Assembly (NCBI RefSeq): GCF_014640975.1
Contig: NZ_BMHO01000001.1
Span: 2,242,166 to 2,306,165, forward strand
Source: Microbacterium faecale
GTDB lineage: Bacteria; Actinomycetota; Actinomycetes; Actinomycetales; Microbacteriaceae
Direction of reading: 5' to 3'
Length of the DNA: 64,000 nucleotides
Shown here: one piece after another, positions 1-64,000 of the stretch
Layout of the letters: each line of letters starts with the position of its first letter
How positions within the stretch are numbered: position 1 is the stretch's first letter
Made by a program: the position numbers and the translations under genes
The notes under the pieces: generated by a model
Databases searched by the model: none
Seen by the model: only the letters and a program-made list of their open reading frames with translations
Told to the model about the DNA's origin: nothing

Positions 1-205
1 GCACTTCCTCGCGACCGCGGGCTTCTCGGACGAGTTCCCGGAGGCCGCCGAGTACATCGAAGGCATTCAGCTCGACGACGCCCAGTACGGCTCGCTCGAG
101 GACATTGTCGTGAACGAGTTCGAGGGCGAGTCCGACAAGTCCGAGGCCATCACGCAGTGGCTCGAGGCGAACCCCGACGCCTACGAGACGATCATCACGG
201 AGTAA
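1..205 (+). CDS. C-terminal end of an OpuAC/ProX-type glycine betaine substrate-binding protein (partial)
   Basis: The reading frame is open from the left edge of the window to a TAA at 203-205 and gives the last 67 residues. The acidic, aromatic sequence, with a TQWLEANPD-like stretch near the end, resembles the C-terminal lobe of OpuAC-family binding proteins of ABC importers for glycine betaine, proline betaine or carnitine. Such proteins are membrane-anchored or extracellular and deliver substrate to the permease. The N-terminus, any lipobox and the partner ABC genes lie outside the window, so substrate cannot be judged. A strong hairpin follows directly, which suggests this is the last gene of its operon. 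Other solute-binding families cannot be excluded from the tail alone. Confidence 0.6.
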   Translation, partial: HFLATAGFSDEFPEAAEYIEGIQLDDAQYGSLEDIVVNEFEGESDKSEAITQWLEANPDAYETIITE

Positions 206-220
206 TCTCCTCGCACCAGC

Positions 221-255
221 AGAACGCCCCCGGGATCTGATCCCGGGGGCGTTCT
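221..255 (+). terminator. Intrinsic terminator after the substrate-binding protein gene
   Basis: A perfect 15-bp stem (221-235 pairing with 241-255) with a 5-base loop starts 15 bases after the stop codon. It is followed by a weak T-containing tail rather than a clean T run, as is common in high-GC actinobacteria. Being symmetric, it could also stop transcripts arriving from the opposite strand. Confidence 0.85.
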
Positions 256-270
256 GTCGTTGAGTTGTCG

Positions 271-392
271 GGAGACCGAGCGAGCTCGGTCCCCTCTCGA
301 CTCAATCGCGCGTGTTTCTCGCTTCGCTCGTCAACACACTCAATCGGCTCGGCGGGAACGAGCGAGCTCGTTCCGCTCTCGACTCAATCGCG
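271..392. repeat. Duplicated hairpin module overlapping the 3' end of ettA
   Basis: Two hairpins share the loop CGAG: 274-291 (7-bp stem) and 355-374 (8-bp stem). Each is followed by the same 17 bases, CTCTCGACTCAATCGCG, at 293-309 and 376-392. The right copy contains the ettA stop codon, so the left copy is a duplicate of the ettA end plus its hairpin. On the minus strand the two hairpins could act as tandem terminators for ettA. Confidence 0.6.
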
Positions 393-2066
393 TGTGAGCT
401 TGCGGTGGGTGGTGCGGTGCGGACGCGCGGCGTCCGGTCCGAGGCGGTCGATCTTGTTCTGCTCGTACGCCTCGAAGTTGCCCTCGAACCAGTACCAGTT
501 CGCAGGGTTCTCCGCCGTGCCCTCATACGCGAGGATGTGCGTCGCGATGCGGTCCAGGAACCACCGGTCGTGCGTGACGACCACGGCACAGCCCGGGAAC
601 TCCAGCAGCGCGTTCTCGAGCGACTGCAGGGTCTCGACGTCGAGGTCGTTGGTCGGTTCGTCGAGCAGCAGCACATTGCCGCCCTGCTTCAGCGTGAGCG
701 CGAGGTTGAGACGGTTGCGCTCACCGCCGGACAGCACGCCGGACTTCTTCTGCTGGTCAGGCCCCTTGAAGCCGAACTTCGACACGTAGGCGCGCGAGGG
801 GACCTCGGTCTTGCCGACGATCATGATGTCGAGGCCGTCGGAGACGACCTCCCACACGTTCTTCTCGGGATCGATTCCGCCACGCGTCTGGTCGACGTAG
901 CTGAGCTTGACCGTCTCGCCGACCTTGAGGTCGCCGCCGTCGAGCGGCTCGAGGCCGACGATCGTCTTGAAGAGCGTGGTCTTGCCGACGCCGTTCGGAC
1001 CGATCACGCCGACGATGCCGTTCGGCGGCAGGCTGAAGCTCAGACCCTTGATGAGCGTTCGGTCGTCGAACCCCTTCTCGAGGTTCTTCGCCTCGATCAC
1101 GACGCTGCCGAGACGCGGTCCCGGCGGGATCTGGATCTCTTCGAAGTCGAGTTTGCGGGTGCGCTCGGCCTCCGCAGCCATCTCCTCGTATCGAGCGAGA
1201 CGTGCCTTCGACTTCGCTTGACGCCCCTTGGTGCTGGACCGCACCCACTCCAGCTCGTCCCGGAGACGCTTCTGCAGCTTTGCGTCCTTCTTGCCCTGTA
1301 CGTCGAGACGCTCGGCCTTCTTCTCGAGGTAGGTCGAATAGTTGCCCTCATACGGGTACAGCCGGCCACGATCGACCTCGGCGATCCATTCCGCGACGTG
1401 GTCGAGGAAGTACCGGTCGTGAGTGATCGCGATGACAGCGCCGGAGTATGCCTTCAGGTGCTGTTCAAGCCAGAGCACGCTCTCGGCGTCGAGGTGGTTC
1501 GTCGGCTCGTCGAGCAGCAGCAGGTCGGGCTTCTCGAGCAGCAGCTTGCAGAGCGCGACGCGGCGCTTCTCACCGCCCGAGAGGTGCTCGATCTTGGCGT
1601 CGCCCGGAGGTGTGCGCAGTGCGTCCATCGCCTGCTCGAGCTGGGCGTCGAGGTCCCACGCGTCGGCGTTGTCGATGTCCTCCTGGAGCTTGCCCATCTC
1701 CTCGAGCAGCGCATCGAAGTCGGCGTCCGGCTCCGCCATCAGCGAGGAGATCTCATTGAACCGGTCGATCTTGCCCTTGATCTCGCCGACACCCTCCTGG
1801 ACGTTCTCGAGGACGGTCTTCGACTCGTCCAGCTCGGGCTCCTGCATGAGGATCCCGACCGAGAACCCGGGCGTGAGCGCCGCATCGCCGTTCGAGGGCT
1901 GGTCGAGACCGGCCATGATCTTGAGGATCGTTGATTTTCCGGCGCCGTTGGGACCGACCATGCCGATCTTCGCTCCGGGCAGGAACGACATCGTGACATC
2001 GTCGAGGATCAGCTTGTCGCCCACCTTTTTGCGGGCGCGCACCATCTGGTAAATGTACTCAGCCAT
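384..2066 (-). CDS. ettA: EttA-type ABC-F translational throttle ATPase
   Basis: This 560-residue soluble protein has two ABC ATPase domains and no membrane segments. Walker A is at about residues 38-45 (GPNGAGKS), the first signature LSGGE at 162-166, and Walker B with LLLLDEPTNHLD follows. A linker of about 80 residues then leads to a second ATPase domain with GPNGVGKTT and LSGGERNR. Domain order, length and the MAEYIYQM start match actinobacterial EttA, which binds the ribosomal E site and gates entry into elongation according to ATP/ADP state. I chose the ATG at 2066 because the family begins there; an in-frame extension to 2117 is open but not conserved. A TACACT hexamer ends about ten bases before the ATG, so a nearly leaderless mRNA is possible. 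Confidence 0.95.
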   Translation of the reverse strand: MAEYIYQMVRARKKVGDKLILDDVTMSFLPGAKIGMVGPNGAGKSTILKIMAGLDQPSNGDAALTPGFSVGILMQEPELDESKTVLENVQEGVGEIKGKIDRFNEISSLMAEPDADFDALLEEMGKLQEDIDNADAWDLDAQLEQAMDALRTPPGDAKIEHLSGGEKRRVALCKLLLEKPDLLLLDEPTNHLDAESVLWLEQHLKAYSGAVIAITHDRYFLDHVAEWIAEVDRGRLYPYEGNYSTYLEKKAERLDVQGKKDAKLQKRLRDELEWVRSSTKGRQAKSKARLARYEEMAAEAERTRKLDFEEIQIPPGPRLGSVVIEAKNLEKGFDDRTLIKGLSFSLPPNGIVGVIGPNGVGKTTLFKTIVGLEPLDGGDLKVGETVKLSYVDQTRGGIDPEKNVWEVVSDGLDIMIVGKTEVPSRAYVSKFGFKGPDQQKKSGVLSGGERNRLNLALTLKQGGNVLLLDEPTNDLDVETLQSLENALLEFPGCAVVVTHDRWFLDRIATHILAYEGTAENPANWYWFEGNFEAYEQNKIDRLGPDAARPHRTTHRKLTRD

Positions 2067-2144
2067 ATTGATGACCAGTGTACGGGAGCGCGCCGCGGGA
2101 TTCCGGGCCGCGCACACTTCGGGCCACGCCCGGCGCCCCGCCGC

Positions 2145-2672
2145 TCAGAACGGCGTGGGCACCTCTTCCTTCGTCCGCTCGCGATCCGCCGATTCCACGG
2201 CATCGTCGGCGACGCTCTCCGGGGCCTCCGCGGACGTCTCCGCCGCGTCGACCGGCGGGAGCCACTGGTCGTCGCTCGTTTCGCCGTCCGCCCGGTCCTC
2301 GCGCTTGCGGCCGCCGACGGTGCGCTCGAATCCCGTCACCTTCCCCCAGCGCAGATCCGGCCCGATGGCCTCGGCGGTGAGGTCCACGCTCGTCCCCGAT
2401 CGCTCATCGCGTTCCCACCGGCGGACGCGCAACGTTCCCGTAGCGAGGATCCGTCGCCCCTTGCCGACGCACTTGATCACGTTCTCCGCGAGCGTGCCGT
2501 ACGCGAAGACGTTGTACCAGTTCGACTCGCCGTCGCGCCATTCGCCCGTCTCGTGATCACGGATCCGCTGACTGCAGCCCACTCGAAACCTCGTGTAGGT
2601 GACGCCCGCGTTCGTCTTCTCGACGCTCGGCTCGGTTCCGACGTTTCCGATGATCGAAATGTGCTCGGTCAT
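2145..2672 (-). CDS. ssb: Single-stranded DNA-binding protein (SSB paralogue)
   Basis: The 175-residue protein opens with MTEHISIIGNVG and continues with an OB fold typical of SSB (residues 1 to about 110), including the VGKGRRILATGTLRV segment. It coats single-stranded DNA in replication and repair. The start at 2672 is preceded by a purine-rich AAGGGATGGAG ribosome site. The C-terminal part is acidic and low complexity but ends in EVPTPF rather than the usual DDDIPF tail used to recruit partner proteins, and the gene is not next to rpsF or rpsR. It is therefore probably a second, specialised SSB (SsbB-like) rather than the replication SSB. It lies between ettA and msrA on the same strand. 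Confidence 0.85.
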   Translation of the reverse strand: MTEHISIIGNVGTEPSVEKTNAGVTYTRFRVGCSQRIRDHETGEWRDGESNWYNVFAYGTLAENVIKCVGKGRRILATGTLRVRRWERDERSGTSVDLTAEAIGPDLRWGKVTGFERTVGGRKREDRADGETSDDQWLPPVDAAETSAEAPESVADDAVESADRERTKEEVPTPF

Positions 2673-2825
2673 GTCTCCATCCCTTCCCTCGGACCGACCT
2701 TCGGCCCGTGGACTCAGGATGCTGAGCATCGTCGCCGCGTCGCGACGACGAGACACACAATGTGGATGAATCGCGGCACATTCGCGTCTGTGGACGCGCC
2801 GGATCCCGACCGCGACACGCGCGAG

Positions 2826-3371
2826 TCAGGCGCGCGCGTACTCCGCGAATCGAGCGCGCACCTTGTTGACCTTCGGCACCGCGACGGCAAGGCAGTATCC
2901 CTGGCCGGGGTTCTTCGCGAAGAAGTCCTGATGGACCTCCTCGGCTGGCCAGAAGCGCTCGAGCGGATCGATCGTCGTGACGATCGTGCCTTCGGTCTCG
3001 CCCAGTGGCGCGTCCCACAGATCCGTCGCTCGCTCACGCGACGTCTCGAACGTCCGGCGTTGGTCGTCGTCGGCGAAGAACATCGCGGAGCGGTACTGCG
3101 TGCCGGTGTCGGCGCCCTGATGATTGAGCTGACGAGGATCATGCATCGTGAAGTACGCGTCGAGGATGACCTCGGTGGGGATCACGTTCTCATCGAACGT
3201 CACCGCGACCGCCTCCGCATGACCCGTCGATCCGGAGCACACCTGCTCGTACGTGGGGTGCTCCGTCGCTCCCCCGACGTAGCCGGAGACCACTTCCGTG
3301 ACGCCATTCAGCGCGCGATACGCGGCGTCGAGACACCAGAAACATCCACCGGCCAGCACGTAGGTCTGCAT
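2826..3371 (-). CDS. msrA: Peptide-methionine (S)-S-oxide reductase
   Basis: This 181-residue protein carries the MsrA active-site motif GGCFWC at residues 8-13 (catalytic Cys10). It also has the GYxGG and HAEAV stretches and the HxxHQGxDxGTQYRS core of the family. It reduces the S-epimer of methionine sulfoxide in proteins using thioredoxin. A further cysteine near the C-terminus (GQGYCL) may be the resolving residue. The ATG at 2826's upstream end (3371) follows GGAG at good spacing; the longer open frame to 3464 has no family match. It is a single gene between ssb and a divergent tRNA-Arg. Confidence 0.95.
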   Translation of the reverse strand: MQTYVLAGGCFWCLDAAYRALNGVTEVVSGYVGGATEHPTYEQVCSGSTGHAEAVAVTFDENVIPTEVILDAYFTMHDPRQLNHQGADTGTQYRSAMFFADDDQRRTFETSRERATDLWDAPLGETEGTIVTTIDPLERFWPAEEVHQDFFAKNPGQGYCLAVAVPKVNKVRARFAEYARA

Positions 3372-3484
3372 GATCCATCTCCTCACCGAAGCCGTCGGCG
3401 GTCCGCATGGTCGCCACCCTCCACGGTACGCGCCCGGACGCCGACTCGGCCGTTTCGGAGGCAACCGGTAATCTTGATCGCAGA

Positions 3485-3556
3485 CCCCCAGTAGCTCAGT
3501 GGAAGAGCAGAGGCTTTCTAATCCTTTGGTCGGGTGTTCGAATCGCCCCTGGGGGA
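3485..3556 (+). tRNA. tRNA-Arg (anticodon TCT)
   Basis: A perfect 7-bp acceptor stem pairs 3485-3491 with 3549-3555. The D arm GCTC/GAGC and T arm GGGTG-TTCGAAT-CGCCC are canonical. The anticodon loop TTTCTAA places TCT at 3517-3519, reading AGA/AGG. The anticodon stem has one C/T mismatch next to the loop. No CCA is encoded. Confidence 0.9.
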
Positions 3557-3569
3557 CTGATCAAACGGG

Positions 3570-4217
3570 ATGACAGAAGGAAGAGTGTCGACGGTGGGCG
3601 CAGCGGAGAACGACCGGCTCGTATGGATCGACTGCGAGATGACGGGCCTCGATCCCACGATTGACGAACTCGTCGAGATCGCGGTCGTCGTCACCGACTT
3701 CGAACTGAAGATCCTCGATCCCGGTCTGCAACTGGTCATCAAGCCCTCCGCCGCCGCGCTGGAGAACATGGGCGAGTTCGTCGCGAACATGCACGCGACG
3801 AGCGGCCTCGACCGCGAACTCGCGAGCGGCCTCCCGGTCGCCGAGGCCGAGCAGGCGGTTCTCGATTACGTGCGCCGGTTCGTCCCGCAAGAGCGCAAGG
3901 CGCCGCTCGCGGGGAACACGATCGGCACTGACCGCATGTTCCTCGCGAAGTACATGCCGAAGCTCGACCAACACCTCCACTATCGCAACGTCGATGTCTC
4001 GAGCATCAAGGAGCTCTCGCGACGTTGGCTGCCGCGCGTCTACTTCGCCTCACCCGAGAAGAACGGTGGGCACCGCGCACTCGCGGACATCCTCGAGTCG
4101 ATCCGCGAGCTGCGCTACTACCGCCGCACGGCGTTCGTCAGCGACCCCGGACCCACCTCCGATGAGGCACGCGCGGTCGCTGAGAATGTCGTGAGCGAGT
4201 TCGCCCAGAACCTATGA
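3570..4217 (+). CDS. orn: Oligoribonuclease
   Basis: This DEDDh exonuclease of up to 215 residues degrades 2-5-nt RNAs and pGpG to mononucleotides. The DxE motif lies in WIDCEMTGLD (D21, E23), the middle Asp in the NTIGTDRMF segment, and the HxxxxD motif in GGHRALADI. Length and sequence match actinobacterial Orn. The start is uncertain. The ATG at 3570 has no ribosome site and lies only 14 bases after tRNA-Arg. GTG at 3585 or 3594 fits the AAGGAAGAG sequence at 3577-3585 better, and 3594 has the best spacing. The gene may be read through from the tRNA promoter. Confidence 0.93.
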   Translation: MTEGRVSTVGAAENDRLVWIDCEMTGLDPTIDELVEIAVVVTDFELKILDPGLQLVIKPSAAALENMGEFVANMHATSGLDRELASGLPVAEAEQAVLDYVRRFVPQERKAPLAGNTIGTDRMFLAKYMPKLDQHLHYRNVDVSSIKELSRRWLPRVYFASPEKNGGHRALADILESIRELRYYRRTAFVSDPGPTSDEARAVAENVVSEFAQNL

Positions 4218-4251
4218 CAAGATAGTGTGGTTGCCCCGTCAGGGGCGGCAT

Positions 4252-4325
4252 GGTGGCTGTAGCTCAGTCGGTAGAGCACCGCGTTGTGGTCGCGGGGGTC
4301 GCGGGTTCAAGCCCCGTCAGCCACC
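4252..4325 (+). tRNA. tRNA-His (anticodon GTG), island boundary
   Basis: The acceptor stem pairs 4253-4259 with 4318-4324, and the His-specific extra G at 4252 pairs with C at 4325. The anticodon GTG is at 4286-4288 within a 5-bp C/G-rich stem, and the T arm is standard. A broken integrase gene runs antisense into the tRNA, which marks it as a probable integration target. Confidence 0.97.
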
Positions 4326-5072
4326 CCAAATGGGAGAGGTTCAAACCCTCGACAAGAGTAACCACTCTTTGTCCGGTCTGAACCTCTCCCTTCTTCTTCG
4401 CTTCCGCGGCCCAGTTCAGAGCGTTCATCTGCTCCTCGGTATCGCAAAGTGAACCGAAGGGGCGTTCGTATTCGACGCGGACATCCCCGCCTTCCTCGAT
4501 GAAGATCCGGTGGAAGAACGCCTGATTGCACAGTCGCCGGTTTGCGTCATCGGCACGCTCATACACGCTGACGATGTTGGCAAGCAGCCCGAGCGAGTCG
4601 TCGAGGTTTGCCCTTGCTGACGCATATTCATCGTGGTGCGCTTCAATTCGGTGCTGAATGTCTCCGATCTGATCCGCGATGCGATCCTGTTCCTGCTTCA
4701 ACAGGTCGATCGGTATCGCACCCGCGTAGTGGGCTTGCAACAGCTTCATCCGTTCGTCGTCGAGCCGGTCCCGTTCGCTTGTGAGTCGCGAGAGTTCTTT
4801 TGTCTCGTTCGCCATGAGCAGGTCGAAGTCTGCGTGGATCTTTCCAGCGAGGTCTTGCCGCATCCCGGGTGACACTTCGATCATCTCGTAGTACTTCTCG
4901 ATGAGCCGCTCGACATCTTCGATAAGCATCGCTTGCCTTGTGCACTCGGTCTTGCCAGAGTGCCTGCCCGAGCACACGAAGTACGGGTAGACGTTGCCGT
5001 GCCGGTTCTTCGCGTTCGTGATGATCAGCCGCTCGCCGCACTGACCGCAGTAGACGGTGCCCTTCAGGTTGA
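4264..5072 (-). pseudogene. Large serine recombinase, C-terminal remnant
   Basis: The frame keeps only the C-terminal half of a large serine integrase. It starts in the zinc-ribbon region (YCGQCG and the CSGRHSGKTECTRQ stretch with the second pair of zinc-binding Cys) and continues into a long charged coiled-coil segment (KELSRLTSERDRLDDE). The catalytic N-terminal resolvase domain with its active serine and the first recombinase domain are absent. The frame has no stop before the tRNA and runs antisense through the nested hairpin and tRNA-His to 4264, so the last residues are tRNA-templated. This is the expected position of an integrase next to its attachment site. It is broken because an IS3-type transposase tail replaces its N-terminal half in frame. 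Confidence 0.8.
4332..4390 (+). terminator. Nested hairpin after tRNA-His
   Basis: A perfect 12-bp stem joins 4332-4343 and 4379-4390, and the loop contains a second stem (AGAGT/ACTCT). A TTCTTCTT run follows on the plus strand, which fits termination of the tRNA-His transcript. The same bases encode part of the C-terminus of the antisense recombinase remnant. Confidence 0.75.
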
Positions 5073-5345
5073 ATTGGCCTGGTTCTTGTTCCGACCGGTT
5101 TCCCTGTCGGCCGGTCGGTGACAGAAGCGTCTCAGTTTCAGCGTAGTACGCCTGTTCGACCTCGATCGGAGTACGCATATCGAGTTCCCCGTGGAGCCGC
5201 TCCTGGTTCCACCACCACACGTATTCGAGGGTCGCAAGCTCGACCTGCTCGACCGTCCGCCAGGGCCTTGCTGACGGATCAGTCCGGTCTTGTAGACCTT
5301 CATGGCGCCCAACAGATCAACCAAGAAGCGACTCACAGCACCCAA
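5073..5345 (-). pseudogene. IS3-family transposase OrfB, C-terminal fragment with frameshift
   Basis: Minus-strand translation gives RTVEQVELATLEYV, then NQERLHGEL and EVEQAYYAE, the conserved end of IS3-family OrfB proteins after the catalytic Glu. Upstream, the matching VYKTGLIRQQG sequence is one frame off: a single base appears missing at about 5256-5266, where a GPWRT motif would be expected. The fragment joins the serine recombinase remnant in frame near 5073, so the annotated-looking 318-codon ORF is a chimera. No IS terminal repeats are visible. The remnant is unrelated in position to the intact IS3 element further right. Confidence 0.75.
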
Positions 5346-5383
5346 GTAGCTGGTGAGCCACAGAGAGGAGCTCCGAGCACGAC

Positions 5384-5432
5384 TTGATCTAGGTCAAGGC
5401 TGAGGCTCTGTCAACACAATATTCTGGGTCGT
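5384..5432 (+). promoter_or_regulatory. FNR/CRP-type box and promoter upstream of the metal island
   Basis: TTGATCTAGGTCAA at 5384-5397 matches the FNR consensus TTGAT-N4-ATCAA at nine of ten conserved positions. A -10-like TATTCT lies at 5420-5425, giving a predicted start near 5432 and putting the box centre at -41.5, the classical class II activator position. The downstream leader carries a CCCCG-TTT-CGGGG hairpin at 5458-5470, just before the ribosome site of the HMA gene. Confidence 0.6.
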
Positions 5433-5489
5433 GAAGGCCAGGAACCTCCTGGTCGATCCCCGTTTCGGGGTGAAGCGAAAGGACTCATC

Positions 5490-5726
5490 ATGGCGAACGC
5501 TACTGACACCACCCACACTCTGCTGCGCGCCGAGGGTTTCTCGTGCCCGTCGTGCGTGACCAAGATCGAGAAGCAGGTCGGCAAGCTCGATGGCGTCGAG
5601 AACGTGACGGTGCACTTCGCCTCGGGTCGCGTTGAGATCGACCACGATGAGACAAGAAGTTCCGTCGACGATCTCATTGCTGCTGTCGATAAGGCCGGCT
5701 ATAAGTCGAAGGCCTCCGCGTTCTAG
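5490..5726 (+). CDS. CopZ-like heavy-metal-associated (HMA) domain protein
   Basis: This 78-residue cytosolic protein is a single ferredoxin-like HMA domain. The metal-binding CxxC is C19-P-S-C22 within GFSCPSCVTKIE, followed by VENVTVHFASGRVEI and the usual AGYKSK end. Such proteins bind a soft metal ion and hand it to a P1B ATPase. The next gene encodes an ATPase lacking its own N-terminal HMA domain, so the two probably work together. The GFSCPSC context, instead of GMTC, and the CPG-type partner make copper(I) uncertain. An AAAGGA ribosome site precedes the ATG, and an FNR-like box lies about 100 bases upstream. Confidence 0.85.
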   Translation: MANATDTTHTLLRAEGFSCPSCVTKIEKQVGKLDGVENVTVHFASGRVEIDHDETRSSVDDLIAAVDKAGYKSKASAF

Positions 5727-5777
5727 CCAAACGGCTCCTCACGCACTAAGTTCACCAATTCGAAAGGCGGCACATTC

Positions 5778-7817
5778 GTGAACGCGTTCCGTAAGTGGCG
5801 GTATGGCAACTGGTTCATTCCCGTTGTCTCGGGCCTCCTCATTCTCGTGTCGTTCGGCGTCGAAAAGCTCTTCGGCGGCAGCTGGAACGTCACGGTCGGT
5901 CCGCAATGGTGGATCGACGCTGGCGAACACGCCCACGGTTCTGGTCATGTGTTTACCCTTGCGAACGCGTTCATGCTCGCCGCAGCAATTGTCGCGGGGT
6001 ACGGAATCGTCGTGAAGGCCGTCCGGGCACTGCTCGTAAAGTTCATCAGTATCGACCTGCTCGTATCGATTGCAGCGATCGGCGCGACACTCATCGGCAA
6101 CTTCTGGGAAGCTGCCGCCGTGACGTTCCTCTTCGCGATCGGTCACGCACTCGAAGCCGGCACGATGAACAAGACCCGTGCAGCGCTCGCTGAGTTGGTC
6201 GCGGTGGCCCCCGACGTTGCAGTCGTGATGCGCGACGGTGAGCAGGTCGAGATCGCCGCACATCAGGTGCGCATGGGCGAGATCGTGCTCGTAAAGAACG
6301 GAGCGAAAGTTCCCGTCGACGGGCAGGTCGTGTCAGGCACCGGAGCGATCGACGAGGCATCGATCACGGGTGAGTCGATCCCTGTCGAAAAGACGAAGTC
6401 AGATCACGTGTTTGCGGGCACGATCTCGCGGGGCGGATTCCTACAGGTCATGGCGACCGGCATCGGAGCCGACACGACGCTCGCGCGCATCATTCACCGT
6501 GTCGAAGAAGCGCAGGATGCGAAAGCGAAAACGCAGGCATTCATCGACCGATTCTCGAAGTGGTATACGCCCGCGGTGATGGTACTCGCGCTTGCGGCGG
6601 GCCTCATCTCTGGTGACGTAGTGCTCGGCCTCACGTTGCTCGTGATCGGTTGCCCGGGCGCGCTCGTCATCTCGATTCCCGTGGCGATCGTAGCGGGAAT
6701 CGGCCGCTCGGCCCGCAACGGGATTCTCATCAAGGGCGGCGAGTACCTCGAAACCTCGGCCAAGATCTCGGCCGTCGCAGTCGATAAGACGGGGACTCTC
6801 ACCGAGGGCCGCCCGGTACTCACCGACATCGTTGTGCTCAATCCTGAAGCGGATCGGCGCGAGGTGCTTCGCTGGGCAGCCGCCGCAGAAGCAGGGTCCG
6901 AGCACCCACTTGCCCGCCCGATCCTCGACAATGCACGAGAAGAAGGAGTGGCCCCCGAGGGCCTTCCGGGATCGGTCACACCGGTCGTGGGCAAGGGGAT
7001 CGTGGCCGACGCTCACGGCAAGCGGGTACTCATCGGTAACGTGCCGCTGCTCGAACAGTACGGGATCGTGAACGACGCGGGGGCGGCTGTGGCTGCGAAC
7101 AAACTGGCAGCGGCAGGCAAGACCCCCATGATTGTCGCGGTCGATGAGAGCGTGCTTGGCGTAATCGGTGTCGCAGATAAGATCCGCGAGGATGCCCCCG
7201 AGATGATCAGGCGCTTGCACGCTAGCGGGGTGCAGAAGGTGGTGATGCTCACCGGAGATACGCGCCTTGTCGCCGAAGCCATCGGTGAGGCGGTCGGTAT
7301 CGATGAGATCCATGCTTCGTTGCTACCCGAGGACAAGCTCGACGCTGTCGCGCGGTTGCAGCGCGAGGGGCACACGGTCGCGATGGTGGGCGACGGCGTG
7401 AACGACGCCCCGGCCCTCGCGACCGCCGACATTGGTGTTGCCATGGGTGCAGCGGGCTCAGCGGTGGCCGTGGAGACGGCAGACATTGCCCTGATGGGCG
7501 ACAACCTCTTGAAACTGCCCGAAGCAATCGGCCTCGCCAAACGCACCGTGAACGTCATGCGCCAGAACATCTGGATCGCGCTCATCACCGTTGTCGTGCT
7601 GCTCGTCGGGGTCTTCGCAGGGGGTGTCACGATGGCTATCGGCATGCTCGTGCACGAGGGATCGGTGCTCATCGTAATCCTCAACGCGATGCGCCTGCTG
7701 CGCAACACCCAAGGAGCCACTGCGTTGTCGAGGAGTGAACGCGCCCGAGCCGCACATGAAACAGGCCGCCCGGTCGAACCCGCCACGGCCCAGAGTTCAT
7801 CCGAACTTCCATCTTAA
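5778..7817 (+). CDS. P1B-type heavy-metal exporting ATPase with a CPG metal-site motif
   Basis: This 679-residue membrane ATPase has the full P1B layout. Hydrophobic helices lie at about 13-30, 62-105 and 112-128. The actuator loop contains TGES (198-201), the phosphorylated Asp336 lies in DKTGT, the HP pair is at 376-377 and the hinge GDGVNDAP is near 538-545. The transmembrane metal motif, usually CPC, SPC or TPC, is CPG at 292-294, and the last helices contain HEGS (626-629) as in Co/Zn/Fe-type P1B-4 pumps. An N-terminal His-containing segment (residues 51-57) lies near the first helix. There is no HMA domain; the separate HMA protein precedes it by 51 bases. The start is GTG at 5778 after AAAGGCGG. 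It presumably exports a divalent or soft metal; which one cannot be said. Confidence 0.88.
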   Translation: MNAFRKWRYGNWFIPVVSGLLILVSFGVEKLFGGSWNVTVGPQWWIDAGEHAHGSGHVFTLANAFMLAAAIVAGYGIVVKAVRALLVKFISIDLLVSIAAIGATLIGNFWEAAAVTFLFAIGHALEAGTMNKTRAALAELVAVAPDVAVVMRDGEQVEIAAHQVRMGEIVLVKNGAKVPVDGQVVSGTGAIDEASITGESIPVEKTKSDHVFAGTISRGGFLQVMATGIGADTTLARIIHRVEEAQDAKAKTQAFIDRFSKWYTPAVMVLALAAGLISGDVVLGLTLLVIGCPGALVISIPVAIVAGIGRSARNGILIKGGEYLETSAKISAVAVDKTGTLTEGRPVLTDIVVLNPEADRREVLRWAAAAEAGSEHPLARPILDNAREEGVAPEGLPGSVTPVVGKGIVADAHGKRVLIGNVPLLEQYGIVNDAGAAVAANKLAAAGKTPMIVAVDESVLGVIGVADKIREDAPEMIRRLHASGVQKVVMLTGDTRLVAEAIGEAVGIDEIHASLLPEDKLDAVARLQREGHTVAMVGDGVNDAPALATADIGVAMGAAGSAVAVETADIALMGDNLLKLPEAIGLAKRTVNVMRQNIWIALITVVVLLVGVFAGGVTMAIGMLVHEGSVLIVILNAMRLLRNTQGATALSRSERARAAHETGRPVEPATAQSSSELPS

Positions 7818-7832
7818 GAAAGGACCACACAC

Positions 7833-8264
7833 ATGAGTGAGAACCAGTTCAGCGTCGGCGAGAAGGCGACGCACTTCATCATCGACGAGGTCGCGAAAGC
7901 AAACACGACTTTTCGTCAGGTGCTCTGGACGGGAAAGCATTCCCAACTCGTTGCGATGACGATTCCGGTGGGCGGGGAGATCGGCGACGAGGTGCATGAC
8001 ACCACCGACCAGTTGCTGAGTTTTGTGTCGGGCAGCGGAGAGGCCGACCTTGACGGCGAGACGCACACCGTTGATGCTGGCGACCTGTGCGCTGTCCCGG
8101 CCGGTACTCGCCACAACTTCCGCAACACTGGCGATGAGCCTTTGGTGCTCTACACCGTCTATTCACCTCCGGAGCACGCAATTGACGCGGAGTATGCCAC
8201 GAAGGAACTCGCTGATGCGGCAGAGGCTTCGGGTGAAGACGCTCCGCCACAGGCAACCACGTAA
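7833..8264 (+). CDS. Small cupin-domain protein
   Basis: This 143-residue protein is a single cupin barrel. The first motif region contains EVHDTTDQLLSFVSGSG and the second PAGTRHNFRNTG, giving candidate metal ligands at the two histidines. The usual Glu of motif 1 is replaced, apparently by Gln in TDQ. An acidic, alanine-rich tail follows. It starts 15 bases after the ATPase stop, with an AAAGGA ribosome site, and is surely in the same operon. The enzymatic role is unknown; small cupins of this type can bind metals or sugars or act as isomerases. The context suggests a metal- or redox-stress function, but this is inference. Confidence 0.75.
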   Translation: MSENQFSVGEKATHFIIDEVAKANTTFRQVLWTGKHSQLVAMTIPVGGEIGDEVHDTTDQLLSFVSGSGEADLDGETHTVDAGDLCAVPAGTRHNFRNTGDEPLVLYTVYSPPEHAIDAEYATKELADAAEASGEDAPPQATT

Positions 8265-8299
8265 GTGTCACTCACCTGGAGAATGAGGAGAAGTCAATA

Positions 8300-9205
8300 A
8301 TGTCGAAAGCGCTGGTCTTCGCCGCCTATGGCGGCCCCGAGACGCAGGAACTCGTTGAACGCCCCGCTCCGGCGCCTGGGCCTGGAGAGCTCGCGATCGA
8401 AGTGAAAGCGGCCGGGGTGAACCCTGCTGACTGGAAGATCCGTGCGGGGCAGATGGGCTCCCACTGGCCGCTTCCCGCACCGATGGGCCGAGAGGCCTCC
8501 GGTGTCGTCACCGCCGTAGGCGCAGAGGTCGAGAACTTCGCTGTCGGTGACATGGTGCTCGGCCTCGCGGCCAAAGGACAGGGAACGTTCGCGAAGCACA
8601 CGGTGTTGGATGCGGCACAAACCGTCCAGAAGCCCGAAGAGCTTTCCTTTGCTGACGCTGCAGCACTGCCTGTCGCAGGGGCGACTGCGTATGACGTGAC
8701 GCATCAGATCGAGCTGGAACCTGGTCAGACGATGCTGATTCTTGGCGCCGGAGGTGGGGTCGGGCTGATGGCGGCGCAGATCGGCAATGTGCACAAGTTC
8801 ACGGTCATCGGTGTGGCCAGTGCAGCGAAGCAGGAACTGGTGGAGTCGACCGGTGCGACGTTCGTTGCCTCCGGGGAGGGTGCGGCTGACCGGGTGCGTG
8901 CCATCGCGCCGGAGGGTGTTGATGTGCTCATCGACCTGGTCGGTGGGCAGGCGCTTCGTGATCTCGCGGTCGTCGCCAAAGACCCGAGCGTCATCATCAG
9001 TACCGCAGACCCGACCACCTTGCAGCAACTCGGTGGCGTAGCGGTGGTGCGCACGCGTGAAGGGCTCGAGAAGGTCACCGGCGTCGCCCAGTACGGTCTC
9101 GTCGACCCGCAGGTGACGGACCGGTACAGTCTCGATCGGGCTGCGGAGGCCGTCGCCATGGTGGAGGCTGGGCACACTGCTGGCAAAGTGATCATCGAAC
9201 CATGA
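8300..9205 (+). CDS. NADP-dependent zinc-free MDR oxidoreductase (quinone reductase-like)
   Basis: This 301-residue protein has a GroES-like N-terminal half (VKAAGVNPADWKIRAG) and a Rossmann half with the nucleotide-binding motif GAGGGVG near residue 153. The structural and catalytic zinc cysteines of alcohol dehydrogenases are absent, placing it with quinone/enone reductases of the medium-chain superfamily. These reduce quinones or reactive enones with NADPH, often under electrophile or redox stress. A GAGGAGAA ribosome site precedes the ATG. Its stop overlaps the next start by 4 bases, so translation is coupled. The exact substrate is unknown. Confidence 0.85.
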   Translation: MSKALVFAAYGGPETQELVERPAPAPGPGELAIEVKAAGVNPADWKIRAGQMGSHWPLPAPMGREASGVVTAVGAEVENFAVGDMVLGLAAKGQGTFAKHTVLDAAQTVQKPEELSFADAAALPVAGATAYDVTHQIELEPGQTMLILGAGGGVGLMAAQIGNVHKFTVIGVASAAKQELVESTGATFVASGEGAADRVRAIAPEGVDVLIDLVGGQALRDLAVVAKDPSVIISTADPTTLQQLGGVAVVRTREGLEKVTGVAQYGLVDPQVTDRYSLDRAAEAVAMVEAGHTAGKVIIEP

Positions 9206-9870
9206 CCCAGCGGCCTGAGGCACCGACGGACGCCGTATTCACAGCAGCACGGACGTCTGATCCTGTGGCCTTAATAAACCGGGTGGCCGATGCATACGGG
9301 TCGCCTGAGGTTGATATCGAGGGCATTCTCGGCGCCGAGATCTCACCGGATGACCCTGACCGTGCGGTCATCGAGCCGTGGGCCGCGGCAGTCGATGGCC
9401 CCATTCTTGATGTCGGCGCGGGTACCGGGCGTTGGACCGGTCACCTCGCACGCCTCGGACACACGGTGGAAGGGCTCGAGCCATCGGATCGCCTCATCAC
9501 GATTGCCCGAGCCAGATATCCCGCGGTTGTGTTCCATCACGATTCCATCGAAGATCTCGCCCGTTGCGAGACCCGCTGGGGCGGGATCCTCGCCTGGTAT
9601 TCGACCATTCACATGAGCTCAGAAGAGCTTCTACACGCGCTCGCAACACTGCGCACTCGGCTGGGTGACGGCGGATCGCTGCTGATGTCCTTTTTCGCGG
9701 GGCCGCGGCTAGAGGCATTCGACCATCCGATCGCCGCCGCATACCGGTGGCCGATGAACAAAATGGTCGAAGCCCTCACCCACGCCGGGTTCGAGGTGAT
9801 CGGGCAGCGCTCGAACCCGCGGACGCCACACGCGTACATCACTGCACGCGCCACCCCTGGCTTCAGCTGA
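9202..9870 (+). CDS. Class I SAM-dependent methyltransferase
   Basis: This 222-residue protein has the SAM-binding motif I DVGAGTGRWTGHLA at about residues 71-84, an acidic motif II in EGLEPSD, and a Rossmann-like remainder that includes a FFAGPRLEAFDHP stretch. The first 65 residues are a helical cap. It belongs to the ubiE/small-molecule methyltransferase type; no motif fixes the acceptor as nucleic acid, protein or metabolite. It overlaps the oxidoreductase gene by ATGA. Arsenite or other metalloid methylation would suit the setting, but the cysteines expected of ArsM are lacking, so I do not assign that role. Confidence 0.8.
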   Translation: MTQRPEAPTDAVFTAARTSDPVALINRVADAYGSPEVDIEGILGAEISPDDPDRAVIEPWAAAVDGPILDVGAGTGRWTGHLARLGHTVEGLEPSDRLITIARARYPAVVFHHDSIEDLARCETRWGGILAWYSTIHMSSEELLHALATLRTRLGDGGSLLMSFFAGPRLEAFDHPIAAAYRWPMNKMVEALTHAGFEVIGQRSNPRTPHAYITARATPGFS

Positions 9871-9918
9871 AGCGCGTGTGTTGTGCCACGAGTCGCCATA
9901 CTAGAAGGGAAGGGAAGG

Positions 9919-10647
9919 ATGCCGTTGGCTGTTTCAACCGATGTGGATGCTGATCCAGCAAATGATCTCTGCGTGGCCCGTGTACCGCTGTTTCAAGGGC
10001 TCACACATGCGCAGCAAGTGGAAGTTGCGGGATTTGCACGTACCGTCCGATTAGACGCTGTCGAGCAGGCGTATACAGCAGGCTCGGAGATGTCGCAGTT
10101 GATGGTGGTGCACACCGGTCAGGTGAAGATCGCTCGCACAAGTGCGGCTGGGCACGAGCAGGTGATCCGGGTCCTCGGGCCGGGCGACTTCATCGGAGAA
10201 TCCGCGTTTCTCGCCGGCACGAGACCCGATCACGCAGCAGAAGCGCTCGTGTATACCGAACTGTGCGTGTTCCGTCATGCCGATCTCGGGCGTCTCGTCG
10301 AGAAGCATCCGAGCATCGGGCTGCGCATGCTGCAAGGAGTGAGTCAGCGCTTGGATGATACTGAGGCGCGACTGGCTTCTGTCGTCTTGGGAAACGTGAG
10401 CTCTCGTCTCGCCGATTACCTGCTCTCGCTCCCTGCGACGCCAGGGCCGCGAGGAGCCATCGACGTGACGCTGCCGCTCGCAAAGAAGGACATCGCTTCG
10501 CTCCTGTCCACGACACCAGAGTCCCTCAGTCGGCAACTTCGCAAACTCACCGACACCGGGGTGATCTCACAACAGGAACAGGGGCGGATCACGATCACTG
10601 ATGTGACCGCGCTCACCGCACTCTCAACCCTCTCGAAGAGAGACTGA
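9919..10647 (+). CDS. Crp/Fnr-family regulator with an FLP-like cysteine pair
   Basis: The 242-residue protein has a cyclic-nucleotide-fold sensor domain (about 20-130, with VLGPGDFIGESAFLAG), a dimer helix, and a winged HTH_Crp domain (about 160-230). The recognition helix reads TPESLSRQL: the E-x-x-S-R pattern is that of FNR, which reads TTGAT half-sites, not that of CRP. Only two cysteines exist, C18 and C116, aligning with FNR C29 and C122. This pair forms a disulfide switch in lactobacillal FLP, so a redox-sensing dithiol is predicted instead of an iron-sulfur cluster. I chose the ATG at 9919, directly after a GGGAAGGGAAGG run; an open extension reaches 9883. It sits between the methyltransferase and the second ATPase. 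Confidence 0.85.
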   Translation: MPLAVSTDVDADPANDLCVARVPLFQGLTHAQQVEVAGFARTVRLDAVEQAYTAGSEMSQLMVVHTGQVKIARTSAAGHEQVIRVLGPGDFIGESAFLAGTRPDHAAEALVYTELCVFRHADLGRLVEKHPSIGLRMLQGVSQRLDDTEARLASVVLGNVSSRLADYLLSLPATPGPRGAIDVTLPLAKKDIASLLSTTPESLSRQLRKLTDTGVISQQEQGRITITDVTALTALSTLSKRD

Positions 10648-10657
10648 GAACAGCACC

Positions 10658-12583
10658 GTGCCAGCCCAGACTATCGCCCCACGTACCTCGGAAGCGTCAC
10701 ACGCAATGTCATCGACGGTGGAATTTCTTCGCAACCGCAAGCTCATGATGTTCGTGCTCGTCGGTTTGGCGACCGGGGTTATGCTCTGGCTGACCGGCGC
10801 AGAGATGGCTCTCGGGGTCACCGCATACTTGGTGCTCGGTATCGTGATCGTGATCACCGCGATCGACATGTTCAAAGATCTGATGCGCGGGCATTGGGGG
10901 CTCGACATTCTTGCGGTCATCGCCATGATCGCGACACTCGCCGTACAGGAATATGTCGCGGGGCTCATCATCGCGTTGATGCTCACCGGAGGGGAAGCAC
11001 TCGAAGACCTCGCCGCTCGCCGCGCGAGCCGAGAACTCGACCAACTGTTGAACCGAGCCCCAGCATTCGCGGGTCGAATTCACCCGGTAACAGGTGAGGT
11101 TGAACGCATCGCGATCGAAGAGGTGAAAGTCGGCGACGAACTGCTGGTGCGCTCCTCAGAGATCCTCCCCGTCGACGGGGTGCTCCTATCGGATCACGCG
11201 ACGATTGATGAATCATCCGTGACCGGTGAACCGATCCCGGTGAACTACCACGCGGGCGACCCACTGCTTTCTGGAACGGTCAACAGCACGACGAGCTTCA
11301 CGATGCGCGCGCAGAAGGTGGCAGCCGATTCGAACTACGCCTCGATCGTACGGTTGGTCGAGGAGGCCGTGGACTCCCGCGCACCGATGGTGCGACTCGC
11401 CGACCGTTATGCGGTGCCGTTCACCATTGTGTCATTGCTGATTGCGGGCTTCGCGTGGTTTCTCAGCGGGGATCCGGTGCGGTTTGCCGAGGTGCTCGTC
11501 GTGGCGACGCCGTGCCCGCTGCTCATCGCCACCCCGGTCGCGTTTATGGGCGGGATGAGTTCCGCGGCAAAGCTCAACGTCATCATCAAAGACGGTGGCG
11601 TGTTAGAGGTGCTCGCCCGGGTCCGTGCAGTCGCATTCGACAAGACCGGCACCTTGACCGAAGGTAAAGCCGACGTCGTCGAGATTCACCCTGCTGCTCG
11701 CACCGTAGACGAGACGCTGCAGCTCGCGGCCGCCGCCGAGCAGTACTCCGTGCACGTGTTCGCCGATCCGATCGTGGCATCGGCACGCACACAGCAACTT
11801 GAGCTTCCCGAAGTGGTGACGGCCGACGAGGTGGCAACAAACGGTGTCCTCGCTTCCCTGGCAGACGGCACTTCGGTGCGAGTGGGCAAGCCCTCATTTA
11901 TCGAAGAGGTGACCGGGCCGATCGATCGACCCGTACTCTCAGCTGGGGAGACGGCCGTCTACGTATCGGTCGGTGACGAGCTCGCCGGAGTGATCATCTT
12001 GTCCGACCCGATTCGTGAGCAGTCTGCAGAGACGGTGTCCCGTCTTCGCCGAGCAGGCGTAGCCGAGATCGCGATGGTGACCGGTGATATCACGTCGACC
12101 GCGGAGTCTGTCGCACACGCGGTCGACATTCAGACGGTGCACGCTGAGACCACTCCCCAGACCAAGGTGCGGATTGTGCAGGCGATGCGGCCGAGACCCG
12201 TACTCATGGTCGGCGATGGGATCAATGATGCCCCGGTGCTGGCGGCCGCCGATGTCGGTGTTGCGATGGCGGGCAGGGGTGCAACGGTCGCGAGCGAGTC
12301 AGCAGCGGCGGTGATCACCTCGAACGACATCGCGCGAGTGGCAGATGTGGCCTATGTCTCGCGGCGCACGGTGCAGATCGCCCTGCAGTCGATCTGGATG
12401 GGCATCATCATCTCAGTCGGTTTGATGCTCGTCGCCGCATTCGGCTATTTGCCGGCGGTGGTGGGAGCGCTGCTGCAAGAGATTGTTGACCTTGTGGCCA
12501 TTCTGTCGGCGCTCCGCGCGCTCCGAGCGCACCGGGGTGCGCGGCGCGAGAGCCCTGCTCGGCGGGAAGTGCCGGTAGGCTAA
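10658..12583 (+). CDS. P1B-type ATPase with TPC motif (P1B-5-like)
   Basis: This 641-residue metal ATPase has no HMA domain. It carries TGEP in the actuator domain (about 189-192), the TPC transmembrane motif at 284-286, phosphorylated Asp328 in DKTGT, and GDGINDAP near the C-terminal end of the catalytic unit. The HP dipeptide is replaced by HV at 366-367. The last helix has QEIVD at 607-611. TPC together with QExxD is, from memory, the signature of P1B-5 pumps, linked to nickel, iron or cobalt homeostasis. It starts with GTG ten bases after the regulator stop; an ATG at 10706 is an alternative start. It is probably co-transcribed with the regulator. The substrate remains unknown. Confidence 0.87.
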   Translation: MPAQTIAPRTSEASHAMSSTVEFLRNRKLMMFVLVGLATGVMLWLTGAEMALGVTAYLVLGIVIVITAIDMFKDLMRGHWGLDILAVIAMIATLAVQEYVAGLIIALMLTGGEALEDLAARRASRELDQLLNRAPAFAGRIHPVTGEVERIAIEEVKVGDELLVRSSEILPVDGVLLSDHATIDESSVTGEPIPVNYHAGDPLLSGTVNSTTSFTMRAQKVAADSNYASIVRLVEEAVDSRAPMVRLADRYAVPFTIVSLLIAGFAWFLSGDPVRFAEVLVVATPCPLLIATPVAFMGGMSSAAKLNVIIKDGGVLEVLARVRAVAFDKTGTLTEGKADVVEIHPAARTVDETLQLAAAAEQYSVHVFADPIVASARTQQLELPEVVTADEVATNGVLASLADGTSVRVGKPSFIEEVTGPIDRPVLSAGETAVYVSVGDELAGVIILSDPIREQSAETVSRLRRAGVAEIAMVTGDITSTAESVAHAVDIQTVHAETTPQTKVRIVQAMRPRPVLMVGDGINDAPVLAAADVGVAMAGRGATVASESAAAVITSNDIARVADVAYVSRRTVQIALQSIWMGIIISVGLMLVAAFGYLPAVVGALLQEIVDLVAILSALRALRAHRGARRESPARREVPVG

Positions 12584-12605
12584 CCCGCGAGGCCGACTCA
12601 CACAG

Positions 12606-12757
12606 TCACGATCGGATCAGCCGGTTGACCGCGGCAGTGGCCTCCTGAATCTTCTCGTGGGCGGCCTCGTCGCTAAGCTTGGCGGCATCGAGCACACAGT
12701 GCTTCAGGTGATCATCGAGCAGCCCCGTCGCCACCCCCTGCAGCGAGCGGGTGAGCG
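12606..12757 (-). pseudogene. CsoR/DUF156-type metal-sensing repressor truncated by an IS3 element
   Basis: Minus-strand translation gives a CsoR-family C-terminal half, including SLQGVATGLLDDHLKHCV and a helical tail ending NRLIRS before TGA at 12606-12608. The DHLKHC segment holds the conserved His and Cys metal ligands (H61/C65 of M. tuberculosis CsoR). The N-terminal half with the first Cys ligand and the start codon is gone: the sequence changes at 12757/12758, where the IS terminal repeat begins. No N-terminal half appears on the other side of the element. CsoR-like proteins repress metal exporters, so loss of this one may leave the neighbouring ATPases without their ancestral repressor. 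Confidence 0.8.
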
Positions 12758-12840
12758 TGGGCTGACCCCGTTTCGTAGGTCCGGTGGTTCTGAGAGTCGT
12801 CCTGTCTCCCGCGGTTGTGGGCAGGGAGACTGGTCAGATC

Positions 12841-13125
12841 ATGTCGAACAGCAGGAAGCGTCACACCCCGGAACAGGTCGTCCGCAAGCTCGGCCAGGCC
12901 GACAGGATGCTCGCCGACGGGCGGGATGTCGCGGCGGTGTGCCGGGAGCTCGGAGTGTCCGAGCAGACGTACTACCGGTGGCGGAACCAGTACGGCGGGC
13001 TCAAGGCCGACGACGCGAAGCGCCTGAAGGAGCTCGAGAAGCAGAACGCGACGCTCAAGCGGTTGCTCGCCGAAGCGGAGCTGGAGAAGGCAGCGCTCAA
13101 GGAGCTGGCTGAGGGAAACTTCTAG
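12841..13125 (+). CDS. IS3-family transposase OrfA
   Basis: This 94-residue protein has a HTH_Tnp_1 domain (SEQTYYRWRNQYGG) followed by a leucine-zipper-like helix (KRLKELEKQNATLKRLLAEA). It binds the terminal repeats and pairs with OrfB. The ATG at 12841 begins MSNSRKRH. Its stop at 13123-13125 lies just after the slippery heptamer GGGAAAC (13113-13119). A -1 shift there continues in the OrfB frame as GKLLGPGRRR, giving the fused OrfAB transposase. Confidence 0.92.
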   Translation: MSNSRKRHTPEQVVRKLGQADRMLADGRDVAAVCRELGVSEQTYYRWRNQYGGLKADDAKRLKELEKQNATLKRLLAEAELEKAALKELAEGNF

Positions 13126-13991
13126 GCCCGGGCAGGCGCCGCGCCGCCGTCGCTCACCTGATCAGGACACTGCGGGTGAGCGAACGGATGGCGTGCCGTC
13201 TGGTCGGGCTGTCGCGCTCCGCGTACCGCCGCCCACTCAAGGGCGACACTGTCGCGGACCCGGATCGGGCGCTGCGGGACTGGCTACGCGTCTGGGCGAA
13301 GAACCATCCCCGCTACGGGTACCGACGCGCGTATCACGATGCCCGCGCTGAGGGCTGGGTCGTGAACCACAAGAAGATCCAACGCCTCTGGCGTGACGAG
13401 GGCCTCCGTGTCCCGCAGCTGCGGCGGCGCAAACGCGTCGGGTCCTCGACCGTCGACCCGCCGACGGCGGACGCGGCGAACGTGGTGTGGGCGGTCGACT
13501 TCCAGTTCGACGCCGACGAGCAGGGCCGCCCGATCAAGATCTGCTCGATCGTGGATGAGCACACCCGGGAGTGCATCGGCGGGCTCACCAAACGGTCGAT
13601 CACCGCCGACCGGCTCACCGCGCATCTCGAGGACCTCGTCGCCATCCGCGGCGCTCCGGCGGTGCTCAGGTCAGACAACGGGCCGGAGTTCATCAGCGAA
13701 GCGATGGCCGACTGGGCCGGCACCCGCACCGGCCTGTCGTACATTCCGCCGGGATCGCCGTGGCGCAATGGGTACGTCGAGTCGTTCAACAGCAGGATCC
13801 GTGACGAGTGTCTCAACATCAACAGCTTGTACTCGCTGCTGCACGCGCAGGTCATGATCGGCGACTGGAAGCACGAGTACAACCATCACCGCCGACACTC
13901 CTCGCTCGGCTACCTACCCCCGGCCGAGTACGCTCGGCAATGCACCCATCAAATCGAAACCGACGACTCACAGAGCGTCCGGACCGAATGA
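13113..13991 (+). CDS. IS3-family transposase OrfB (DDE integrase domain)
   Basis: The OrfB frame is taken from the -1 frameshift site GGGAAAC; an independent GTG start at 13176 would give 271 residues. It contains the IS3 HTH_21 segment (NHPRYGYRR) and the rve catalytic core. The first Asp is in VVWAVDFQFD, the second in VLRSDNGPEF, and the Glu in NGYVESFNSRIRDE. The YNHHRRHSSLGYLPPAEYA end is typical of the family. Nothing in the frame is broken, so the transposase should be active. Its product is OrfAB by frameshifting; OrfB alone is normally minor. Confidence 0.92.
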   Translation, partial: GKLLGPGRRRAAVAHLIRTLRVSERMACRLVGLSRSAYRRPLKGDTVADPDRALRDWLRVWAKNHPRYGYRRAYHDARAEGWVVNHKKIQRLWRDEGLRVPQLRRRKRVGSSTVDPPTADAANVVWAVDFQFDADEQGRPIKICSIVDEHTRECIGGLTKRSITADRLTAHLEDLVAIRGAPAVLRSDNGPEFISEAMADWAGTRTGLSYIPPGSPWRNGYVESFNSRIRDECLNINSLYSLLHAQVMIGDWKHEYNHHRRHSSLGYLPPAEYARQCTHQIETDDSQSVRTE

Positions 13992-14208
13992 AGGGGGCGG
14001 CCCAAGTGCGGGTCCGGGGTTTGAAAACTGTCTACGCAGGGACCCCAGATGAACGAGGTGTGAACCGTCGACTGCGCGACCTGTCGAAGTTCGCACCTCG
14101 TCCTCGTTTGCGGGTTCCTCGCACGGTCCAGGGCGTTACCCTCCGGCTTCGGATCCTGAAAGCCCAGAGGCAGTTCATCAGCGGGCATCGCTCGCGTAGG
14201 GTGCGTGC

Positions 14209-15039
14209 ATGACCGGTTCACCTCAGCCCTCTGACCGTGTGAGACAAGTTGTCGTCTTCGTTCTCGCGCTCGTGGCGATTGCTGGTGCCTTCTATGGTTC
14301 CGGCGCCCTTGGCGGCGCGCAGATTCAAGATGCGGCCGGCGGAGCGCTCGCAGCTGACTCGACGCTGATCGCTCCGGCGGGTCCGGCATTCAGCATCTGG
14401 TCGGTGATCTACCTTGGGCTGTTTGCGTATGCCGTATGGCAGTTGTTGCCCAGCCAGGCGACGCGAGCGGTGCACCGCCGGCTCGGCTACCTCATCGCTG
14501 TGTCCATGCTGCTGAACGCCGCATGGATCGGAGTCGTGCAGCTCGGCCAGGTCGGATTGTCCGTGGTCGTCATCTCCGCGCTGCTCGTCGTCCTCGGCAT
14601 CGCGTTCAGCCTGTTGCTGCGCACGCGGCGGAAGGCGGATTCGACGGCGGCAGGCATTGTTGAGTCCGTGGTTCTGGACGGGACGGTCGGGTTGTATCTC
14701 GGGTGGGTGACGATCGCGACCGCCGCGAACGTGGCGGCGTGGCTGACCGCCCTCGGGTTCCGTGGCTTCGGTATCGACCCCGACATCTGGGGTGTGGGCG
14801 TCGTGAGTGTCGCTGCGCTGTGTGGTGTCGCCACGGCGGTCGCAGGGCGCGGTCGCTTGACCCCGGCGCTCGCTTCGGCCTGGGGGCTGAGCTGGGTTGC
14901 TGTCGCCAGAATCACGGACGAACCGGCATCTCAACTGGTCGGAATCGCAGCTGTGATTGCCGCGTGCGTCGTGATGGTCGCAGCGGTTGTGCGCCGCGTC
15001 GTCGCTCACCGCGCTGACAACCGCTCGGCCGTGGCGTAA
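14209..15039 (+). CDS. TspO/MBR-family membrane protein
   Basis: This 276-residue integral membrane protein is rich in Trp, Tyr and Ala with about seven to eight hydrophobic helices. The PAGPAFSIWSVIYLGLFAY segment (about 56-74) matches the conserved core of tryptophan-rich sensory proteins of the TspO/MBR family. It is longer than the usual about 160 residues, as in the actinobacterial subgroup. TspO proteins bind tetrapyrroles and influence light- and stress-dependent gene expression, including carotenoid operons in photosynthetic bacteria. It faces the carotenoid operon end-to-end, so a light or oxygen signalling role is plausible but unproven. The 204 bases between the IS element and this gene hold no gene I recognise. 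Confidence 0.75.
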   Translation: MTGSPQPSDRVRQVVVFVLALVAIAGAFYGSGALGGAQIQDAAGGALAADSTLIAPAGPAFSIWSVIYLGLFAYAVWQLLPSQATRAVHRRLGYLIAVSMLLNAAWIGVVQLGQVGLSVVVISALLVVLGIAFSLLLRTRRKADSTAAGIVESVVLDGTVGLYLGWVTIATAANVAAWLTALGFRGFGIDPDIWGVGVVSVAALCGVATAVAGRGRLTPALASAWGLSWVAVARITDEPASQLVGIAAVIAACVVMVAAVVRRVVAHRADNRSAVA

Positions 15040-15088
15040 GCCAGAGATTCCATTCGACGCTCACTCCGTCAAGCAGAGCGCTATGGCT

Positions 15089-15220
15089 TCAGACTCGCGG
15101 GAGCGGCTCTGCTGGTTGGTGGGCTGACACCGCCGCACGCACGGCAGTGATGCGCGACCTCCTCAAGCCGGTCGTCCGCGGCCCCACCCGCGCGTGACGT
15201 TCCTGAGGAACGGTGCTCAT
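15089..15220 (-). CDS. Small ORF, 43 residues, at the end of the carotenoid operon
   Basis: An ATG at 15220 overlaps the stop of the pyrimidine-dimer glycosylase gene as ATGA, exactly the coupling used throughout this operon. A GGAGAA sequence lies about ten bases upstream. The product is short, very basic (about eight Arg) and without Cys, ending PLPRV. I recognise no family. Its support is the coupling and ribosome site; it could be a chance open frame. No terminator is visible in the 49 bases between it and the convergent tspO-like gene. Confidence 0.4.
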   Translation of the reverse strand: MSTVPQERHARVGPRTTGLRRSRITAVRAAVSAHQPAEPLPRV

Positions 15221-15714
15221 CGCGAAGGATTCTCCGATTCGCCGGCACGTCCCTGTTCCGGAGGCTGCTCTGTCGCAGTGTGCGGGGTGACCTTCTCCCA
15301 GTCCGCGATCGGCCCGTTGATCACAACGAAGCTCGGATGCGGGTCGGGGCAGATCAGAGTCTGCCAGCGCGCCCAGACGTCCGGACTGCGAGCGCGCAGC
15401 TTGCTGCGGAGGTGGGCCCATTCGTAGACGAGCTGACCATCGTTGAGCGTCAGTCGCTCCGCCGCACCGGTGACGCGGACCTTTCCTCTTGCGAAATGAT
15501 ATCCGCGCGCATCCGCCTCGTCGGCGATCGCACTGAGATAGTCCCCGATTGCGGCTCGGGGGTCGTCCGCCTGCCGGAACCGTCGCAACTGCGGATGCCG
15601 GGAGTATCCCCTGCCAGGCTCCGCGATCACTGCTTGAGCGAGGAGCCCCTCCCGCCAACATGCGGTCAGCGCCTGGCGGTCGAAGTAGCGAGGGTGCATC
15701 GACCACAGTCTCAT
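15217..15714 (-). CDS. Pyrimidine-dimer DNA glycosylase (endonuclease V-like)
   Basis: This 165-residue protein begins MRLWSMHPRYFDRQALTACW, followed by LLAQAV and a HPQLRRFR segment. This is the pattern of the Pyr_excise family of T4 endonuclease V relatives, which cut the glycosylic bond and the strand at UV-induced pyrimidine dimers. A central GYHFARGKVR segment and a C-terminal PDPHPSF part also fit. It overlaps the upstream SDR gene as ATGA and is therefore translated from the carotenoid mRNA, tying UV repair to pigment synthesis. The family assignment rests on the N-terminal pattern. Confidence 0.8.
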   Translation of the reverse strand: MRLWSMHPRYFDRQALTACWREGLLAQAVIAEPGRGYSRHPQLRRFRQADDPRAAIGDYLSAIADEADARGYHFARGKVRVTGAAERLTLNDGQLVYEWAHLRSKLRARSPDVWARWQTLICPDPHPSFVVINGPIADWEKVTPHTATEQPPEQGRAGESENPSR

Positions 15715-17183
15715 TGCGCCTTCTCGGTCGATCGCTCGGCTTCGCGAAGGATGCTGGCGGCCATTCCCGGGAATATGACGCCGTGAAACGGCAACAACAC
15801 CGCCCAGTACAACCGGCCGGTCAGCCCCTTGGGGAAATAGACCGCGCGCTGACGATACCGGCTTCCCGTCTCAGTCGGCTCGACGCTCAACTCGAGCCAC
15901 GCACGACCTGGCAGCCGCATCTCCGCCCTCAGCCGCAGCATCCGTCCGCGTTCGATGGATTCCACACGCCACACATCGATGACGTCGCCGCTGTTCACTC
16001 GGGAAGGATGCCGGCGGCCGCGACGCATACCGACGCCACCGACCAGTCGGTCGATCCATCCGCGCGCGGCCCAGGCGAGCCGTGACGAATGCCAGCCCTT
16101 CTCACCGCCGATCGCTTCGATCACATCCCACACGGCGTCGGCGGATGCGGCGCTCTCCCGCTCCCGCAGGTCGGTCAAGACGGTGTGACCCGACCAGTTC
16201 GGGTCGCTCGGCAGCGGATCGCTCGGCGCGCCGGCCACTGTCGCGCTCTGCCAGCTCGTCTCGACCTCTCCTTCGGCCTCGCGCATGAGCGCCAGACGCA
16301 CGGCCCTGCGATACGGGAGCAGGCCCTCCTCCGGCGCCGCGATGTATCGGTCGATGTCATGCTCGCGCACGACGCAGTCGTTCTGCAGGGACGCGATGAT
16401 CGGCACCGCGAGCTGGCGGGGAACAGGGCTGACAAGCCCCACCCATTGTGAGGCGAGCCACGGCGTGAGCACGGGAAGCGCTGCGATGTGACGTTGCGGA
16501 AGCCCGGCCTCGACCGCGTATCCGTTCATCATCTGTCCGTAGCGCAGAATGTCTCGACCACCGATGTCGAATGTACGGTTGACCTCCTCCTCTATCGTCA
16601 CGGCCTGCACCAGGTAGCGCAGCACGTCACGAATCGCGATCGGCTGCACATGGTTGCGTACCCAGCGCGGCGCGGGCATGTAGGGCAGAACCTCGGTGAG
16701 GTGGCGGATCATCTCGAACGATGCCGAGCCGGATCCGATCACGATGCCGGCTTGGAACACCACGGCCGAGACGGGGCAGGACAGGAAGATCTGTCCGACA
16801 GCGGCGCGCGAAGCGAGATGGTCCGACAGCGCGGCGTCCTCCGGGTGCAGTCCGCCGAGGTAGACAATGCGTCCCACCTTCGCGACCTCGGCCGATCGGG
16901 CGAAGGTCCGCGCGGCCTCCTCCTCGGAGCGCTTGAAGTCGCGACCTGCGCTCATCGAGTGCACCAGATAGAACGCGACATCCACCCCGTCCATCGCGCG
17001 GCAGGTTGCGACGGTATCCGAAAGTTCACCCGTCAATACGCGTACGCGGTCCCGCCAGGGCACATCGTTGAGTTTCCATGGAGAGCGGACGTACACGCTC
17101 ACCTCGTGCCCGGCCTCGAGCAGCTGGGGCACGAGACGTCCGCCGATGTACCCCGTCGCGCCAGTGACGAGCACGTGTGTCAT
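15711..17183 (-). CDS. SDR-family NAD(P)-binding protein with DUF2867 C-terminal domain
   Basis: The 490-residue protein has an atypical short-chain dehydrogenase domain: the Rossmann motif GATGYIGG is at 7-14 and a YLGGLHPED segment near residue 100, resembling YbjT-type NAD(P)H-binding proteins. After residue about 310 follows a C-terminal DUF2867 domain (RGWIDRLVGGVGMRRGRRHP, then a helical PFHGVIFPGM end). The catalytic YxxxK is not obvious. The start is ATG at 17183, overlapping the elongase stop as ATGA; a long upstream open frame is an artefact. Position in the carotenoid operon suggests a step in pigment maturation or membrane lipid chemistry, but this protein type also occurs elsewhere and the role is unproven. 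Confidence 0.75.
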   Translation of the reverse strand: MTHVLVTGATGYIGGRLVPQLLEAGHEVSVYVRSPWKLNDVPWRDRVRVLTGELSDTVATCRAMDGVDVAFYLVHSMSAGRDFKRSEEEAARTFARSAEVAKVGRIVYLGGLHPEDAALSDHLASRAAVGQIFLSCPVSAVVFQAGIVIGSGSASFEMIRHLTEVLPYMPAPRWVRNHVQPIAIRDVLRYLVQAVTIEEEVNRTFDIGGRDILRYGQMMNGYAVEAGLPQRHIAALPVLTPWLASQWVGLVSPVPRQLAVPIIASLQNDCVVREHDIDRYIAAPEEGLLPYRRAVRLALMREAEGEVETSWQSATVAGAPSDPLPSDPNWSGHTVLTDLRERESAASADAVWDVIEAIGGEKGWHSSRLAWAARGWIDRLVGGVGMRRGRRHPSRVNSGDVIDVWRVESIERGRMLRLRAEMRLPGRAWLELSVEPTETGSRYRQRAVYFPKGLTGRLYWAVLLPFHGVIFPGMAASILREAERSTEKAQ

Positions 17184-18073
17184 GAGAACAGTCCTTCCGT
17201 CACACAGAAGATCAGCAGCAGAGTGACGGCGAAACCCACCGCGTAGTTGATGGCCAGGAACCGGCGCCACGCGCGATTGGCGGTTCCCGAGTGCGCGTCG
17301 TCGACGTTCAGATACGGCGCGACGCTGATGATGTAGGGCAGCGCGGCGATCGCGGCGAGGTTCGCGGGCCACGGGCTGAACAGCATCAGGATGCCCGCTA
17401 TGGCCCAGAGCGCGATCGCGATCCTGACAGTCGCCGCGGCTCCGAAGACCGTGGCGATCGATCCGATTGCCGCATCCCGGTCGGGCACGATGTCCTGCAC
17501 GGCACCGAAAGCGTGACTGGCCATCCCCCAGCAGAAGAACGCGATCATCGTCAGGGCGATCGCCGGGGTGATGACCGTTCCCGCGAGAGCGAGCGCGTAG
17601 AGCGCCGGTGTGACGAAATGGGTGCTCGAGGTGACCGAATCGAGCACCGGGATCTCTTTGAACCGGAGTCCTCGCAGGGAGTACGCGAGCACCGCGAACA
17701 GGCTCACAGCGAGGACGGCCCATGACATCGGTCGCTGCGTACCGAGGACCACGAGCGTGACGACGAACGGCAGCGCCAGCCCCGTTGCGGACACGAGTGT
17801 CGCTCGGTGTAGCCGGGGCGGCAGCTTTGCCCCCTCGGCTCCTCCCTTACGCGGGTTGGCGAGGTCGGACTCGTAGTCGAATACATCGTTCACGCCGTAC
17901 ATCACCAGGTTGTATGGCACGAGGAAGAAGATCGTCCCGACGACAAACGAGAGATCGATGCGCCCCGTCGTCAGAACATAGACGGCTGCGAACGGGTAGG
18001 CGGTGTTAATCCAACTCAGCGGCCGCGATGCGACGAGGAGGGTCCGAATCAGCGACCTTCGCTCAGCCATCAC
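17180..18073 (-). CDS. crtEb: Lycopene elongase (UbiA-type prenyltransferase)
   Basis: This 297-residue membrane enzyme has about eight helices and the prenyl-diphosphate-binding motif NDVFDYESD near residues 62-70. A second Asp-rich motif is VQDIVPDRDAAIG. It is a UbiA-superfamily lycopene elongase that adds two C5 units from DMAPP to lycopene, giving the C50 intermediate (flavuxanthin type). Its place directly after crtYe/crtYf supports this over a menaquinone or heme role. It begins inside the end of crtYf (11-base overlap); ATG at 18073 or 18070. Confidence 0.92.
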   Translation of the reverse strand: MMAERRSLIRTLLVASRPLSWINTAYPFAAVYVLTTGRIDLSFVVGTIFFLVPYNLVMYGVNDVFDYESDLANPRKGGAEGAKLPPRLHRATLVSATGLALPFVVTLVVLGTQRPMSWAVLAVSLFAVLAYSLRGLRFKEIPVLDSVTSSTHFVTPALYALALAGTVITPAIALTMIAFFCWGMASHAFGAVQDIVPDRDAAIGSIATVFGAAATVRIAIALWAIAGILMLFSPWPANLAAIAALPYIISVAPYLNVDDAHSGTANRAWRRFLAINYAVGFAVTLLLIFCVTEGLFS

Positions 18074-18398
18074 CGTGTCCTCTGGTCTCGCGGGGGCCGC
18101 TCAGCAGCTGCCAGACTCCAGAAAGCAGCAGCGCACCGGCAAGGGGATACAGGAAGTCCTCGACGGGCATCAGTCCGAGCCGGAGGCCAGAGATCTGTTC
18201 GGAGCCGTAGTCGAAGAATCCGGCCGCCATCATCACGTTGTCGAACACCGCCGTGAGAACGAGCAGGGCCACAGTCGCCGCCGCCCACGATGAGAAGTAG
18301 CGGCGCACGGCACCACGTCGACGTGCGTGGGCGCCACCGATCGCGAAGACGACGACGCCGACGCCGAGGAAGGGCAACGACATGAGCAGATACGTCAT
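18063..18398 (-). CDS. crtYf: C50 carotenoid epsilon-cyclase subunit CrtYf
   Basis: This 111-residue protein has three predicted membrane helices and the MPVEDFLYPLAGALLLSG segment, the PxE(E/D)-type cyclase motif. It is the second subunit of heterodimeric lycopene cyclases. With CrtYe it cyclises the C50 chain ends to the rings of decaprenoxanthin- or sarcinaxanthin-type pigments. It overlaps both neighbours (4 bases with crtYe, 11 with the elongase). Ring type (beta, gamma, epsilon) cannot be told from sequence by eye. Confidence 0.88.
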   Translation of the reverse strand: MTYLLMSLPFLGVGVVVFAIGGAHARRRGAVRRYFSSWAAATVALLVLTAVFDNVMMAAGFFDYGSEQISGLRLGLMPVEDFLYPLAGALLLSGVWQLLSGPRETRGHGDG

Positions 18399-18718
18399 GG
18401 GCGGTCCTTCCGCTCACGCAAGCGTTGCCACCCGCTCACCAGAATGAGCGTGAGGTACGTGAGGAAGACCAGGAAGAGCAACTCCTCGATGGGGAACTCC
18501 GGCGCAAGCAAGATGCCGGTGGCCCACCGCGAGTCGAGGTGCCGGAACACTCCGAGGCCGATCCCCACGGCATCCCACGCGGCGAAGAATACGACGCCGA
18601 CGATGAGGGCGACCGCGCTCGCCACCGGCCGGCGTCGAAAGACCAACGCGAAGCGGATGTCGAGGAGCGCCATACACGCGGTGCTGACGAGCAGGCATAC
18701 CGCGTAGACGCCGCTCAT
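18395..18718 (-). CDS. crtYe: C50 carotenoid epsilon-cyclase subunit CrtYe
   Basis: This 107-residue protein has three hydrophobic helices and carries APEFPIEELLFLVFLTYLTL, the cyclase motif with the conserved PIEE. It is the first subunit of the heterodimeric cyclase completed by CrtYf. I chose ATG at 18718, which overlaps the crtI stop as ATGA; the longer open frame upstream is shadow sequence. The order crtI-crtYe-crtYf-crtEb is the same as in Corynebacterium glutamicum. Confidence 0.88.
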   Translation of the reverse strand: MSGVYAVCLLVSTACMALLDIRFALVFRRRPVASAVALIVGVVFFAAWDAVGIGLGVFRHLDSRWATGILLAPEFPIEELLFLVFLTYLTLILVSGWQRLRERKDRP

Positions 18719-20277
18719 CTCTCCTCCAGCGGTCCGGGCGAGGAGTCGCCTCGCACGTGTTTCAGCACCAGTTCCGCGCTGATGAGGCACATGGGCAGTC
18801 CAACGCCCGGCACTGTGGTGGCGCCAGCATAGAACAGGCCACCGAGGCGTCGCGACCTCGTGACACCCCGGAAGAAGGCACTCTGGCGCAGAGTATGCGC
18901 AGGGCCGAGCGCGCTTCCGCGGAAGGTGTTGAACTGCGTCGCGAAGTCTGCCGGCCCCACGGTGCGGCGCACGACGATGCGGGCGGCAAGGTCGGGAATG
19001 TCCGCCCAAGCAGCGATCTGACTGATCGTGCTGTCCGCGACGTCGTTCACGAACTGATCGCCCGCCCTGTCCGGCCCGCCATGTCCGATGCTCACATCGG
19101 GTGGGAGCGGAACAAGTACGAACAGGTTCTCATGGCCGGCCGGAGCGACGCTGTGATCGGTCGCGCTCGGCTTGCACACGTAGAACGACGGCGACTCCGG
19201 AATGCGCGGCGGAGACCCGAATATCGCGTCGAAGTTCCCGTGCCAGTCGTCGGAGAAGAACAGGGTGTGGTGCAGCAGCTGCGGCAGTTCACCCTGCACA
19301 CCCAGCATGATGAGCACGGCGCTTGGGCCGGATACCTGCTTCTCCCATCGCGTCGGCGCATACGAGCGGTCGGACGCCTCAAGCAGCGCTGTCTCGGTGT
19401 GGTGCTCGTCGATCGCCGAAACGACGATCTCGGCGTCAAGCACGACCGTCTTGCCGTCGCGGTTGTACTGGACAGACCGCACCGCACCGTCCGCGCTCGA
19501 AATGCCGATGACATCGCTATCGGTGAGGAGCTCGACGTTGTTCTCACGTGCGAGGTCAACGAGCGAGGCCACGAATCTCCGGAAGCCGCCGACGGGATAC
19601 TTCACGCCGTCCACCAGATCCATGTGGCTCATCAGGTGGTAGAGCGCGGGCGCCTCAAACGGTGAGGTACCGAGGAACACCCCGGGGTAGCCGAGAATCT
19701 GGCGCAGCCGATTGTCGGCGAAACGGCGCGCGACGAACGTCCAGAGCGACCGCATCAGGAGGGGAAGCACCGCAGGGACCGAGGAGAGAACCCGCATCGA
19801 CGCGAAGTCGCGCCAGGATGAGAACGGGTTGTAAAGGAAGGATCTCACCGCCGCGCGGTACGTCTTGGTCGCGGACCGCAAGTAGGCACGGGCCTGGTCG
19901 CCGGCACCCCTCTCGCGCGCCTCGAAGGTTTCAGCGACGGCATCCGCGCCGGAGTCCACATCGATCGGATCCTCGCGGGCCTCCCCCGCTGGTTCGCCGT
20001 AGACCCGGTATCCGGGTTGCAGCGGCACCAGGTCGATCTGTTCCGCGGTCGTCGTGCCCATCATTCGGTAGAAATGGTCGAAGACCTCGGGCATCAGATA
20101 CCAGGAGGGTCCGGTGTCGAATGTGAACCCGTCCCTTTCCCACGATCCGGCCCTACCGCCGAGCTCGCTGTTCTTCTCGAGAACGGTCACGCGGTGCCCG
20201 TCGCGAGCCAGCAGACACGCGGTCGCAAGTCCTGTGACACCTCCGCCGATCACGATCACCCGAGATGATGGGGTCAC
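18715..20277 (-). CDS. crtI: Phytoene desaturase
   Basis: The 520-residue CrtI-type flavoenzyme has the N-terminal FAD motif VIVIGGGVTGLATACLLA, followed by LEKNSELGGRAGSW. The C-terminal bacterial-type phytoene dehydrogenase signature lies in GLFYAGATTVPGVGLPM. It converts phytoene to lycopene in four desaturations. The start is GTG at 20277, overlapping the crtB stop as GTGA; an upstream open extension of 53 codons has no family match. The C-terminal part shows the expected SAELVLKHV ending. Confidence 0.95.
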   Translation of the reverse strand: MTPSSRVIVIGGGVTGLATACLLARDGHRVTVLEKNSELGGRAGSWERDGFTFDTGPSWYLMPEVFDHFYRMMGTTTAEQIDLVPLQPGYRVYGEPAGEAREDPIDVDSGADAVAETFEARERGAGDQARAYLRSATKTYRAAVRSFLYNPFSSWRDFASMRVLSSVPAVLPLLMRSLWTFVARRFADNRLRQILGYPGVFLGTSPFEAPALYHLMSHMDLVDGVKYPVGGFRRFVASLVDLARENNVELLTDSDVIGISSADGAVRSVQYNRDGKTVVLDAEIVVSAIDEHHTETALLEASDRSYAPTRWEKQVSGPSAVLIMLGVQGELPQLLHHTLFFSDDWHGNFDAIFGSPPRIPESPSFYVCKPSATDHSVAPAGHENLFVLVPLPPDVSIGHGGPDRAGDQFVNDVADSTISQIAAWADIPDLAARIVVRRTVGPADFATQFNTFRGSALGPAHTLRQSAFFRGVTRSRRLGGLFYAGATTVPGVGLPMCLISAELVLKHVRGDSSPGPLEER

Positions 20278-21140
20278 CGGGTCACCTTCATCGCGAGCGC
20301 ACGGGCGAAGATGCGTGCCTTGACGGGATTCGGAACTCGAACACGGGTCTGCATCAGGACGGCGACCGGTGTCGTCTCGATCCGGTCGGTCAATTCGCCG
20401 AACATCGCCCGCGCGGCCCAGACGGATCCCCGGCATCCCGGAGCAAGAAGCGGAATCGACATATCTGCGATCCGCAGGTCTTCGCGGATGGATGCGACGA
20501 TGTCGGCCTTGGATCCTTCCGTGAGGATCTTCTCGGTGCCCGGGAAATACGCGCGGCCGAGGGCCTCATGATCGTCAGCGAAGTCACGGAGGAAGTTCAC
20601 CTTCTGGAACGCCGCTCCGAGGTGACGGGCGCCATCGGTCAACCGACCACGCTCACTCTCGTCACGGATCGATCCGGATTCGAAGACGGCCAGGCACATG
20701 AGCCCGACGACTTCGGCGGACCCGAAGATGTAGTCTTCCAGCTCGACAGCGTTGAAGGACGTGGCGTCGAGGTCTCGCCTCATCGATGCGAAGAATGGCC
20801 GGCACAACTCCATGCCGATCTCGTGCTCCCGGCCGGTCAATGCGAATGCGTGGACAACGAGGTTCGTACTGAAACCGAGTCGCAGGGCGCGTTCTGTCTC
20901 TGCCTCGAGATCATCGAGCAGCACTCCGCGTGTCTCCCTGTCAACACCCGCGCTCTCCGCCGGCCCGTCGACCAATTCGTCGGCGATACGTACGAGTGCG
21001 TAGATGCGGGCGATGTGGTGTCGCTTGGAAGCATCGAGCAGGCGGCTCGCCCAGCCGAATGATGTCGAATACCGATGAATGACGACGGATGCGCTCGCTT
21101 CCGCGGTCGCGTTGTACAGGTCGATTCCCGTGGTGTTCAT
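20274..21140 (-). CDS. crtB: Phytoene synthase
   Basis: The 288-residue squalene/phytoene synthase has two Asp-rich substrate-binding motifs: RIADELVDGP (D54, D58) and NFLRDFADD near residue 190. It joins two geranylgeranyl diphosphates into phytoene. The protein is soluble or membrane-associated. ATG at 21140 overlaps the crtE stop (ATGA), and its own stop overlaps crtI (GTGA), so stoichiometric translation is likely. Confidence 0.95.
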   Translation of the reverse strand: MNTTGIDLYNATAEASASVVIHRYSTSFGWASRLLDASKRHHIARIYALVRIADELVDGPAESAGVDRETRGVLLDDLEAETERALRLGFSTNLVVHAFALTGREHEIGMELCRPFFASMRRDLDATSFNAVELEDYIFGSAEVVGLMCLAVFESGSIRDESERGRLTDGARHLGAAFQKVNFLRDFADDHEALGRAYFPGTEKILTEGSKADIVASIREDLRIADMSIPLLAPGCRGSVWAARAMFGELTDRIETTPVAVLMQTRVRVPNPVKARIFARALAMKVTR

Positions 21141-22204
21141 GAGCTACGGAGGTTGCAGGCGGCGGTCACATCGGTCAGCTGCTCGCGCAATGCTGCCGGC
21201 AGGGAGGCTTCTTGGATCAATTGGGAGACGCTCTCGCATCGTTCTGTGATGAGCGATTCCACGAACATGAGTGCTCCCGACTCCTCAATGACTCGTCGAA
21301 GGCGGTGACCGTCCGCGATGCTGAGCGCTTCCGTTCCGAAGAGGGGCTCGACCTCACTCCAGGCGGGGTCAGAACGGGCGTAAGCGATCAGGAGAGTCTC
21401 CTTCCCTTCGCGCAGATCACTGAGAACGGACTTTCCGGTGTCTCGCTCGTCCCCGAACAGACCCAGAACATCATCGCGCAACTGGTAGATCACGCCGATC
21501 TGACGAGCGATGACCGCCAGTTCTTCGATGACACTCGTCGGGGCACCCGCGAGAACCGCGGCGAGAACCAGAGGAGCCTGGAAGGAATAGGCGGCCGTCT
21601 TCTGGTCGACCATGGCCAGGACATCCTGTGGGTTCGCCGGCTCGAGATGCAAGCTGAGCCAGACGTCGTAGTGCTCTCCGGCCGCGCTCTCGAAGACCGT
21701 CGCGTCGAAGATGTCGAGCACCGACTGGCGCTGTTCGTCCGGAATCTCGAGCCGGGCGAGCAGAGAATGAGCGAGCGTGAGCATCAGGTCGCCCGCGAGA
21801 AGCGATGATGCCTCGCCCCACGCATGCGCGTCGCGTCTCGTCGTGCCGCGCAGCATCGCTTCGGACGCGAACTGTCCCGAGATGTTCATCTCGCCGCGGC
21901 GCATGACGTCCTTGTCGATCACGTCGTCGTGGATCACAAGCGCGATGTGAAGAAGTTCGATGGCGCACGCGGCATCCAGAGCCACGCGGTCATCGGTGCC
22001 GCCGAGCGCCCGATACGCGTCCATCAGCAGTCGCGGTCGGATCTTCTTTCCGCCTCGCGCCATTCGCTCCAAAGAGTCCCACAACTGCATATACGGAGCG
22101 GAGAAACGACGCGAACGTGCTCGCCGTTGCGCAAGCACCTCCAGCAGCCGCGTCTCGACCGTGACTGTGACGTCGTCGAGTCGTGCCACCGAGTCAGACA
22201 TCAT
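21137..22204 (-). CDS. crtE: Geranylgeranyl diphosphate synthase
   Basis: This trans-prenyltransferase of about 355 residues has the first Asp-rich motif in HDDVIDKDVMRRG and the second in YQLRDDVLGLFGDE. It condenses IPP with allylic diphosphates to C20 (possibly longer) precursors for CrtB. I chose ATG at 22204 because GGAGAG sits seven bases upstream. ATG 22201 is in tandem, and 22225 would also be open. The start lies inside the end of idi, an 11-base overlap. It is rather long compared with the typical about 300-350 residues. Confidence 0.92.
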   Translation of the reverse strand: MMSDSVARLDDVTVTVETRLLEVLAQRRARSRRFSAPYMQLWDSLERMARGGKKIRPRLLMDAYRALGGTDDRVALDAACAIELLHIALVIHDDVIDKDVMRRGEMNISGQFASEAMLRGTTRRDAHAWGEASSLLAGDLMLTLAHSLLARLEIPDEQRQSVLDIFDATVFESAAGEHYDVWLSLHLEPANPQDVLAMVDQKTAAYSFQAPLVLAAVLAGAPTSVIEELAVIARQIGVIYQLRDDVLGLFGDERDTGKSVLSDLREGKETLLIAYARSDPAWSEVEPLFGTEALSIADGHRLRRVIEESGALMFVESLITERCESVSQLIQEASLPAALREQLTDVTAACNLRSS

Positions 22205-22742
22205 CGCCCGACTCTCCGGCGACACCTGCGAAGGACGACAGCAGCTGCGGCAGATGCTCGATCAGCCATGGGCTGAATGCCCATGGTGCGGCCTTCGTCG
22301 CCGTCGACAACTCGGGCACGCTGGTCCACTGGATCTCGGCAACCTCAGCCGGATTCGGATCCAGTGACGATGTGGCTCGTGCGATGAAGACCGGGCAATG
22401 CTCGTTCTCTTCGATCCCTGACGCGTCGCGCGCAACGTATCCGAAATCGGGAAGCGCGCAGACGATGCTGTCGATCGTGAGGCCGAGCTCGAACGCGGCC
22501 CTGCGACGCACCGCATCCTCGAAGGTCTCACCCGGGCCCGGGTGACCGCAGAACGCGTTCGTCCAGACGCCTGGCCACGTCCTCTTTCCGAGCGCGCGCC
22601 TGGTCACGAGAAGTCGACCCGCGGTATCGATGACGTGGCAGGAGAACGCGAGGTGGCGAGGTGTGGTGACGCCATGCACGCTTTCCTTACTCTGCGTACC
22701 GACGGGGGAACCCTCGCTATCGACGAGAACGACCATCTCCAC
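22194..22742 (-). CDS. idi: Isopentenyl-diphosphate isomerase, type 1
   Basis: The 182-residue Nudix-fold enzyme has the active-site cysteine in TNAFCGHPGPGE and the Glu motif in EENEHCPVF. It contains the RRAxxKRTWPGVWTN pattern of bacterial type 1 isomerases. It interconverts IPP and DMAPP, providing the DMAPP needed for both chain initiation and the C50 elongation. It is the first gene of the carotenoid operon. The start is GTG 22742, with ATG 22736 two codons later as an equal alternative; a GGGGGCATG run is just upstream. Confidence 0.93.
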   Translation of the reverse strand: MEMVVLVDSEGSPVGTQSKESVHGVTTPRHLAFSCHVIDTAGRLLVTRRALGKRTWPGVWTNAFCGHPGPGETFEDAVRRRAAFELGLTIDSIVCALPDFGYVARDASGIEENEHCPVFIARATSSLDPNPAEVAEIQWTSVPELSTATKAAPWAFSPWLIEHLPQLLSSFAGVAGESGDDV

Positions 22743-22756
22743 TACATGCCCCCGTA

Positions 22757-22793
22757 TTCGTTAGCTCGGCGAAATATTAACGTAGCATACGAA
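22757..22793 (-). promoter_or_regulatory. Carotenoid operon promoter with flanking inverted repeat
   Basis: On the minus strand a good -10 TAATAT lies at 22779-22774, predicting a start near 22767 and a leader of about 25 bases. It is embedded in an imperfect inverted repeat: TTCGTTAGC (22757-22765) and GCATACGAA (22785-22793), matching at seven of nine positions. This layout, a dyad straddling the -10, suits a MarR- or MerR-type repressor, both known for actinobacterial carotenoid control. No such regulator gene is in the window. Confidence 0.5.
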
Positions 22794-22865
22794 GGATCAT
22801 GCTGTCATCGGGCCCGAAACAGACCGAAGAGCCACACCGGAGGCCGTGCGCGCGACGCGGGACCG

Positions 22866-23789
22866 TCAACCTTCCACGAATGCACCTTCCCGCGCCGTTT
22901 TGGGTGCATTTGCGGAAGGTGGAGCGGGCTCGAGGGTGTCGAGGAACGCGCGCGTCGCCGGCGTCGGGTTGAAATCGCTCCAGGCGAGGTACTCGATGCG
23001 GGTCGGTCCGCCGATCACGGAGATCGTCCGCAGACCCGCACGTTCCGGCACCACCTCCGGCGACAACAGGGCGATCACGAGATCGTGTCGCACGAGATCG
23101 AGGATGAGGTCGAGACTCATCGCCTCGAAGGCGACCTCTCGCGGGATCCCTGCCTCGCGAAAGGCGAGATCTGACGGTATACGCCCCGGCGTCCCGGCGG
23201 GAAAGTCGACGAACCGCTCGTCGGCGAGATCTTCTAGCCGTACCCGGCGTCGCTCCGCCAACCGGTGCCCCGTCGAGACCACCGCGACGAGGCGTTCGCG
23301 CGCCAGCACGCGCGTCGCCACCCCGGCAGGCGTCATGGAGTCCGGGAGGCCCAGGACGGCGACGTCCATGTCGCCGCTCGCGATCGCAGCGATGAACTCG
23401 TGGCTTCCACCGCCGCGCAACCTCATCTGCACCGAGGGATGCGCACGCCGGAACGCGCTCAGCGCCGCCGGAATGTCGATCGCTGTCACGGTCGGAATCA
23501 CCCCGACCGTCAGCGTGCCGCGGATCCGCCCGCTTGCCTCGGCCGCATCGGCGACCGCACGGTCGGCGGCGGCGAGGCTCTGACGCGCCGCCTCGACGAA
23601 CGCCTCCCCCGCAGCCGTGACATCCACTCGTCGGCTCGTGCGTGCGAACAGCCGAACCCCGAGCTCGGTTTCCAACGCCTTGACCTGGTGACTCAGGGCC
23701 GACTGCACGACGTGACAGCGTTCGGCCGCACGCGTGAAGCTGCGCGCCTCCGCCACCGCGACGACGTACCGCATCTGCTGAAGCTCCAT
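22866..23789 (-). CDS. LysR-family transcriptional regulator
   Basis: This 307-residue protein has an N-terminal winged HTH (RSFTRAAERCHVVQSALSHQVKALETELGVRLF, roughly 15-50) and a periplasmic-binding-like effector domain (VGVIPTVTAIDIPAAL onward). It is divergent from an EamA transporter gene and probably controls it and itself through the palindrome between them. I chose ATG 23789; ATG 23810 would extend it by seven residues. The last about 20 codons are unusual: they are supplied by a copy of a palindromic repeat found twice more downstream, giving an ANAPKTAREGAFVEG tail that is not part of the family. Confidence 0.87.
   Translation of the reverse strand: MELQQMRYVVAVAEARSFTRAAERCHVVQSALSHQVKALETELGVRLFARTSRRVDVTAAGEAFVEAARQSLAAADRAVADAAEASGRIRGTLTVGVIPTVTAIDIPAALSAFRRAHPSVQMRLRGGGSHEFIAAIASGDMDVAVLGLPDSMTPAGVATRVLARERLVAVVSTGHRLAERRRVRLEDLADERFVDFPAGTPGRIPSDLAFREAGIPREVAFEAMSLDLILDLVRHDLVIALLSPEVVPERAGLRTISVIGGPTRIEYLAWSDFNPTPATRAFLDTLEPAPPSANAPKTAREGAFVEG
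22869..22921. repeat. Palindromic repeat, copy 1
   Basis: This is an imperfect palindrome of about 52 bp: the arms around CTTCC-C-AATGCACC (22871-22886) and GGGTGCATTTGCGGAAG (22902-22918) match at about 14 of 16 positions. The centre is CG-rich and followed by GTTTT. The same module recurs at 25420 and 25491. Here it forms the 3' end of the LysR gene and could end its transcript. Confidence 0.8.
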
Positions 23790-23790
23790 C

Positions 23791-23815
23791 CATACATGAT
23801 CTCGGTTCATGTATG
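23791..23815. promoter_or_regulatory. Palindromic operator between lysR and the EamA gene
   Basis: A perfect inverted repeat of 9-bp arms, CATACATGA and TCATGTATG, is separated by seven bases. It contains the T-N11-A core of LysR-type sites (ATAC...GTAT). It lies in the 78-base divergent intergenic region, next to the LysR start, consistent with autorepression and control of the transporter. Confidence 0.8.
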
Positions 23816-23867
23816 AGATGACAACAATGTGTTGGAGTCATACCTCTTCCCAGCGCACGATGGTCCC

Positions 23868-24773
23868 ATGACGACAGACACCGCCGCGCCCGTGTCGGCG
23901 ACGCGCACCGGCTGGACCGCGCTGACCGCGATCACACCGGTTGCGTGGGGAACGACGTACATCGTGACGACGCATATGCTCCCCGAGGGCCACCCGCTGT
24001 TCGCCGCGTTGATGCGCGCGCTTCCCGCCGGCATCCTCGGACTCCTCCTTACGCGCACGCTCCCCCACGGATCCTGGTGGTGGAAGAGCGCGTTACTCGG
24101 AACCCTCAACATGGGGGCCTTCTTCCCCCTCCTCTTCCTCGCCGCACAGCTGCTGCCGGGAGGCGTGGCGGCGACGCTCGGCGCGGCACAGCCGATCGTC
24201 GTGGCGTTCCTGTCGGTCGTGATCCTGCGCGAGACGCTGTCGACGTGGCGCCTCGCCTGGGGTGTGGTGGGAATGGTCGGCGTCGGCCTCGTCGTGGTCG
24301 GGCCGGGCGCCGGTCTCTCGCCGCTTGGTGTCGTCGCGGGCCTCGCCGGTGCCGCATCGATGGGAACGGGCGTGGTCCTGACGAAGAAGTGGGGGCGCCC
24401 GGCGGGTGTTTCCGCGGTGGGCCTCGCCAGCTGGCAGCTCACCGCCGCCGGCCTTGTCCTGTTGGCTCCGGCGCTCCTCATCGATGGAATTCCGCCCGAC
24501 ATCGACGCCATCGCGATCGCCGGATACCTGTGGCTCGGCGTCGTCGGCGCGCTCATCGGATACAGCCTGTGGTTTGCCGGGATCCGTCGCCTGCCCGTGA
24601 CCGCGACCGCGCTTCTCGGTCTGCTCTCGCCGCTCGTCGCCGCGATTCTCGGATCAGTGATCGCGGGCGAGACGCTCACTCTCCTCCAACTCGCTGGCTT
24701 CGCCATCGCGCTCACTGCCATGCTCGCCGGTCAGCTCAGCCCCGCACGAAGAAAGGTGTCGATCACGCCATGA
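23868..24773 (+). CDS. EamA/DMT-superfamily transporter
   Basis: This protein of about 301 residues has ten predicted membrane helices in two EamA repeats, beginning with the VAWGTTYIVTTHMLPEG segment of the RhaT/YdcZ-like group. Such carriers export amino acids, purines or other metabolites with a proton or by exchange. The ATG at 23868 (MTTDT) is preferred, but a GTG at 23829 is also open. It is divergent from lysR and overlaps the next gene as ATGA. LysR-EamA pairs often respond to and export the same small molecule; the substrate is unknown. Confidence 0.85.
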   Translation: MTTDTAAPVSATRTGWTALTAITPVAWGTTYIVTTHMLPEGHPLFAALMRALPAGILGLLLTRTLPHGSWWWKSALLGTLNMGAFFPLLFLAAQLLPGGVAATLGAAQPIVVAFLSVVILRETLSTWRLAWGVVGMVGVGLVVVGPGAGLSPLGVVAGLAGAASMGTGVVLTKKWGRPAGVSAVGLASWQLTAAGLVLLAPALLIDGIPPDIDAIAIAGYLWLGVVGALIGYSLWFAGIRRLPVTATALLGLLSPLVAAILGSVIAGETLTLLQLAGFAIALTAMLAGQLSPARRKVSITP

Positions 24774-25411
24774 GAATCGCCGTACTCGGAGCCAGCGGAA
24801 TGGCCGGCACCGCCGTCGTCGACGAGGCCCATTCCCGCGGCCACGACATCGTCGCCGTCGCCCGCACCGCACCGCCGATCTCCGGACGTGCACGGGTGGA
24901 GTCGGTCGCCGCCGACGTCGCCAACAGCAGCGCAATCGCGACCGTGGTCGCGGGAGCCGACGCGGTCGTGCTCACGATCAGGCTCGCGCCCGGGGATGAG
25001 CATCGACTCGCGCGCCTCACACGCACCGTCCTCGACAGCGCGGCGCAGCATGGCACGCCTCTCCTCGTGATCGGCGGTGCCGCTCCCCTGCGGTCCCCGC
25101 GTGATCCTGGACGGCGCGTCATCGACGAGGAGGACTTCGTGCCCGCCGAATGGCAGGCGCTCGCACAGGCGAGTCTTGACCAGTTCGACGTCTGCGGCGC
25201 GCACACGGCGGCCGACTGGACGTATCTCAGCCCGCCCGCCGTCCTCGAACCCGGTGAGCGCACCGGAGGCTATCGCCGTGGGACCGACACCCTACTGATG
25301 GGCGTCGGCGGTAGATCGCGCGTGACGGCGCCCGACCTCGCGATCGCGGTCGTCGACGAACTCGAGAATCCACGAGGAGACCGCCATTTCACCATCGCCG
25401 AGCACGAATGA
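24770..25411 (+). CDS. NAD(P)H-binding atypical SDR protein
   Basis: This 213-residue protein has the N-terminal motif VLGASGMAGTAVV (GxxGxxG) and the overall layout of NAD(P)H-binding YwnB/BVR-B-like proteins. It lacks a clear YxxxK catalytic pair. It may be a flavin or quinone reductase or an NAD(P)-sensing regulator. Its ATG overlaps the transporter stop, so it belongs to the LysR-controlled unit. Two palindromic repeats follow its stop and separate it from the convergent membrane gene. Confidence 0.8.
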   Translation: MRIAVLGASGMAGTAVVDEAHSRGHDIVAVARTAPPISGRARVESVAADVANSSAIATVVAGADAVVLTIRLAPGDEHRLARLTRTVLDSAAQHGTPLLVIGGAAPLRSPRDPGRRVIDEEDFVPAEWQALAQASLDQFDVCGAHTAADWTYLSPPAVLEPGERTGGYRRGTDTLLMGVGGRSRVTAPDLAIAVVDELENPRGDRHFTIAEHE

Positions 25412-25419
25412 CGCGCCCA

Positions 25420-25470
25420 CCTTCCACAAACGCACCTTCCTGCAGGATTTTGGGTGCATTCGTGGAAGGC
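25420..25470. repeat. Palindromic repeat, copy 2
   Basis: It has the same arms as copy 1: CCTTCCACAAACGCACC (25420-25436) and GGGTGCATTCGTGGAAGG (25452-25469), with GATTTT between. It begins nine bases after the stop of the plus-strand operon, between convergent genes, so a two-way terminator role is reasonable. Confidence 0.8.
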
Positions 25471-25490
25471 GAAGCGGGGCAGGGTCCTCC

Positions 25491-25545
25491 ACCTTCCACA
25501 GATGCACCCTCCCGCGCGATTTTGGGTGCGTTTGCGGAATGTGGA
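25491..25545. repeat. Palindromic repeat, copy 3
   Basis: It has the same module as copies 1 and 2, arms near 25492-25507 and 25524-25543, with CCCGCGCGATTTT in the centre. The right arm is slightly degenerate (GGAATGTGG in place of GGAAGGTGG). It lies 20 bases after copy 2, in the same orientation, and 16 bases before the end of the convergent membrane gene. Confidence 0.8.
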
Positions 25546-25561
25546 GGTGGAGCGGCGACCG

Positions 25562-26116
25562 TCAGCCGCGCTTCGCGACCTGTCCCATATTTGCGATCGT
25601 CACCCAGACGGGCCAGCCGATGAACCAGATCCCCGCGACGAGCCAGACGCGAGCGATCCAGCCGATCAGTTCGGCCGTACGGACCGGGTCGCCGACGATC
25701 CAGACGATGCCGCCGAGCACGGCCGTCGAGAGGACCGCGCAGACCACCATCCGGCCCCACTCCTTCCATTCGTGCGCGACCCGCTGCGGCCCGTGCTTCG
25801 GCACCTTCGGCGGCTCCGGTGCGCCCGCGAAGCGATGTGCGAACCAGCGGTCGACGCGATGGATGATGGGGTGCCCGAAGGCGACCGTGAAACCGAGATA
25901 CACCGCCCCGAGTCCGTGCGTGAAGTCGGCCGTCGTTCCATTGGCCACGAGGTCCCACGAGATGAGGCTGAGGAGGATGACGTCGAGCAGCGGCACGCAC
26001 AGCAACAACACCGTCGACAGGCCGCGCAGCCGCAGCAGGTAGCGGGCGCCGAGCCCGGCGACGAGGAGAACCCAGAAGCCGATCTCGCACGCGATGATCG
26101 CGATGAGAATGTTCAT
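25562..26116 (-). CDS. Conserved integral membrane protein (YmcC-like)
   Basis: This 184-residue protein has about five to six hydrophobic helices, a central charged loop (about 95-115, with a HRFAG and a lysine/proline-rich part) and Trp-rich C-terminal helices. The sequence pattern, especially THGLGAVYLGFTVAFGHPIIHRVD, recalls the uncharacterised YmcC family. No catalytic motif is evident. It is divergent from the sensor-kinase operon with a 107-base gap and may be connected with it. Confidence 0.6.
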   Translation of the reverse strand: MNILIAIIACEIGFWVLLVAGLGARYLLRLRGLSTVLLLCVPLLDVILLSLISWDLVANGTTADFTHGLGAVYLGFTVAFGHPIIHRVDRWFAHRFAGAPEPPKVPKHGPQRVAHEWKEWGRMVVCAVLSTAVLGGIVWIVGDPVRTAELIGWIARVWLVAGIWFIGWPVWVTIANMGQVAKRG

Positions 26117-26223
26117 GGCTCCACGCTCCCGCGGCGCTCGGCGCGGCGGATCCTTCGACCGTCCACACCGTCCTCCTTCGTTCGGATGAGGTGCTGGCCC
26201 GAAAGGTTCGGCAGGATTGGGTC

Positions 26224-27399
26224 ATGATCGAGCGGCGCATGCGCAGCATTCTGCGACAGCTGAACGAGCGGCCACGCAGTCGCGATGCGCTGGGCGCCAT
26301 CGCCTACCTGCTGACCGGCGTCGCACTCCTCCAGTTCGGCGGATACCGTCTGTGGGCCGACGTCGCGCTCATCGATGAGCCGGCCGCCTTCCTGGTACTC
26401 CTCGGCGCGATGTCGCTGCTGGCGGTCTGGAGGTCGACCCGCCCGTTTCTCGTGCTGCTGCTCGGGACGGGGCTCGCCGTGTGCGATCTTCTGCTTGGCA
26501 GCAGCTTCGGTGTGATCCTCCTCCTCGGCGACTTCGTCTACTGCGCGTTCCGCTACGGCGGCGACCGGGGCGTGCGCGCGCTGCTGTGGGGGATCCTCGC
26601 ACTGACCGTCGTGGCGGTGCTGACGCTCGTGGTGTGGTTTCGCGGCAGCGGCGTCGCGGCCGCGGTCTCGCTGCAGTGGGCGCTCACCGTCATGATCGGC
26701 GGATTGTGGGGGTGGAACGTGCGCAGCGAGCGCGTCAGCACGCGGACTGCGATGGCGCTGCGCCACGCCCAGGAGACGGAGCGGCTCCGTCGACGCATCG
26801 CCCACGACCTGCATGATCATGTGGCGAACCACATCGCGGTGGCGGGCCTCCACATCGAGGCCGCGCGACTCCGCGGAGCACGGGAGGAGAGACTGCCGGG
26901 GGCAGCGGCGCAGAGCCTCGAGAAGGCCACGCAGGGAACGGATGAGGCTCATCGGCGACTGCGTCAGCTGATCGCGGTGCTGACGACGATAGACGGCCTC
27001 GAGCAGCATCCGCTCAGCACGGACGGTTCGCTCGACGATCTGCTGCCCGACGACCGCTCGCTCCTCCGGCGCGGGCACGACCTCACGGACATCCTCGCTG
27101 CGCAGAGTGCCTCAGGGGCGGCGATCATCCGGAGGGTCGTCAGTGAACTTATCACGAACGCCGTCAAGCACGGCGAGGGCGACGTCCTCCTCGATGTCGA
27201 TGACGACGCCGTCCGTGTGTCGAACGTCATCGCGGGCACGAGCGCCGTCCCGGGAACCGGAATCGGCACGGCCGGGGCTGCTCTGCTGCTCGAGGACATC
27301 GGCGGGAGCCTCTCCGCAGAACGACTTGCCGGCACCGACCGATGGCGGGCGACGGTCACCCTGCCGCAGGTATTCGTCGAGGGCGTCCGACATGCATGA
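26224..27399 (+). CDS. Sensor histidine kinase (NarL/DesK type)
   Basis: The 391-residue protein has four to six membrane helices in the first about 150 residues and no large extracellular domain. The HisKA_3 dimer motif RIAHDLHDHVANHI holds the phosphorylated His. A C-terminal HATPase_c domain has ELITNAVKHG and the GTGIGTAG glycine box. It senses something within or at the membrane and phosphorylates the adjacent response regulator. ATG at 26224 follows AGGAT; the frame extends to 26191. The stop overlaps the regulator start by eight bases. Confidence 0.9.
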   Translation: MIERRMRSILRQLNERPRSRDALGAIAYLLTGVALLQFGGYRLWADVALIDEPAAFLVLLGAMSLLAVWRSTRPFLVLLLGTGLAVCDLLLGSSFGVILLLGDFVYCAFRYGGDRGVRALLWGILALTVVAVLTLVVWFRGSGVAAAVSLQWALTVMIGGLWGWNVRSERVSTRTAMALRHAQETERLRRRIAHDLHDHVANHIAVAGLHIEAARLRGAREERLPGAAAQSLEKATQGTDEAHRRLRQLIAVLTTIDGLEQHPLSTDGSLDDLLPDDRSLLRRGHDLTDILAAQSASGAAIIRRVVSELITNAVKHGEGDVLLDVDDDAVRVSNVIAGTSAVPGTGIGTAGAALLLEDIGGSLSAERLAGTDRWRATVTLPQVFVEGVRHA

Positions 27400-28018
27400 G
27401 AACATCCGCGTCGCGATTGTCGATGACCACGAAGCCATCCGCGGCGGGATCGCGGCTATCCTGGGCGCCGACGACCGCATCACGATCGTGGGCGAGGCCG
27501 AGAACGGACTCGACGCCGCCGCACTGTGCCTCCGCGAACACCCCCACGTGGCGCTCGTCGACCTGCGGATGCCCGGCACGGACGGCATCTGGGCGACCGA
27601 GCGCATCACCGCGGAGACGACGACGCGCGTTCTCGTCCTGACGACCTTCGACTCGGACGACCTTGTCGCGCAGGCCCTGGCGGCCGGCGCGCACGGATAC
27701 CTCCTCAAGACCGTTCGCGGGGCCGATCTGATCCAGGCCGTCGCCCACGTCGCCGCCGATCGTCATGTCATCGACCCGGCCGTCGCGGGCGGCGTGATCG
27801 CGCGTCTCAACAGCGCGTCACCGGCTCCGCCGCCGCGCACCGACCTCACCGACCGCGAGGCGCAGGTGCTCGGTTTCGTCTCCGAGGGTCTCACCAACCA
27901 GCAGATCGCCGACCGCCTCACCCTGAGCATCACCACGGTGAAAACCCACGTCGGCTCGCTCTACGCGAAGACCGGAGCAACCTCTCGCGTGCAGCTCGGA
28001 CGCCACCGCGGGTCATGA
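27392..28018 (+). CDS. LuxR/NarL-type response regulator
   Basis: The 208-residue regulator has a receiver domain: acidic pocket DDHE near residues 10-13, phosphorylated Asp in ALVDLRMPG, Thr in VLTTFD, and Lys in YLLKT. A LuxR HTH follows (LTDREAQVLGFVSEGLTNQQIADRL). It is the partner of the upstream kinase. The last six bases overlap the end of the convergent mpg gene, so no terminator separates them. Target genes are unknown; the divergent membrane gene is a candidate. Confidence 0.92.
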   Translation: MHENIRVAIVDDHEAIRGGIAAILGADDRITIVGEAENGLDAAALCLREHPHVALVDLRMPGTDGIWATERITAETTTRVLVLTTFDSDDLVAQALAAGAHGYLLKTVRGADLIQAVAHVAADRHVIDPAVAGGVIARLNSASPAPPPRTDLTDREAQVLGFVSEGLTNQQIADRLTLSITTVKTHVGSLYAKTGATSRVQLGRHRGS

Positions 28019-28627
28019 CCGGCTGGGGCGCGGCGCTCCGTGATGGCGCGACACGTAGGGGTTCCCACGCAGGTAGAAGCGCCGCGGCAGGTCTGCGGCT
28101 TTCGAGATCCCGACGCGGCGCCCGACCTCGATGAGGTGCGCCGGCGTCTCCTCGCGCGGCACCAACAGCAACGAGCGCTCGGCGGATCCGTCGAGCGCGC
28201 TGCCCGTGAACGTCAGGTCGACGCCGAGCGCCTGACCGAGCTTTCCGGGTCCGTTTGTGAGCTCGACTCCCCCGCGTCCGCGACGGGCCTGCATGACGTC
28301 TGCGCCGTCCAGCGGCTCGGCGCCGCGGATCAGCACACCCGACCCGTGATCGGCTCGTCCGGTCACGACGTTGCAGCAGAAGTGGATCCCATGCGACTGA
28401 TAGACGTAGAGGTGACCGGCCGACAGGAACATCGCGGCGTTGCGGGGCGTGGGGCCGCGGAAGGTGTGGCTCGCGGGATCCTCCTGATCGTACGCTTCGG
28501 TCTCGACGATGCGCACTCGCACGCGCGGGCCGGACGTGGTGACCAGCTCGCATCCGATCAGGCGCCGCGCCGCCACCTCGACGGGCACGTCGAGAAATTC
28601 GAAGGCAGACGGGAGGGAAGCTGACAC
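28013..28627 (-). CDS. mpg: 3-methyladenine DNA glycosylase (AAG/MPG family)
   Basis: This enzyme of about 204 residues removes alkylated purines. It shows the family segments RRLIGCELV, RIVETEAYDQEDPASH (catalytic Glu), RNAAMFLSAGHLYVYQSHGIHFCCN and LTNGPGKLGQALG. The start is taken as GTG at 28627, because the divergent gene begins at 28686 and upstream frames have no match. No ribosome site is clear; translation may be leaderless. It is convergent with the response regulator. Confidence 0.92.
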   Translation of the reverse strand: MSASLPSAFEFLDVPVEVAARRLIGCELVTTSGPRVRVRIVETEAYDQEDPASHTFRGPTPRNAAMFLSAGHLYVYQSHGIHFCCNVVTGRADHGSGVLIRGAEPLDGADVMQARRGRGGVELTNGPGKLGQALGVDLTFTGSALDGSAERSLLLVPREETPAHLIEVGRRVGISKAADLPRRFYLRGNPYVSRHHGAPRPSRS

Positions 28628-28672
28628 ATGTGCGATTGTGACAGATCCCGCCGGGCTGCCGATGGGCCGGGC

Positions 28673-28686
28673 GTACTCTCGAAGGG
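28673..28686 (+). promoter_or_regulatory. Predicted leaderless promoter of the nitronate monooxygenase gene
   Basis: A -10-like TACTCT at 28673-28678 ends seven bases before the GTG at 28686, which would make the start codon the first transcribed base. Leaderless mRNAs are common in actinobacteria. The AGAAGG just before the GTG is too close to serve as a standard ribosome site. Confidence 0.45.
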
Positions 28687-29738
28687 TGAGCGACCTGACT
28701 GCGACCCTCGGCATTCGGACCCCCATCCTCCTCGGAGCCTTCGGCGGACTGTCCTCGATTCCCCTCACGACAGCCGTCAGCGAGCTCGGCGGGCTCGGCG
28801 CGTACGGCCTCTACGGCTACGACGGGGACCGGATCCGGAGCACGATCGCCGACCTGCGCGCCGCGACCGCGCGCCCGTTCGCTGTCAACATCTGGCTTCC
28901 GACGGGCGATGAGGCGGCTCCGGGGCCGCAGCACACCACGTTCGCGCTCGCTCTGGAACCGTTCTACTCGGCGGTCGGCGTCGAGATGCCGCAGCGCCCG
29001 GAGCGCTACCTCCCGCCGCTCGGCGAACAGGTCGACGCCATCCTCGAGGCCCGTCCCGCGGTCCTCAGCGTCGTCTACGGGGTTCCGTCTGCTGAGCTCG
29101 TGAGCGCCGCGCACGAACGTGGGATCCGCGTGGTCGGCACCGCGACCACGGTCGCCGAGGCCGTCGCGCTGGACGATGCGGGCATCGACGCGATCATCGC
29201 CTCTGGTGCCGAGGCCGCGGGGCACCGTGTCTCCTTTCTGCGCGCCGCCGAGGACTCCCTCGTGGGCACCTTCTCGCTCGTGCCGCAGGTCGTCGACGCC
29301 GTGCGTGCGCCGGTCATCGCGGCCGGAGGTATCGCCGACCGTCGCGGCGTCGCGGCAGCGTTCGCGTTGGGTGCCACCGGAGTGCAGGTCGGGACGGCCT
29401 TCCTCGCGACGCGAGAATCGGCGGCGAACGACGCGCATCGCGACGCGATCCGACGCACCGCCGCCGACGAGACGGTGCTGACGCGCGCAATGAGCGGCCG
29501 CCTCTCGCGGGGCGTGCGCAACCGCGCCGTCCGGGCGATCGAAGCCGGCGGTCTCACCGCGCCGTTCCCGGCGCAGAATTGGCTCACCGGTCGCTTTCGT
29601 GCTCCCGCGGGCGAACAGGGTCTCGGCGAGCTGCAGTCGCTGTGGGTCGGCCAGTCGGCGCCGCTCGCCGTCCGCGACCGCGCCGAGGAGGTCTTCGCGG
29701 AACTCGCGGCCGGCCTCCCCTCCTCACCCGCACGATAA
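28686..29738 (+). CDS. Nitronate monooxygenase
   Basis: This 350-residue FMN-dependent TIM-barrel enzyme oxidises alkyl nitronates to carbonyl compounds and nitrite. It contains GTATTVAEAVALDDAGID, SGAEAAGHR and APVIAAGGIADRRGVAAA, the FMN-phosphate loops of the family, and VQVGTAFL. The usual N-terminal PILLGAFGG replaces PIIQAPMAG. The GTG at 28686 is preferred; an ATG at 28662 would add eight residues but lies upstream of the likely transcription start. It is followed after nine bases by a F420-type reductase. Confidence 0.88.
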   Translation: MSDLTATLGIRTPILLGAFGGLSSIPLTTAVSELGGLGAYGLYGYDGDRIRSTIADLRAATARPFAVNIWLPTGDEAAPGPQHTTFALALEPFYSAVGVEMPQRPERYLPPLGEQVDAILEARPAVLSVVYGVPSAELVSAAHERGIRVVGTATTVAEAVALDDAGIDAIIASGAEAAGHRVSFLRAAEDSLVGTFSLVPQVVDAVRAPVIAAGGIADRRGVAAAFALGATGVQVGTAFLATRESAANDAHRDAIRRTAADETVLTRAMSGRLSRGVRNRAVRAIEAGGLTAPFPAQNWLTGRFRAPAGEQGLGELQSLWVGQSAPLAVRDRAEEVFAELAAGLPSSPAR

Positions 29739-29747
29739 CCTCGACGC

Positions 29748-30185
29748 ATGGCACTCAAGGGCGAATACTTGCCGAGCACCGCGGAGTGGGCTCGCACACA
29801 GGCAGAGACGTACGAAGCAACCAGTGGCGCGGAGGCCGGCGAGCTGCGCGGCGCCCCGATCATCGTGCTGACGACGGTCGGCGCGAAGACCGGAGGGCTG
29901 CGCAAGACCGCACTCATGCGCGTCGAGCACGAGGGCCGCTACGCCGTCGTGGCCTCGAAGGGCGGCGCCCCAAAGCCGCCCCAGTGGTACTGGAACATCG
30001 TGCGCAACCCGCGCGTCGAACTGCAGGACGGCGCCGACAAGCGCGAGTATGTCGCACGCGAACTCGAGGGCGACGAGTACGACGCATGGTGGGCTCGTGC
30101 AGCGGCCGTGTGGCCCGACTACGACGAGTACAAGGCGAAGACCGATCGCCGAATCGCCATGTTCGTTCTCGAACCCGCGGCGTGA
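29748..30185 (+). CDS. Deazaflavin (F420)-dependent nitroreductase-family protein (Ddn-like)
   Basis: The 145-residue split-barrel protein has the family pattern [23 protein letters not shown], then [21 protein letters not shown] and a [13 protein letters not shown] end. Members bind reduced F420 and reduce quinones, nitro compounds or enones. It lies nine bases after the nitronate monooxygenase stop, so both may handle nitro compounds together. It lacks an obvious ribosome site. Confidence 0.88.
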
Positions 30186-30223
30186 CGTCACCGTCGGTGC
30201 GCGGCACCACATAATCTGGGGGA

Positions 30224-30892
30224 ATGACCCTTTACGCCGCCGCTGACGGCTCTGCGCTCGGCAATCCCGGGCCGATGGGCTGGGCCTGGTACATCGACGA
30301 CGACCGCTGGGCTGCCGGAGGCGCACCACACGGCACGAACAACATCGGCGAGTTGACGGCGGTGCTGGAACTGCTTCGAGCGACCGCGCACACCGGCGAG
30401 GATCTCGTCGTCGAGTGCGACAGCCGTTACGTCATCGACGCCATCACCAAGTGGATGGCGGGCTGGAAGCGTAAGGGGTGGAAGAAGGCCGACGGCAAGC
30501 CCGTGCTCAACCGCGAGCTCATGGAGGCACTCGACGGCGAGATGCAGGGGCGCCAAGTGCGCTTCGAGTGGGTGAAGGGCCATGCCGGACACCCGCTGAA
30601 CGAAGCGGCCGACGTCCGCGCGAACGGCGCCGCCCGCGCGTTCCAGCGACGGGAGGCTCCGAATCCCGGTCCCGGCTTCTCTGGGGCGACCGCGTCCGCG
30701 CCTCCCGCGCCACGCGGATCCGCCGTCGAGGCACCTGACGACACCCTCGACGGAACCCTGTTCGACGCGCTTGATGACGACGTGTTCACAGAGGTTCGCG
30801 TCGTGCTGTCGTCCGACGAGCACGCGCGCCTGCGCGGCCGTGCGAGTTCCGCGGGGCTCAGCCCTGAGGAGTTCCTTCGCGGACTGATCTGA
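30224..30892 (+). CDS. rnhA: Ribonuclease HI with C-terminal extension
   Basis: The N-terminal about 145 residues form RNase HI: Asp8 in AADGSALGNPG, Glu in NNIGELTAVLELL, Asp in VVECDSRYVI, and the HxxxxxNExAD segment in GHAGHPLNEAADVRAN. It removes RNA from RNA-DNA hybrids. The remaining about 75 residues are a Pro/Ala-rich linker and an acidic module (DDTLDGTLFDALDDD, then a helix ending FLRGLI) not found in the E. coli enzyme. The 3' end overlaps the convergent GH15 gene by 35 bases. Confidence 0.9.
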   Translation: MTLYAAADGSALGNPGPMGWAWYIDDDRWAAGGAPHGTNNIGELTAVLELLRATAHTGEDLVVECDSRYVIDAITKWMAGWKRKGWKKADGKPVLNRELMEALDGEMQGRQVRFEWVKGHAGHPLNEAADVRANGAARAFQRREAPNPGPGFSGATASAPPAPRGSAVEAPDDTLDGTLFDALDDDVFTEVRVVLSSDEHARLRGRASSAGLSPEEFLRGLI

Positions 30893-32630
30893 GCGCGTCC
30901 GCCGCCCGCACGAGCCCGAGGTGGCTGAACGCCTGCGGGAAGTTGCCCATCTGCCGCCGCGCGTGAGTGTCATACTCCTCCGCGAGCAGACCGACATCGT
31001 TCGCGAGCCCGGTGAGGTGCTCCATCAGTTCGACCGCCTCGTCGCGACGTCCTGAGTGCGCGTACTGTTCGACGAGCCAGAAGCTGCACACGAGGAAGGG
31101 GTGCTCGTCGCCGGGCAGTCCGTCTGCTCCAACGGTGCGGTAACGCAGCAGAAGTCCGTCCTGCATGAGGTCGCGCTCGATCTGAGCGACGGTGGCGACC
31201 ATCCGCGGGTCGTCATAAGCGACGAATCCCGTGTGCGGGATCTGCAGCAGCGAGGCGTCGACCTCCGTCGTGTCGTAGGTCTGCGTGAAACCGCCCGTCT
31301 CGGGGTTCACGCCGCGCGTCAGGATCTCGTCGCGCAGCTCGTCGCGCAGTCGCGCCCACGTCTCCCGCGGACCCGCGAGCCCGTATTCGTCCACCGCTCT
31401 CACCCCGCGGTCGACGGCGGCCCACATCATCACGCGTGAGTGAGTGAAGTAGTGCGGGTCGCCGCGCATCTCCCACAGTCCCTGATCCTTCCGAGCGGCG
31501 TGATCGACGACGTAGTCGAGCATCGCTCGCTGGAGCGGCCACGAGAAGTCGTCCTCGGCAATGCCCGCATCACGCAGCTGCGCGAGCGCGATCATCACCT
31601 CGCCGACGACATCCGCCTGGAACTGCGTCACTGCTCCGTTTCCGACACGGACGGGGCGCGAGTCGAGGTACCCGGGAAGGTGATCGAGCGTCCGCTCTGG
31701 GAGCGACCTCTCCCCCGCGATGCCGTACATGATCTGCAGGTCCTCGGGATCCCCCGCGACCGCGCGCAGAAGCCACTGCCGCCAGCGAAGCGGCGTCTGG
31801 GTACGCCCGTGGAAGAGGAACGCCTCGAGGGTGAGCGCGGAATCGCGCAGCCAGCAGAAGCGATAGTCCCAGTTGCGCACACCACCCGGATCCTCGGGAA
31901 GCGACGTCGTCGGCGCCGCCACGATCCCGCCCGTGTCCGCGTCGGTCAACGCCCGCAGCACGAGCAGCGAGCGATGCACGTACCGCCCCCACGGGCCGTC
32001 CGCGGTGATCTCGGCGTTCCACTCGTCCCAGACACGGCGCGTGTCATCGAGCGCGACGCGCACGTCGAGCGGCTCAGGCGCCTCCAGGTGCGACGGCGTC
32101 CGGCTGAGGTCCCACGCGACGCTCTCCCCCGCCGTGAGCTCGTGACGCCCGACGTGCCGGCGACCGTCGGCAGTCAGCTCGGGGCCGACAAGATCGTAGC
32201 GATCGGGTCCAGCGATCGCCGTCAGCCTGTCGCCGCGCCGGCGCACCCATGGCGCCGCGGCGCCATAACCCGGCCGCAGGCGCAGGTCCGATTCGACGAC
32301 GACCCGGCCCGAGAGACACCGCACCTCACGGACGACGTCCGCGCGTGCGTCCGCGGACGGCATGAAGTCGATCGTCTCGGCCTCGCCGGTCGCAGAACGC
32401 CAGCGGGTCCGGAGAATGAAGGTGCCGTCGTCGTAGGCGCGCGAGACGACCTCGGCGTCCTCGACGGCGATCCGCCAGCGTCCGTGATCCGGTTCGCCGA
32501 GCAGCGCCGCGAAGACCGCGGGGGCATCGAAGCGGGGCAGGCAGAGCCAGTCGACGCTGCCGTCGCGCGAGACGAGCGCGGCCGAGTGCTGATCAGCCAA
32601 GAGGGCGTAGTCCTCGATCGGAGTGGTCAC
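30858..32630 (-). CDS. GH15-family glucan hydrolase (glucoamylase/trehalase-like)
   Basis: The 590-residue cytosolic protein starts TTPIEDYALLADQHSAALVS and has a beta-sandwich N-terminal domain and an (alpha/alpha)6 barrel. It shows NWDYRFCWLRDSALTLEAFL, the catalytic acid in GLWEMRG and the second acidic residue in LLAEEYD. Homologues in actinobacteria act as glucoamylases or as trehalases. No signal peptide is present. GTG at 32630 is the start; the frame upstream to 33077 is not homologous. The 3' end overlaps rnhA. Confidence 0.9.
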   Translation of the reverse strand: MTTPIEDYALLADQHSAALVSRDGSVDWLCLPRFDAPAVFAALLGEPDHGRWRIAVEDAEVVSRAYDDGTFILRTRWRSATGEAETIDFMPSADARADVVREVRCLSGRVVVESDLRLRPGYGAAAPWVRRRGDRLTAIAGPDRYDLVGPELTADGRRHVGRHELTAGESVAWDLSRTPSHLEAPEPLDVRVALDDTRRVWDEWNAEITADGPWGRYVHRSLLVLRALTDADTGGIVAAPTTSLPEDPGGVRNWDYRFCWLRDSALTLEAFLFHGRTQTPLRWRQWLLRAVAGDPEDLQIMYGIAGERSLPERTLDHLPGYLDSRPVRVGNGAVTQFQADVVGEVMIALAQLRDAGIAEDDFSWPLQRAMLDYVVDHAARKDQGLWEMRGDPHYFTHSRVMMWAAVDRGVRAVDEYGLAGPRETWARLRDELRDEILTRGVNPETGGFTQTYDTTEVDASLLQIPHTGFVAYDDPRMVATVAQIERDLMQDGLLLRYRTVGADGLPGDEHPFLVCSFWLVEQYAHSGRRDEAVELMEHLTGLANDVGLLAEEYDTHARRQMGNFPQAFSHLGLVRAADALRSVREGTPQG

Positions 32631-32672
32631 GTTTCCAGGCTGACACACCCGCTGCGTCGATAGGGTGGAATC

Positions 32673-33014
32673 ATGAACGCGGACGAGTTCGAGACGCTCG
32701 TAGTCGAGGAACTCGACCAGCTGCCGGACGACATGGTCGAGGGGCTCGACAACGTCGTCTTCGTGGTCGAGGACCGCCCGGAAGACGGCTCGCTCGACCT
32801 GCTCGGGCTGTACGATGGCCTGTCGCTCACGGAGCGCGACCGCTACGGCATGGGCGAACTCCCCGACCGCATCGTCGTGTACCGGGAACCGCACCTCGCG
32901 CGGTGCGAGACTCTCGACGATCTGCGTGACGAAGTGCACACGACTCTGGTGCACGAGATCGCCCACTTCTACGGCATCGACGACGACCGACTGCATGAGC
33001 TGGGGTGGGCCTGA
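32673..33014 (+). CDS. Small zincin-like metallopeptidase-family protein
   Basis: This 113-residue protein has the HExxH zinc motif in LVHEIAHFYGIDDDRLHELGW, with a following His/Asp arrangement as in the Zincin_1 group. It is a compact single domain with no signal peptide. Function is not known; neighbouring clpS suggests a protein-quality role. Its stop overlaps the clpS start by one base (TGATG). Confidence 0.85.
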   Translation: MNADEFETLVVEELDQLPDDMVEGLDNVVFVVEDRPEDGSLDLLGLYDGLSLTERDRYGMGELPDRIVVYREPHLARCETLDDLRDEVHTTLVHEIAHFYGIDDDRLHELGWA

Positions 33015-33304
33015 TGACGACGGCCTGGCCGGATGCCGACGTCGCCCGCGAGCAAGCTCCGGCCGCGGCCTCACCATGGCAGACGATCGTGTGGGACGAC
33101 CCCGTGAACCTCATGAGCTACGTGGTGCGCGTGTTCCGCGACTACTTCGGCTACGACACCGACCGCGCCACCGCGCTGATGCTGCGGGTACATCACGACG
33201 GTCATGCCGTGGTGGCCGAAGGCGCGCGGGAGCAGATGGAGCTGCACGCGCAGGCCATGCACGACTACGGCCTCTGGGCCACCGTTCGAAAGGCAACCGA
33301 GTGA
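33014..33304 (+). CDS. clpS: ATP-dependent Clp protease adaptor ClpS
   Basis: The 96-residue protein carries the ClpS core WDDPVNLMSYVVRVF, then RVHHDGHAVVAEG and EQMELHAQAMHDYGL. ClpS delivers N-degron substrates to the ClpC or ClpA unfoldase by binding destabilising N-terminal residues. The DDPVN and the Met/His pocket are intact. The start is ATG at 33014, coupled to the gene before; the stop overlaps the next start (GTGA). Confidence 0.93.
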   Translation: MTTAWPDADVAREQAPAAASPWQTIVWDDPVNLMSYVVRVFRDYFGYDTDRATALMLRVHHDGHAVVAEGAREQMELHAQAMHDYGLWATVRKATE

Positions 33305-33786
33305 GCGACGACCTCGTGATCCTCACCCTCACCCGGATCGAGGCGAGCCACCTGACCGACCTGGTGGGGCAGTTCCAGCAGCTGCTCTCCGAGGAGGATC
33401 CCTCCGACGACCCCGCGATGGCGCGACTCACTCCGGACATCTATCCCGATGACGAGGAGGCCTCCAACGACCTCCACGAGGTGACGCGAAGCGAGCTGCT
33501 CGGGCGGCGTGCGCGCGACGCCGCCACCGTGCGAGCCGACCTCGACCGCATCGAAGAGGGCTCTGTCGGCGATGCGCTTTCCCCCGTCGACGTCTCGATC
33601 GCGGGATCCCACTTGGATCCCTGGCTGCGCACGCTCGCCGCGCTGCGCCTCGTGCTCGCGAGCCGGCTCGGAATCTCGGACGACACCGAGGCGTCCGACG
33701 ACGATCCCGCGTACGCACTCTACGAATGGCTCGGGTTCCGCCTCGAGGGGCTTGTGCAGGTGGCCGAGCAGCGCGACGACTTATAG
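33301..33786 (+). CDS. DUF2017-family protein
   Basis: This 161-residue acidic helical protein shows the ILTLTRIEASHLTDLVGQF start and a long Asp/Glu-rich centre. DUF2017 genes nearly always follow clpS in actinobacteria, which supports the call; their role is unknown, perhaps in Clp-dependent proteolysis. GTG at 33301 overlaps the clpS stop. It ends two bases before the convergent kinase gene. Confidence 0.85.
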   Translation: MSDDLVILTLTRIEASHLTDLVGQFQQLLSEEDPSDDPAMARLTPDIYPDDEEASNDLHEVTRSELLGRRARDAATVRADLDRIEEGSVGDALSPVDVSIAGSHLDPWLRTLAALRLVLASRLGISDDTEASDDDPAYALYEWLGFRLEGLVQVAEQRDDL

Positions 33787-33788
33787 CG

Positions 33789-34355
33789 TCAGCAGACGCT
33801 CGCTGCGATGTCGGCGAGACCGGCCGGGTCATGCGTCCTCATGTGGATGCGTTCTTGCCGGGCCCACATCTCCCAGTGCGCCCGGAATCCATCGCCGTCG
33901 CGCGCCATCGCGGCCGCATAGCGCGCGTTGGCATCGCCATCGAGCCACATCGACGCGGTCGCATCCGACGCAGACGATGCCGTCAGCACGCCGCATCCCT
34001 CGATGACGAGCGGCCGCTCGGGCTCCACGGCGCAGTGCTGCGCCCACGCGTGACGTTCCCAGTCCCAACGACGGTAGCGGGAGAGAGCCCCGGCGCGATG
34101 ATCGCGCACGATGCCGCCGGCGATCTCGGTCGCAGTGGCGAGGCCGGACCAGCCCGGGTAGAACTCGTCGAGCGAGACCACACGCGCGTCGAGCTCATCG
34201 GCCACGCGGAGCGCGATCGTCGTCTTGCCCGCGCCGCTGCGGCCGTCGATGAGGATCCGCGGATACGGGTCGCGAGCGACGGCGCCGAGGACGCGACGGA
34301 TCGCATCGTCGACGACGAGGGGTCGAAACGTCAGCGGCTCTTCTTCTTGAGGCAC
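33789..34355 (-). CDS. Uridine kinase-like P-loop ATPase
   Basis: This 188-residue protein has Walker A GRSGAGKTT near residues 38-46, DEFYPGWSGL in the position of the nucleoside-kinase substrate loop, and RYRRWDWER, as in uridine kinase-family proteins. Length and the lack of a full uridine-binding signature leave the substrate open. It starts at GTG 34355 inside the end of the GerW-like gene, so translation is coupled. Confidence 0.75.
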   Translation of the reverse strand: MPQEEEPLTFRPLVVDDAIRRVLGAVARDPYPRILIDGRSGAGKTTIALRVADELDARVVSLDEFYPGWSGLATATEIAGGIVRDHRAGALSRYRRWDWERHAWAQHCAVEPERPLVIEGCGVLTASSASDATASMWLDGDANARYAAAMARDGDGFRAHWEMWARQERIHMRTHDPAGLADIAASVC

Positions 34356-34663
34356 TTGATGACGTAGCCCAGCGCGCGGCCGGCGACGCAGACGAACGGC
34401 GTCAGCACCGCGAGGAGCGTGACGATGTTCGGCACGAAGCGAAACTCGCTCCCACGGCGGACATAGGCGCCGACGGGCACGGCGACGCCGCCGCCCCCTC
34501 CGCCCGTGTTCGTGTCGTCCTCGCCGGAAGCGCCGCCGAAGCCGTACCAGGTCGCCGCGACGGGCAGCACCTTCACCCCGTCGAGGTCCTGCTGCTCGCC
34601 GTAGGCCGCGGTGACGCCGAAGTTGCTGCTGAGCTTGCCGAGTTCAATCGCGATGTTGGGCAT
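34331..34663 (-). CDS. GerW/YtfJ-family protein
   Basis: The 110-residue protein has the family's central segments VKVLPVAATWYGFGGASG and GGGGGGVAVPVGAYVRRG. A C-terminal hydrophobic helix (about 78-100) is followed by a KKKSR tail. GerW is named from spore-forming Firmicutes, but the family is wide in non-sporulating actinobacteria, where its role is unknown. A membrane-bound location is suggested by the helix. Its start is ATG 34663, 33 bases from the dinB stop. Confidence 0.8.
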   Translation of the reverse strand: MPNIAIELGKLSSNFGVTAAYGEQQDLDGVKVLPVAATWYGFGGASGEDDTNTGGGGGGVAVPVGAYVRRGSEFRFVPNIVTLLAVLTPFVCVAGRALGYVIKCLKKKSR

Positions 34664-34696
34664 GCAGACAGCGTAACCCAGCGCCGCCCGCGCCCG

Positions 34697-35947
34697 TCAG
34701 CCGTTCTCGGGAGGGCGATCTGCTGTCGGGCGCTCCGGAGCGCGCGAGAGAAAGGCCGCACGAGTGATGGACCCCGTGCCGAATCGCTCCGACAGGCGAT
34801 CGAGCGCGCCCTCGACCTGCTTCCACTCCGTATCGTCGTCCCACAGCGCGAGCGCGGCGGATCCGGCGGGGACGAGCCGCTCCGCACGCACGCCGATGAG
34901 GCGCACCGGGGCGCGCAGATCGATCGCGCCGAACAGTTCGCGCGCAACGGATCCGATGCGGTTCCCGACGGCCGTCGGCTCGGACAGTGCCTGCGATCGC
35001 GTGAGCGTCTGGAAGTCGTCGAAGCGCAACTTGATCGCCACACCCGCCGCCTCCGCGCCCGCGCGCCGCAGCCGAACCGCAACGCGGTCGGCGAGGCGCA
35101 ACAGCTCGGCGCGCAGCAGCGCGGGATCCGTCACGTCGTATCGGAACGTCTCTTCGTGCGAGATGCTCTTCTCCACGCGCTCCGTCTGCACGGCCCGCGG
35201 ATCCCTGCCGTGAGCGAGATCATGGATCCGCTGCGCCTGCGCCACACCGATGACCGCCGCGAGCGAGGCCACGGGTGTCTCGCGCACGTCGCGGATTGTG
35301 CGGATCGCCCGGTTCGCGAGCGCCTCCGCGGCCTTCGGGCCGACGCCCCACATGCTTCCGGCGGGGCGCGGATCGAGAAACTCCTGCGTGCGTGTTGCCG
35401 GGATCATGAGCAGGCCGTCGGGTTTGGTCGCCGTGGACGCCATCTTCGCCACGTGTTTCGTCGCGGCACCGCCGACGCTGCACGGGATCCCGACCTCATC
35501 GCGGACGTTGCGCCGGATCAGCGCCGCGACCTCGCCCGGCGTTCCCCACAGCCGCTCGACGCCCTTGACGTCGAGGAACGCCTCGTCGATCGAAAGCGGC
35601 TCCACGAGCGGGGTGATGCTGCGGAACACCTCCATCATGCGCGCCGATTCCTCGCGATACCGCTCGAACACGGGCGGCACGACGATCGCACGCGGGCACC
35701 TGCCCAGCGCCATGCCGAGTGGCATGGCCGAGCGGACCCCGTAGCGACGAGCCTCGTACGACGCACTCGAGACGACGGAGCGCTGGTCGTTGTGCGCGAT
35801 CACGACGGGGCGACCGGCGAGCGACGGGTCATCGAGGGTTGCGACCGCGACGAAGAACGCGTCCATGTCGACGTGCAGGATGTGGGCGCCCGCATCGTCG
35901 GCGCCCGGCGGCGAGAAGAGCCGGCCAGACCCGTCCTGTCTGCTCAC
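34697..35947 (-). CDS. dinB: DNA polymerase IV (Y family)
   Basis: The 416-residue translesion polymerase has HVDMDAFFVAVATLDDP and SIDEAFLDV, supplying the three catalytic acids. The Y-family thumb HhH segments (GVGPKAAEALANRAIRT) and the little-finger region follow. It extends mismatched or damaged primers with low fidelity. An internal clamp-binding peptide is not clear at the C-terminus (PERPTADRPPENG). The start at 35947 lies four bases from the GH3 gene stop. Confidence 0.95.
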   Translation of the reverse strand: MSRQDGSGRLFSPPGADDAGAHILHVDMDAFFVAVATLDDPSLAGRPVVIAHNDQRSVVSSASYEARRYGVRSAMPLGMALGRCPRAIVVPPVFERYREESARMMEVFRSITPLVEPLSIDEAFLDVKGVERLWGTPGEVAALIRRNVRDEVGIPCSVGGAATKHVAKMASTATKPDGLLMIPATRTQEFLDPRPAGSMWGVGPKAAEALANRAIRTIRDVRETPVASLAAVIGVAQAQRIHDLAHGRDPRAVQTERVEKSISHEETFRYDVTDPALLRAELLRLADRVAVRLRRAGAEAAGVAIKLRFDDFQTLTRSQALSEPTAVGNRIGSVARELFGAIDLRAPVRLIGVRAERLVPAGSAALALWDDDTEWKQVEGALDRLSERFGTGSITRAAFLSRAPERPTADRPPENG

Positions 35948-35951
35948 GGCT

Positions 35952-37145
35952 CTATTGTTCCGGGTCCGCGGGCGCGGCGGCCTCGAATCGCAGCGTCATG
36001 ACGCGCGTCGCCGCCTCCTCGAGGCGTTCGGCGGAGAGGGAGCCGTCCTCGGTTGCGGCCGCGACCGCCTCCGCCGTGCGGTCGGCTGTCTCCGGCGTGG
36101 ATCCGACGACGGTCAGGACCAGATCGGCGCCGGCCGCGAGCGACTGCACGGCGTTGCTTTCGGGATCCGTGTACGCGTCCTCGCCCGAGGAGAGCAGCAT
36201 CCCGAGGTCGTCGGTCACCGCGACGCCGTCGAAGCCGAGATCCTCCCGCAGGATGCGGTACCACTCGGGCGAGAGCGAGGCGGGGAGCTCGTCGATCTGA
36301 CCGAAGCGCAGGTGTCCCATCATCACGAGTTCCGCGCCGGCGGCGATGCCGGCGGCGAATGGCGTGGCGTCGAGTTCGCGCCACTCGTCGAGCGTGAGGT
36401 CAGCCGACGGGATCATGCTGTGCGAGTCGCCCTCCGCGGCGCCATGCCCGGGGAAGTGCTTCAGCGTGGAGAAGGCGCGACCGGACTCCCCCGCGACCGC
36501 CGCCCCGACGGCCTGCGCGACGGCCTGCGGATCCGTGCCGTAGGCGCGCGAGAAGATGAACGAGTCGGCGCTGCGTGGTACGTCGGCGACGATGCCGAAG
36601 TTCACGGGGATGCCCGCCTCGGCGAGCACCGATCCCCGCTCGGCGAACGCGGCCTCGATCTCGTCGGCGCCCGCTCCCTTGAGGTTGCGCGCCGACGCCG
36701 CCTCGTCCCAGGTGATGCGTGCAACATCGCCGCCCTCCTCGTCGATCGCGATCAGCGGCGGCGGGTCGGCCGCCTCGGCAATCGCCGTCGTGATCTCGGT
36801 CAGCGCGTCGGGCGCGGACGGCACGTTGTCGCCCATGAGGATGAGCCCACCGGATCCGCGGGAGACGGCGGTCTTCAGCGCCTGCGGGTCCGTCCCCGCG
36901 GCGTAGCCCATCACCACGCTCGCGGCCTTCTCACGCGTCGACATCGCCGACACGGTCTCGGCGGCGCGCTCGGTGGTGGTTTGCGGATCCGGCGAGGCCG
37001 TGGCGGACGGCTCGGGAGAAGGCGCCGATGATGGTATGGCGGTGGCGGTCGGGGGTGCCGACGGCGCCGCCGCGTCCTCCGCTGGTACACAGGCCGCGAG
37101 TCCGAGCAGTGCGACCGTGCCGATGGCGGCCAGCGATCGTCTCAT
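35952..37145 (-). CDS. GH3-family beta-N-acetylhexosaminidase, lipoprotein
   Basis: The 397-residue protein has a signal peptide with lipobox LAAC (Cys19), a Pro/Ser/Thr-rich linker to about residue 55, and a GH3 TIM-barrel. It holds IDEEGGDVARI, the LKHFPGHG AEGDSH segment typical of NagZ-type enzymes, and DDLGM with the nucleophile Asp. It is anchored outside the membrane, where it could trim GlcNAc from cell-wall fragments or chitin. ATG 37145 follows GGGAGGTGA. It is likely transcribed with dinB. Confidence 0.9.
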   Translation of the reverse strand: MRRSLAAIGTVALLGLAACVPAEDAAAPSAPPTATAIPSSAPSPEPSATASPDPQTTTERAAETVSAMSTREKAASVVMGYAAGTDPQALKTAVSRGSGGLILMGDNVPSAPDALTEITTAIAEAADPPPLIAIDEEGGDVARITWDEAASARNLKGAGADEIEAAFAERGSVLAEAGIPVNFGIVADVPRSADSFIFSRAYGTDPQAVAQAVGAAVAGESGRAFSTLKHFPGHGAAEGDSHSMIPSADLTLDEWRELDATPFAAGIAAGAELVMMGHLRFGQIDELPASLSPEWYRILREDLGFDGVAVTDDLGMLLSSGEDAYTDPESNAVQSLAAGADLVLTVVGSTPETADRTAEAVAAATEDGSLSAERLEEAATRVMTLRFEAAAPADPEQ

Positions 37146-37214
37146 TCGGTCACCTCCCGGGGAGCGGTCTGTCCCCATTGTCTCCCGGAAGCGAACGCAC
37201 CGCGCGCACGCGAC

Positions 37215-37251
37215 GAGGACGCCCGCACACGCCGGGCGTGCGGGCGTCCTC
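37215..37251 (-). terminator. Terminator at the end of the gatCAB transcription unit
   Basis: A perfect 14-bp G/C-rich stem (37215-37228 with 37238-37251) and a 9-base loop begin nine bases after the gatB stop on the minus strand. No T run follows. It separates this long unit from the GH3 gene and is the first strong hairpin after 49.8 kb on that strand. Confidence 0.85.
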
Positions 37252-37259
37252 GTATGCGG

Positions 37260-38765
37260 TTACTGCTGCGCGCGTTCCAGGATGAGCTCGCGCACGCGCG
37301 CGGCGTCGGCCTGGCCCTTCATCGCTTTCATCACCGCGCCGATGATGGCGCCGGCAGCCTGGACCTTGCCGCCCTTGATCTTCTCGAGCACGTCCGGCTG
37401 AGCCGTAAGCGCTTCGTCGATCGCCGCGACAAGCGCGCCGTCGTCGGAGACCACGGCGAGCCCGCGGGCGTCGACGACCTCCTCGGGCGTTCCCTCACCG
37501 GCGATCACACCCTCGAGCACCTGGCGTGCCAACTTGTCGGTGAGCGTGCCGGCATCGATGAGCCCCTGCACGGCCGCGACATCAGCGGGCGAGACGAGCT
37601 CGCCGGGCTCGCGCCCCGCGGAGTTCGCAACGCGGGTGATCTCGCCGGTCCACCACTTGCGCGCCGACGCCGGCGACGCGCCGGCGAGGATCGTCTGCTC
37701 GACCTCGTCGGTCAGCCCGCCGTTGGCGACATCCTGGAACTCGAGATCGGTGAAGCCCCACTCGGCCTTCAGTCGGCGGCGCTTCGTCGCCGGTGCCTCG
37801 GGAAGCGCAGCCCGCAGCTCCTCGATGAGTTCCTCGCTCGGGGCGACCGGCAACAGGTCGGGCTCGGGGAAGTAGCGATAGTCGTCGGCGTCCGACTTCG
37901 GTCGGCCGGGCGAGGTCTCCCCCGTGTCCTCATGCCAGTGACGCGTCTCCTGCGTGATGGTTCCGCCTGCGTCGAGGATCGCGGCCTGGCGCCGGATCTC
38001 GTAGCGCACCGCGCGCTCGACCGAACGCATCGAGTTGACGTTCTTCGTCTCTGTGCGCGTGCCGAGCTTCGTCGCGCCGCGCGGCCGCAGGGAGACGTTT
38101 GCGTCACACCGCACGTTGCCGCGCTCCATCCGGCCCTCGCTGATGCCGAGGGCACGGACGATGTCACGGATCGTCGCGACGTACGCCTTTGCGAGCTCTG
38201 GCGCGTTTGCTTCGGCGCCGAAGATCGGGTGCGTCACGATCTCCACGAGCGGCACGCCCGCGCGGTTGTAGTCGACGAGAGACGAGGAGGCGCCCTGAAT
38301 GCGGCCGGTGGATCCGCCCACGTGCGTGAGCTTGCCCGCGTCCTCCTCCATGTGCGCGCGCTCAATCGGCACGGTGACGATCGTGCCGTCCGAGAGCTCG
38401 ACCTCCACGGACCCCTCGAACGCGATCGGCTCGTGGTGCTGGCTGATCTGGTAGTTCTTGCCGAGGTCCGGGTAGAAGTAGTTCTTCCGGGCGAACCGGC
38501 TCGACGGCGCGATCGAGCAGCCGAGCGCGAGGCCGAGGCTGATGGAGTTGCGCACCGCCTGGCGATTCACGACGGGCATCGATCCCGGCAGGCCGAGGTC
38601 GACCGGCGCGAGCAACGTGTTCGGTGCGGCGTCGTGGAACTCTGCGTTCGCGGGGTTGCCCGCGGCGGAGAACATCTTCGTCTTCGTGTTCAGCTCCACG
38701 TGCACCTCGAGGCCGATGACCGGCTCGAACTTCTCGAGCGCCTCGTCGAAGTCCATCAGGTTCAT
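37260..38765 (-). CDS. gatB: Asp-tRNA(Asn)/Glu-tRNA(Gln) amidotransferase subunit B
   Basis: The 501-residue GatB has the amidotransferase kinase-like domain ([14 protein letters not shown] at 14-27, then [15 protein letters not shown] and the [13 protein letters not shown] segment). A helical domain and the C-terminal YqeY-like tail domain follow. It activates mischarged Glu- or Asp-tRNA with ATP for amidation. ATG 38765 overlaps the gatA stop as ATGA; an internal ATG at 38756 is possible. Confidence 0.97.
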
Positions 38766-40261
38766 CGGGACACTCCGTTCAGCTCCGGGGCCACGAGCGG
38801 ACCGCCCCAGTCATCGATGAGCAGCGCCTCGAGCGCCGCGCCGACGCGGTACAGGCGCGCGTCCTCCTGTGCGGGTGCGAGGAACTGGATCCCCACCGGC
38901 AGCCCGTCATCGGCCGCGAGCCCCGAGGGGATCGAGATGCCGGGCACGCCCGCGAGGTTCGCGGGGATCGTCGCGAGGTCGTTGGCGTACATCGCGAGCG
39001 GATCGTCGAGCTTCTCACCCAGCTTGAACGCCGTCGTCGGCGCAGACGGCGTCGCGATCACATCGACGTCCGCGAACGCGCGTTCGAAATCGCGCTGGAT
39101 GAGCGTGCGGACCTTCTGCGCGCGACCGTAGTACGCATCGTAGTAACCGGCAGAGAGCGCGTATGTGCCGAGGATGATCCGGCGCTTCACTTCCGGGCCC
39201 AAACCGGCCTCGCGCGTGGCGGCCATGACGTCCTCGACGGTCCCTGCGACGTCTGCCCGCATGCCGAAGCGCACCGAGTCGAAGCGCGCGAGGTTGCTCG
39301 ACGCCTCGGCGGGGAGGATCAGGTAATACGCCGCGGTCGCGTATTCGAAATGGGGGGCGCTGACCTCGACGACCTCGGCGCCTGCGGCCTCGAGCGTGGC
39401 GACGGCGGAGCGGAACGACTCGTCGACGCCCTGCGAGAAGCCGTGCAGCTCCTTCACGAGGCCGACCTTGAGGCCCTTCAGCACCTCGCCGGTGCTCCCC
39501 TCGCGGGCGGCCTCGGCGAATGACGGCCACTCGTGGCGCAGGGACGTCGCGTCATGCGGATCGTGTCCGGCGATGACGTCGTGGAGCAGACCGGCATCGA
39601 GCACCGTGCGCGAGACCGGGCCGATCTGGTCGAGGCTCGATGCGAGCGCGATCGCGCCGTAGCGGCTCACGCCGCCGTAGGTGGGCTTGACGCCGACGGT
39701 CCCGGTGACGTGTGCGGGTTGGCGGATGGATCCGCCCGTGTCGCTGCCGAGCGCGAGGGGCGCCTCGAACGCCGCGACGGCTGCCGCGGAGCCGCCGCCC
39801 GACCCTCCGGGGATCCGCTCGAGGTCCCAGGGGTTGCGCGTCGGGCCATACGCCGAGTGCTCCGTCGACGACCCCATCGCGAACTCGTCCATGTTGGTCT
39901 TGCCGATCGGCACGAGGCCGGCCGCGCGCGCCTTGGCGACGACCGTCGCGTCGTACGGCGACATGTAGCCCTCGAGGATCCGGGATCCGGATGTGGAGGG
40001 CATATCGGTCGTCACGAGAACGTCCTTCACCGCGAGCGGGACCCCCGCCAGCTCCGGCAGGCTCTCGCCCGCCGCGCGGCGCGCGTCGATGGCCGCGGCG
40101 CGGTCGGTGGCGGCCTCGTTGACGTGCAGGAAGGCGTTCACGGCGCCGTCGACCGCGCGGATCCGGTCGAGGTGCGCGCGCGTCGCCTCGACGCTCGAAA
40201 CCTCACCATCGGCGAGCAGCGTCGCCAGTTCGGCGGCGGGAAGTCGTGTCAGGTCGCTCAT
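38762..40261 (-). CDS. gatA: Asp-tRNA(Asn)/Glu-tRNA(Gln) amidotransferase subunit A
   Basis: The 499-residue amidase-signature enzyme holds the Lys of the triad in [14 protein letters not shown], the cis-Ser in [15 protein letters not shown], and the nucleophile Ser in [10 protein letters not shown]. It releases ammonia from glutamine and channels it to GatB. ATG 40261 overlaps the gatC stop by one base; a GTG at 40264 sits just before. The order C-A-B is usual. Confidence 0.97.
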
Positions 40262-40560
40262 CACTGCTCCTCCCCGAGGATCGCGGTCACGCGGAAGCGT
40301 TCGCCGTCGGCGTCGGGCGCGTTCTGGAGCGCCTGCTCGGTGGTGAGCATGTCGCCCGGCTCGTCTTCGCGGAAGACGTTCTCGAGCTCGATCGGGTGAC
40401 TCGTCGCGGAGACGTCGTCCGTCGCGACCTCGCTCACCGTGGCCATGCTCGCCACGATGGCCTCGAGCTCGCCGGTGAGGGTGGTCACCTCGTCGTCGGA
40501 CAGCTGGATCCGGGAAAGTGCGCCGAGATGACGCACGAGATCGGGGGTGATTTCAGACAC
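40261..40560 (-). CDS. gatC: Asp-tRNA(Asn)/Glu-tRNA(Gln) amidotransferase subunit C
   Basis: The 99-residue GatC has the [21 protein letters not shown] start and the belt-like [14 protein letters not shown] segment that wraps GatA and GatB. It stabilises the complex. Its start lies only nine bases after the stop of the acyl-CoA ligase gene, so gatCAB appears to be fed by the long glycosyltransferase transcription unit. No separate promoter can be fitted in that gap, although one may lie within the ligase gene. Confidence 0.95.
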
Positions 40561-40569
40561 CCCGTCAGT

Positions 40570-42264
40570 CTACGCGGCGAGAAGCTGCTCTTTCACCTGG
40601 CGCCGAAGTACCTTCCCGATCATCGACCGCGGGAGCTCCTCCACGACGACGAAGCGACGCGGAGCCTTGTACGGAGTGAGCACGCGCTTGACGAAGGCCC
40701 GGGCTTCGGCGGGGTCGAAGTCGTCGGCGGATCCCTCGAGCACGACGGCTGCGACGACCTCCTCGCCGTGCGCGGCGGACGGCAGGCCGACGACGGCGGC
40801 GTCGACGATCGCAGGGTGCTGTCGCAGCGCGATCTCCACCTCGGTCGGCGCCACGTTAAACCCGCCGGTGATGATGAGCTCCTTGATGCGGTCGACGACG
40901 GCGAAGTAGCCGTCCTCGTCCATCTCGACGATGTCGCCGGTGCGGAACCAGCCGTCGGAGAACACCCGCTCGGTCTCCTCGGGGCGCCCGTAGTACCCGC
41001 TGAACACCTGCGGGCCGCGCACCAGCAGCTCCCCCGGCTCGCCCTGCGCGACGTCGATCGTCGGATCATCGGGATCCACCACTCGGCACTCGGTGCCCGG
41101 CAGCGGCAGCCCGATCGTGCCAGGTTTGCGCGTGTCCGCGACCGGGTTGACGATCAGTACGGGAGAGCACTCACTGAGGCCGTATCCCTCCACGAGCATG
41201 CCGCCCGTCTCCGCTTCCCACGGCACGACGAGCTCGTGGTCGAGTGCCATCGCGCCGGATACGCCGATCTGGGTGCCCTCGAGCGAGACTCCGCGTTCCC
41301 GCGCACGGGCGAGCAGGCGTTCGGCGATCGGCGGCACCGCCGGCAGGACGGTCGCCGGGTGCTTCTTCGTGACCTGAAGCACCATGTCGGGGTCAAACTT
41401 CGGGAAGAGCACGAGCCGCGCCGCCTGCGACATCGCGTAGGTCAGGCAGAGGGTCAGGCCGTACGCGTGGAACATCGGCAACACGGCGTAGACGACGGTG
41501 CCCTCGCCGCGGGACACCGTCGGCGTCCACGCACGCGCCTGCGTCGCATTGGCCAGCAGATTGCGATGCGTCAGCGACGCTCCCTTGGGATCGCCGGTCG
41601 TGCCGCTCGTGTACTGGATGACGGCCAGGTCATCGGTCTCGGGCCCGGGTACATCCTGCGGCAGCGGGTCGGACGCGACGGCCTGCTGCCACGGGATCGC
41701 GCCGCGCACGCGGGTGGTGAGCTGCGCGCGCTGGGCGCGGAGCTTCGGCACCGGCAGACGCAGCGCCCAGCGCATGTAGGCCGGCATCGCGCGCGTGACG
41801 TCGACCGAGATGATCGTCGAGACCGCGAGGTCGGCCGGGAACTCCTGGATCGTCCCCACGACGTTGCTCCACACGATCGCGTGCTTCGCCCCGTGGTCGG
41901 CGAATTGCTTGCGCAGCTCGCGCGGTGTGTAGAGCGGGTTGTGCTCGACGACCACCGCGCCGAGTCGCAGGATCGCATAGAACGCCACGATGTGCTGCGG
42001 ACAGTTCGGCAGCACGAGAGCCACCGGATCCCCCTTCCGCACGCCCTCGGCACGGAGCGTGGCGGCCGCGCGGTCGATCTGCTCGGCGAGCGAAGCGTAC
42101 GACGTCACGGCGCCGAAGAACTGCAGAGCCGGGGCCGTCGGATATTCGCGCGCGGAATCGGCGACGAGGTCCATGAGCGATCCGCTCATCTCGGGAAGGT
42201 CGTGCGGGACCGTCTCAGCGTAGGAACGGATCCATGGGCGCGGCGGGTCGAACTGGTCGGTCAC
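40570..42264 (-). CDS. Long-chain fatty-acid-CoA ligase / AMP-binding protein
   Basis: The 564-residue ANL-superfamily adenylating enzyme has the P-loop YTSGTTGDPKGA, then GYGLSECSP, GWFRTGDIVEMDEDGY and the catalytic Lys near the end in RSMIGKVLRRQ. The FadD-like pattern fits long-chain acyl substrates. The GTG at 42264 overlaps the stop of the double-kinase gene (GTGA), so it belongs to the glycan operon by coupling. It might activate acyl chains for lipid attachment, or simply be a housekeeping FadD; the operon suggests the former. Confidence 0.87.
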   Translation of the reverse strand: MTDQFDPPRPWIRSYAETVPHDLPEMSGSLMDLVADSAREYPTAPALQFFGAVTSYASLAEQIDRAAATLRAEGVRKGDPVALVLPNCPQHIVAFYAILRLGAVVVEHNPLYTPRELRKQFADHGAKHAIVWSNVVGTIQEFPADLAVSTIISVDVTRAMPAYMRWALRLPVPKLRAQRAQLTTRVRGAIPWQQAVASDPLPQDVPGPETDDLAVIQYTSGTTGDPKGASLTHRNLLANATQARAWTPTVSRGEGTVVYAVLPMFHAYGLTLCLTYAMSQAARLVLFPKFDPDMVLQVTKKHPATVLPAVPPIAERLLARARERGVSLEGTQIGVSGAMALDHELVVPWEAETGGMLVEGYGLSECSPVLIVNPVADTRKPGTIGLPLPGTECRVVDPDDPTIDVAQGEPGELLVRGPQVFSGYYGRPEETERVFSDGWFRTGDIVEMDEDGYFAVVDRIKELIITGGFNVAPTEVEIALRQHPAIVDAAVVGLPSAAHGEEVVAAVVLEGSADDFDPAEARAFVKRVLTPYKAPRRFVVVEELPRSMIGKVLRRQVKEQLLAA

Positions 42265-44318
42265 CTCACCATCGTATTCATACGGCGGTCCGCCGAGCGC
42301 CACATGGCCTCGGCCGCCCGTCCTTCCCCGTGTCGCAGCGCGTAGACGGCGGCGAGGCGGAGGCGCGTCGCCATCTGATACGCGGGAATCGCGGACCACG
42401 TGGCCGCGGTCAGACGCTCGTCGCGCCGCAGCGCCTCTGCGAACGCCGTGCGCACCGTGCGCGCGGTCTCCGGCGCGAGCAGCGACTGTGCCTCGCGCAG
42501 CTCGATGTGGACGAGGAGGTTCGCGACGTCGAGGGCGGGGTCCGCGGCCGCGAGCGTGTCGACGTCGATCAGCCCGAGTCGCGGATCCGCGGCGGTCGCG
42601 TCGTGCGGGAGCAGGAGCTGTTTGTCGTGCAGGTCGCGGTGCGCGAGCACGCGGGGGCGGTCGCCCAGCGCGTCGAGGGCGTCCTCGACGGCCCGCAGCC
42701 TGCGGGAAGGGTCCGCGATCGCGCCGGCCGTCACCGCGGCGTCGACCGCCTTGCGCGTCGCTCTCAGCTCCTCCGCGGGTCCATGCTCGTCGAGTCCCGC
42801 GACGGTCATCGTCTGCAGCTCGGCGACGACGCGCGCCGTCTGACGCCAGGCGGCCGCGACGAGGTCGGCCGATGAGGACGGGTCGGCTCCCACCTCCAGC
42901 AGCGTCCTGTCTCCCACGCTTCGCTGACGAATCACGGCGAGACCGGCATCGGCCGAGACGATCTCGGGCGTGCGGGCTTCCGTCATTTCCGTCACGTGCA
43001 GCGCGCGACTCGCGACGCCAGCGAATCGCTTCGGTCGCACGGCCTTGATGTAGACATCGCCATCCGGCCGCGGCACGCGCACGACCGCGCGGCGACCGCG
43101 GCGGTGCACGATGACCTCCGCACCCGGTTCGGTGAGCGTCGGCGCGAGGCCCGGCAGCTCGGGGTCGACGAGCAGCCGTTCCGCGTGAGCGAGGATCCGC
43201 TCGACGTGAGCACGCCAGCCCGGTATGCGCAGGCGGAACGGTTCGACAGCCCGCCGCAGCAGGGCCACCGCGACGCGAGGTGCCAGCGCGGCGCGATCGA
43301 CCCGACCGCCGGCGGCCCGATAGCCCGCGAGGAGCCCGTCGCTTCCGTCTTCATCGTGACGCGCGAGTGCGTCGGCCGCCCAGCACGCGAGGTCGTCGAG
43401 CGGGTCGCCGTGATGGGCGCGATCGAGATCGATGATGTGTGCGGTGCCATTCGAGGCTACGACCACCTGGTCCGCGGAGAAGTCGCCGTGCACGAGCGTA
43501 CGCGTGGGGCGCGGAAGCGCGGCGATTGCCCGGCACGACGCTCGGGCGATGCGCTCGGCCCGTGAGGCAAGGTCCGGCGCGAGGGCGCCGACGGCACGCG
43601 CGGCGTCGCTCGCGTCGTCGTACGATGACGCGGCCCGCGACGGCGCCGTGCCCGCGTCGACGGCGTGGAGGCGCGCCAGTGCCCGGCCGGCCTCTGTCGC
43701 GGCTCGGGTCCCCGCGTTCTGCCCACGCAGATCGTCGAGAGGGAGGCCCTCGATGAGGGCCGTGGTGACGATCCCGAGCGTCTCGTCGACCGCGACGAGA
43801 CGAGCCGTCGGCAGGTGCGGCGCGACGCGCTCGTACGCGGCGACGGCGGCCCGGGCGGCGTCGAGCGTGTGCACCTTCACGACGACGCCGTCGGAGTGGC
43901 TGATGCCGACCCAGCGACGGCCCGGCTTATAGACGACGGCATCGAGGTCGGGGTGACGCCTCCGAGCTTCTCGGATACCAGGCAGGTGGCGGTCGGCCTC
44001 GTCCAGCGCGAGAACCAGCCCGTGCTCGCGGTCGTCGGCGAGGACGAGGTCCGGGCGGCGGCGCAGCTTGTCGAGCTTGTCGTGCGCCGCGACGGGATAG
44101 GCCGCCGCGTGCACCGCCCGTGTCTCGCCTCTGCCGTCGGAGACGAAGACGCCAGCGACGGCCGACGTGTGCGGCTTGTAGCGCACGTACGCGACGCGCG
44201 CCGCGTCGACTTCGTGCCCCGCCGATCGCAGGAGCGCGCCGATCCGTTCGCCGTCGAGCAGCGTCCCCAAGGCGGCCAGCCGCGTGTCGTTGCGAATGAG
44301 TGAGAGGTCGTCGTTCAT
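42261..44318 (-). CDS. Double aminoglycoside-phosphotransferase-fold protein
   Basis: The 685-residue soluble protein contains two kinase-fold modules in tandem. The first C-lobe has HGDFSADQ and IIDLDRAHHGDP (about 270-310). The second module starts near residue 390 and has HRDLHDKQ and LIDVDTLAAADPALD. In both, the catalytic Asp and the metal-binding DxD are kept, but the Asn expected four residues on is Gln. APH-fold enzymes phosphorylate sugars, aminoglycosides, choline or similar hydroxyls. With three glycosyltransferases and an exporter, a sugar or glycan kinase is likely; antibiotic resistance is less likely. It overlaps the ABC gene as ATGA. Confidence 0.8.
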   Translation of the reverse strand: MNDDLSLIRNDTRLAALGTLLDGERIGALLRSAGHEVDAARVAYVRYKPHTSAVAGVFVSDGRGETRAVHAAAYPVAAHDKLDKLRRRPDLVLADDREHGLVLALDEADRHLPGIREARRRHPDLDAVVYKPGRRWVGISHSDGVVVKVHTLDAARAAVAAYERVAPHLPTARLVAVDETLGIVTTALIEGLPLDDLRGQNAGTRAATEAGRALARLHAVDAGTAPSRAASSYDDASDAARAVGALAPDLASRAERIARASCRAIAALPRPTRTLVHGDFSADQVVVASNGTAHIIDLDRAHHGDPLDDLACWAADALARHDEDGSDGLLAGYRAAGGRVDRAALAPRVAVALLRRAVEPFRLRIPGWRAHVERILAHAERLLVDPELPGLAPTLTEPGAEVIVHRRGRRAVVRVPRPDGDVYIKAVRPKRFAGVASRALHVTEMTEARTPEIVSADAGLAVIRQRSVGDRTLLEVGADPSSSADLVAAAWRQTARVVAELQTMTVAGLDEHGPAEELRATRKAVDAAVTAGAIADPSRRLRAVEDALDALGDRPRVLAHRDLHDKQLLLPHDATAADPRLGLIDVDTLAAADPALDVANLLVHIELREAQSLLAPETARTVRTAFAEALRRDERLTAATWSAIPAYQMATRLRLAAVYALRHGEGRAAEAMWRSADRRMNTMVR

Positions 44319-46093
44319 CGTGGCCCTCCGGCGGCGGCCCGGTCGGCGGATCGATTGAGGATCGACAGGCGCGACGCGTCACGCCCGAGGAGTTCCTCCG
44401 GCGTGCCCTGCTCGACGATCCGGCCGCGCTCGAGCACGACGATCCGGTCGCAGCTCAGCGCGTCTTCGAGGTCGTGCGTGACGATCAGCGTCGTCTTGCC
44501 GGCGGTCAGCCGATCGAGCGCGTCTGTGACCGTGCCCGCGCTGGTCGCGTCGAGACCGCTCGTCGGTTCGTCGAGAATGACGATCCGGGCGTCGCGGAGA
44601 ATCGCGCGCGCGATCGCGATCCGCTGGCGCTGGCCGCCCGAGAGCGTATCTCCGCGCTCGCCGACCACCGTGTCGAGTCCGTCCGGCAGGCGCTCAGCGA
44701 ACTCGGTGACGTCGGCGACGTCGGCGGCCCACGCCACGTGCTCGTCCGTCGCCGTGGGGCGCCCCATCCGAATGTTGTCCCGAACGGTGCCCGCGAACAG
44801 CACCGATTCCTGCAGCACGATCGAGGTGGCCGCGCGCACGGAGGACAGCGTGCAGTCGCGGATATCGCGGCCGTCGATCTCGACGACGCCCTCAGAGGGA
44901 TCCTGTAGCCGGAGCACGAGGCTCGCGAGCGTCGACTTCCCGGATCCGGAATGCCCGACAAGCGCCACCCGCTCCCCCGCCAGCACATCGAGTTCGACGT
45001 TCTCGAGGGCGACGGTCTCGTCGTCATAACTCGCCGCGACGCCGCGGAAGCTCACGCGACCCGACGGACGGCCGAGGTCCTGTGTGCCGTCGGTGACCTC
45101 CGGGCGTTCCTCAAGCAGAGCGAGCACGCGCTCGCCCGACGCAAGCGCCTTTGCGATACGCCCGGTGTATTTCGCGAGGTCGCGCATCGGCTTGAACGCG
45201 CCCTTCAGGTACTGCACGAAGACGACCAGCTCGCCCGGAGTCAGGTGACCGCGTACGACGCTCATGCCGCCGATCAGCAGCACAGCTCCCGTCGCCACGC
45301 CGACGAGGACGTCCGTGGTCCGCTCGAGACCCGCGGCGAGCCGTGTCGCTCGCACTCCCTCGCGGAGCTCCTTGCTGTTGGACGATGCGAAGTCGCTCTC
45401 CAGCACCGGCTCGAGCGTGTAAGCCTGCACGAGCTTCATCGCGCTGAACGACTCGCTCGCCGCGCCCGCGAGGTCGCCCTCGCGCGCACGCTGTACCCGG
45501 GCCGCCCGCGTCACGCGCCGACTCGACACGTGCGAGAACAGCAGGAAGATCGGGAACGCCGCCAGGATCACGAGTCCCAGACGCCAGTCGAGGAACATCA
45601 TCACGGTGAACATCGCCACGAGGGTGACGCAGTTGCCGATCAGCGGCATGGCCGCGGTGACGGCGACGTCGCGCATCTTGCCGACATCGCTGACGAGGCG
45701 GTTGATGAGGTCGCCGGCACGCGAGCCGTTGTGGAAGCGCAACGAGAGTCGCAGCGCGTGCGCGTAGACGCGGCCGCGAACGGTGTTCATCGTGCGGGTT
45801 CCGGCGAGTGCGAAGCACACCGTCATGAAATAGGCCGCAAGCGCCCGGATCCCCGCCGCGGCGAGGACGGCCACGGCACACACGGCGAGCAGCACCACGA
45901 TGCCGGAGTCCGCGGCTGCTCCGGGGGCCACGACGGCATCGATCACGAACTTCAGCGGCCACGGCTCAATGACGCGGACGGCGACCTCGATGAACATCGC
46001 CGCGAACCCGCCGACGACGAGCCCGCGATTCGGCCGCAGATGCGGGCGGAGAAAACGCAGGAGGCGGCGCAGAGATCCGGTCTTCTTCGTCAT
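44315..46093 (-). CDS. ABC exporter, fused membrane and ATPase domains
   Basis: This 592-residue half-transporter has six membrane helices within 1-320, including the MTVCFALAGTRTMNTVRG intracellular loop, and an ATPase domain from about 345. Walker A is GHSGSGKST, then LSGGQRQR, Walker B IVILDEPTS and the H-loop in VTHD. It acts as a homodimer exporting lipids, glycolipids or peptides (MsbA type). The start is ATG 46093, overlapping the stop of the glycosyltransferase as ATGA. Operon position predicts that it moves the product of the glycosyltransferases. Confidence 0.9.
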   Translation of the reverse strand: MTKKTGSLRRLLRFLRPHLRPNRGLVVGGFAAMFIEVAVRVIEPWPLKFVIDAVVAPGAAADSGIVVLLAVCAVAVLAAAGIRALAAYFMTVCFALAGTRTMNTVRGRVYAHALRLSLRFHNGSRAGDLINRLVSDVGKMRDVAVTAAMPLIGNCVTLVAMFTVMMFLDWRLGLVILAAFPIFLLFSHVSSRRVTRAARVQRAREGDLAGAASESFSAMKLVQAYTLEPVLESDFASSNSKELREGVRATRLAAGLERTTDVLVGVATGAVLLIGGMSVVRGHLTPGELVVFVQYLKGAFKPMRDLAKYTGRIAKALASGERVLALLEERPEVTDGTQDLGRPSGRVSFRGVAASYDDETVALENVELDVLAGERVALVGHSGSGKSTLASLVLRLQDPSEGVVEIDGRDIRDCTLSSVRAATSIVLQESVLFAGTVRDNIRMGRPTATDEHVAWAADVADVTEFAERLPDGLDTVVGERGDTLSGGQRQRIAIARAILRDARIVILDEPTSGLDATSAGTVTDALDRLTAGKTTLIVTHDLEDALSCDRIVVLERGRIVEQGTPEELLGRDASRLSILNRSADRAAAGGPR

Positions 46094-47268
46094 TGCACTG
46101 CTCCTTCCGGTACGCGCAGGGCGAGGTCGGCGGCCGCAAAGGATCGCTCGACGACGTCTGTCCACGTACGGTGACGCATCACGTCGGCACGCGCCGCGGA
46201 TCCGAGCCGCGCACGCTGCGCCGGGTCGGCGGCCAGTGCATCGAGAGCGTCTGCGAGCGCTCGCGGATCTGAGCCGGGAACGAGGATTCCCGTGCGGCCG
46301 TGGTCGACGAGTTCGGGGATCTGTCCCACGCGGGAGGCGACGACGGTGACGCCGGCCGCCATGTACTCGAGTACCTTGAGCGGCGAGAAGTAGGTGTCGC
46401 CGTGCGCGGGGTACGGCGCGACCGCGACATCGAACTGCGCCAGACGGCCCGGCACGTCGACCGGATCCATGGCGCCGGCGAACTCCACGTCGACGCCCGC
46501 CTCGCGCGCCTGCTGGGCGAGGGCATCGCGCTCAGGACCGTCCCCGACGATCACGAGGCGCGTCTCGGGGCGGTCGAGGAGTCGCACGGCGTCAACGAGC
46601 GCGTCGGTTCCGTGCCACGGCTTGAGCGTTCCGACGAATCCGACGGTGAACCGCTCCTGCGACCGCGCGACCTCGCGAAACCGCTCCGGATCCACACCGT
46701 TCGGCTCGACGTGCACCCTGCTGGCGGGAACGAGGGTGCGCGCCCACGCCGCCACGGCGTCCGAGACGCAGATGACGGCGGTCGCGTCGGCGAGGACAGT
46801 GCGCGCCACCTGGTCGGCGACGTCGGCTCGAACGAGCCGGCGGTGCCTCGCCTGTTCAAGCGGCAGCGGGGCGTTGACCTCGAGGATCGACGGCACTCCC
46901 GCGGCACGCGCCACCGTCGTGCCGGCGGTGCTGAAGAGCGCATAGCGCTCGTAGACGACGTCGTACCCGCGCACGGCGTGCTTCGCGGCGATCACCGCGG
47001 CGAGCTCGGCGTCAGCCGCGATCAGCTTCTCCTCGCGGCGCGCGGCATCGCTGTCCGAGATCCGCTCGGCCGCGTGGACCCGCAACTGCCTCTCGTCGAT
47101 CGCCGCCGCGAGGGCGGCGGGCGGTTCACCGCCCGTCCGGCGGCAGAACAGGTCGACCTCGTGCCCGGATCGGAGGAGGACCCGCAGGACCTCCTGCACG
47201 TGCACCGAGGCGCCCTTCGAACCGAAGACGGGGATCCCCGGGTCGGCGCAGACGTAGGCGATTCTCAT
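46090..47268 (-). CDS. GT4-family glycosyltransferase (first GT-B gene next to the exporter)
   Basis: The 392-residue GT-B enzyme has an N-terminal acceptor domain (GSKGASVHVQEVLRVL) and a C-terminal donor domain with PNGVDPERF, VGDGPERDAL and YFSPLKVLEYMAAG. The E-x7-E motif lies in the last segment. It transfers a sugar from a nucleotide-sugar donor. No membrane helix is present. The ATG at 47268 overlaps the previous gene's stop by one base. Donor and acceptor are unknown. Confidence 0.87.
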   Translation of the reverse strand: MRIAYVCADPGIPVFGSKGASVHVQEVLRVLLRSGHEVDLFCRRTGGEPPAALAAAIDERQLRVHAAERISDSDAARREEKLIAADAELAAVIAAKHAVRGYDVVYERYALFSTAGTTVARAAGVPSILEVNAPLPLEQARHRRLVRADVADQVARTVLADATAVICVSDAVAAWARTLVPASRVHVEPNGVDPERFREVARSQERFTVGFVGTLKPWHGTDALVDAVRLLDRPETRLVIVGDGPERDALAQQAREAGVDVEFAGAMDPVDVPGRLAQFDVAVAPYPAHGDTYFSPLKVLEYMAAGVTVVASRVGQIPELVDHGRTGILVPGSDPRALADALDALAADPAQRARLGSAARADVMRHRTWTDVVERSFAAADLALRVPEGAVQ

Positions 47269-48491
47269 CACGCGACCTTCCATTCGTCTTCCTCGCTCGA
47301 CGTCAGCAGAGCGTCAAGCTGCTCGGCCTGTCGGGCCGATGCGAACTGCCGCTCGACGAGACCGCGGGCGGCCGCCCGGAGGTCGTCGGCGAGGGCGACA
47401 TCGTCGATCAGCCGCAGGATCGCGTCAGCGAGCGCGGCCGGGTCGTGCTGCGGCACCGTCAGTCCGGTCGTCCTGTCGCGCACCGCCTCGGTGATGCCCG
47501 TGACGTCCGTGGAAACGCACGGGGTGCCGAGTGCCATCGCCTCGAGGAGCACGGTGGGCAGACCGTCGGCATTACCGTCGCGGCCGACAACGCACGGCGC
47601 GGCGAAAGCCCGCGCGAGGCGCACCTCTTCACGGATGCGTTCCTGCGGCATCGGTCCCGCGAGCGTCACGAGGTCGCCGATACCGTGATGCGCGATCCGG
47701 TCGATGAGGCTCCGCTCCTCATCGCCGCCGCCGATGATTCGGCACGTCACGTCGCGTCCGCGCCTGCGCAGTCCGGCGATCGCGTCGACGAGGTCGACGA
47801 AGCCCTTCTTCTCCACCAGCCGTCCGACCGCGATGACGTCGACCGCCGCCGGGGCCGGCGCGCCTCTCCGGAACGGGAAGGCGTCGAGGTCGATGCCGTT
47901 GTAGACCCGGCAGATCGGCGTCGCGGAGCGCGTGAGGGACGTCAGGAATCGGACGTTGAAGTCCGAGACGGTCACGACGTGGTCGGCGTCGGCGATCTTG
48001 CGTGCGACGTCGTCGCGATCGACGGACTCATGGAAGAGGTCCTTCGCGTGCGCCGTGAACGAGTACGGGATGTCGGCGAGGAGCGCGGCGAGGCGTGCGA
48101 TCGTCGTCGCCATGCTCGCGAAGTGCGCGTGCAGGTGTGTCACGCCGTCGTCGAGAGCGCGGTGAGCGACGTCGATCGCCTGCGCCGCGTCCGACGCATC
48201 GGCGCGCAGCAGCTCCGGGAGCGCTCGCGTCCATCCGGGGAGGCTCTGTGCGCCCCCGATCGACTGCCACTGCGATTCGGCACTGCGCACGCGCGGGATG
48301 TACGAGACGGGCGCGGCCACATCCGCGAGCATGCCGTGGAAGCGCGGATCCACGGGCGGACGCATCGAATAGATGCGCACGTCGGTTCCCCGGGCCTCTC
48401 GCGCGAGGATCTCCGTCACGATAAAGGTCTCCGAGAACCGCGGATACATCTTGAGCACGTATCCGATGCGGTGCGGGTCAGAGGTGCGCAT
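47268..48491 (-). CDS. GT4-family glycosyltransferase (WcaL-like)
   Basis: The 407-residue GT-B enzyme has the N-terminal RIGYVLKMYPRFSETFIVTEI segment characteristic of colanic-acid WcaL/AmsK-type transferases. It also has HLHAHFASMATTIARLAA, VYNGIDLDAFP and GLPTVLLEAMALGTPCVSTDVTG. It probably extends a polysaccharide or glycolipid. Its start overlaps the end of the upstream transferase gene by 14 bases. It ends EEDEWKVA. Confidence 0.87.
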   Translation of the reverse strand: MRTSDPHRIGYVLKMYPRFSETFIVTEILAREARGTDVRIYSMRPPVDPRFHGMLADVAAPVSYIPRVRSAESQWQSIGGAQSLPGWTRALPELLRADASDAAQAIDVAHRALDDGVTHLHAHFASMATTIARLAALLADIPYSFTAHAKDLFHESVDRDDVARKIADADHVVTVSDFNVRFLTSLTRSATPICRVYNGIDLDAFPFRRGAPAPAAVDVIAVGRLVEKKGFVDLVDAIAGLRRRGRDVTCRIIGGGDEERSLIDRIAHHGIGDLVTLAGPMPQERIREEVRLARAFAAPCVVGRDGNADGLPTVLLEAMALGTPCVSTDVTGITEAVRDRTTGLTVPQHDPAALADAILRLIDDVALADDLRAAARGLVERQFASARQAEQLDALLTSSEEDEWKVA

Positions 48492-49701
48492 GGGCGACGT
48501 CCTTTCGACGAGAAGCGACGAGACCTTCGACCAGCCCAGGGATCCGGCGCAGGCCGTCGAGGTCGACAGAAGCCGGTGTCGGCCGGTCCGCGCGCAGCGT
48601 CGACATCCGCAGCCAGGCCGAGATCGCCTCGGGCGAAAGGCTCTCGGGCAGCAGCATGTCGATGAGCCCGGCCTCGCTCATGACGGACGCGCGCACGAGC
48701 TGTTCGCGGCGGGGCACGACGCGCGGGATGACGAGCATCGGGGTACGTGCGGCGATCGCCTCGCACACCGTGTTGTATCCGCCCATGCCGACGAGCGCCG
48801 CGGCACCAGCGACGAGACCGGCGGCGTCATCGACGGATGCGACCACGCGCATGTCCGTGCGCTGCGCCGCGATCCGCTCGAGGTCTCGCACCTGCTCGGG
48901 CGGCATCTGCGGGCCAGCCAGCAGGATCCCGTCGTAGCCGTGCGGGAGCTCGCTGCGCACGAAGGCATCGGCGACGGTGAACCCGTCGGCTCCGCCGCCA
49001 AACGCCGCGAGCGCGTAGGGCCACTGCGCCGGGCGACGCCCGGAGGTGCCGCGCCCGTGGGCGAGGTAGCCGGTGTAGACGACGTTCTGCGCGATGTGTC
49101 GCGGGATCGGGAGGAGAGCGAGAGGGTCGTGCAGGCGGCGATCGCCGTAGACCCAGATCTGGTGGTACCAGCGAGCGAGCGCATCGCGGGTGCGATCGGC
49201 GAGCCACTCCTGTCGCGTCACGAGTGGATCGTCGAGCACGTCTCGAATGCCGAGCACGACCCGCGTCCCGTGCGCGGCGAGCATCTCGAGCGCGGGCTCG
49301 AGCTCGCCGCTGAGACCACGCGGGTGTTTGTCGACGATGAGAACGTCCGGGCGGAACGCATCCAACGCGGCCGACAGAATGCCTTCACGCATCCGGCCGA
49401 GGTGTCCGCGGTCCAACGACAAATGCCGCGAGGTGTACGTCCCGTCGGCGCTCTTCGCGACGCCGGGCAGCGCTACCACGTCACAGCGGTCGGGCCGGTC
49501 GCCCGCGACGACCTCGGGGGCGCTCGTGAGCAGCAGGATGTCCGGGGCCTCCGCTGACCCGGCGAGTGCGTGCGCGAGTGCGAGATTCCGGCGGATGTGT
49601 CCGAGTCCAAGAGCGTCGTGCGAATACAGCGCGACACGGGGCGGCCCGGCGTGCGCGGCCCCCGGAACAGGGGCGAGCGGTGCCTCGCGCGTGATCGTCA
49701 T
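48478..49701 (-). CDS. MurG-like predicted glycosyltransferase (COG4671 type)
   Basis: The 407-residue protein opens its GT-B fold with ALYSHDALGLGHIRRNLALAHAL, the hallmark of the COG4671 group distantly related to MurG. The C-terminal half has GMGGYNTVCEAIAARTP, the donor-binding loop. It is the first gene of the long minus-strand unit. A GGGGAGGACTT ribosome site lies just before the ATG. MurG-like enzymes add sugars to lipid-linked acceptors, so this may be the initiating transferase. The substrate is unknown. Confidence 0.83.
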   Translation of the reverse strand: MTITREAPLAPVPGAAHAGPPRVALYSHDALGLGHIRRNLALAHALAGSAEAPDILLLTSAPEVVAGDRPDRCDVVALPGVAKSADGTYTSRHLSLDRGHLGRMREGILSAALDAFRPDVLIVDKHPRGLSGELEPALEMLAAHGTRVVLGIRDVLDDPLVTRQEWLADRTRDALARWYHQIWVYGDRRLHDPLALLPIPRHIAQNVVYTGYLAHGRGTSGRRPAQWPYALAAFGGGADGFTVADAFVRSELPHGYDGILLAGPQMPPEQVRDLERIAAQRTDMRVVASVDDAAGLVAGAAALVGMGGYNTVCEAIAARTPMLVIPRVVPRREQLVRASVMSEAGLIDMLLPESLSPEAISAWLRMSTLRADRPTPASVDLDGLRRIPGLVEGLVASRRKDVAHAHL

Positions 49702-49814
49702 GAAGTCCTCCCCAGCGGTTCTGCGATGAGATCCACTCTGGGCGCAGGCGATGAGGCGGATGTGACGGTGAGATGAGAGAGCGTTTAGACGGCGTTCATG
49801 TTTCTTACAATCGC

Positions 49815-49854
49815 GAAGGGCGCCCCGCGGAACTCGCTCCGCGGGGCGCCCTTC
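49815..49854 (-). terminator. Terminator of putP
   Basis: A perfect 17-bp stem (49815-49831 with 49838-49854) and a 6-base loop lie 13 bases after the putP stop. The G/C-rich palindrome is strong in both directions but lacks a T run. The 113 bases between it and the glycosyltransferase start (49702-49814) hold the promoter region of the glycan operon; no clear -35/-10 pair could be fixed. Confidence 0.88.
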
Positions 49855-49866
49855 GGCGAGAGAGGG

Positions 49867-51390
49867 TCAGGCCTGCTTGTGCTTGACCTGGGTCAGGACG
49901 ATCGAGCCGGTGTCGGTGAACTCCTGCTGGATCTCCTTGTCGCTGTCAGTATCGGCCTTGAAGGTCGCGATACTCACGACGACGGCCAGCACGAGGTTGA
50001 TGAGGAAGCCGGGAACAATCTCGTAGAGGTCGAAGATGCCGCCGGAGAGAGCCGTTCCCCAGACGAAGGCCACGACCGCTCCAGAGAGCATGCCGACGAT
50101 CGCGCCGATGTTCGTCAGCTTGCGCCAGAACAGCGACAGGATGATCAGCGGTCCGAAGGCGGAGCCGAAGCCCGCCCAGGCGAACCCGACGAGCTCGAGG
50201 ATGGTCGCCTCCGAGTCGAACGCGATCGAGATCGCGATCAGCGCGATCGCGAGAACCGCGAGACGTCCGAGCCAGGCCAGCAGGCGCTCGTTCAGCTTCG
50301 TCTTGAAGATCAGCCGCGCGATGTCCTCGATGAGGGCCGACGACGACACGATCATCTGGCTCGACATCGTCGACATGATCGCCGCGAGCACCGCCGAGAG
50401 CACGAGGCCCGCGACGAAGGGGTGCATGAGGTTCTGCGAGAGCACCAGCACGACGGTCTCCGCGTCGGGCAGCTCGATGCCGTTGATGCTGAACCAGGCG
50501 ATGCCGATGAGGCCGGAGGCGACGGCGCCGAGCAGCGACAGGATCATCCATCCCATGCCGATGCGGCGCGCCGTCTTCGCCTCGCCGGGGTTACGGAGCG
50601 CCATGAAGCGCACGATGATGTGGGGCTGACCAAAGTAGCCGAGCCCCCACGCCAGCGAGGAGATGATGCCAATCACCGACGCGGCCGTCAGCCCGCCGCC
50701 GAACCAGTCGAGGTTCTCGGCGCCGACCGTCGTGATGCCCTCGGCCACGGCCGCGAGGTCGCCGATCGAGACGATCGCGAGCACCGGAATGATGAGGAGC
50801 GCAGCGAACATCAGCAGGCCCTGGACGACATCGGTGTAGCTCGCACCGAGGAAGCCTCCGAACAGCGTGTAGAGCAGCGTGACGCCCGCGACGAGGAGCA
50901 AACCGGTCGTGTAGTCGCCGTCGAACGCGCTCTGGAAGAACTTGCCGCCGGCGACCATGCCGCTCGAGACATACAGCGTGAAGAAGACGAGGATGATGAT
51001 GCCGGCCGCGACGCGCAGGATGTTGGTCCTGTCGCGCGTGCGGTTGGACAGGAAGCTCGGCACGGTGATGGAGTTCTTCGCGATCTCCGTGTATGCGCGC
51101 AGGCGCGGTGCGACGAGCTTCCAGTTGAGGTAAGCGCCGATCGTGAGTCCGATCGCGAGCCACACCTCGACGAGTCCCGTGGCGTAAAGAGCGCCGGGCA
51201 GGCCCATGACGAGCCAGCCGGACATGTCGGAGGCTCCGGCGCTCAGCGCCGCGACAGCGGGCGGGAGATTGCGCCCGCCGAGCATATAGTCTTCGTGGTT
51301 CTTCGTTTTCAGCGCGCCGTAGACGCCGATGCCGATCATGGCAACGAAGTAGATCACCAGCGCGATGATGAACCAGGTGTGGTTGGACAT
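49867..51390 (-). CDS. putP: Sodium/proline symporter
   Basis: The 507-residue SSS-family transporter has about 13 helices. The N-terminal DYMLGGRNLPPAVAALSAGASDMSGWL segment is diagnostic of PutP, and LAWGLGYFGQPHIIVRFMA and FAWAGFGSAFGPLIILSLFW follow. It brings proline in with sodium for nutrition or osmoprotection. The C-terminus is short and charged. The gene is single, with a strong terminator. The 155 bases to ligA contain its promoter. Confidence 0.95.
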   Translation of the reverse strand: MSNHTWFIIALVIYFVAMIGIGVYGALKTKNHEDYMLGGRNLPPAVAALSAGASDMSGWLVMGLPGALYATGLVEVWLAIGLTIGAYLNWKLVAPRLRAYTEIAKNSITVPSFLSNRTRDRTNILRVAAGIIILVFFTLYVSSGMVAGGKFFQSAFDGDYTTGLLLVAGVTLLYTLFGGFLGASYTDVVQGLLMFAALLIIPVLAIVSIGDLAAVAEGITTVGAENLDWFGGGLTAASVIGIISSLAWGLGYFGQPHIIVRFMALRNPGEAKTARRIGMGWMILSLLGAVASGLIGIAWFSINGIELPDAETVVLVLSQNLMHPFVAGLVLSAVLAAIMSTMSSQMIVSSSALIEDIARLIFKTKLNERLLAWLGRLAVLAIALIAISIAFDSEATILELVGFAWAGFGSAFGPLIILSLFWRKLTNIGAIVGMLSGAVVAFVWGTALSGGIFDLYEIVPGFLINLVLAVVVSIATFKADTDSDKEIQQEFTDTGSIVLTQVKHKQA

Positions 51391-51545
51391 GGTGCGTTCA
51401 GGAACCCTTCACCCCGGGGCGACCTTGTAGGCGCCCGCGCGCGGAAGTCTCTCCGCGAGGGAAATGGTCGGAGCCGCGGCACTCCCGCGGATTTCCGTAA
51501 CGATACACAGCATTCTCTCAGAATCGCAAGCATCGCGCCGAAGTG

Positions 51546-53963
<2,418 letters not shown>

Positions 53964-54000
53964 CTACGGCCGAGCACCGACAGATTTCGTGGTCGCGTCG

Positions 54001-54251
54001 TTACGTACGGCGCCCGCGTGCGTCGATGACAAGGCCGAGGAGAGCAGGCGCACGAACGTGCGTCAATCAACGAGAACGCCGTCAGCGGCGTTACGTACGG
54101 CGCCCGCGTGCGTCGATGACAAGGCCGAGGAGAGCAGGCGCACGAACGTGCGTCAATCGACGAGAACGCCGTCAGCGGCGTGCGCGGGGGCCGTACGCGG
54201 GGTGCGTCAATCGACGAGAACGCGGTCAGCGGCGTGCGCGGGGGTCGTACG
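54001..54251. repeat. Nested tandem repeats at the 3' end of mnmA
   Basis: A 90-bp unit is repeated in tandem at 54001-54090 and 54091-54180, differing at one base. A 50-bp unit is present at 54148-54197 and 54202-54251 with two differences. The last 50-bp copy contains the final codons and stop of mnmA, so the others are copies of that gene end. The repeats fill the 252-base gap to ligA. No gene is seen in the gap. Confidence 0.92.
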
Positions 54252-55322
54252 GTCGATGGTGCACTGGCCGAGGACGCGTGTCCCGCGATAGATCACTGCC
54301 GTCTGTCCCGTGGCGACACCACTCAGCGGATCCGTCGGCGTGATGACGAGGTTCCCGTCGCGCACGACGGCGATGGCGGGCACGGGGTCGGCGTGGGCGC
54401 GGATCTGGACGTCGCAGGCGAACGGCACGTCGGCGTCGCGCGGGGCGGCGCCGGCCCAGCTGAATCGCTCGCCGGAGATCTCGCCGATGAGCAGCGCGTC
54501 CTTGGGTCCGACGACGACCTCGTTGGAGACGGGTCGCACCTCGAGGACGAAGCGCGGCTTGCCGTCCGGGGCGGGATGGCCGATCTTGAGGCCCTTGCGC
54601 TGCCCGACCGTGAAGGCGTGGGCGCCCTCGTGCGTTCCGAGAACCTCGCCGGAGCGATCGACGATGTCGCCCTCCCGTGCGCCGACCTTCTCGGCCAGGT
54701 AGCCGCGGGTGTCGCCGTCGGGAATGAAGCAGATGTCGTAGCTGTCGGGCTTCTTCGCGACGGTGAAGCCGCGCTCGGCGGCTTCGGCCCGGACGAGTTC
54801 TTTGGACGGCGTCGTACCGAGCGGGAACATCGTGTGACGCAGCTGGTCGGCATCGAGCACGCCGAGCACGTACGACTGATCCTTGGCCTGTTCGCTGGAG
54901 CGATGCAGCTCGAGACCGTCCTCGCCATCGACCAGCGTCGCGTAGTGGCCGGTGCAGATGGCGTCGAAGCCCAGTTCGACGGCGCGCTCGAGCAGCGCAG
55001 CGAACTTGATCTTCTCGTTGCACCGCATGCACGGATTGGGAGTGCGGCCAGCGCGGTATTCGGCGAGGAAATCGTCGATGACGTCGTCACGGAACCGCTC
55101 CGAGAAGTCCCAGACGTAGAAAGGGATCCCGAGCTTGTCGGATACGCGTCGCGCGTCCATGGCATCTTCGACGGTGCAGCAGCCGCGGCTGCCCGTGCGC
55201 AGGGTGCCTCCGGCGCGCGACAGGGCAAGGTGCACGCCGACGACGTCGTGTCCGGCGTCGACCGCACGCGCGGCGGCCACCGCGGAGTCGACGCCTCCGC
55301 TCATCGCAGCAAGAACTCGCAT
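54207..55322 (-). CDS. mnmA: tRNA 2-thiouridylase
   Basis: The 371-residue enzyme has the PP-loop [14 protein letters not shown] at about 6-19, a catalytic Cys in [13 protein letters not shown] and the second in [16 protein letters not shown]. It thiolates U34 of tRNA-Lys, -Glu and -Gln using sulfur from a cysteine desulfurase, which is encoded just upstream with a 24-base gap. The C-terminal domain is a beta barrel. The final codons lie inside a tandem repeat, yet the frame is intact and the protein has a normal length. Confidence 0.95.
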
Positions 55323-55346
55323 ATCTCCAGGGTACGCGCCGCCGCG

Positions 55347-56513
55347 TCAGCGTCGGCTGACGAGCCGCGGATACGCCTCGACGAGCGCGTCGATGAGTTC
55401 GTCGAGGTCGGCGGACGACGTATCGCGCCCCATGGAGATCCGCAGCACCTCACGGGCGGCCTGCGCGGAGTAGCCGAGCGCGATGACCACGTGCGAGGGC
55501 TCGGCTACTCCGGCCTGGCACGCGGATCCCGTGGAGACGGAGATGCCGCGCTGGTCGAGGAGGAACAGCAGCGATTCCCCTGCCGCTCCGGGCAGGTGCA
55601 GATGAATCGTGCCGGGCAGGTGATGCTGCGGATCCCCGAGGACGACGACGTCCGGGAGGCGCGCGTGGATGCGGGCGATCACGTCGGAGCGGAGCGCCTC
55701 CTGGCGATGCGCTTCCGCATGGCGTTCGGCGACGGCGAGCTCGGCGGCGCGCGCGAGCGCGACCGCCCCGGCGACGTCCTGCGTGCCGGCGCGGATCCCC
55801 CGCTGCTGGCCGCCGCCGTGCAGGAGCGGTGCGATTCCGGCGGTGCGGGCGACGACGAGCGCGCCGGTTCCGGTGGGCGCCCCGATCTTGTGGCCCGACA
55901 CGCTCATCGCGACGAGACCTGCGCCTGCCGGGGCGTCTGCCCGCCATGCGCCGAAGTCGACCTCGGTGTGTCCGAATGCGGCAACGGCGTCGAGGTGCAG
56001 GGGAACACCCTCGACCGCGGCGGCGCGCGCGAGTCCGGCCGCGTCGTTGATCGTGCCGGTCTCGTTTCCTGCCACGAGTGCGGTCGCGAGCGCGGTCCCT
56101 TCGCGCGCAACGGCCGCGCGAAACGCGTCGAGAGGGATCCGTCCGGTCGCGGTCAGCGCCACCGCCGTGGCGACCGCACCGTCATTCGCGGCCAACCACT
56201 CGACGGTGTCGAGGGTCGCATGATGCTCCCCGTCAGGCAGGACGATCTCGCTCTGGCCCGCCGCGCGTCGACGCCAGAGACCCTGCACGGCGAGACCGAC
56301 GGATTCGGTGCCGCCGGACGTGAGCACGACTTCGATGGGCTCGCATCCGAGCGCAGACGCGAGTCGCTCTCGCGCGTCCTCGAGCAGACGTCGGGCGTTC
56401 TGACCGGCCCCGTGTACCGAGGAGGCGTTGCCGACGCTCTCGTGCGCGCCCAGCCACGCGTCACGTACCTCGACCCGGAGCGGAGTCGTCGCTGCGTGGT
56501 CGAGGTACACCAT
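55347..56513 (-). CDS. Cysteine desulfurase (NifS/IscS family)
   Basis: The 388-residue PLP enzyme begins VYLDHAATTPLR. The PLP Lys is in SVSGHKIGAPTGTG, the persulfide Cys in STGSACQAGVAEPS, and LRISMGRDTSSADLDELIDAL closes the family pattern. It takes sulfur from cysteine, probably for MnmA, whose gene follows by 24 bases. The surrounding genes lack iscU, so the tRNA-thiolation role is preferred to iron-sulfur assembly. Confidence 0.93.
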   Translation of the reverse strand: MVYLDHAATTPLRVEVRDAWLGAHESVGNASSVHGAGQNARRLLEDARERLASALGCEPIEVVLTSGGTESVGLAVQGLWRRRAAGQSEIVLPDGEHHATLDTVEWLAANDGAVATAVALTATGRIPLDAFRAAVAREGTALATALVAGNETGTINDAAGLARAAAVEGVPLHLDAVAAFGHTEVDFGAWRADAPAGAGLVAMSVSGHKIGAPTGTGALVVARTAGIAPLLHGGGQQRGIRAGTQDVAGAVALARAAELAVAERHAEAHRQEALRSDVIARIHARLPDVVVLGDPQHHLPGTIHLHLPGAAGESLLFLLDQRGISVSTGSACQAGVAEPSHVVIALGYSAQAAREVLRISMGRDTSSADLDELIDALVEAYPRLVSRR

Positions 56514-56521
56514 CTGGTCGC

Positions 56522-57469
56522 TCAGAACAGGAGGTTCGTCAGGCGGGTGCGCGCCGACGTGACGCGCGGGTCGGCCTGGCCCACGAGCTCGAAGATCTCG
56601 AGCAGGCGATCCTTCACGCGCGTGCGATCGTCGCCCATGGTTGCGGCGAACACGTCCAGGAGGCGGTCGAAGGCATCCTCGACGTGGCCGCCGGCGACGT
56701 CCATGTCGGCGACCGCGAGCTGAGCGTCGAGGTCTTCTGGCCTGTCTGCGGCAGCCTGGCGGGCGGTCTGCAGGTCGAGGCCCTCGATGCGGTGCAGCAG
56801 GCGGACCTGCGCCAGGCCGGCCGATGCGTCGGCGTCGCGGGGGTTCTCCTTCAGCGCCCGCTCGTACGCGTCGATCGCCGCGGCGTTGTCGCCACGCTGG
56901 ATCGCGTCGTATGCCTCCTGGTGCAGCGGCGGCAGCGGCGGCTCCTCGGGTGCGGCCTCGGCGTCCCCCGGGGTCTCATCGACGGGAATCGTGCCGGTGA
57001 CGCCCTGCTGGGCGGCGACCTCGAGCAGCTGGCCGAAGATCTCGCGGACCTGCTGCTCCGGGACGGCGCCGTTGAACAGGGGCACAGGGCGTCCGCCCAC
57101 GAGCGCGACCACCATGGGGATCGACTGGGCCTGGAACGCCTGCTGGATCTGCGGGTTCTGATCGACGTCGACCTTGGCCAGCACGACACGGCCGCGCAGC
57201 TCTCGCGTGACCTTCTCGATGATGGGGCTGAGCTGCTTGCACGGCTCACACCAATCCGCCCACAGGTCGACGACGACGGGCACCTGCTGCGAGAGCTCCA
57301 GCACCTGCGAGAACATCTGGTCGGTGACGTCCATCACCACGTCGAGGGTGCCGGGCGCCTGCTGCCCGGCGGGCGCGGGGGCGCCCTCGGGTGGAGCGGG
57401 TCGGCGGTTTCGCAGCGATGACAGGTCGACGGCGCCGCGCAGGGCGGAACCGAGAGAGGCGTCAGACAT
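56522..57469 (-). CDS. Thioredoxin-domain protein with TPR tail (CnoX/YbbN-like)
   Basis: The 315-residue cytosolic protein has a thioredoxin domain (about 45-150) with the active site WCEPCK, a Pro-rich linker, then TPR-type helices (AYDAIQRGDNAAAIDAYERAL and following). E. coli CnoX is a redox chaperone with a similar layout. The WCxxC cysteines are intact, so it may act as a true disulfide reductase, unlike SxxC members. A small N-terminal extension of about 40 residues is Pro/Ala-rich. It ends eight bases before the desulfurase gene, probably in the same operon. Confidence 0.88.
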   Translation of the reverse strand: MSDASLGSALRGAVDLSSLRNRRPAPPEGAPAPAGQQAPGTLDVVMDVTDQMFSQVLELSQQVPVVVDLWADWCEPCKQLSPIIEKVTRELRGRVVLAKVDVDQNPQIQQAFQAQSIPMVVALVGGRPVPLFNGAVPEQQVREIFGQLLEVAAQQGVTGTIPVDETPGDAEAAPEEPPLPPLHQEAYDAIQRGDNAAAIDAYERALKENPRDADASAGLAQVRLLHRIEGLDLQTARQAAADRPEDLDAQLAVADMDVAGGHVEDAFDRLLDVFAATMGDDRTRVKDRLLEIFELVGQADPRVTSARTRLTNLLF

Positions 57470-57503
57470 CGATCACCTTTCGAGAGGGGGTCGGGGGCTT
57501 ACT

Positions 57504-59300
57504 CTATTCTCCCTCGTCTTCCTCTTCGGGGAGGAGTTCACTGCCCGAAAGGGTGTCCGAGTAGCCGAGAACGCGGATCGGTTCGTCCGACGCCTTCGCC
57601 GGAACCGAGAAGAAGAGCACATTGTCGTAGGCGGTGCGCACGCCGGTCGAGGTCTCCTCCTCCCCGACGAAGTGCTGGATCTCGGGGTTGAGGTCCTTGA
57701 TGATGCCGTCCTCTTCGGTCGGCCACACCGTCTCCATATCGGTCAGCGTGACCGCCACGATCGCTCCGCTGTTGAAGGTCGCGAGCGCGAGCGGATCGCT
57801 TCCACCAGCACGCTGACCGAAGCGGATCTTCGCGGTGCCTTCCGCGGTCTCGTTGAAGTTCTCGCGCGTCGAGTCGCGCTTGTCGTTCAGTGCCTGGCGG
57901 AACGGATCCGTCTCGAGGTCGAAGACATCGGCGTAGTCGCTGTCCTCGCCGTTCTCGAGCGTGTCGGCGTAGGCGTCCGCGAGCTCATCGGGCGCGACCT
58001 GCAGGAACGACGAGTCCGGCGGCACGAGCGCCGCACCGAGCCACGAGGGGGCGAGTTCCGGGAGCGCGGTGCTCGCCGGGATCGCTGCCATGTACGAGAC
58101 CTTGTAGTTCTCCCACGGGCTGCGCTGTGTCGTCATGAGGATCGTCGGCGCCGTCTCGGATTCGGCGTCGCCCACGACCATGAGGGCCGAGCGTGGCCAG
58201 CCGTCGTTCGCCTGCGGCAGCAGGACGCTGACGGGGCCGTCCGGCACGACGGGAGGCAGCTTCCAGTCGTCGACGTCCTTCGCGATGTCGTAGGCCGTCT
58301 CCCGGGCCGACAGCGCAGCGCCCGTGAGTCGCTTCGACGCCATCTCCGCGTCGGCGTTGTCGTTGGCGTCTTTCATCACCTGCGACACGTCGGCGACGAT
58401 GCGTTCGGCCTGCGCTTCGGTCACGGCGGGCGTCTCGGCGTCGACAGACTCCTCCGGCTCTGCCGTCGGCGTCGGCGTCGGTTCCTCGTCGAACTCGGGC
58501 CACGCCGCTGGCGAGCACGACGCGAGCATGGCGCCCGCGACGATCACCGACGGAAGTGCGACGAACGCGCGCCTGCGGGACGCGCGGCCGCTGGGAGCCT
58601 TCTCGATCGGCTCGGTCTTCGGCAACTTCGACCCCTTGCGACGCGGACCGCGGCGACGGCGCATGTGCACGAACCCGGCGATCCAGAAGAACAGGCCGAT
58701 CAGCAGAACGACGCAACCGAGGACGATGAGGGGCCCGGCCCACGGCGCGGTCTCTTCGGACGTCGTCCACGTGACGCTGATGTCCGACGGCGCCGGCGCG
58801 TTGCCGTTCGTCGAGATGAGAATGCTCATGCCTTGCGGCAGCGTGAAATCGCGCACGAGTTCGCCCTCCGCGGTGATCTCCTCGATCCACACATCGGCTG
58901 CGCGCGGGTTCCACCACACGCGCTCACCGGTGTCCTCGAACTCATTCGTCGGCTCGATGACGTCGGCCGTGACCACGGGCTCACCGGTCTCCTCGGAGGA
59001 CACGCCCCCGAACGTCACGTGGTTGTATGCCGCGTCGGACAGCCACGAGGTCATGTCGCTCGTGCGGCCGTACGCGACGAAGATCTCTTCGTCACCGGCC
59101 CCGGAGATCTCGATGCCCTGCTGCCCGGGATACACCTTGAGGACGTCGGCGTCGACGACCGTGTAGGGAAGTTCCGTGTCCGGCACTTCGATCTCGCTCG
59201 TCGTGGTCTCAGCCGCTCGCAGCGAATTCAGCTGCATCACGCCGGCTCCGACGAGCGCCGCCGCCGCGAGGAAGGCGACGACCGCCCAGACAAATCGCAC
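57504..59300 (-). CDS. Membrane protein fused to a lipoprotein-like C-terminal half (DUF8094-like)
   Basis: The 598-residue protein starts with a membrane helix (about 4-24) and an extracellular beta-rich domain (to about 185). A second helix (188-211) and a very basic loop (214-244, RRRRGPRRKGSK) follow. A third hydrophobic stretch (245-261) ends in LASC, a lipobox-like sequence with Cys262. After an acidic Pro/Thr linker follows a second beta-rich domain. This looks like two genes joined in frame: a membrane protein and a lipoprotein with its own signal peptide. The start is GTG 59300 after GAGGAGAAG. Function is unknown; the extracellular acidic domains suggest cell-envelope work. A 202-base divergent promoter region separates it from the AI-2E-type gene. 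Confidence 0.7.
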   Translation of the reverse strand: MRFVWAVVAFLAAAALVGAGVMQLNSLRAAETTTSEIEVPDTELPYTVVDADVLKVYPGQQGIEISGAGDEEIFVAYGRTSDMTSWLSDAAYNHVTFGGVSSEETGEPVVTADVIEPTNEFEDTGERVWWNPRAADVWIEEITAEGELVRDFTLPQGMSILISTNGNAPAPSDISVTWTTSEETAPWAGPLIVLGCVVLLIGLFFWIAGFVHMRRRRGPRRKGSKLPKTEPIEKAPSGRASRRRAFVALPSVIVAGAMLASCSPAAWPEFDEEPTPTPTAEPEESVDAETPAVTEAQAERIVADVSQVMKDANDNADAEMASKRLTGAALSARETAYDIAKDVDDWKLPPVVPDGPVSVLLPQANDGWPRSALMVVGDAESETAPTILMTTQRSPWENYKVSYMAAIPASTALPELAPSWLGAALVPPDSSFLQVAPDELADAYADTLENGEDSDYADVFDLETDPFRQALNDKRDSTRENFNETAEGTAKIRFGQRAGGSDPLALATFNSGAIVAVTLTDMETVWPTEEDGIIKDLNPEIQHFVGEEETSTGVRTAYDNVLFFSVPAKASDEPIRVLGYSDTLSGSELLPEEEDEGE

Positions 59301-59502
59301 GAATCACTTCTCCTCGTTCGCCCCGCCTGCGACGGATGCCACAGGCGTCACCAATGTTTCAGAGTAACGACGGCGCCTGGGAGTCTAAACAAACTCACAC
59401 ACGCGTACGCTCGGAACTTACCCCGGCGGGCGCGCTGCGCGCGTCCCGCATGCCCGGCCCGGTACGCTCGCCACTGACGACCCGCCACGCAGCAGGAGCG
59501 CT

Positions 59503-60552
59503 ATGAAGATCCACAACCCGTTTCGACTGGGTTTCATCGCGACGCTCGGCGTCGGGCTCGCCTATGTGCTCCTCCAGAGCATGCAGAGCCTGTCGACCGT
59601 GTTGTTGTACGTCGGAACGGCGCTGTTCATCTCACTCGGCATCGACCCCGTCGTCACCTGGCTCGAGCGACGGAAGCTGCCGCGCTGGGCGGCGGTGCTC
59701 CTCGCGATCGTCGGCGTGCTCGCGCTGTTCACGGGGATCCTGCTCATCGTCATTCCGGTGCTCATCGATCAGGTCTCCCAGCTCGTCCGGCGCATCACGT
59801 TGCAGCTCAATCGATCCGGCTGGCAGATGGACATGGAGGAATGGGCTGCCGCGACGTTCCCGAACCTCGACGTGCCGGTGCTCATCGACGCCGTGAACGA
59901 TTGGCTGACGGACAACATCTTCTCCATCAGCGAGAGCCTTGTGAACGTCACGGTCGGCGTCGCGAACGGCCTCTTCGGCGCGTTCATCATCCTCATCCTG
60001 ACCATTTATCTCACGGCGTCGACGCCGATGCTCAAGAGCGCGATCTACCAGCTGGTCCCCGCCTCGCGGCGCAACAACTTCGCCCACATCGCCGAGCAGA
60101 TCACGAATTCCGTCGGCTATTACGTCATGGGGCAGATCACGCTCGCGGTCATCAACGGCACCCTGAGCGCCGTATTCCTGTCGATCATCGACGCGCCGTT
60201 CGCGATGGTGCTCGCTGTGATCGCCTTCCTCGGCTCGATGATCCCGCTCGTCGGCACGATCACAGGGTCGACGATCATCGTGCTCGTCTGCCTCATCCCG
60301 GGGGTCGGCGACACGACGACGGCCCTGATCGCGGCCATCTACTACCTCGTGTACATGCAGATCGAGGCCTACGTGCTCTCGCCGCGCGTCATGAGCCGCG
60401 CCGTTTCCGTCCCCGGTGGCGTCGTCGTCGTCGCCGCACTGTCTGGCGGCGCGCTGCTCGGCCTTCTCGGCGCGCTCATCGCGATCCCTGTCGCCGCGAG
60501 CGTGCTGATCATCTACCGCCAGGTGCTGATCCCCCGAATGAACGAGCGCTGA
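59503..60552 (+). CDS. AI-2E-family membrane transporter (PerM-like)
   Basis: The 349-residue protein has eight helices, an extracytoplasmic helical domain in the middle (about 90-145, QLVRRITLQLNRSGWQMD), and the family pattern LGSMIPLVGTITGSTI, then QIEAYVLSPRVMSRAVSVPG. Family members include TqsA, antiporters and permeases of unknown cargo, so autoinducer transport is not implied. GGAG precedes the ATG. Its stop is directly next to the convergent hydrolase stop. Confidence 0.9.
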   Translation: MKIHNPFRLGFIATLGVGLAYVLLQSMQSLSTVLLYVGTALFISLGIDPVVTWLERRKLPRWAAVLLAIVGVLALFTGILLIVIPVLIDQVSQLVRRITLQLNRSGWQMDMEEWAAATFPNLDVPVLIDAVNDWLTDNIFSISESLVNVTVGVANGLFGAFIILILTIYLTASTPMLKSAIYQLVPASRRNNFAHIAEQITNSVGYYVMGQITLAVINGTLSAVFLSIIDAPFAMVLAVIAFLGSMIPLVGTITGSTIIVLVCLIPGVGDTTTALIAAIYYLVYMQIEAYVLSPRVMSRAVSVPGGVVVVAALSGGALLGLLGALIAIPVAASVLIIYRQVLIPRMNER

Positions 60553-61266
60553 TCAGTCGTCAGGCCACTCCGTGGGCAGCGGGACGCGGTCCGGCGCGAC
60601 GATCTCGACGATCTCGTTCAGCACCCGCGTGGTCTGCTTCTCGCCGACCCAGAGGTGCTTGCCCTCCTCGACCGCGATGAGTCGCGCATCGGGCACGACG
60701 CCGAATCTTTCCTCGGCCTCGGCCGGCTGGAGATAGTCGTCGTGCTCGGGAATGAGCGCGATGAGCTCACGCGCATCGCCTGCCCACGCGGCCAGTTCCT
60801 CTTCGCTCGTGCGGTGCAGCGGGGGCGAGAGGAGGATCGCCCCGCGGACCGGGTGCTCGCGGCCGTACTTGAGCGCCAGCTCGGTGCCGAAGGACCAGCC
60901 GACGAACCACGGATCCGGCAGCTGACGCTCGGCGACGAACGCCATAGCCGCGGCCACGTCGGCACGCTCGTCGACACCCTCGCCGAACGCACCGTCGCTC
61001 GTGCCGCGCGGCGATGTCGTGCCGCGAGTGTTGAAGCGGAGCACCGCGAGCGAGGCCAGCGCAGGGAGTCGTGCTGCGGCCTTCCGGATGATGTGGGAAT
61101 CCATGAAGCCGCCGTGCGTGGGCAGCGGGTGGAGCGTCACGAGCGTCGCGGTCGGCTCACGATCCGCGGGAAGGGCGAGCTCGCCGACGAGCGTGAGCCC
61201 ATCCGAGGTCGTCAGTTCGATGTCCTCGCGTCGGGCGGGAAGGACGGTGGCGCCGCGGATCTCCAT
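60553..61266 (-). CDS. Alpha/beta-hydrolase
   Basis: The 237-residue protein has the nucleophile elbow GWSFGTEL (Ser of GxSxG), a TLHPLPTHGGFMDS oxyanion segment, DDYLQPAEAEERF with the Asp and GKHLWVGE with the His. It resembles small dienelactone hydrolase-like and YfhR-type hydrolases. Substrate unknown. The stop abuts the AI-2E-family gene. It is followed upstream by a small zinc-ribbon protein gene on the same strand after 11 bases. Confidence 0.85.
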   Translation of the reverse strand: MEIRGATVLPARREDIELTTSDGLTLVGELALPADREPTATLVTLHPLPTHGGFMDSHIIRKAAARLPALASLAVLRFNTRGTTSPRGTSDGAFGEGVDERADVAAAMAFVAERQLPDPWFVGWSFGTELALKYGREHPVRGAILLSPPLHRTSEEELAAWAGDARELIALIPEHDDYLQPAEAEERFGVVPDARLIAVEEGKHLWVGEKQTTRVLNEIVEIVAPDRVPLPTEWPDD

Positions 61267-61277
61267 GGTCGCTCCTT

Positions 61278-61565
61278 TCAGATGCTCCAGCAGTGCGAAT
61301 GCCAGTGGCGGCGAGCCTCGAGGTCGGCGCGGTCGCCGAGAACTCCGTCAGCGCGCCACGTCACGAGGTGTGCGAGGCCCGCCGCGATCGTACCCCCGCA
61401 ACCGGGGCACGTGTAGGGCTTGTCGCTGCGGCCGGTGCCGACCGGCTGCACGTTCCATTCGGCGCCATGGCGCACTTCCGTGCGACGCCAGCCGGAGATC
61501 AGACGATCGAGGCGGTCATCAGCGACCGGAGGCTGCCGACGTGGGCGCTTACGCGAGCGTCCCAT
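61278..61565 (-). CDS. Conserved small actinobacterial protein with zinc-binding pattern
   Basis: The 95-residue basic protein has CPGCGGTI (CxxC) and a HWHSHC ending that could complete one zinc site. The N-terminus is Arg/Lys-rich (GRSRKRPRRQ). Related proteins occur in many actinobacteria as uncharacterised or, without support, as ATP/GTP-binding. A nucleic-acid-binding zinc ribbon is possible. It lies 13 bases from the SLT-protein gene and is probably in one operon with the hydrolase. Confidence 0.75.
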   Translation of the reverse strand: MGRSRKRPRRQPPVADDRLDRLISGWRRTEVRHGAEWNVQPVGTGRSDKPYTCPGCGGTIAAGLAHLVTWRADGVLGDRADLEARRHWHSHCWSI

Positions 61566-61578
61566 AGCCGAGCGCCGG

Positions 61579-62337
61579 TCACCACCAGTGGTTGGCGGTC
61601 CAGAACGCGTGGGCTCCTGCCCAGCTGCCGTACCGGCCGATCGCGTAGGAGTTCGCCCATGCGAGGTTCGCCACCGGATCGCGACTGTTCACGCCGGCCT
61701 TGTTGCACGGGTACATCTGCACGAGACCACACGCTCCAGAGGAGGGGTTCGTGGCGTTCGGGTTCCACCCGCTCTCACGAGTGACGATGTAGTCGACGTA
61801 ACCCCAGTCGCTCTCGGCGATTCCGGCCGCGGACATCCACTCCGCCGGCGAACCGCCGCCCGTGTACGGCGCAGGCGGCTGGTAGGGCGCGGGAGCGCTG
61901 CCCTCGCTCGAGTCGCCGCCATCTTCGTCGGGAACGGCCGCGGGCTCCGGCTCGGGCTCGGGCGTGCGCAACTCGGCCTCGTAGGTCACGGCGCTGAGCG
62001 CGGCGATCGTGCCGCCTTCAGCCGATGCGGCGAACAGCTGCGCCTCGTCGGCCGCGACAGCGTACGTCGACGCACGCGGATCCTGGCTCGCCTCGGCAAC
62101 CTGCGACGTGACGACGGGCGCGATCGATGCCGCGAGGATCCCGAGCGCCGCCACGCCGCCGGCGACGGCGCCGAACGCGCGGCGTGCACCCCAGCTGCGT
62201 GTGGCGGCGCGCGCTCCGCGCCTCTCGACCGCGGCGGCGGTGCGCTGGGTGCGGCGTGCCTCGACGACGGCGGAGCGCTCGATCGCGCGGGCATCGCGTC
62301 GGGTCATCGGGTGGGTATCGGGGTGCTCAGGAGTCAC
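61579..62337 (-). CDS. Secreted lytic transglycosylase-like (SLT-domain) protein
   Basis: The 252-residue protein has a basic cytosolic start (about 1-55), a membrane or signal helix (58-80), and a Glu/Pro- and Pro/Tyr-rich linker. The C-terminal SLT-like domain shows YIVTRESGWNPNATNPSSGACGLVQM, with the catalytic Glu in RESGW, and ends AHAFWTANHWW. It probably cuts or binds peptidoglycan outside the cell. The start is 62337 or 62307 (MTRRDAR). The long basic leader suggests a membrane-anchored type II protein rather than a cleaved signal peptide. Confidence 0.85.
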   Translation of the reverse strand: MTPEHPDTHPMTRRDARAIERSAVVEARRTQRTAAAVERRGARAATRSWGARRAFGAVAGGVAALGILAASIAPVVTSQVAEASQDPRASTYAVAADEAQLFAASAEGGTIAALSAVTYEAELRTPEPEPEPAAVPDEDGGDSSEGSAPAPYQPPAPYTGGGSPAEWMSAAGIAESDWGYVDYIVTRESGWNPNATNPSSGACGLVQMYPCNKAGVNSRDPVANLAWANSYAIGRYGSWAGAHAFWTANHWW

Positions 62338-62403
62338 AGTGTTCGCGAGTATACCCGACTGTTACCTGAACGTGACATCACCGTGACCGATGCGCGGGTC
62401 TGT

Positions 62404-62961
62404 TCACCGCACCGCCAAGATCACGTGCACCGTCGCGTCGAGAAGGGCATCGACCTGCTCTTCGCGATATCCACCGCGCGCGGTGTGGAAGGCGGCAGTG
62501 CGCAACTGCTCGGTCGTGAGAGCGTCCCCCCGGGCCAGATAGCGAGCAATGCGCTCCGCGACCATGTCGACCTCGACCGTCGCGTAGCCGACGCGGAGAC
62601 GGCTCACACGGTCGAACCGCTGTCCCTCCGGGCGCGTCACCCGGGCGAGGATCTCCCGCGCCTGCTCCCTCGCGCCCGCGACCCACTCGTCTGCCCCGCC
62701 CGCGCCGATGGCGGCCTCGCGCTCGCGCTGGGCAAAGGCGTCCTCCAGCCGAGCGAGGGCGGCGTCGACCTCGCGGACGGAGAATCCGCCGCGCACCAGG
62801 GGGAACGACGCCGTGCGGATGTCGCTGCTCGACACGCCGCCAGCCGCAGACTGGAACGACTCCCTGGCACCCGCCAGAAACGTGCGCACGGCCTCGGGAT
62901 CGTAGCCGCGGCGCGCACGCGCCTCGCGGGTGAACGGCGTGTCGACGCTCTGCTCGGTCAT
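62404..62961 (-). CDS. DivIVA-domain protein with two motif copies
   Basis: The 185-residue protein has the DivIVA-like F-P-x-x-R-G-G-(F/Y) motif twice: SFPLVRGGFSVREVDAALARLE near residue 52 and AFHTARGGYREEQVDALLDAT near residue 157. A GYDPEAVRTFL segment stands at the N-terminus and a helix between the copies. DivIVA-domain proteins bind curved membrane at poles and septa, where they direct growth in actinobacteria. This is a small paralogue, not Wag31, since it lacks the long coiled coil. It is next to cdsA in the same direction, with 12 bases between. Confidence 0.82.
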   Translation of the reverse strand: MTEQSVDTPFTREARARRGYDPEAVRTFLAGARESFQSAAGGVSSSDIRTASFPLVRGGFSVREVDAALARLEDAFAQREREAAIGAGGADEWVAGAREQAREILARVTRPEGQRFDRVSRLRVGYATVEVDMVAERIARYLARGDALTTEQLRTAAFHTARGGYREEQVDALLDATVHVILAVR

Positions 62962-62973
62962 CGTTCTCCTCGT

Positions 62974-63993
62974 CTAACCGGTCGCGATGGTGGGCAGCAG
63001 CAGCTGGTACATGGCCAGCGCCACGACGGCTGACGGGAGGATGCTGTCGAGCCGGTCGAGCACTCCTCCGTGCCCCGGCAGCCACGAACTCATGTCCTTG
63101 ATCCCGAGATCGCGCTTGATCATCGATTCGCCGAGGTCGCCCATTGTCGCGGAGGCGACGAGCGCCGCGCCGAAGAGCGCACCGCCCCACCACGGGATGT
63201 CGAGCAGGAACGCCCCGGCGAGAGCTCCGGTGACGATCGAGATGATCGCGGCCCCGGCGAAGCCCTCCCAGGTCTTGCCCGGACTGATGCGCGGCGCCAT
63301 CTTGTGGGATCCGAACGCCAATCCCGACGCGTACGCGCCCGTGTCGGCGACGACCACCACGAGGATGAAGGACAGCACCCACCATTCGCCGTTGTCCTGC
63401 CGGAGCAGGACGAGCGCCGAGCTCGCGAGCAACGGCACATACAGCTGCACGAAGCAACCGACCACGATGTCCGCGAAGATCGATGCGTACACGCGACCGT
63501 CGAGCGCCGTCATCTGCGCGACGACCCGCCAGACGATGATGATCGCGAGCGTCGAGAAGACGGCGGCCCAGTGCACGGCAGACGGAAACCAATACGCCGC
63601 GGAGATGATGATCGCCGCGCCGACCAGCTGCGGGACGATGTCGATCCGACGCCCTCGCGCCTGGAGCGCGCGTGCGAGCTCGAACACGCCAAGTGCGGCG
63701 ATGGCGATGGCGAGAATCGCGAACGCCCACTTCACGAAGAGCAGCGACGCGACGACGGCCGCACCTGCGAGCACCCCCACGCCGATCGCGGCGAAGAGAT
63801 CACGACCAGTGCGCTTCTTGATGCGCTCGTTGGTCGCATCGAGCTGGTCACGTGCACGGTCGACCCGGTGTTCGAGATCATCTCGCGCGCCCGTGAGCCG
63901 GTGCCGGAACGAAGCGGACGATTCGCCCGGGGACGCGTCATCGGCGGTCGGGGGGACCCGCCGCTGATCGTCGTCTCGAGCGTCAGGCATCAT
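62974..63993 (-). CDS. cdsA: Phosphatidate cytidylyltransferase
   Basis: The 339-residue membrane enzyme makes CDP-diacylglycerol. It has eight helices and the CdsA signature GDLGESMIKRDLGIKD followed by PGHGGVLDRLDSI near the C-terminus, with PGKTWEG before. An N-terminal cytosolic extension of about 65 residues is acidic and helical (ARDDLEHRVDRARDQLDAT), common in Microbacteriaceae. The start is ATG at 63993 or 63990, seven to ten bases from the edge of the window, so the upstream gene (frr in many relatives) is not seen. Confidence 0.95.
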   Translation of the reverse strand: MMPDARDDDQRRVPPTADDASPGESSASFRHRLTGARDDLEHRVDRARDQLDATNERIKKRTGRDLFAAIGVGVLAGAAVVASLLFVKWAFAILAIAIAALGVFELARALQARGRRIDIVPQLVGAAIIISAAYWFPSAVHWAAVFSTLAIIIVWRVVAQMTALDGRVYASIFADIVVGCFVQLYVPLLASSALVLLRQDNGEWWVLSFILVVVVADTGAYASGLAFGSHKMAPRISPGKTWEGFAGAAIISIVTGALAGAFLLDIPWWGGALFGAALVASATMGDLGESMIKRDLGIKDMSSWLPGHGGVLDRLDSILPSAVVALAMYQLLLPTIATG

Positions 63994-64000
63994 CAGACCT

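Follow-up and report, generated by a model that had tools for sequence, protein, structure and literature searches.

Three routes are usually distinguished for the polysaccharides that bacteria secrete, namely Wzx/Wzy, Wzm/Wzt and synthase. The first uses a Wzx flippase and a Wzy polymerase, the second is ABC-dependent and needs separate membrane and ATPase subunits, and the third relies on a GT2-type processive synthase. The chains of ABC-exported O antigens can be terminated by a WbdD-type kinase, and lipid-linked glycans are exported by one-chain transporters such as MsbA and PglK.

We analysed a stretch of 64,000 nucleotides from Microbacterium faecale (the window), in which six minus-strand genes, A to F, lie between positions 40570 and 49701, each overlapping its neighbour (Table 1). 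Neither a Wzx flippase nor a Wzy polymerase was found among these six genes, the exporter D is a single chain and not a pair of subunits, and the transferases are of the GT-B and GT4 kinds, with a GT2-type processive synthase missing. By the tests made, the five-gene module A-E thus belongs to none of the three usual routes. The original prediction had likewise reported no polymerase, Wzx or Wzm/Wzt pair, and had named no characterised pathway with such a set; in keeping with this, no description of the module was found in the open-access PubMed Central literature, searched by titles and abstract starts, with preprints outside the scope. D is similar to MsbA and PglK in its one-chain TMD-NBD architecture but falls under the curated NCBIfam cut-offs of both. 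The tie of a kinase gene to transferases and an ABC exporter resembles WbdD-type termination; in contrast to that system, E has two APH-fold domains and the exporter is not Wzm/Wzt. With alginate export through AlgE, as outlined in PMC9601211, the module shares parts: a barrel gene of this type comes right after E in some diderm loci and on E. coli plasmids (5 of 80 loci and two E. coli plasmid stretches), a likeness inapplicable to the Gram-positive window. Unlike the alginate route, the inner-membrane step of the module is an MsbA-type ABC exporter, with no processive synthase.

Table 1. Positions of the genes and loci discussed in the text; entries without a locus label are positions in the window.
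Feature	Position	Strand	Description
Gene A	48478..49701	(-)	GT-B glycosyltransferase, GT1/GT28-like; labelled COG4671 in the original prediction
Gene B	47268..48491	(-)	GT4 glycosyltransferase; closest to an EpsE-type model, under its cut-off
Gene C	46090..47283	(-)	GT4 glycosyltransferase; start at 47283 or 47268
Gene D	44315..46093	(-)	Fused ABC exporter, MsbA type; ATG start at 46093
Gene E	42261..44318	(-)	N-terminal region and two APH-fold kinase domains
Gene F	40570..42264	(-)	FadD-type long-chain acyl-CoA ligase; GTG start at 42264; coupled to E, outside the conserved module
Gap between putP and gene A	49702..49866	(-)	Expected promoter place
Inverted F to gatC	40261..42264		Operon may read on into gatCAB
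Lone E-like kinase, window's own genome	L197:3463-6929		Contig C2; regulator/sensor pair alongside
Lone E-like kinases, other genomes	L198-L201, L204, L205		Regulator/sensor pair alongside
E. coli plasmid version	L161:1547-11737		Module, barrel and sugar dehydrogenase
Divergent cluster	L250:15-8806		Proteobacterial; heparinase II/III-type gene
Sister cluster	L246:8517-14531		Proteobacterial
Sister cluster	L247:8586-12233		Proteobacterial

The coupling of six genes on one strand, as originally predicted, was verified by their overlaps, which measure 14 bases for A/B and 4 bases each for C/D, D/E and E/F. The B/C overlap is 16 bases with the first ATG of C (47283) and 1 base with the second (47268), and the predicted range of 1-14 bases holds with the second start and fails with the first. 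When C is started at the second ATG, the beginning of the protein resembles that of relative L153. No sigma-70-type site was found by a scan of the minus strand in the gap between putP and A. The GC content is 0.69-0.73 at the operon and 0.66-0.72 in the flanks, with no break in base composition.

Among the matches listed in an NCBIfam scan of the six window genes, no family scored above its cut-off for A, B, C, D or E, and PDB profile searches returned distant relatives only. A reached 18.2 bits against Glyco_tran_28_C, under the cut-off of 22, and the protein of the window was unmatched by TIGR01133 (MurG) at E 0.01, whereas 18 of 43 relatives of A matched this model at E <=0.001 (best 1.5e-8). 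Despite the domain score below cut-off, the predicted model of A (pLDDT 90.5) has a GT-B fold with GT1 and MurG-type transferases nearest to it, in line with the MurG-like transferase expected; among its structural neighbours are MurG and MGD1, a galactolipid synthase, and the nearest structures are antibiotic glycosyltransferases. An alignment of 43 homologues of A contains 39 invariant columns. Domain families also bore out the two GT4 transferases and the MsbA-type exporter of the original prediction, as both B and C matched GT4, and D carries ABC_membrane and ABC_tran within one chain. A defence system was considered and rejected, PADLOC having matched only D, via its ATPase part (best mad3, E 4.7e-33).

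We retained 80 genome loci that carry an E homologue, out of 136 confirmed. The complete order A-B-C-D-E on one strand was present in 70 of these, and nine were cut by contig ends and agree as far as they reach. The sole exception was L018 (Millisia), where E stands alone beside a response regulator and a sensor kinase. Pairwise distances of the five proteins correlated at 0.86-0.91 (3081 pairs from 79 loci, being 70 of the 80 and nine more), a value that includes shared species history. Judged from their sequences, A-E is one conserved module with common inheritance. The six genes had been predicted to form one operon, but their membership in a single unit was not confirmed: the order of the five genes A-E is conserved and the place of F is not, since no match to F above 300 bits was found in any of the 80 loci, some of which end shortly past E. 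Protein families and the conserved module agree with the predicted machinery for glycan assembly and export, with its three transferases, its exporter of the MsbA type and its protein of two kinase folds in tandem.

By record title, the carriers are Actinomycetota, alpha-, beta- and gammaproteobacteria, Planctomycetota and one Caldilineaceae MAG. Within the genus, A was detected in 24 of 366 genomes and E in 5 (both at E 1e-30), the count for E being the lower one; E diverges faster and was searched with a single query sequence. A was also present in 17 of 296 sampled Actinomycetota (E 1e-20), with B adjacent in 15 of the 16 other positive genomes; the flanks reach B and not D or E, and the figure of 17 therefore counts A and not the whole module. 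When 72,556 plasmids were searched with E of Paracoccus, 13 matched (10 from Escherichia, 2 from Paracoccus and 1 from Pseudorhodobacter). The 10.2-kb E. coli version occurs in 18 of 5426 complete genomes, plasmid-borne in every case and at least 99% identical, and the module of L161, which includes the barrel and a sugar dehydrogenase, is carried by E. coli plasmids of the conjugative IncF type. A phage origin was rejected, as a search of 50,697 phage records with E gave no match at E 1e-5.

The genes beside the module gave indications of its product. By annotation, two E. coli plasmids have the arrangement A-B-C-D-E1-E2-alginate export protein-nucleotide sugar dehydrogenase. A PF13372 alginate-export barrel is encoded directly 3' of E at L029, L037, L057, L074 and L079, which amounts to 5 of the 28 diderm loci among the 80, several others ending shortly past E; most diderm loci are therefore without a known exit route at the locus. 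A profile built from these five barrels and one E. coli protein had no matches in a set of 89 loci other than its six sources and the second E. coli stretch, and the barrel of L057 matched AlgE structures (E 1.1e-4). An OmpG-type porin gene, cut by the contig end, follows E at L087, a Porin_O_P gene lies ahead of A at L039, and GalE comes after E at L070. Nucleotide-sugar dehydrogenases forming one cluster are present in 8 of the 80 loci; the enzyme of one locus and that of E. coli pass TIGR03026, and the nearest models are those of UDP-glucose dehydrogenase, with scores below their cut-offs. At the proteobacterial locus L250, a divergent cluster (A-B-B-heparinase II/III-APH-ABC exporter), a heparinase II/III-type gene is placed between two B-like transferases and the APH gene. 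Although each type of neighbour (barrel, dehydrogenase, heparinase-type) was found in a minority of loci, together they point to an exported anionic glycan, possibly uronate-bearing, and the alginate-export-type barrel past E in some diderms argues for a soluble product there. Neither Wzx nor Wzy was seen among the matches listed (25 of 86 Pfam families) for 93 flanking ORFs of diderm loci, and no sugar-nucleotide gene, polymerase or initiating transferase was constant at the module loci.

E has the tandem APH fold that had been predicted, with two APH (PF01636) stretches and catalytic residues present in each domain. In all 46 aligned fused sequences, domain 1 retains HGD....Q and D.D, and domain 2 retains HRD....Q and D.D. 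Lysine 424 is present in all 46, and position 147 is occupied by K in 34 sequences and by R in 12 (residue numbers refer to the aligned sequence without the first Met). Both kinase domains look competent. The Gln found in the catalytic loop where APH enzymes have Asn is, we presume, reminiscent of maltokinases. Similarly, the profile of E matches both maltokinase and glucosamine kinase, and maltokinase 4u94 was the first Foldseek hit; however, the target TM-score of this hit was only 0.39, E has two kinase domains, and its gene neighbourhood is a different one. The solved relatives of E are general APH-fold kinases with substrates from drugs to choline and sugars, and a PDB sequence search with E alone as the query gave no match. 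The window and most proteobacterial loci have E as a single protein, and many actinobacteria have two adjacent genes for it. Three consecutive E-type kinase stretches were observed at L076, L083 and L092, all from the Arthrobacter group. A role of E in aminoglycoside resistance was rejected, as E scored 30 bits against the APH(3') equivalog cut-off of 205. Current annotation of the module parts is generic, an example being 'aminoglycoside phosphotransferase family protein', which could be misread as drug resistance.

The five-gene set most likely makes and exports a charged sugar chain, and its product is probably a secreted anionic glycan containing uronic acid and/or phosphate. On balance, we lean towards a reading in which A-E builds a glycan in the cytoplasm, phosphorylates it and exports it, in diderms by way of a barrel where one is present, with F as a local add-on. 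A, B and C would add the sugars, assembling the glycan on the cytoplasmic side, E with its two kinase domains would phosphorylate it or its precursor, D would act in the direction of export, and the AlgE-type barrel, where diderms have it, would take the glycan across the outer membrane. We infer the order of these steps, their chemistry, the direction of transport and the action of E on the glycan. A more far-reaching proposal, which we put forward only tentatively and regard with some doubt, is that the module represents a separate type of extracellular-glycan pathway, spread across phyla and conjugative plasmids, in which phosphorylation by a tandem APH-fold protein is the release signal, an MsbA-type protein is the exporter, and an AlgE-type barrel serves some diderms without OPX or synthase. 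If true, a cross-phylum and plasmid-mobile module that lacks the usual inner-membrane parts would add both an export route and a phosphorylation step to those described.

F contains an AMP-binding domain with its C-terminal domain, and its score of 815.9 bits against PRK05605 (FadD-type long-chain acyl-CoA ligase) exceeds the equivalog cut-off of 766. An F-like ligase was detected at E <=1e-150 in 33 of 33 same-genus genomes, whether the module was present or not. At the F loci of 29 relatives, F is on the strand opposite to gatC in 27 and no gatC is seen in 2, and A-E was beside F at none of them. Adjacency to E was found only in the window and in two congeners, G389 and G596; in these three, F is inverted and its overlap with the end of E measures 4, 4 and 8 bases. 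The module carriers G367 and G446 have F away from E, and G026, which lacks the module, shows putP, F and gatC, with F unturned and 81% identical to F of the window. Weaker AMP-binding matches occur further off in a few of the 80 loci. F was rejected as a module member because it adjoins E only in these three genomes and the ligase is found genus-wide regardless of the module. By its sequence, F is an ordinary FadD-type fatty-acid gene, locally added to the operon and outside the module; given its coupling in three genomes, a lineage-specific role is possible. For the same reason of restricted adjacency, the acylation step of the original prediction is unsupported, F being of the FadD type and not conserved with the module. 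The next gene begins 9 bases past the stop of F and is, from its position, presumably gatC. Since F is inverted relative to 27 of the 29 relatives' loci and lies this close to gatC, the operon may extend into gatCAB.

It seems unlikely that the product is instead, along the lines of the original prediction, a membrane glycolipid or wall glycopolymer, for which A would glycosylate a lipid, B and C would extend it, E would phosphorylate it, D would flip it and, in a Microbacterium sub-group, F would acylate it. Such a product would suit the best NCBIfam match of D, the lipid A exporter model MsbA_lipidA (416.4 bits, short of the equivalog cut-off of 602), the presence of MurG and MGD1 among the structural neighbours of A, and the overlap of F with the end of E in the window and its two congeners even though F is opposite to gatC in most relatives. 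On the other hand, F is not beside E in the 80 other loci and the ligase is present with or without the module, and an AlgE-type barrel would not let a lipid-anchored product through.

A two-component system is a frequent neighbour of the module. A HAMP sensor kinase was found in 28 and an OmpR-type regulator in 20 of the 80 module loci, and the matches listed for flanking ORFs (93 picked from 26 diderm loci) include 15 to HisKA and 12 to Response_reg. In 59 genomes of the genus, the regulator (E 1e-85) was present in all six carriers of A and in 7 of the 53 others (Fisher p 3.8e-5, kinship ignored); it adjoins the module in five of the six carriers and does not do so in the genome of the window. 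At all seven further loci examined, a regulator/sensor pair lies beside a lone E-like kinase gene with no transferases (Table 1), and two of these lone E-like proteins were confirmed as APH. The seven loci comprise six of the seven regulator-bearing non-carriers and the window's own genome. Because the two-component system also stands next to a lone kinase at these loci and at L018, it may serve the kinases and not the glycan. Such lone kinases, together with maltokinase as the first Foldseek hit, are what would be expected if E left the glycan unmodified and was either a cytoplasmic sugar-kinase pair feeding precursors or a regulator linked to the two-component system, beside an ordinary oligosaccharide exporter. 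We consider this improbable, as E accompanies A-D in 79 of the 80 loci as far as contigs allow, which would exceed the need for a general precursor kinase. Least probable is a small secreted glycoside (an antibiotic, metallophore or signal) made by the transferases, for which E would be a kinase of self-protection or tailoring and D an efflux pump: the antibiotic glycosyltransferases nearest to A, the APH fold of E and the patchy, partly plasmid-borne occurrence of the module (A in 24 of 366 genus genomes) would fit, but no aglycone or aminocyclitol gene is constant beside the module, E is far below the APH(3') cut-off, and the barrel, sugar dehydrogenase and lyase-type neighbours suit a polysaccharide better.

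A profile of A at E 1e-30 was positive in 31 of 398 genomes in the phylum of Palleronia and in 49 of 198 in its family (centre genome counted), with A below 1e-150 in only 1 of the 31 and 3 of the 49. Two A-like matches were present in 27 of the 31 and 40 of the 49 positive genomes, and these represent a different, sister cluster. In the proteobacterial examples L246 and L247, this cluster combines homologues of A and B with another A-like transferase, accompanied at L246 by a GT4 transferase and a histidine phosphatase.
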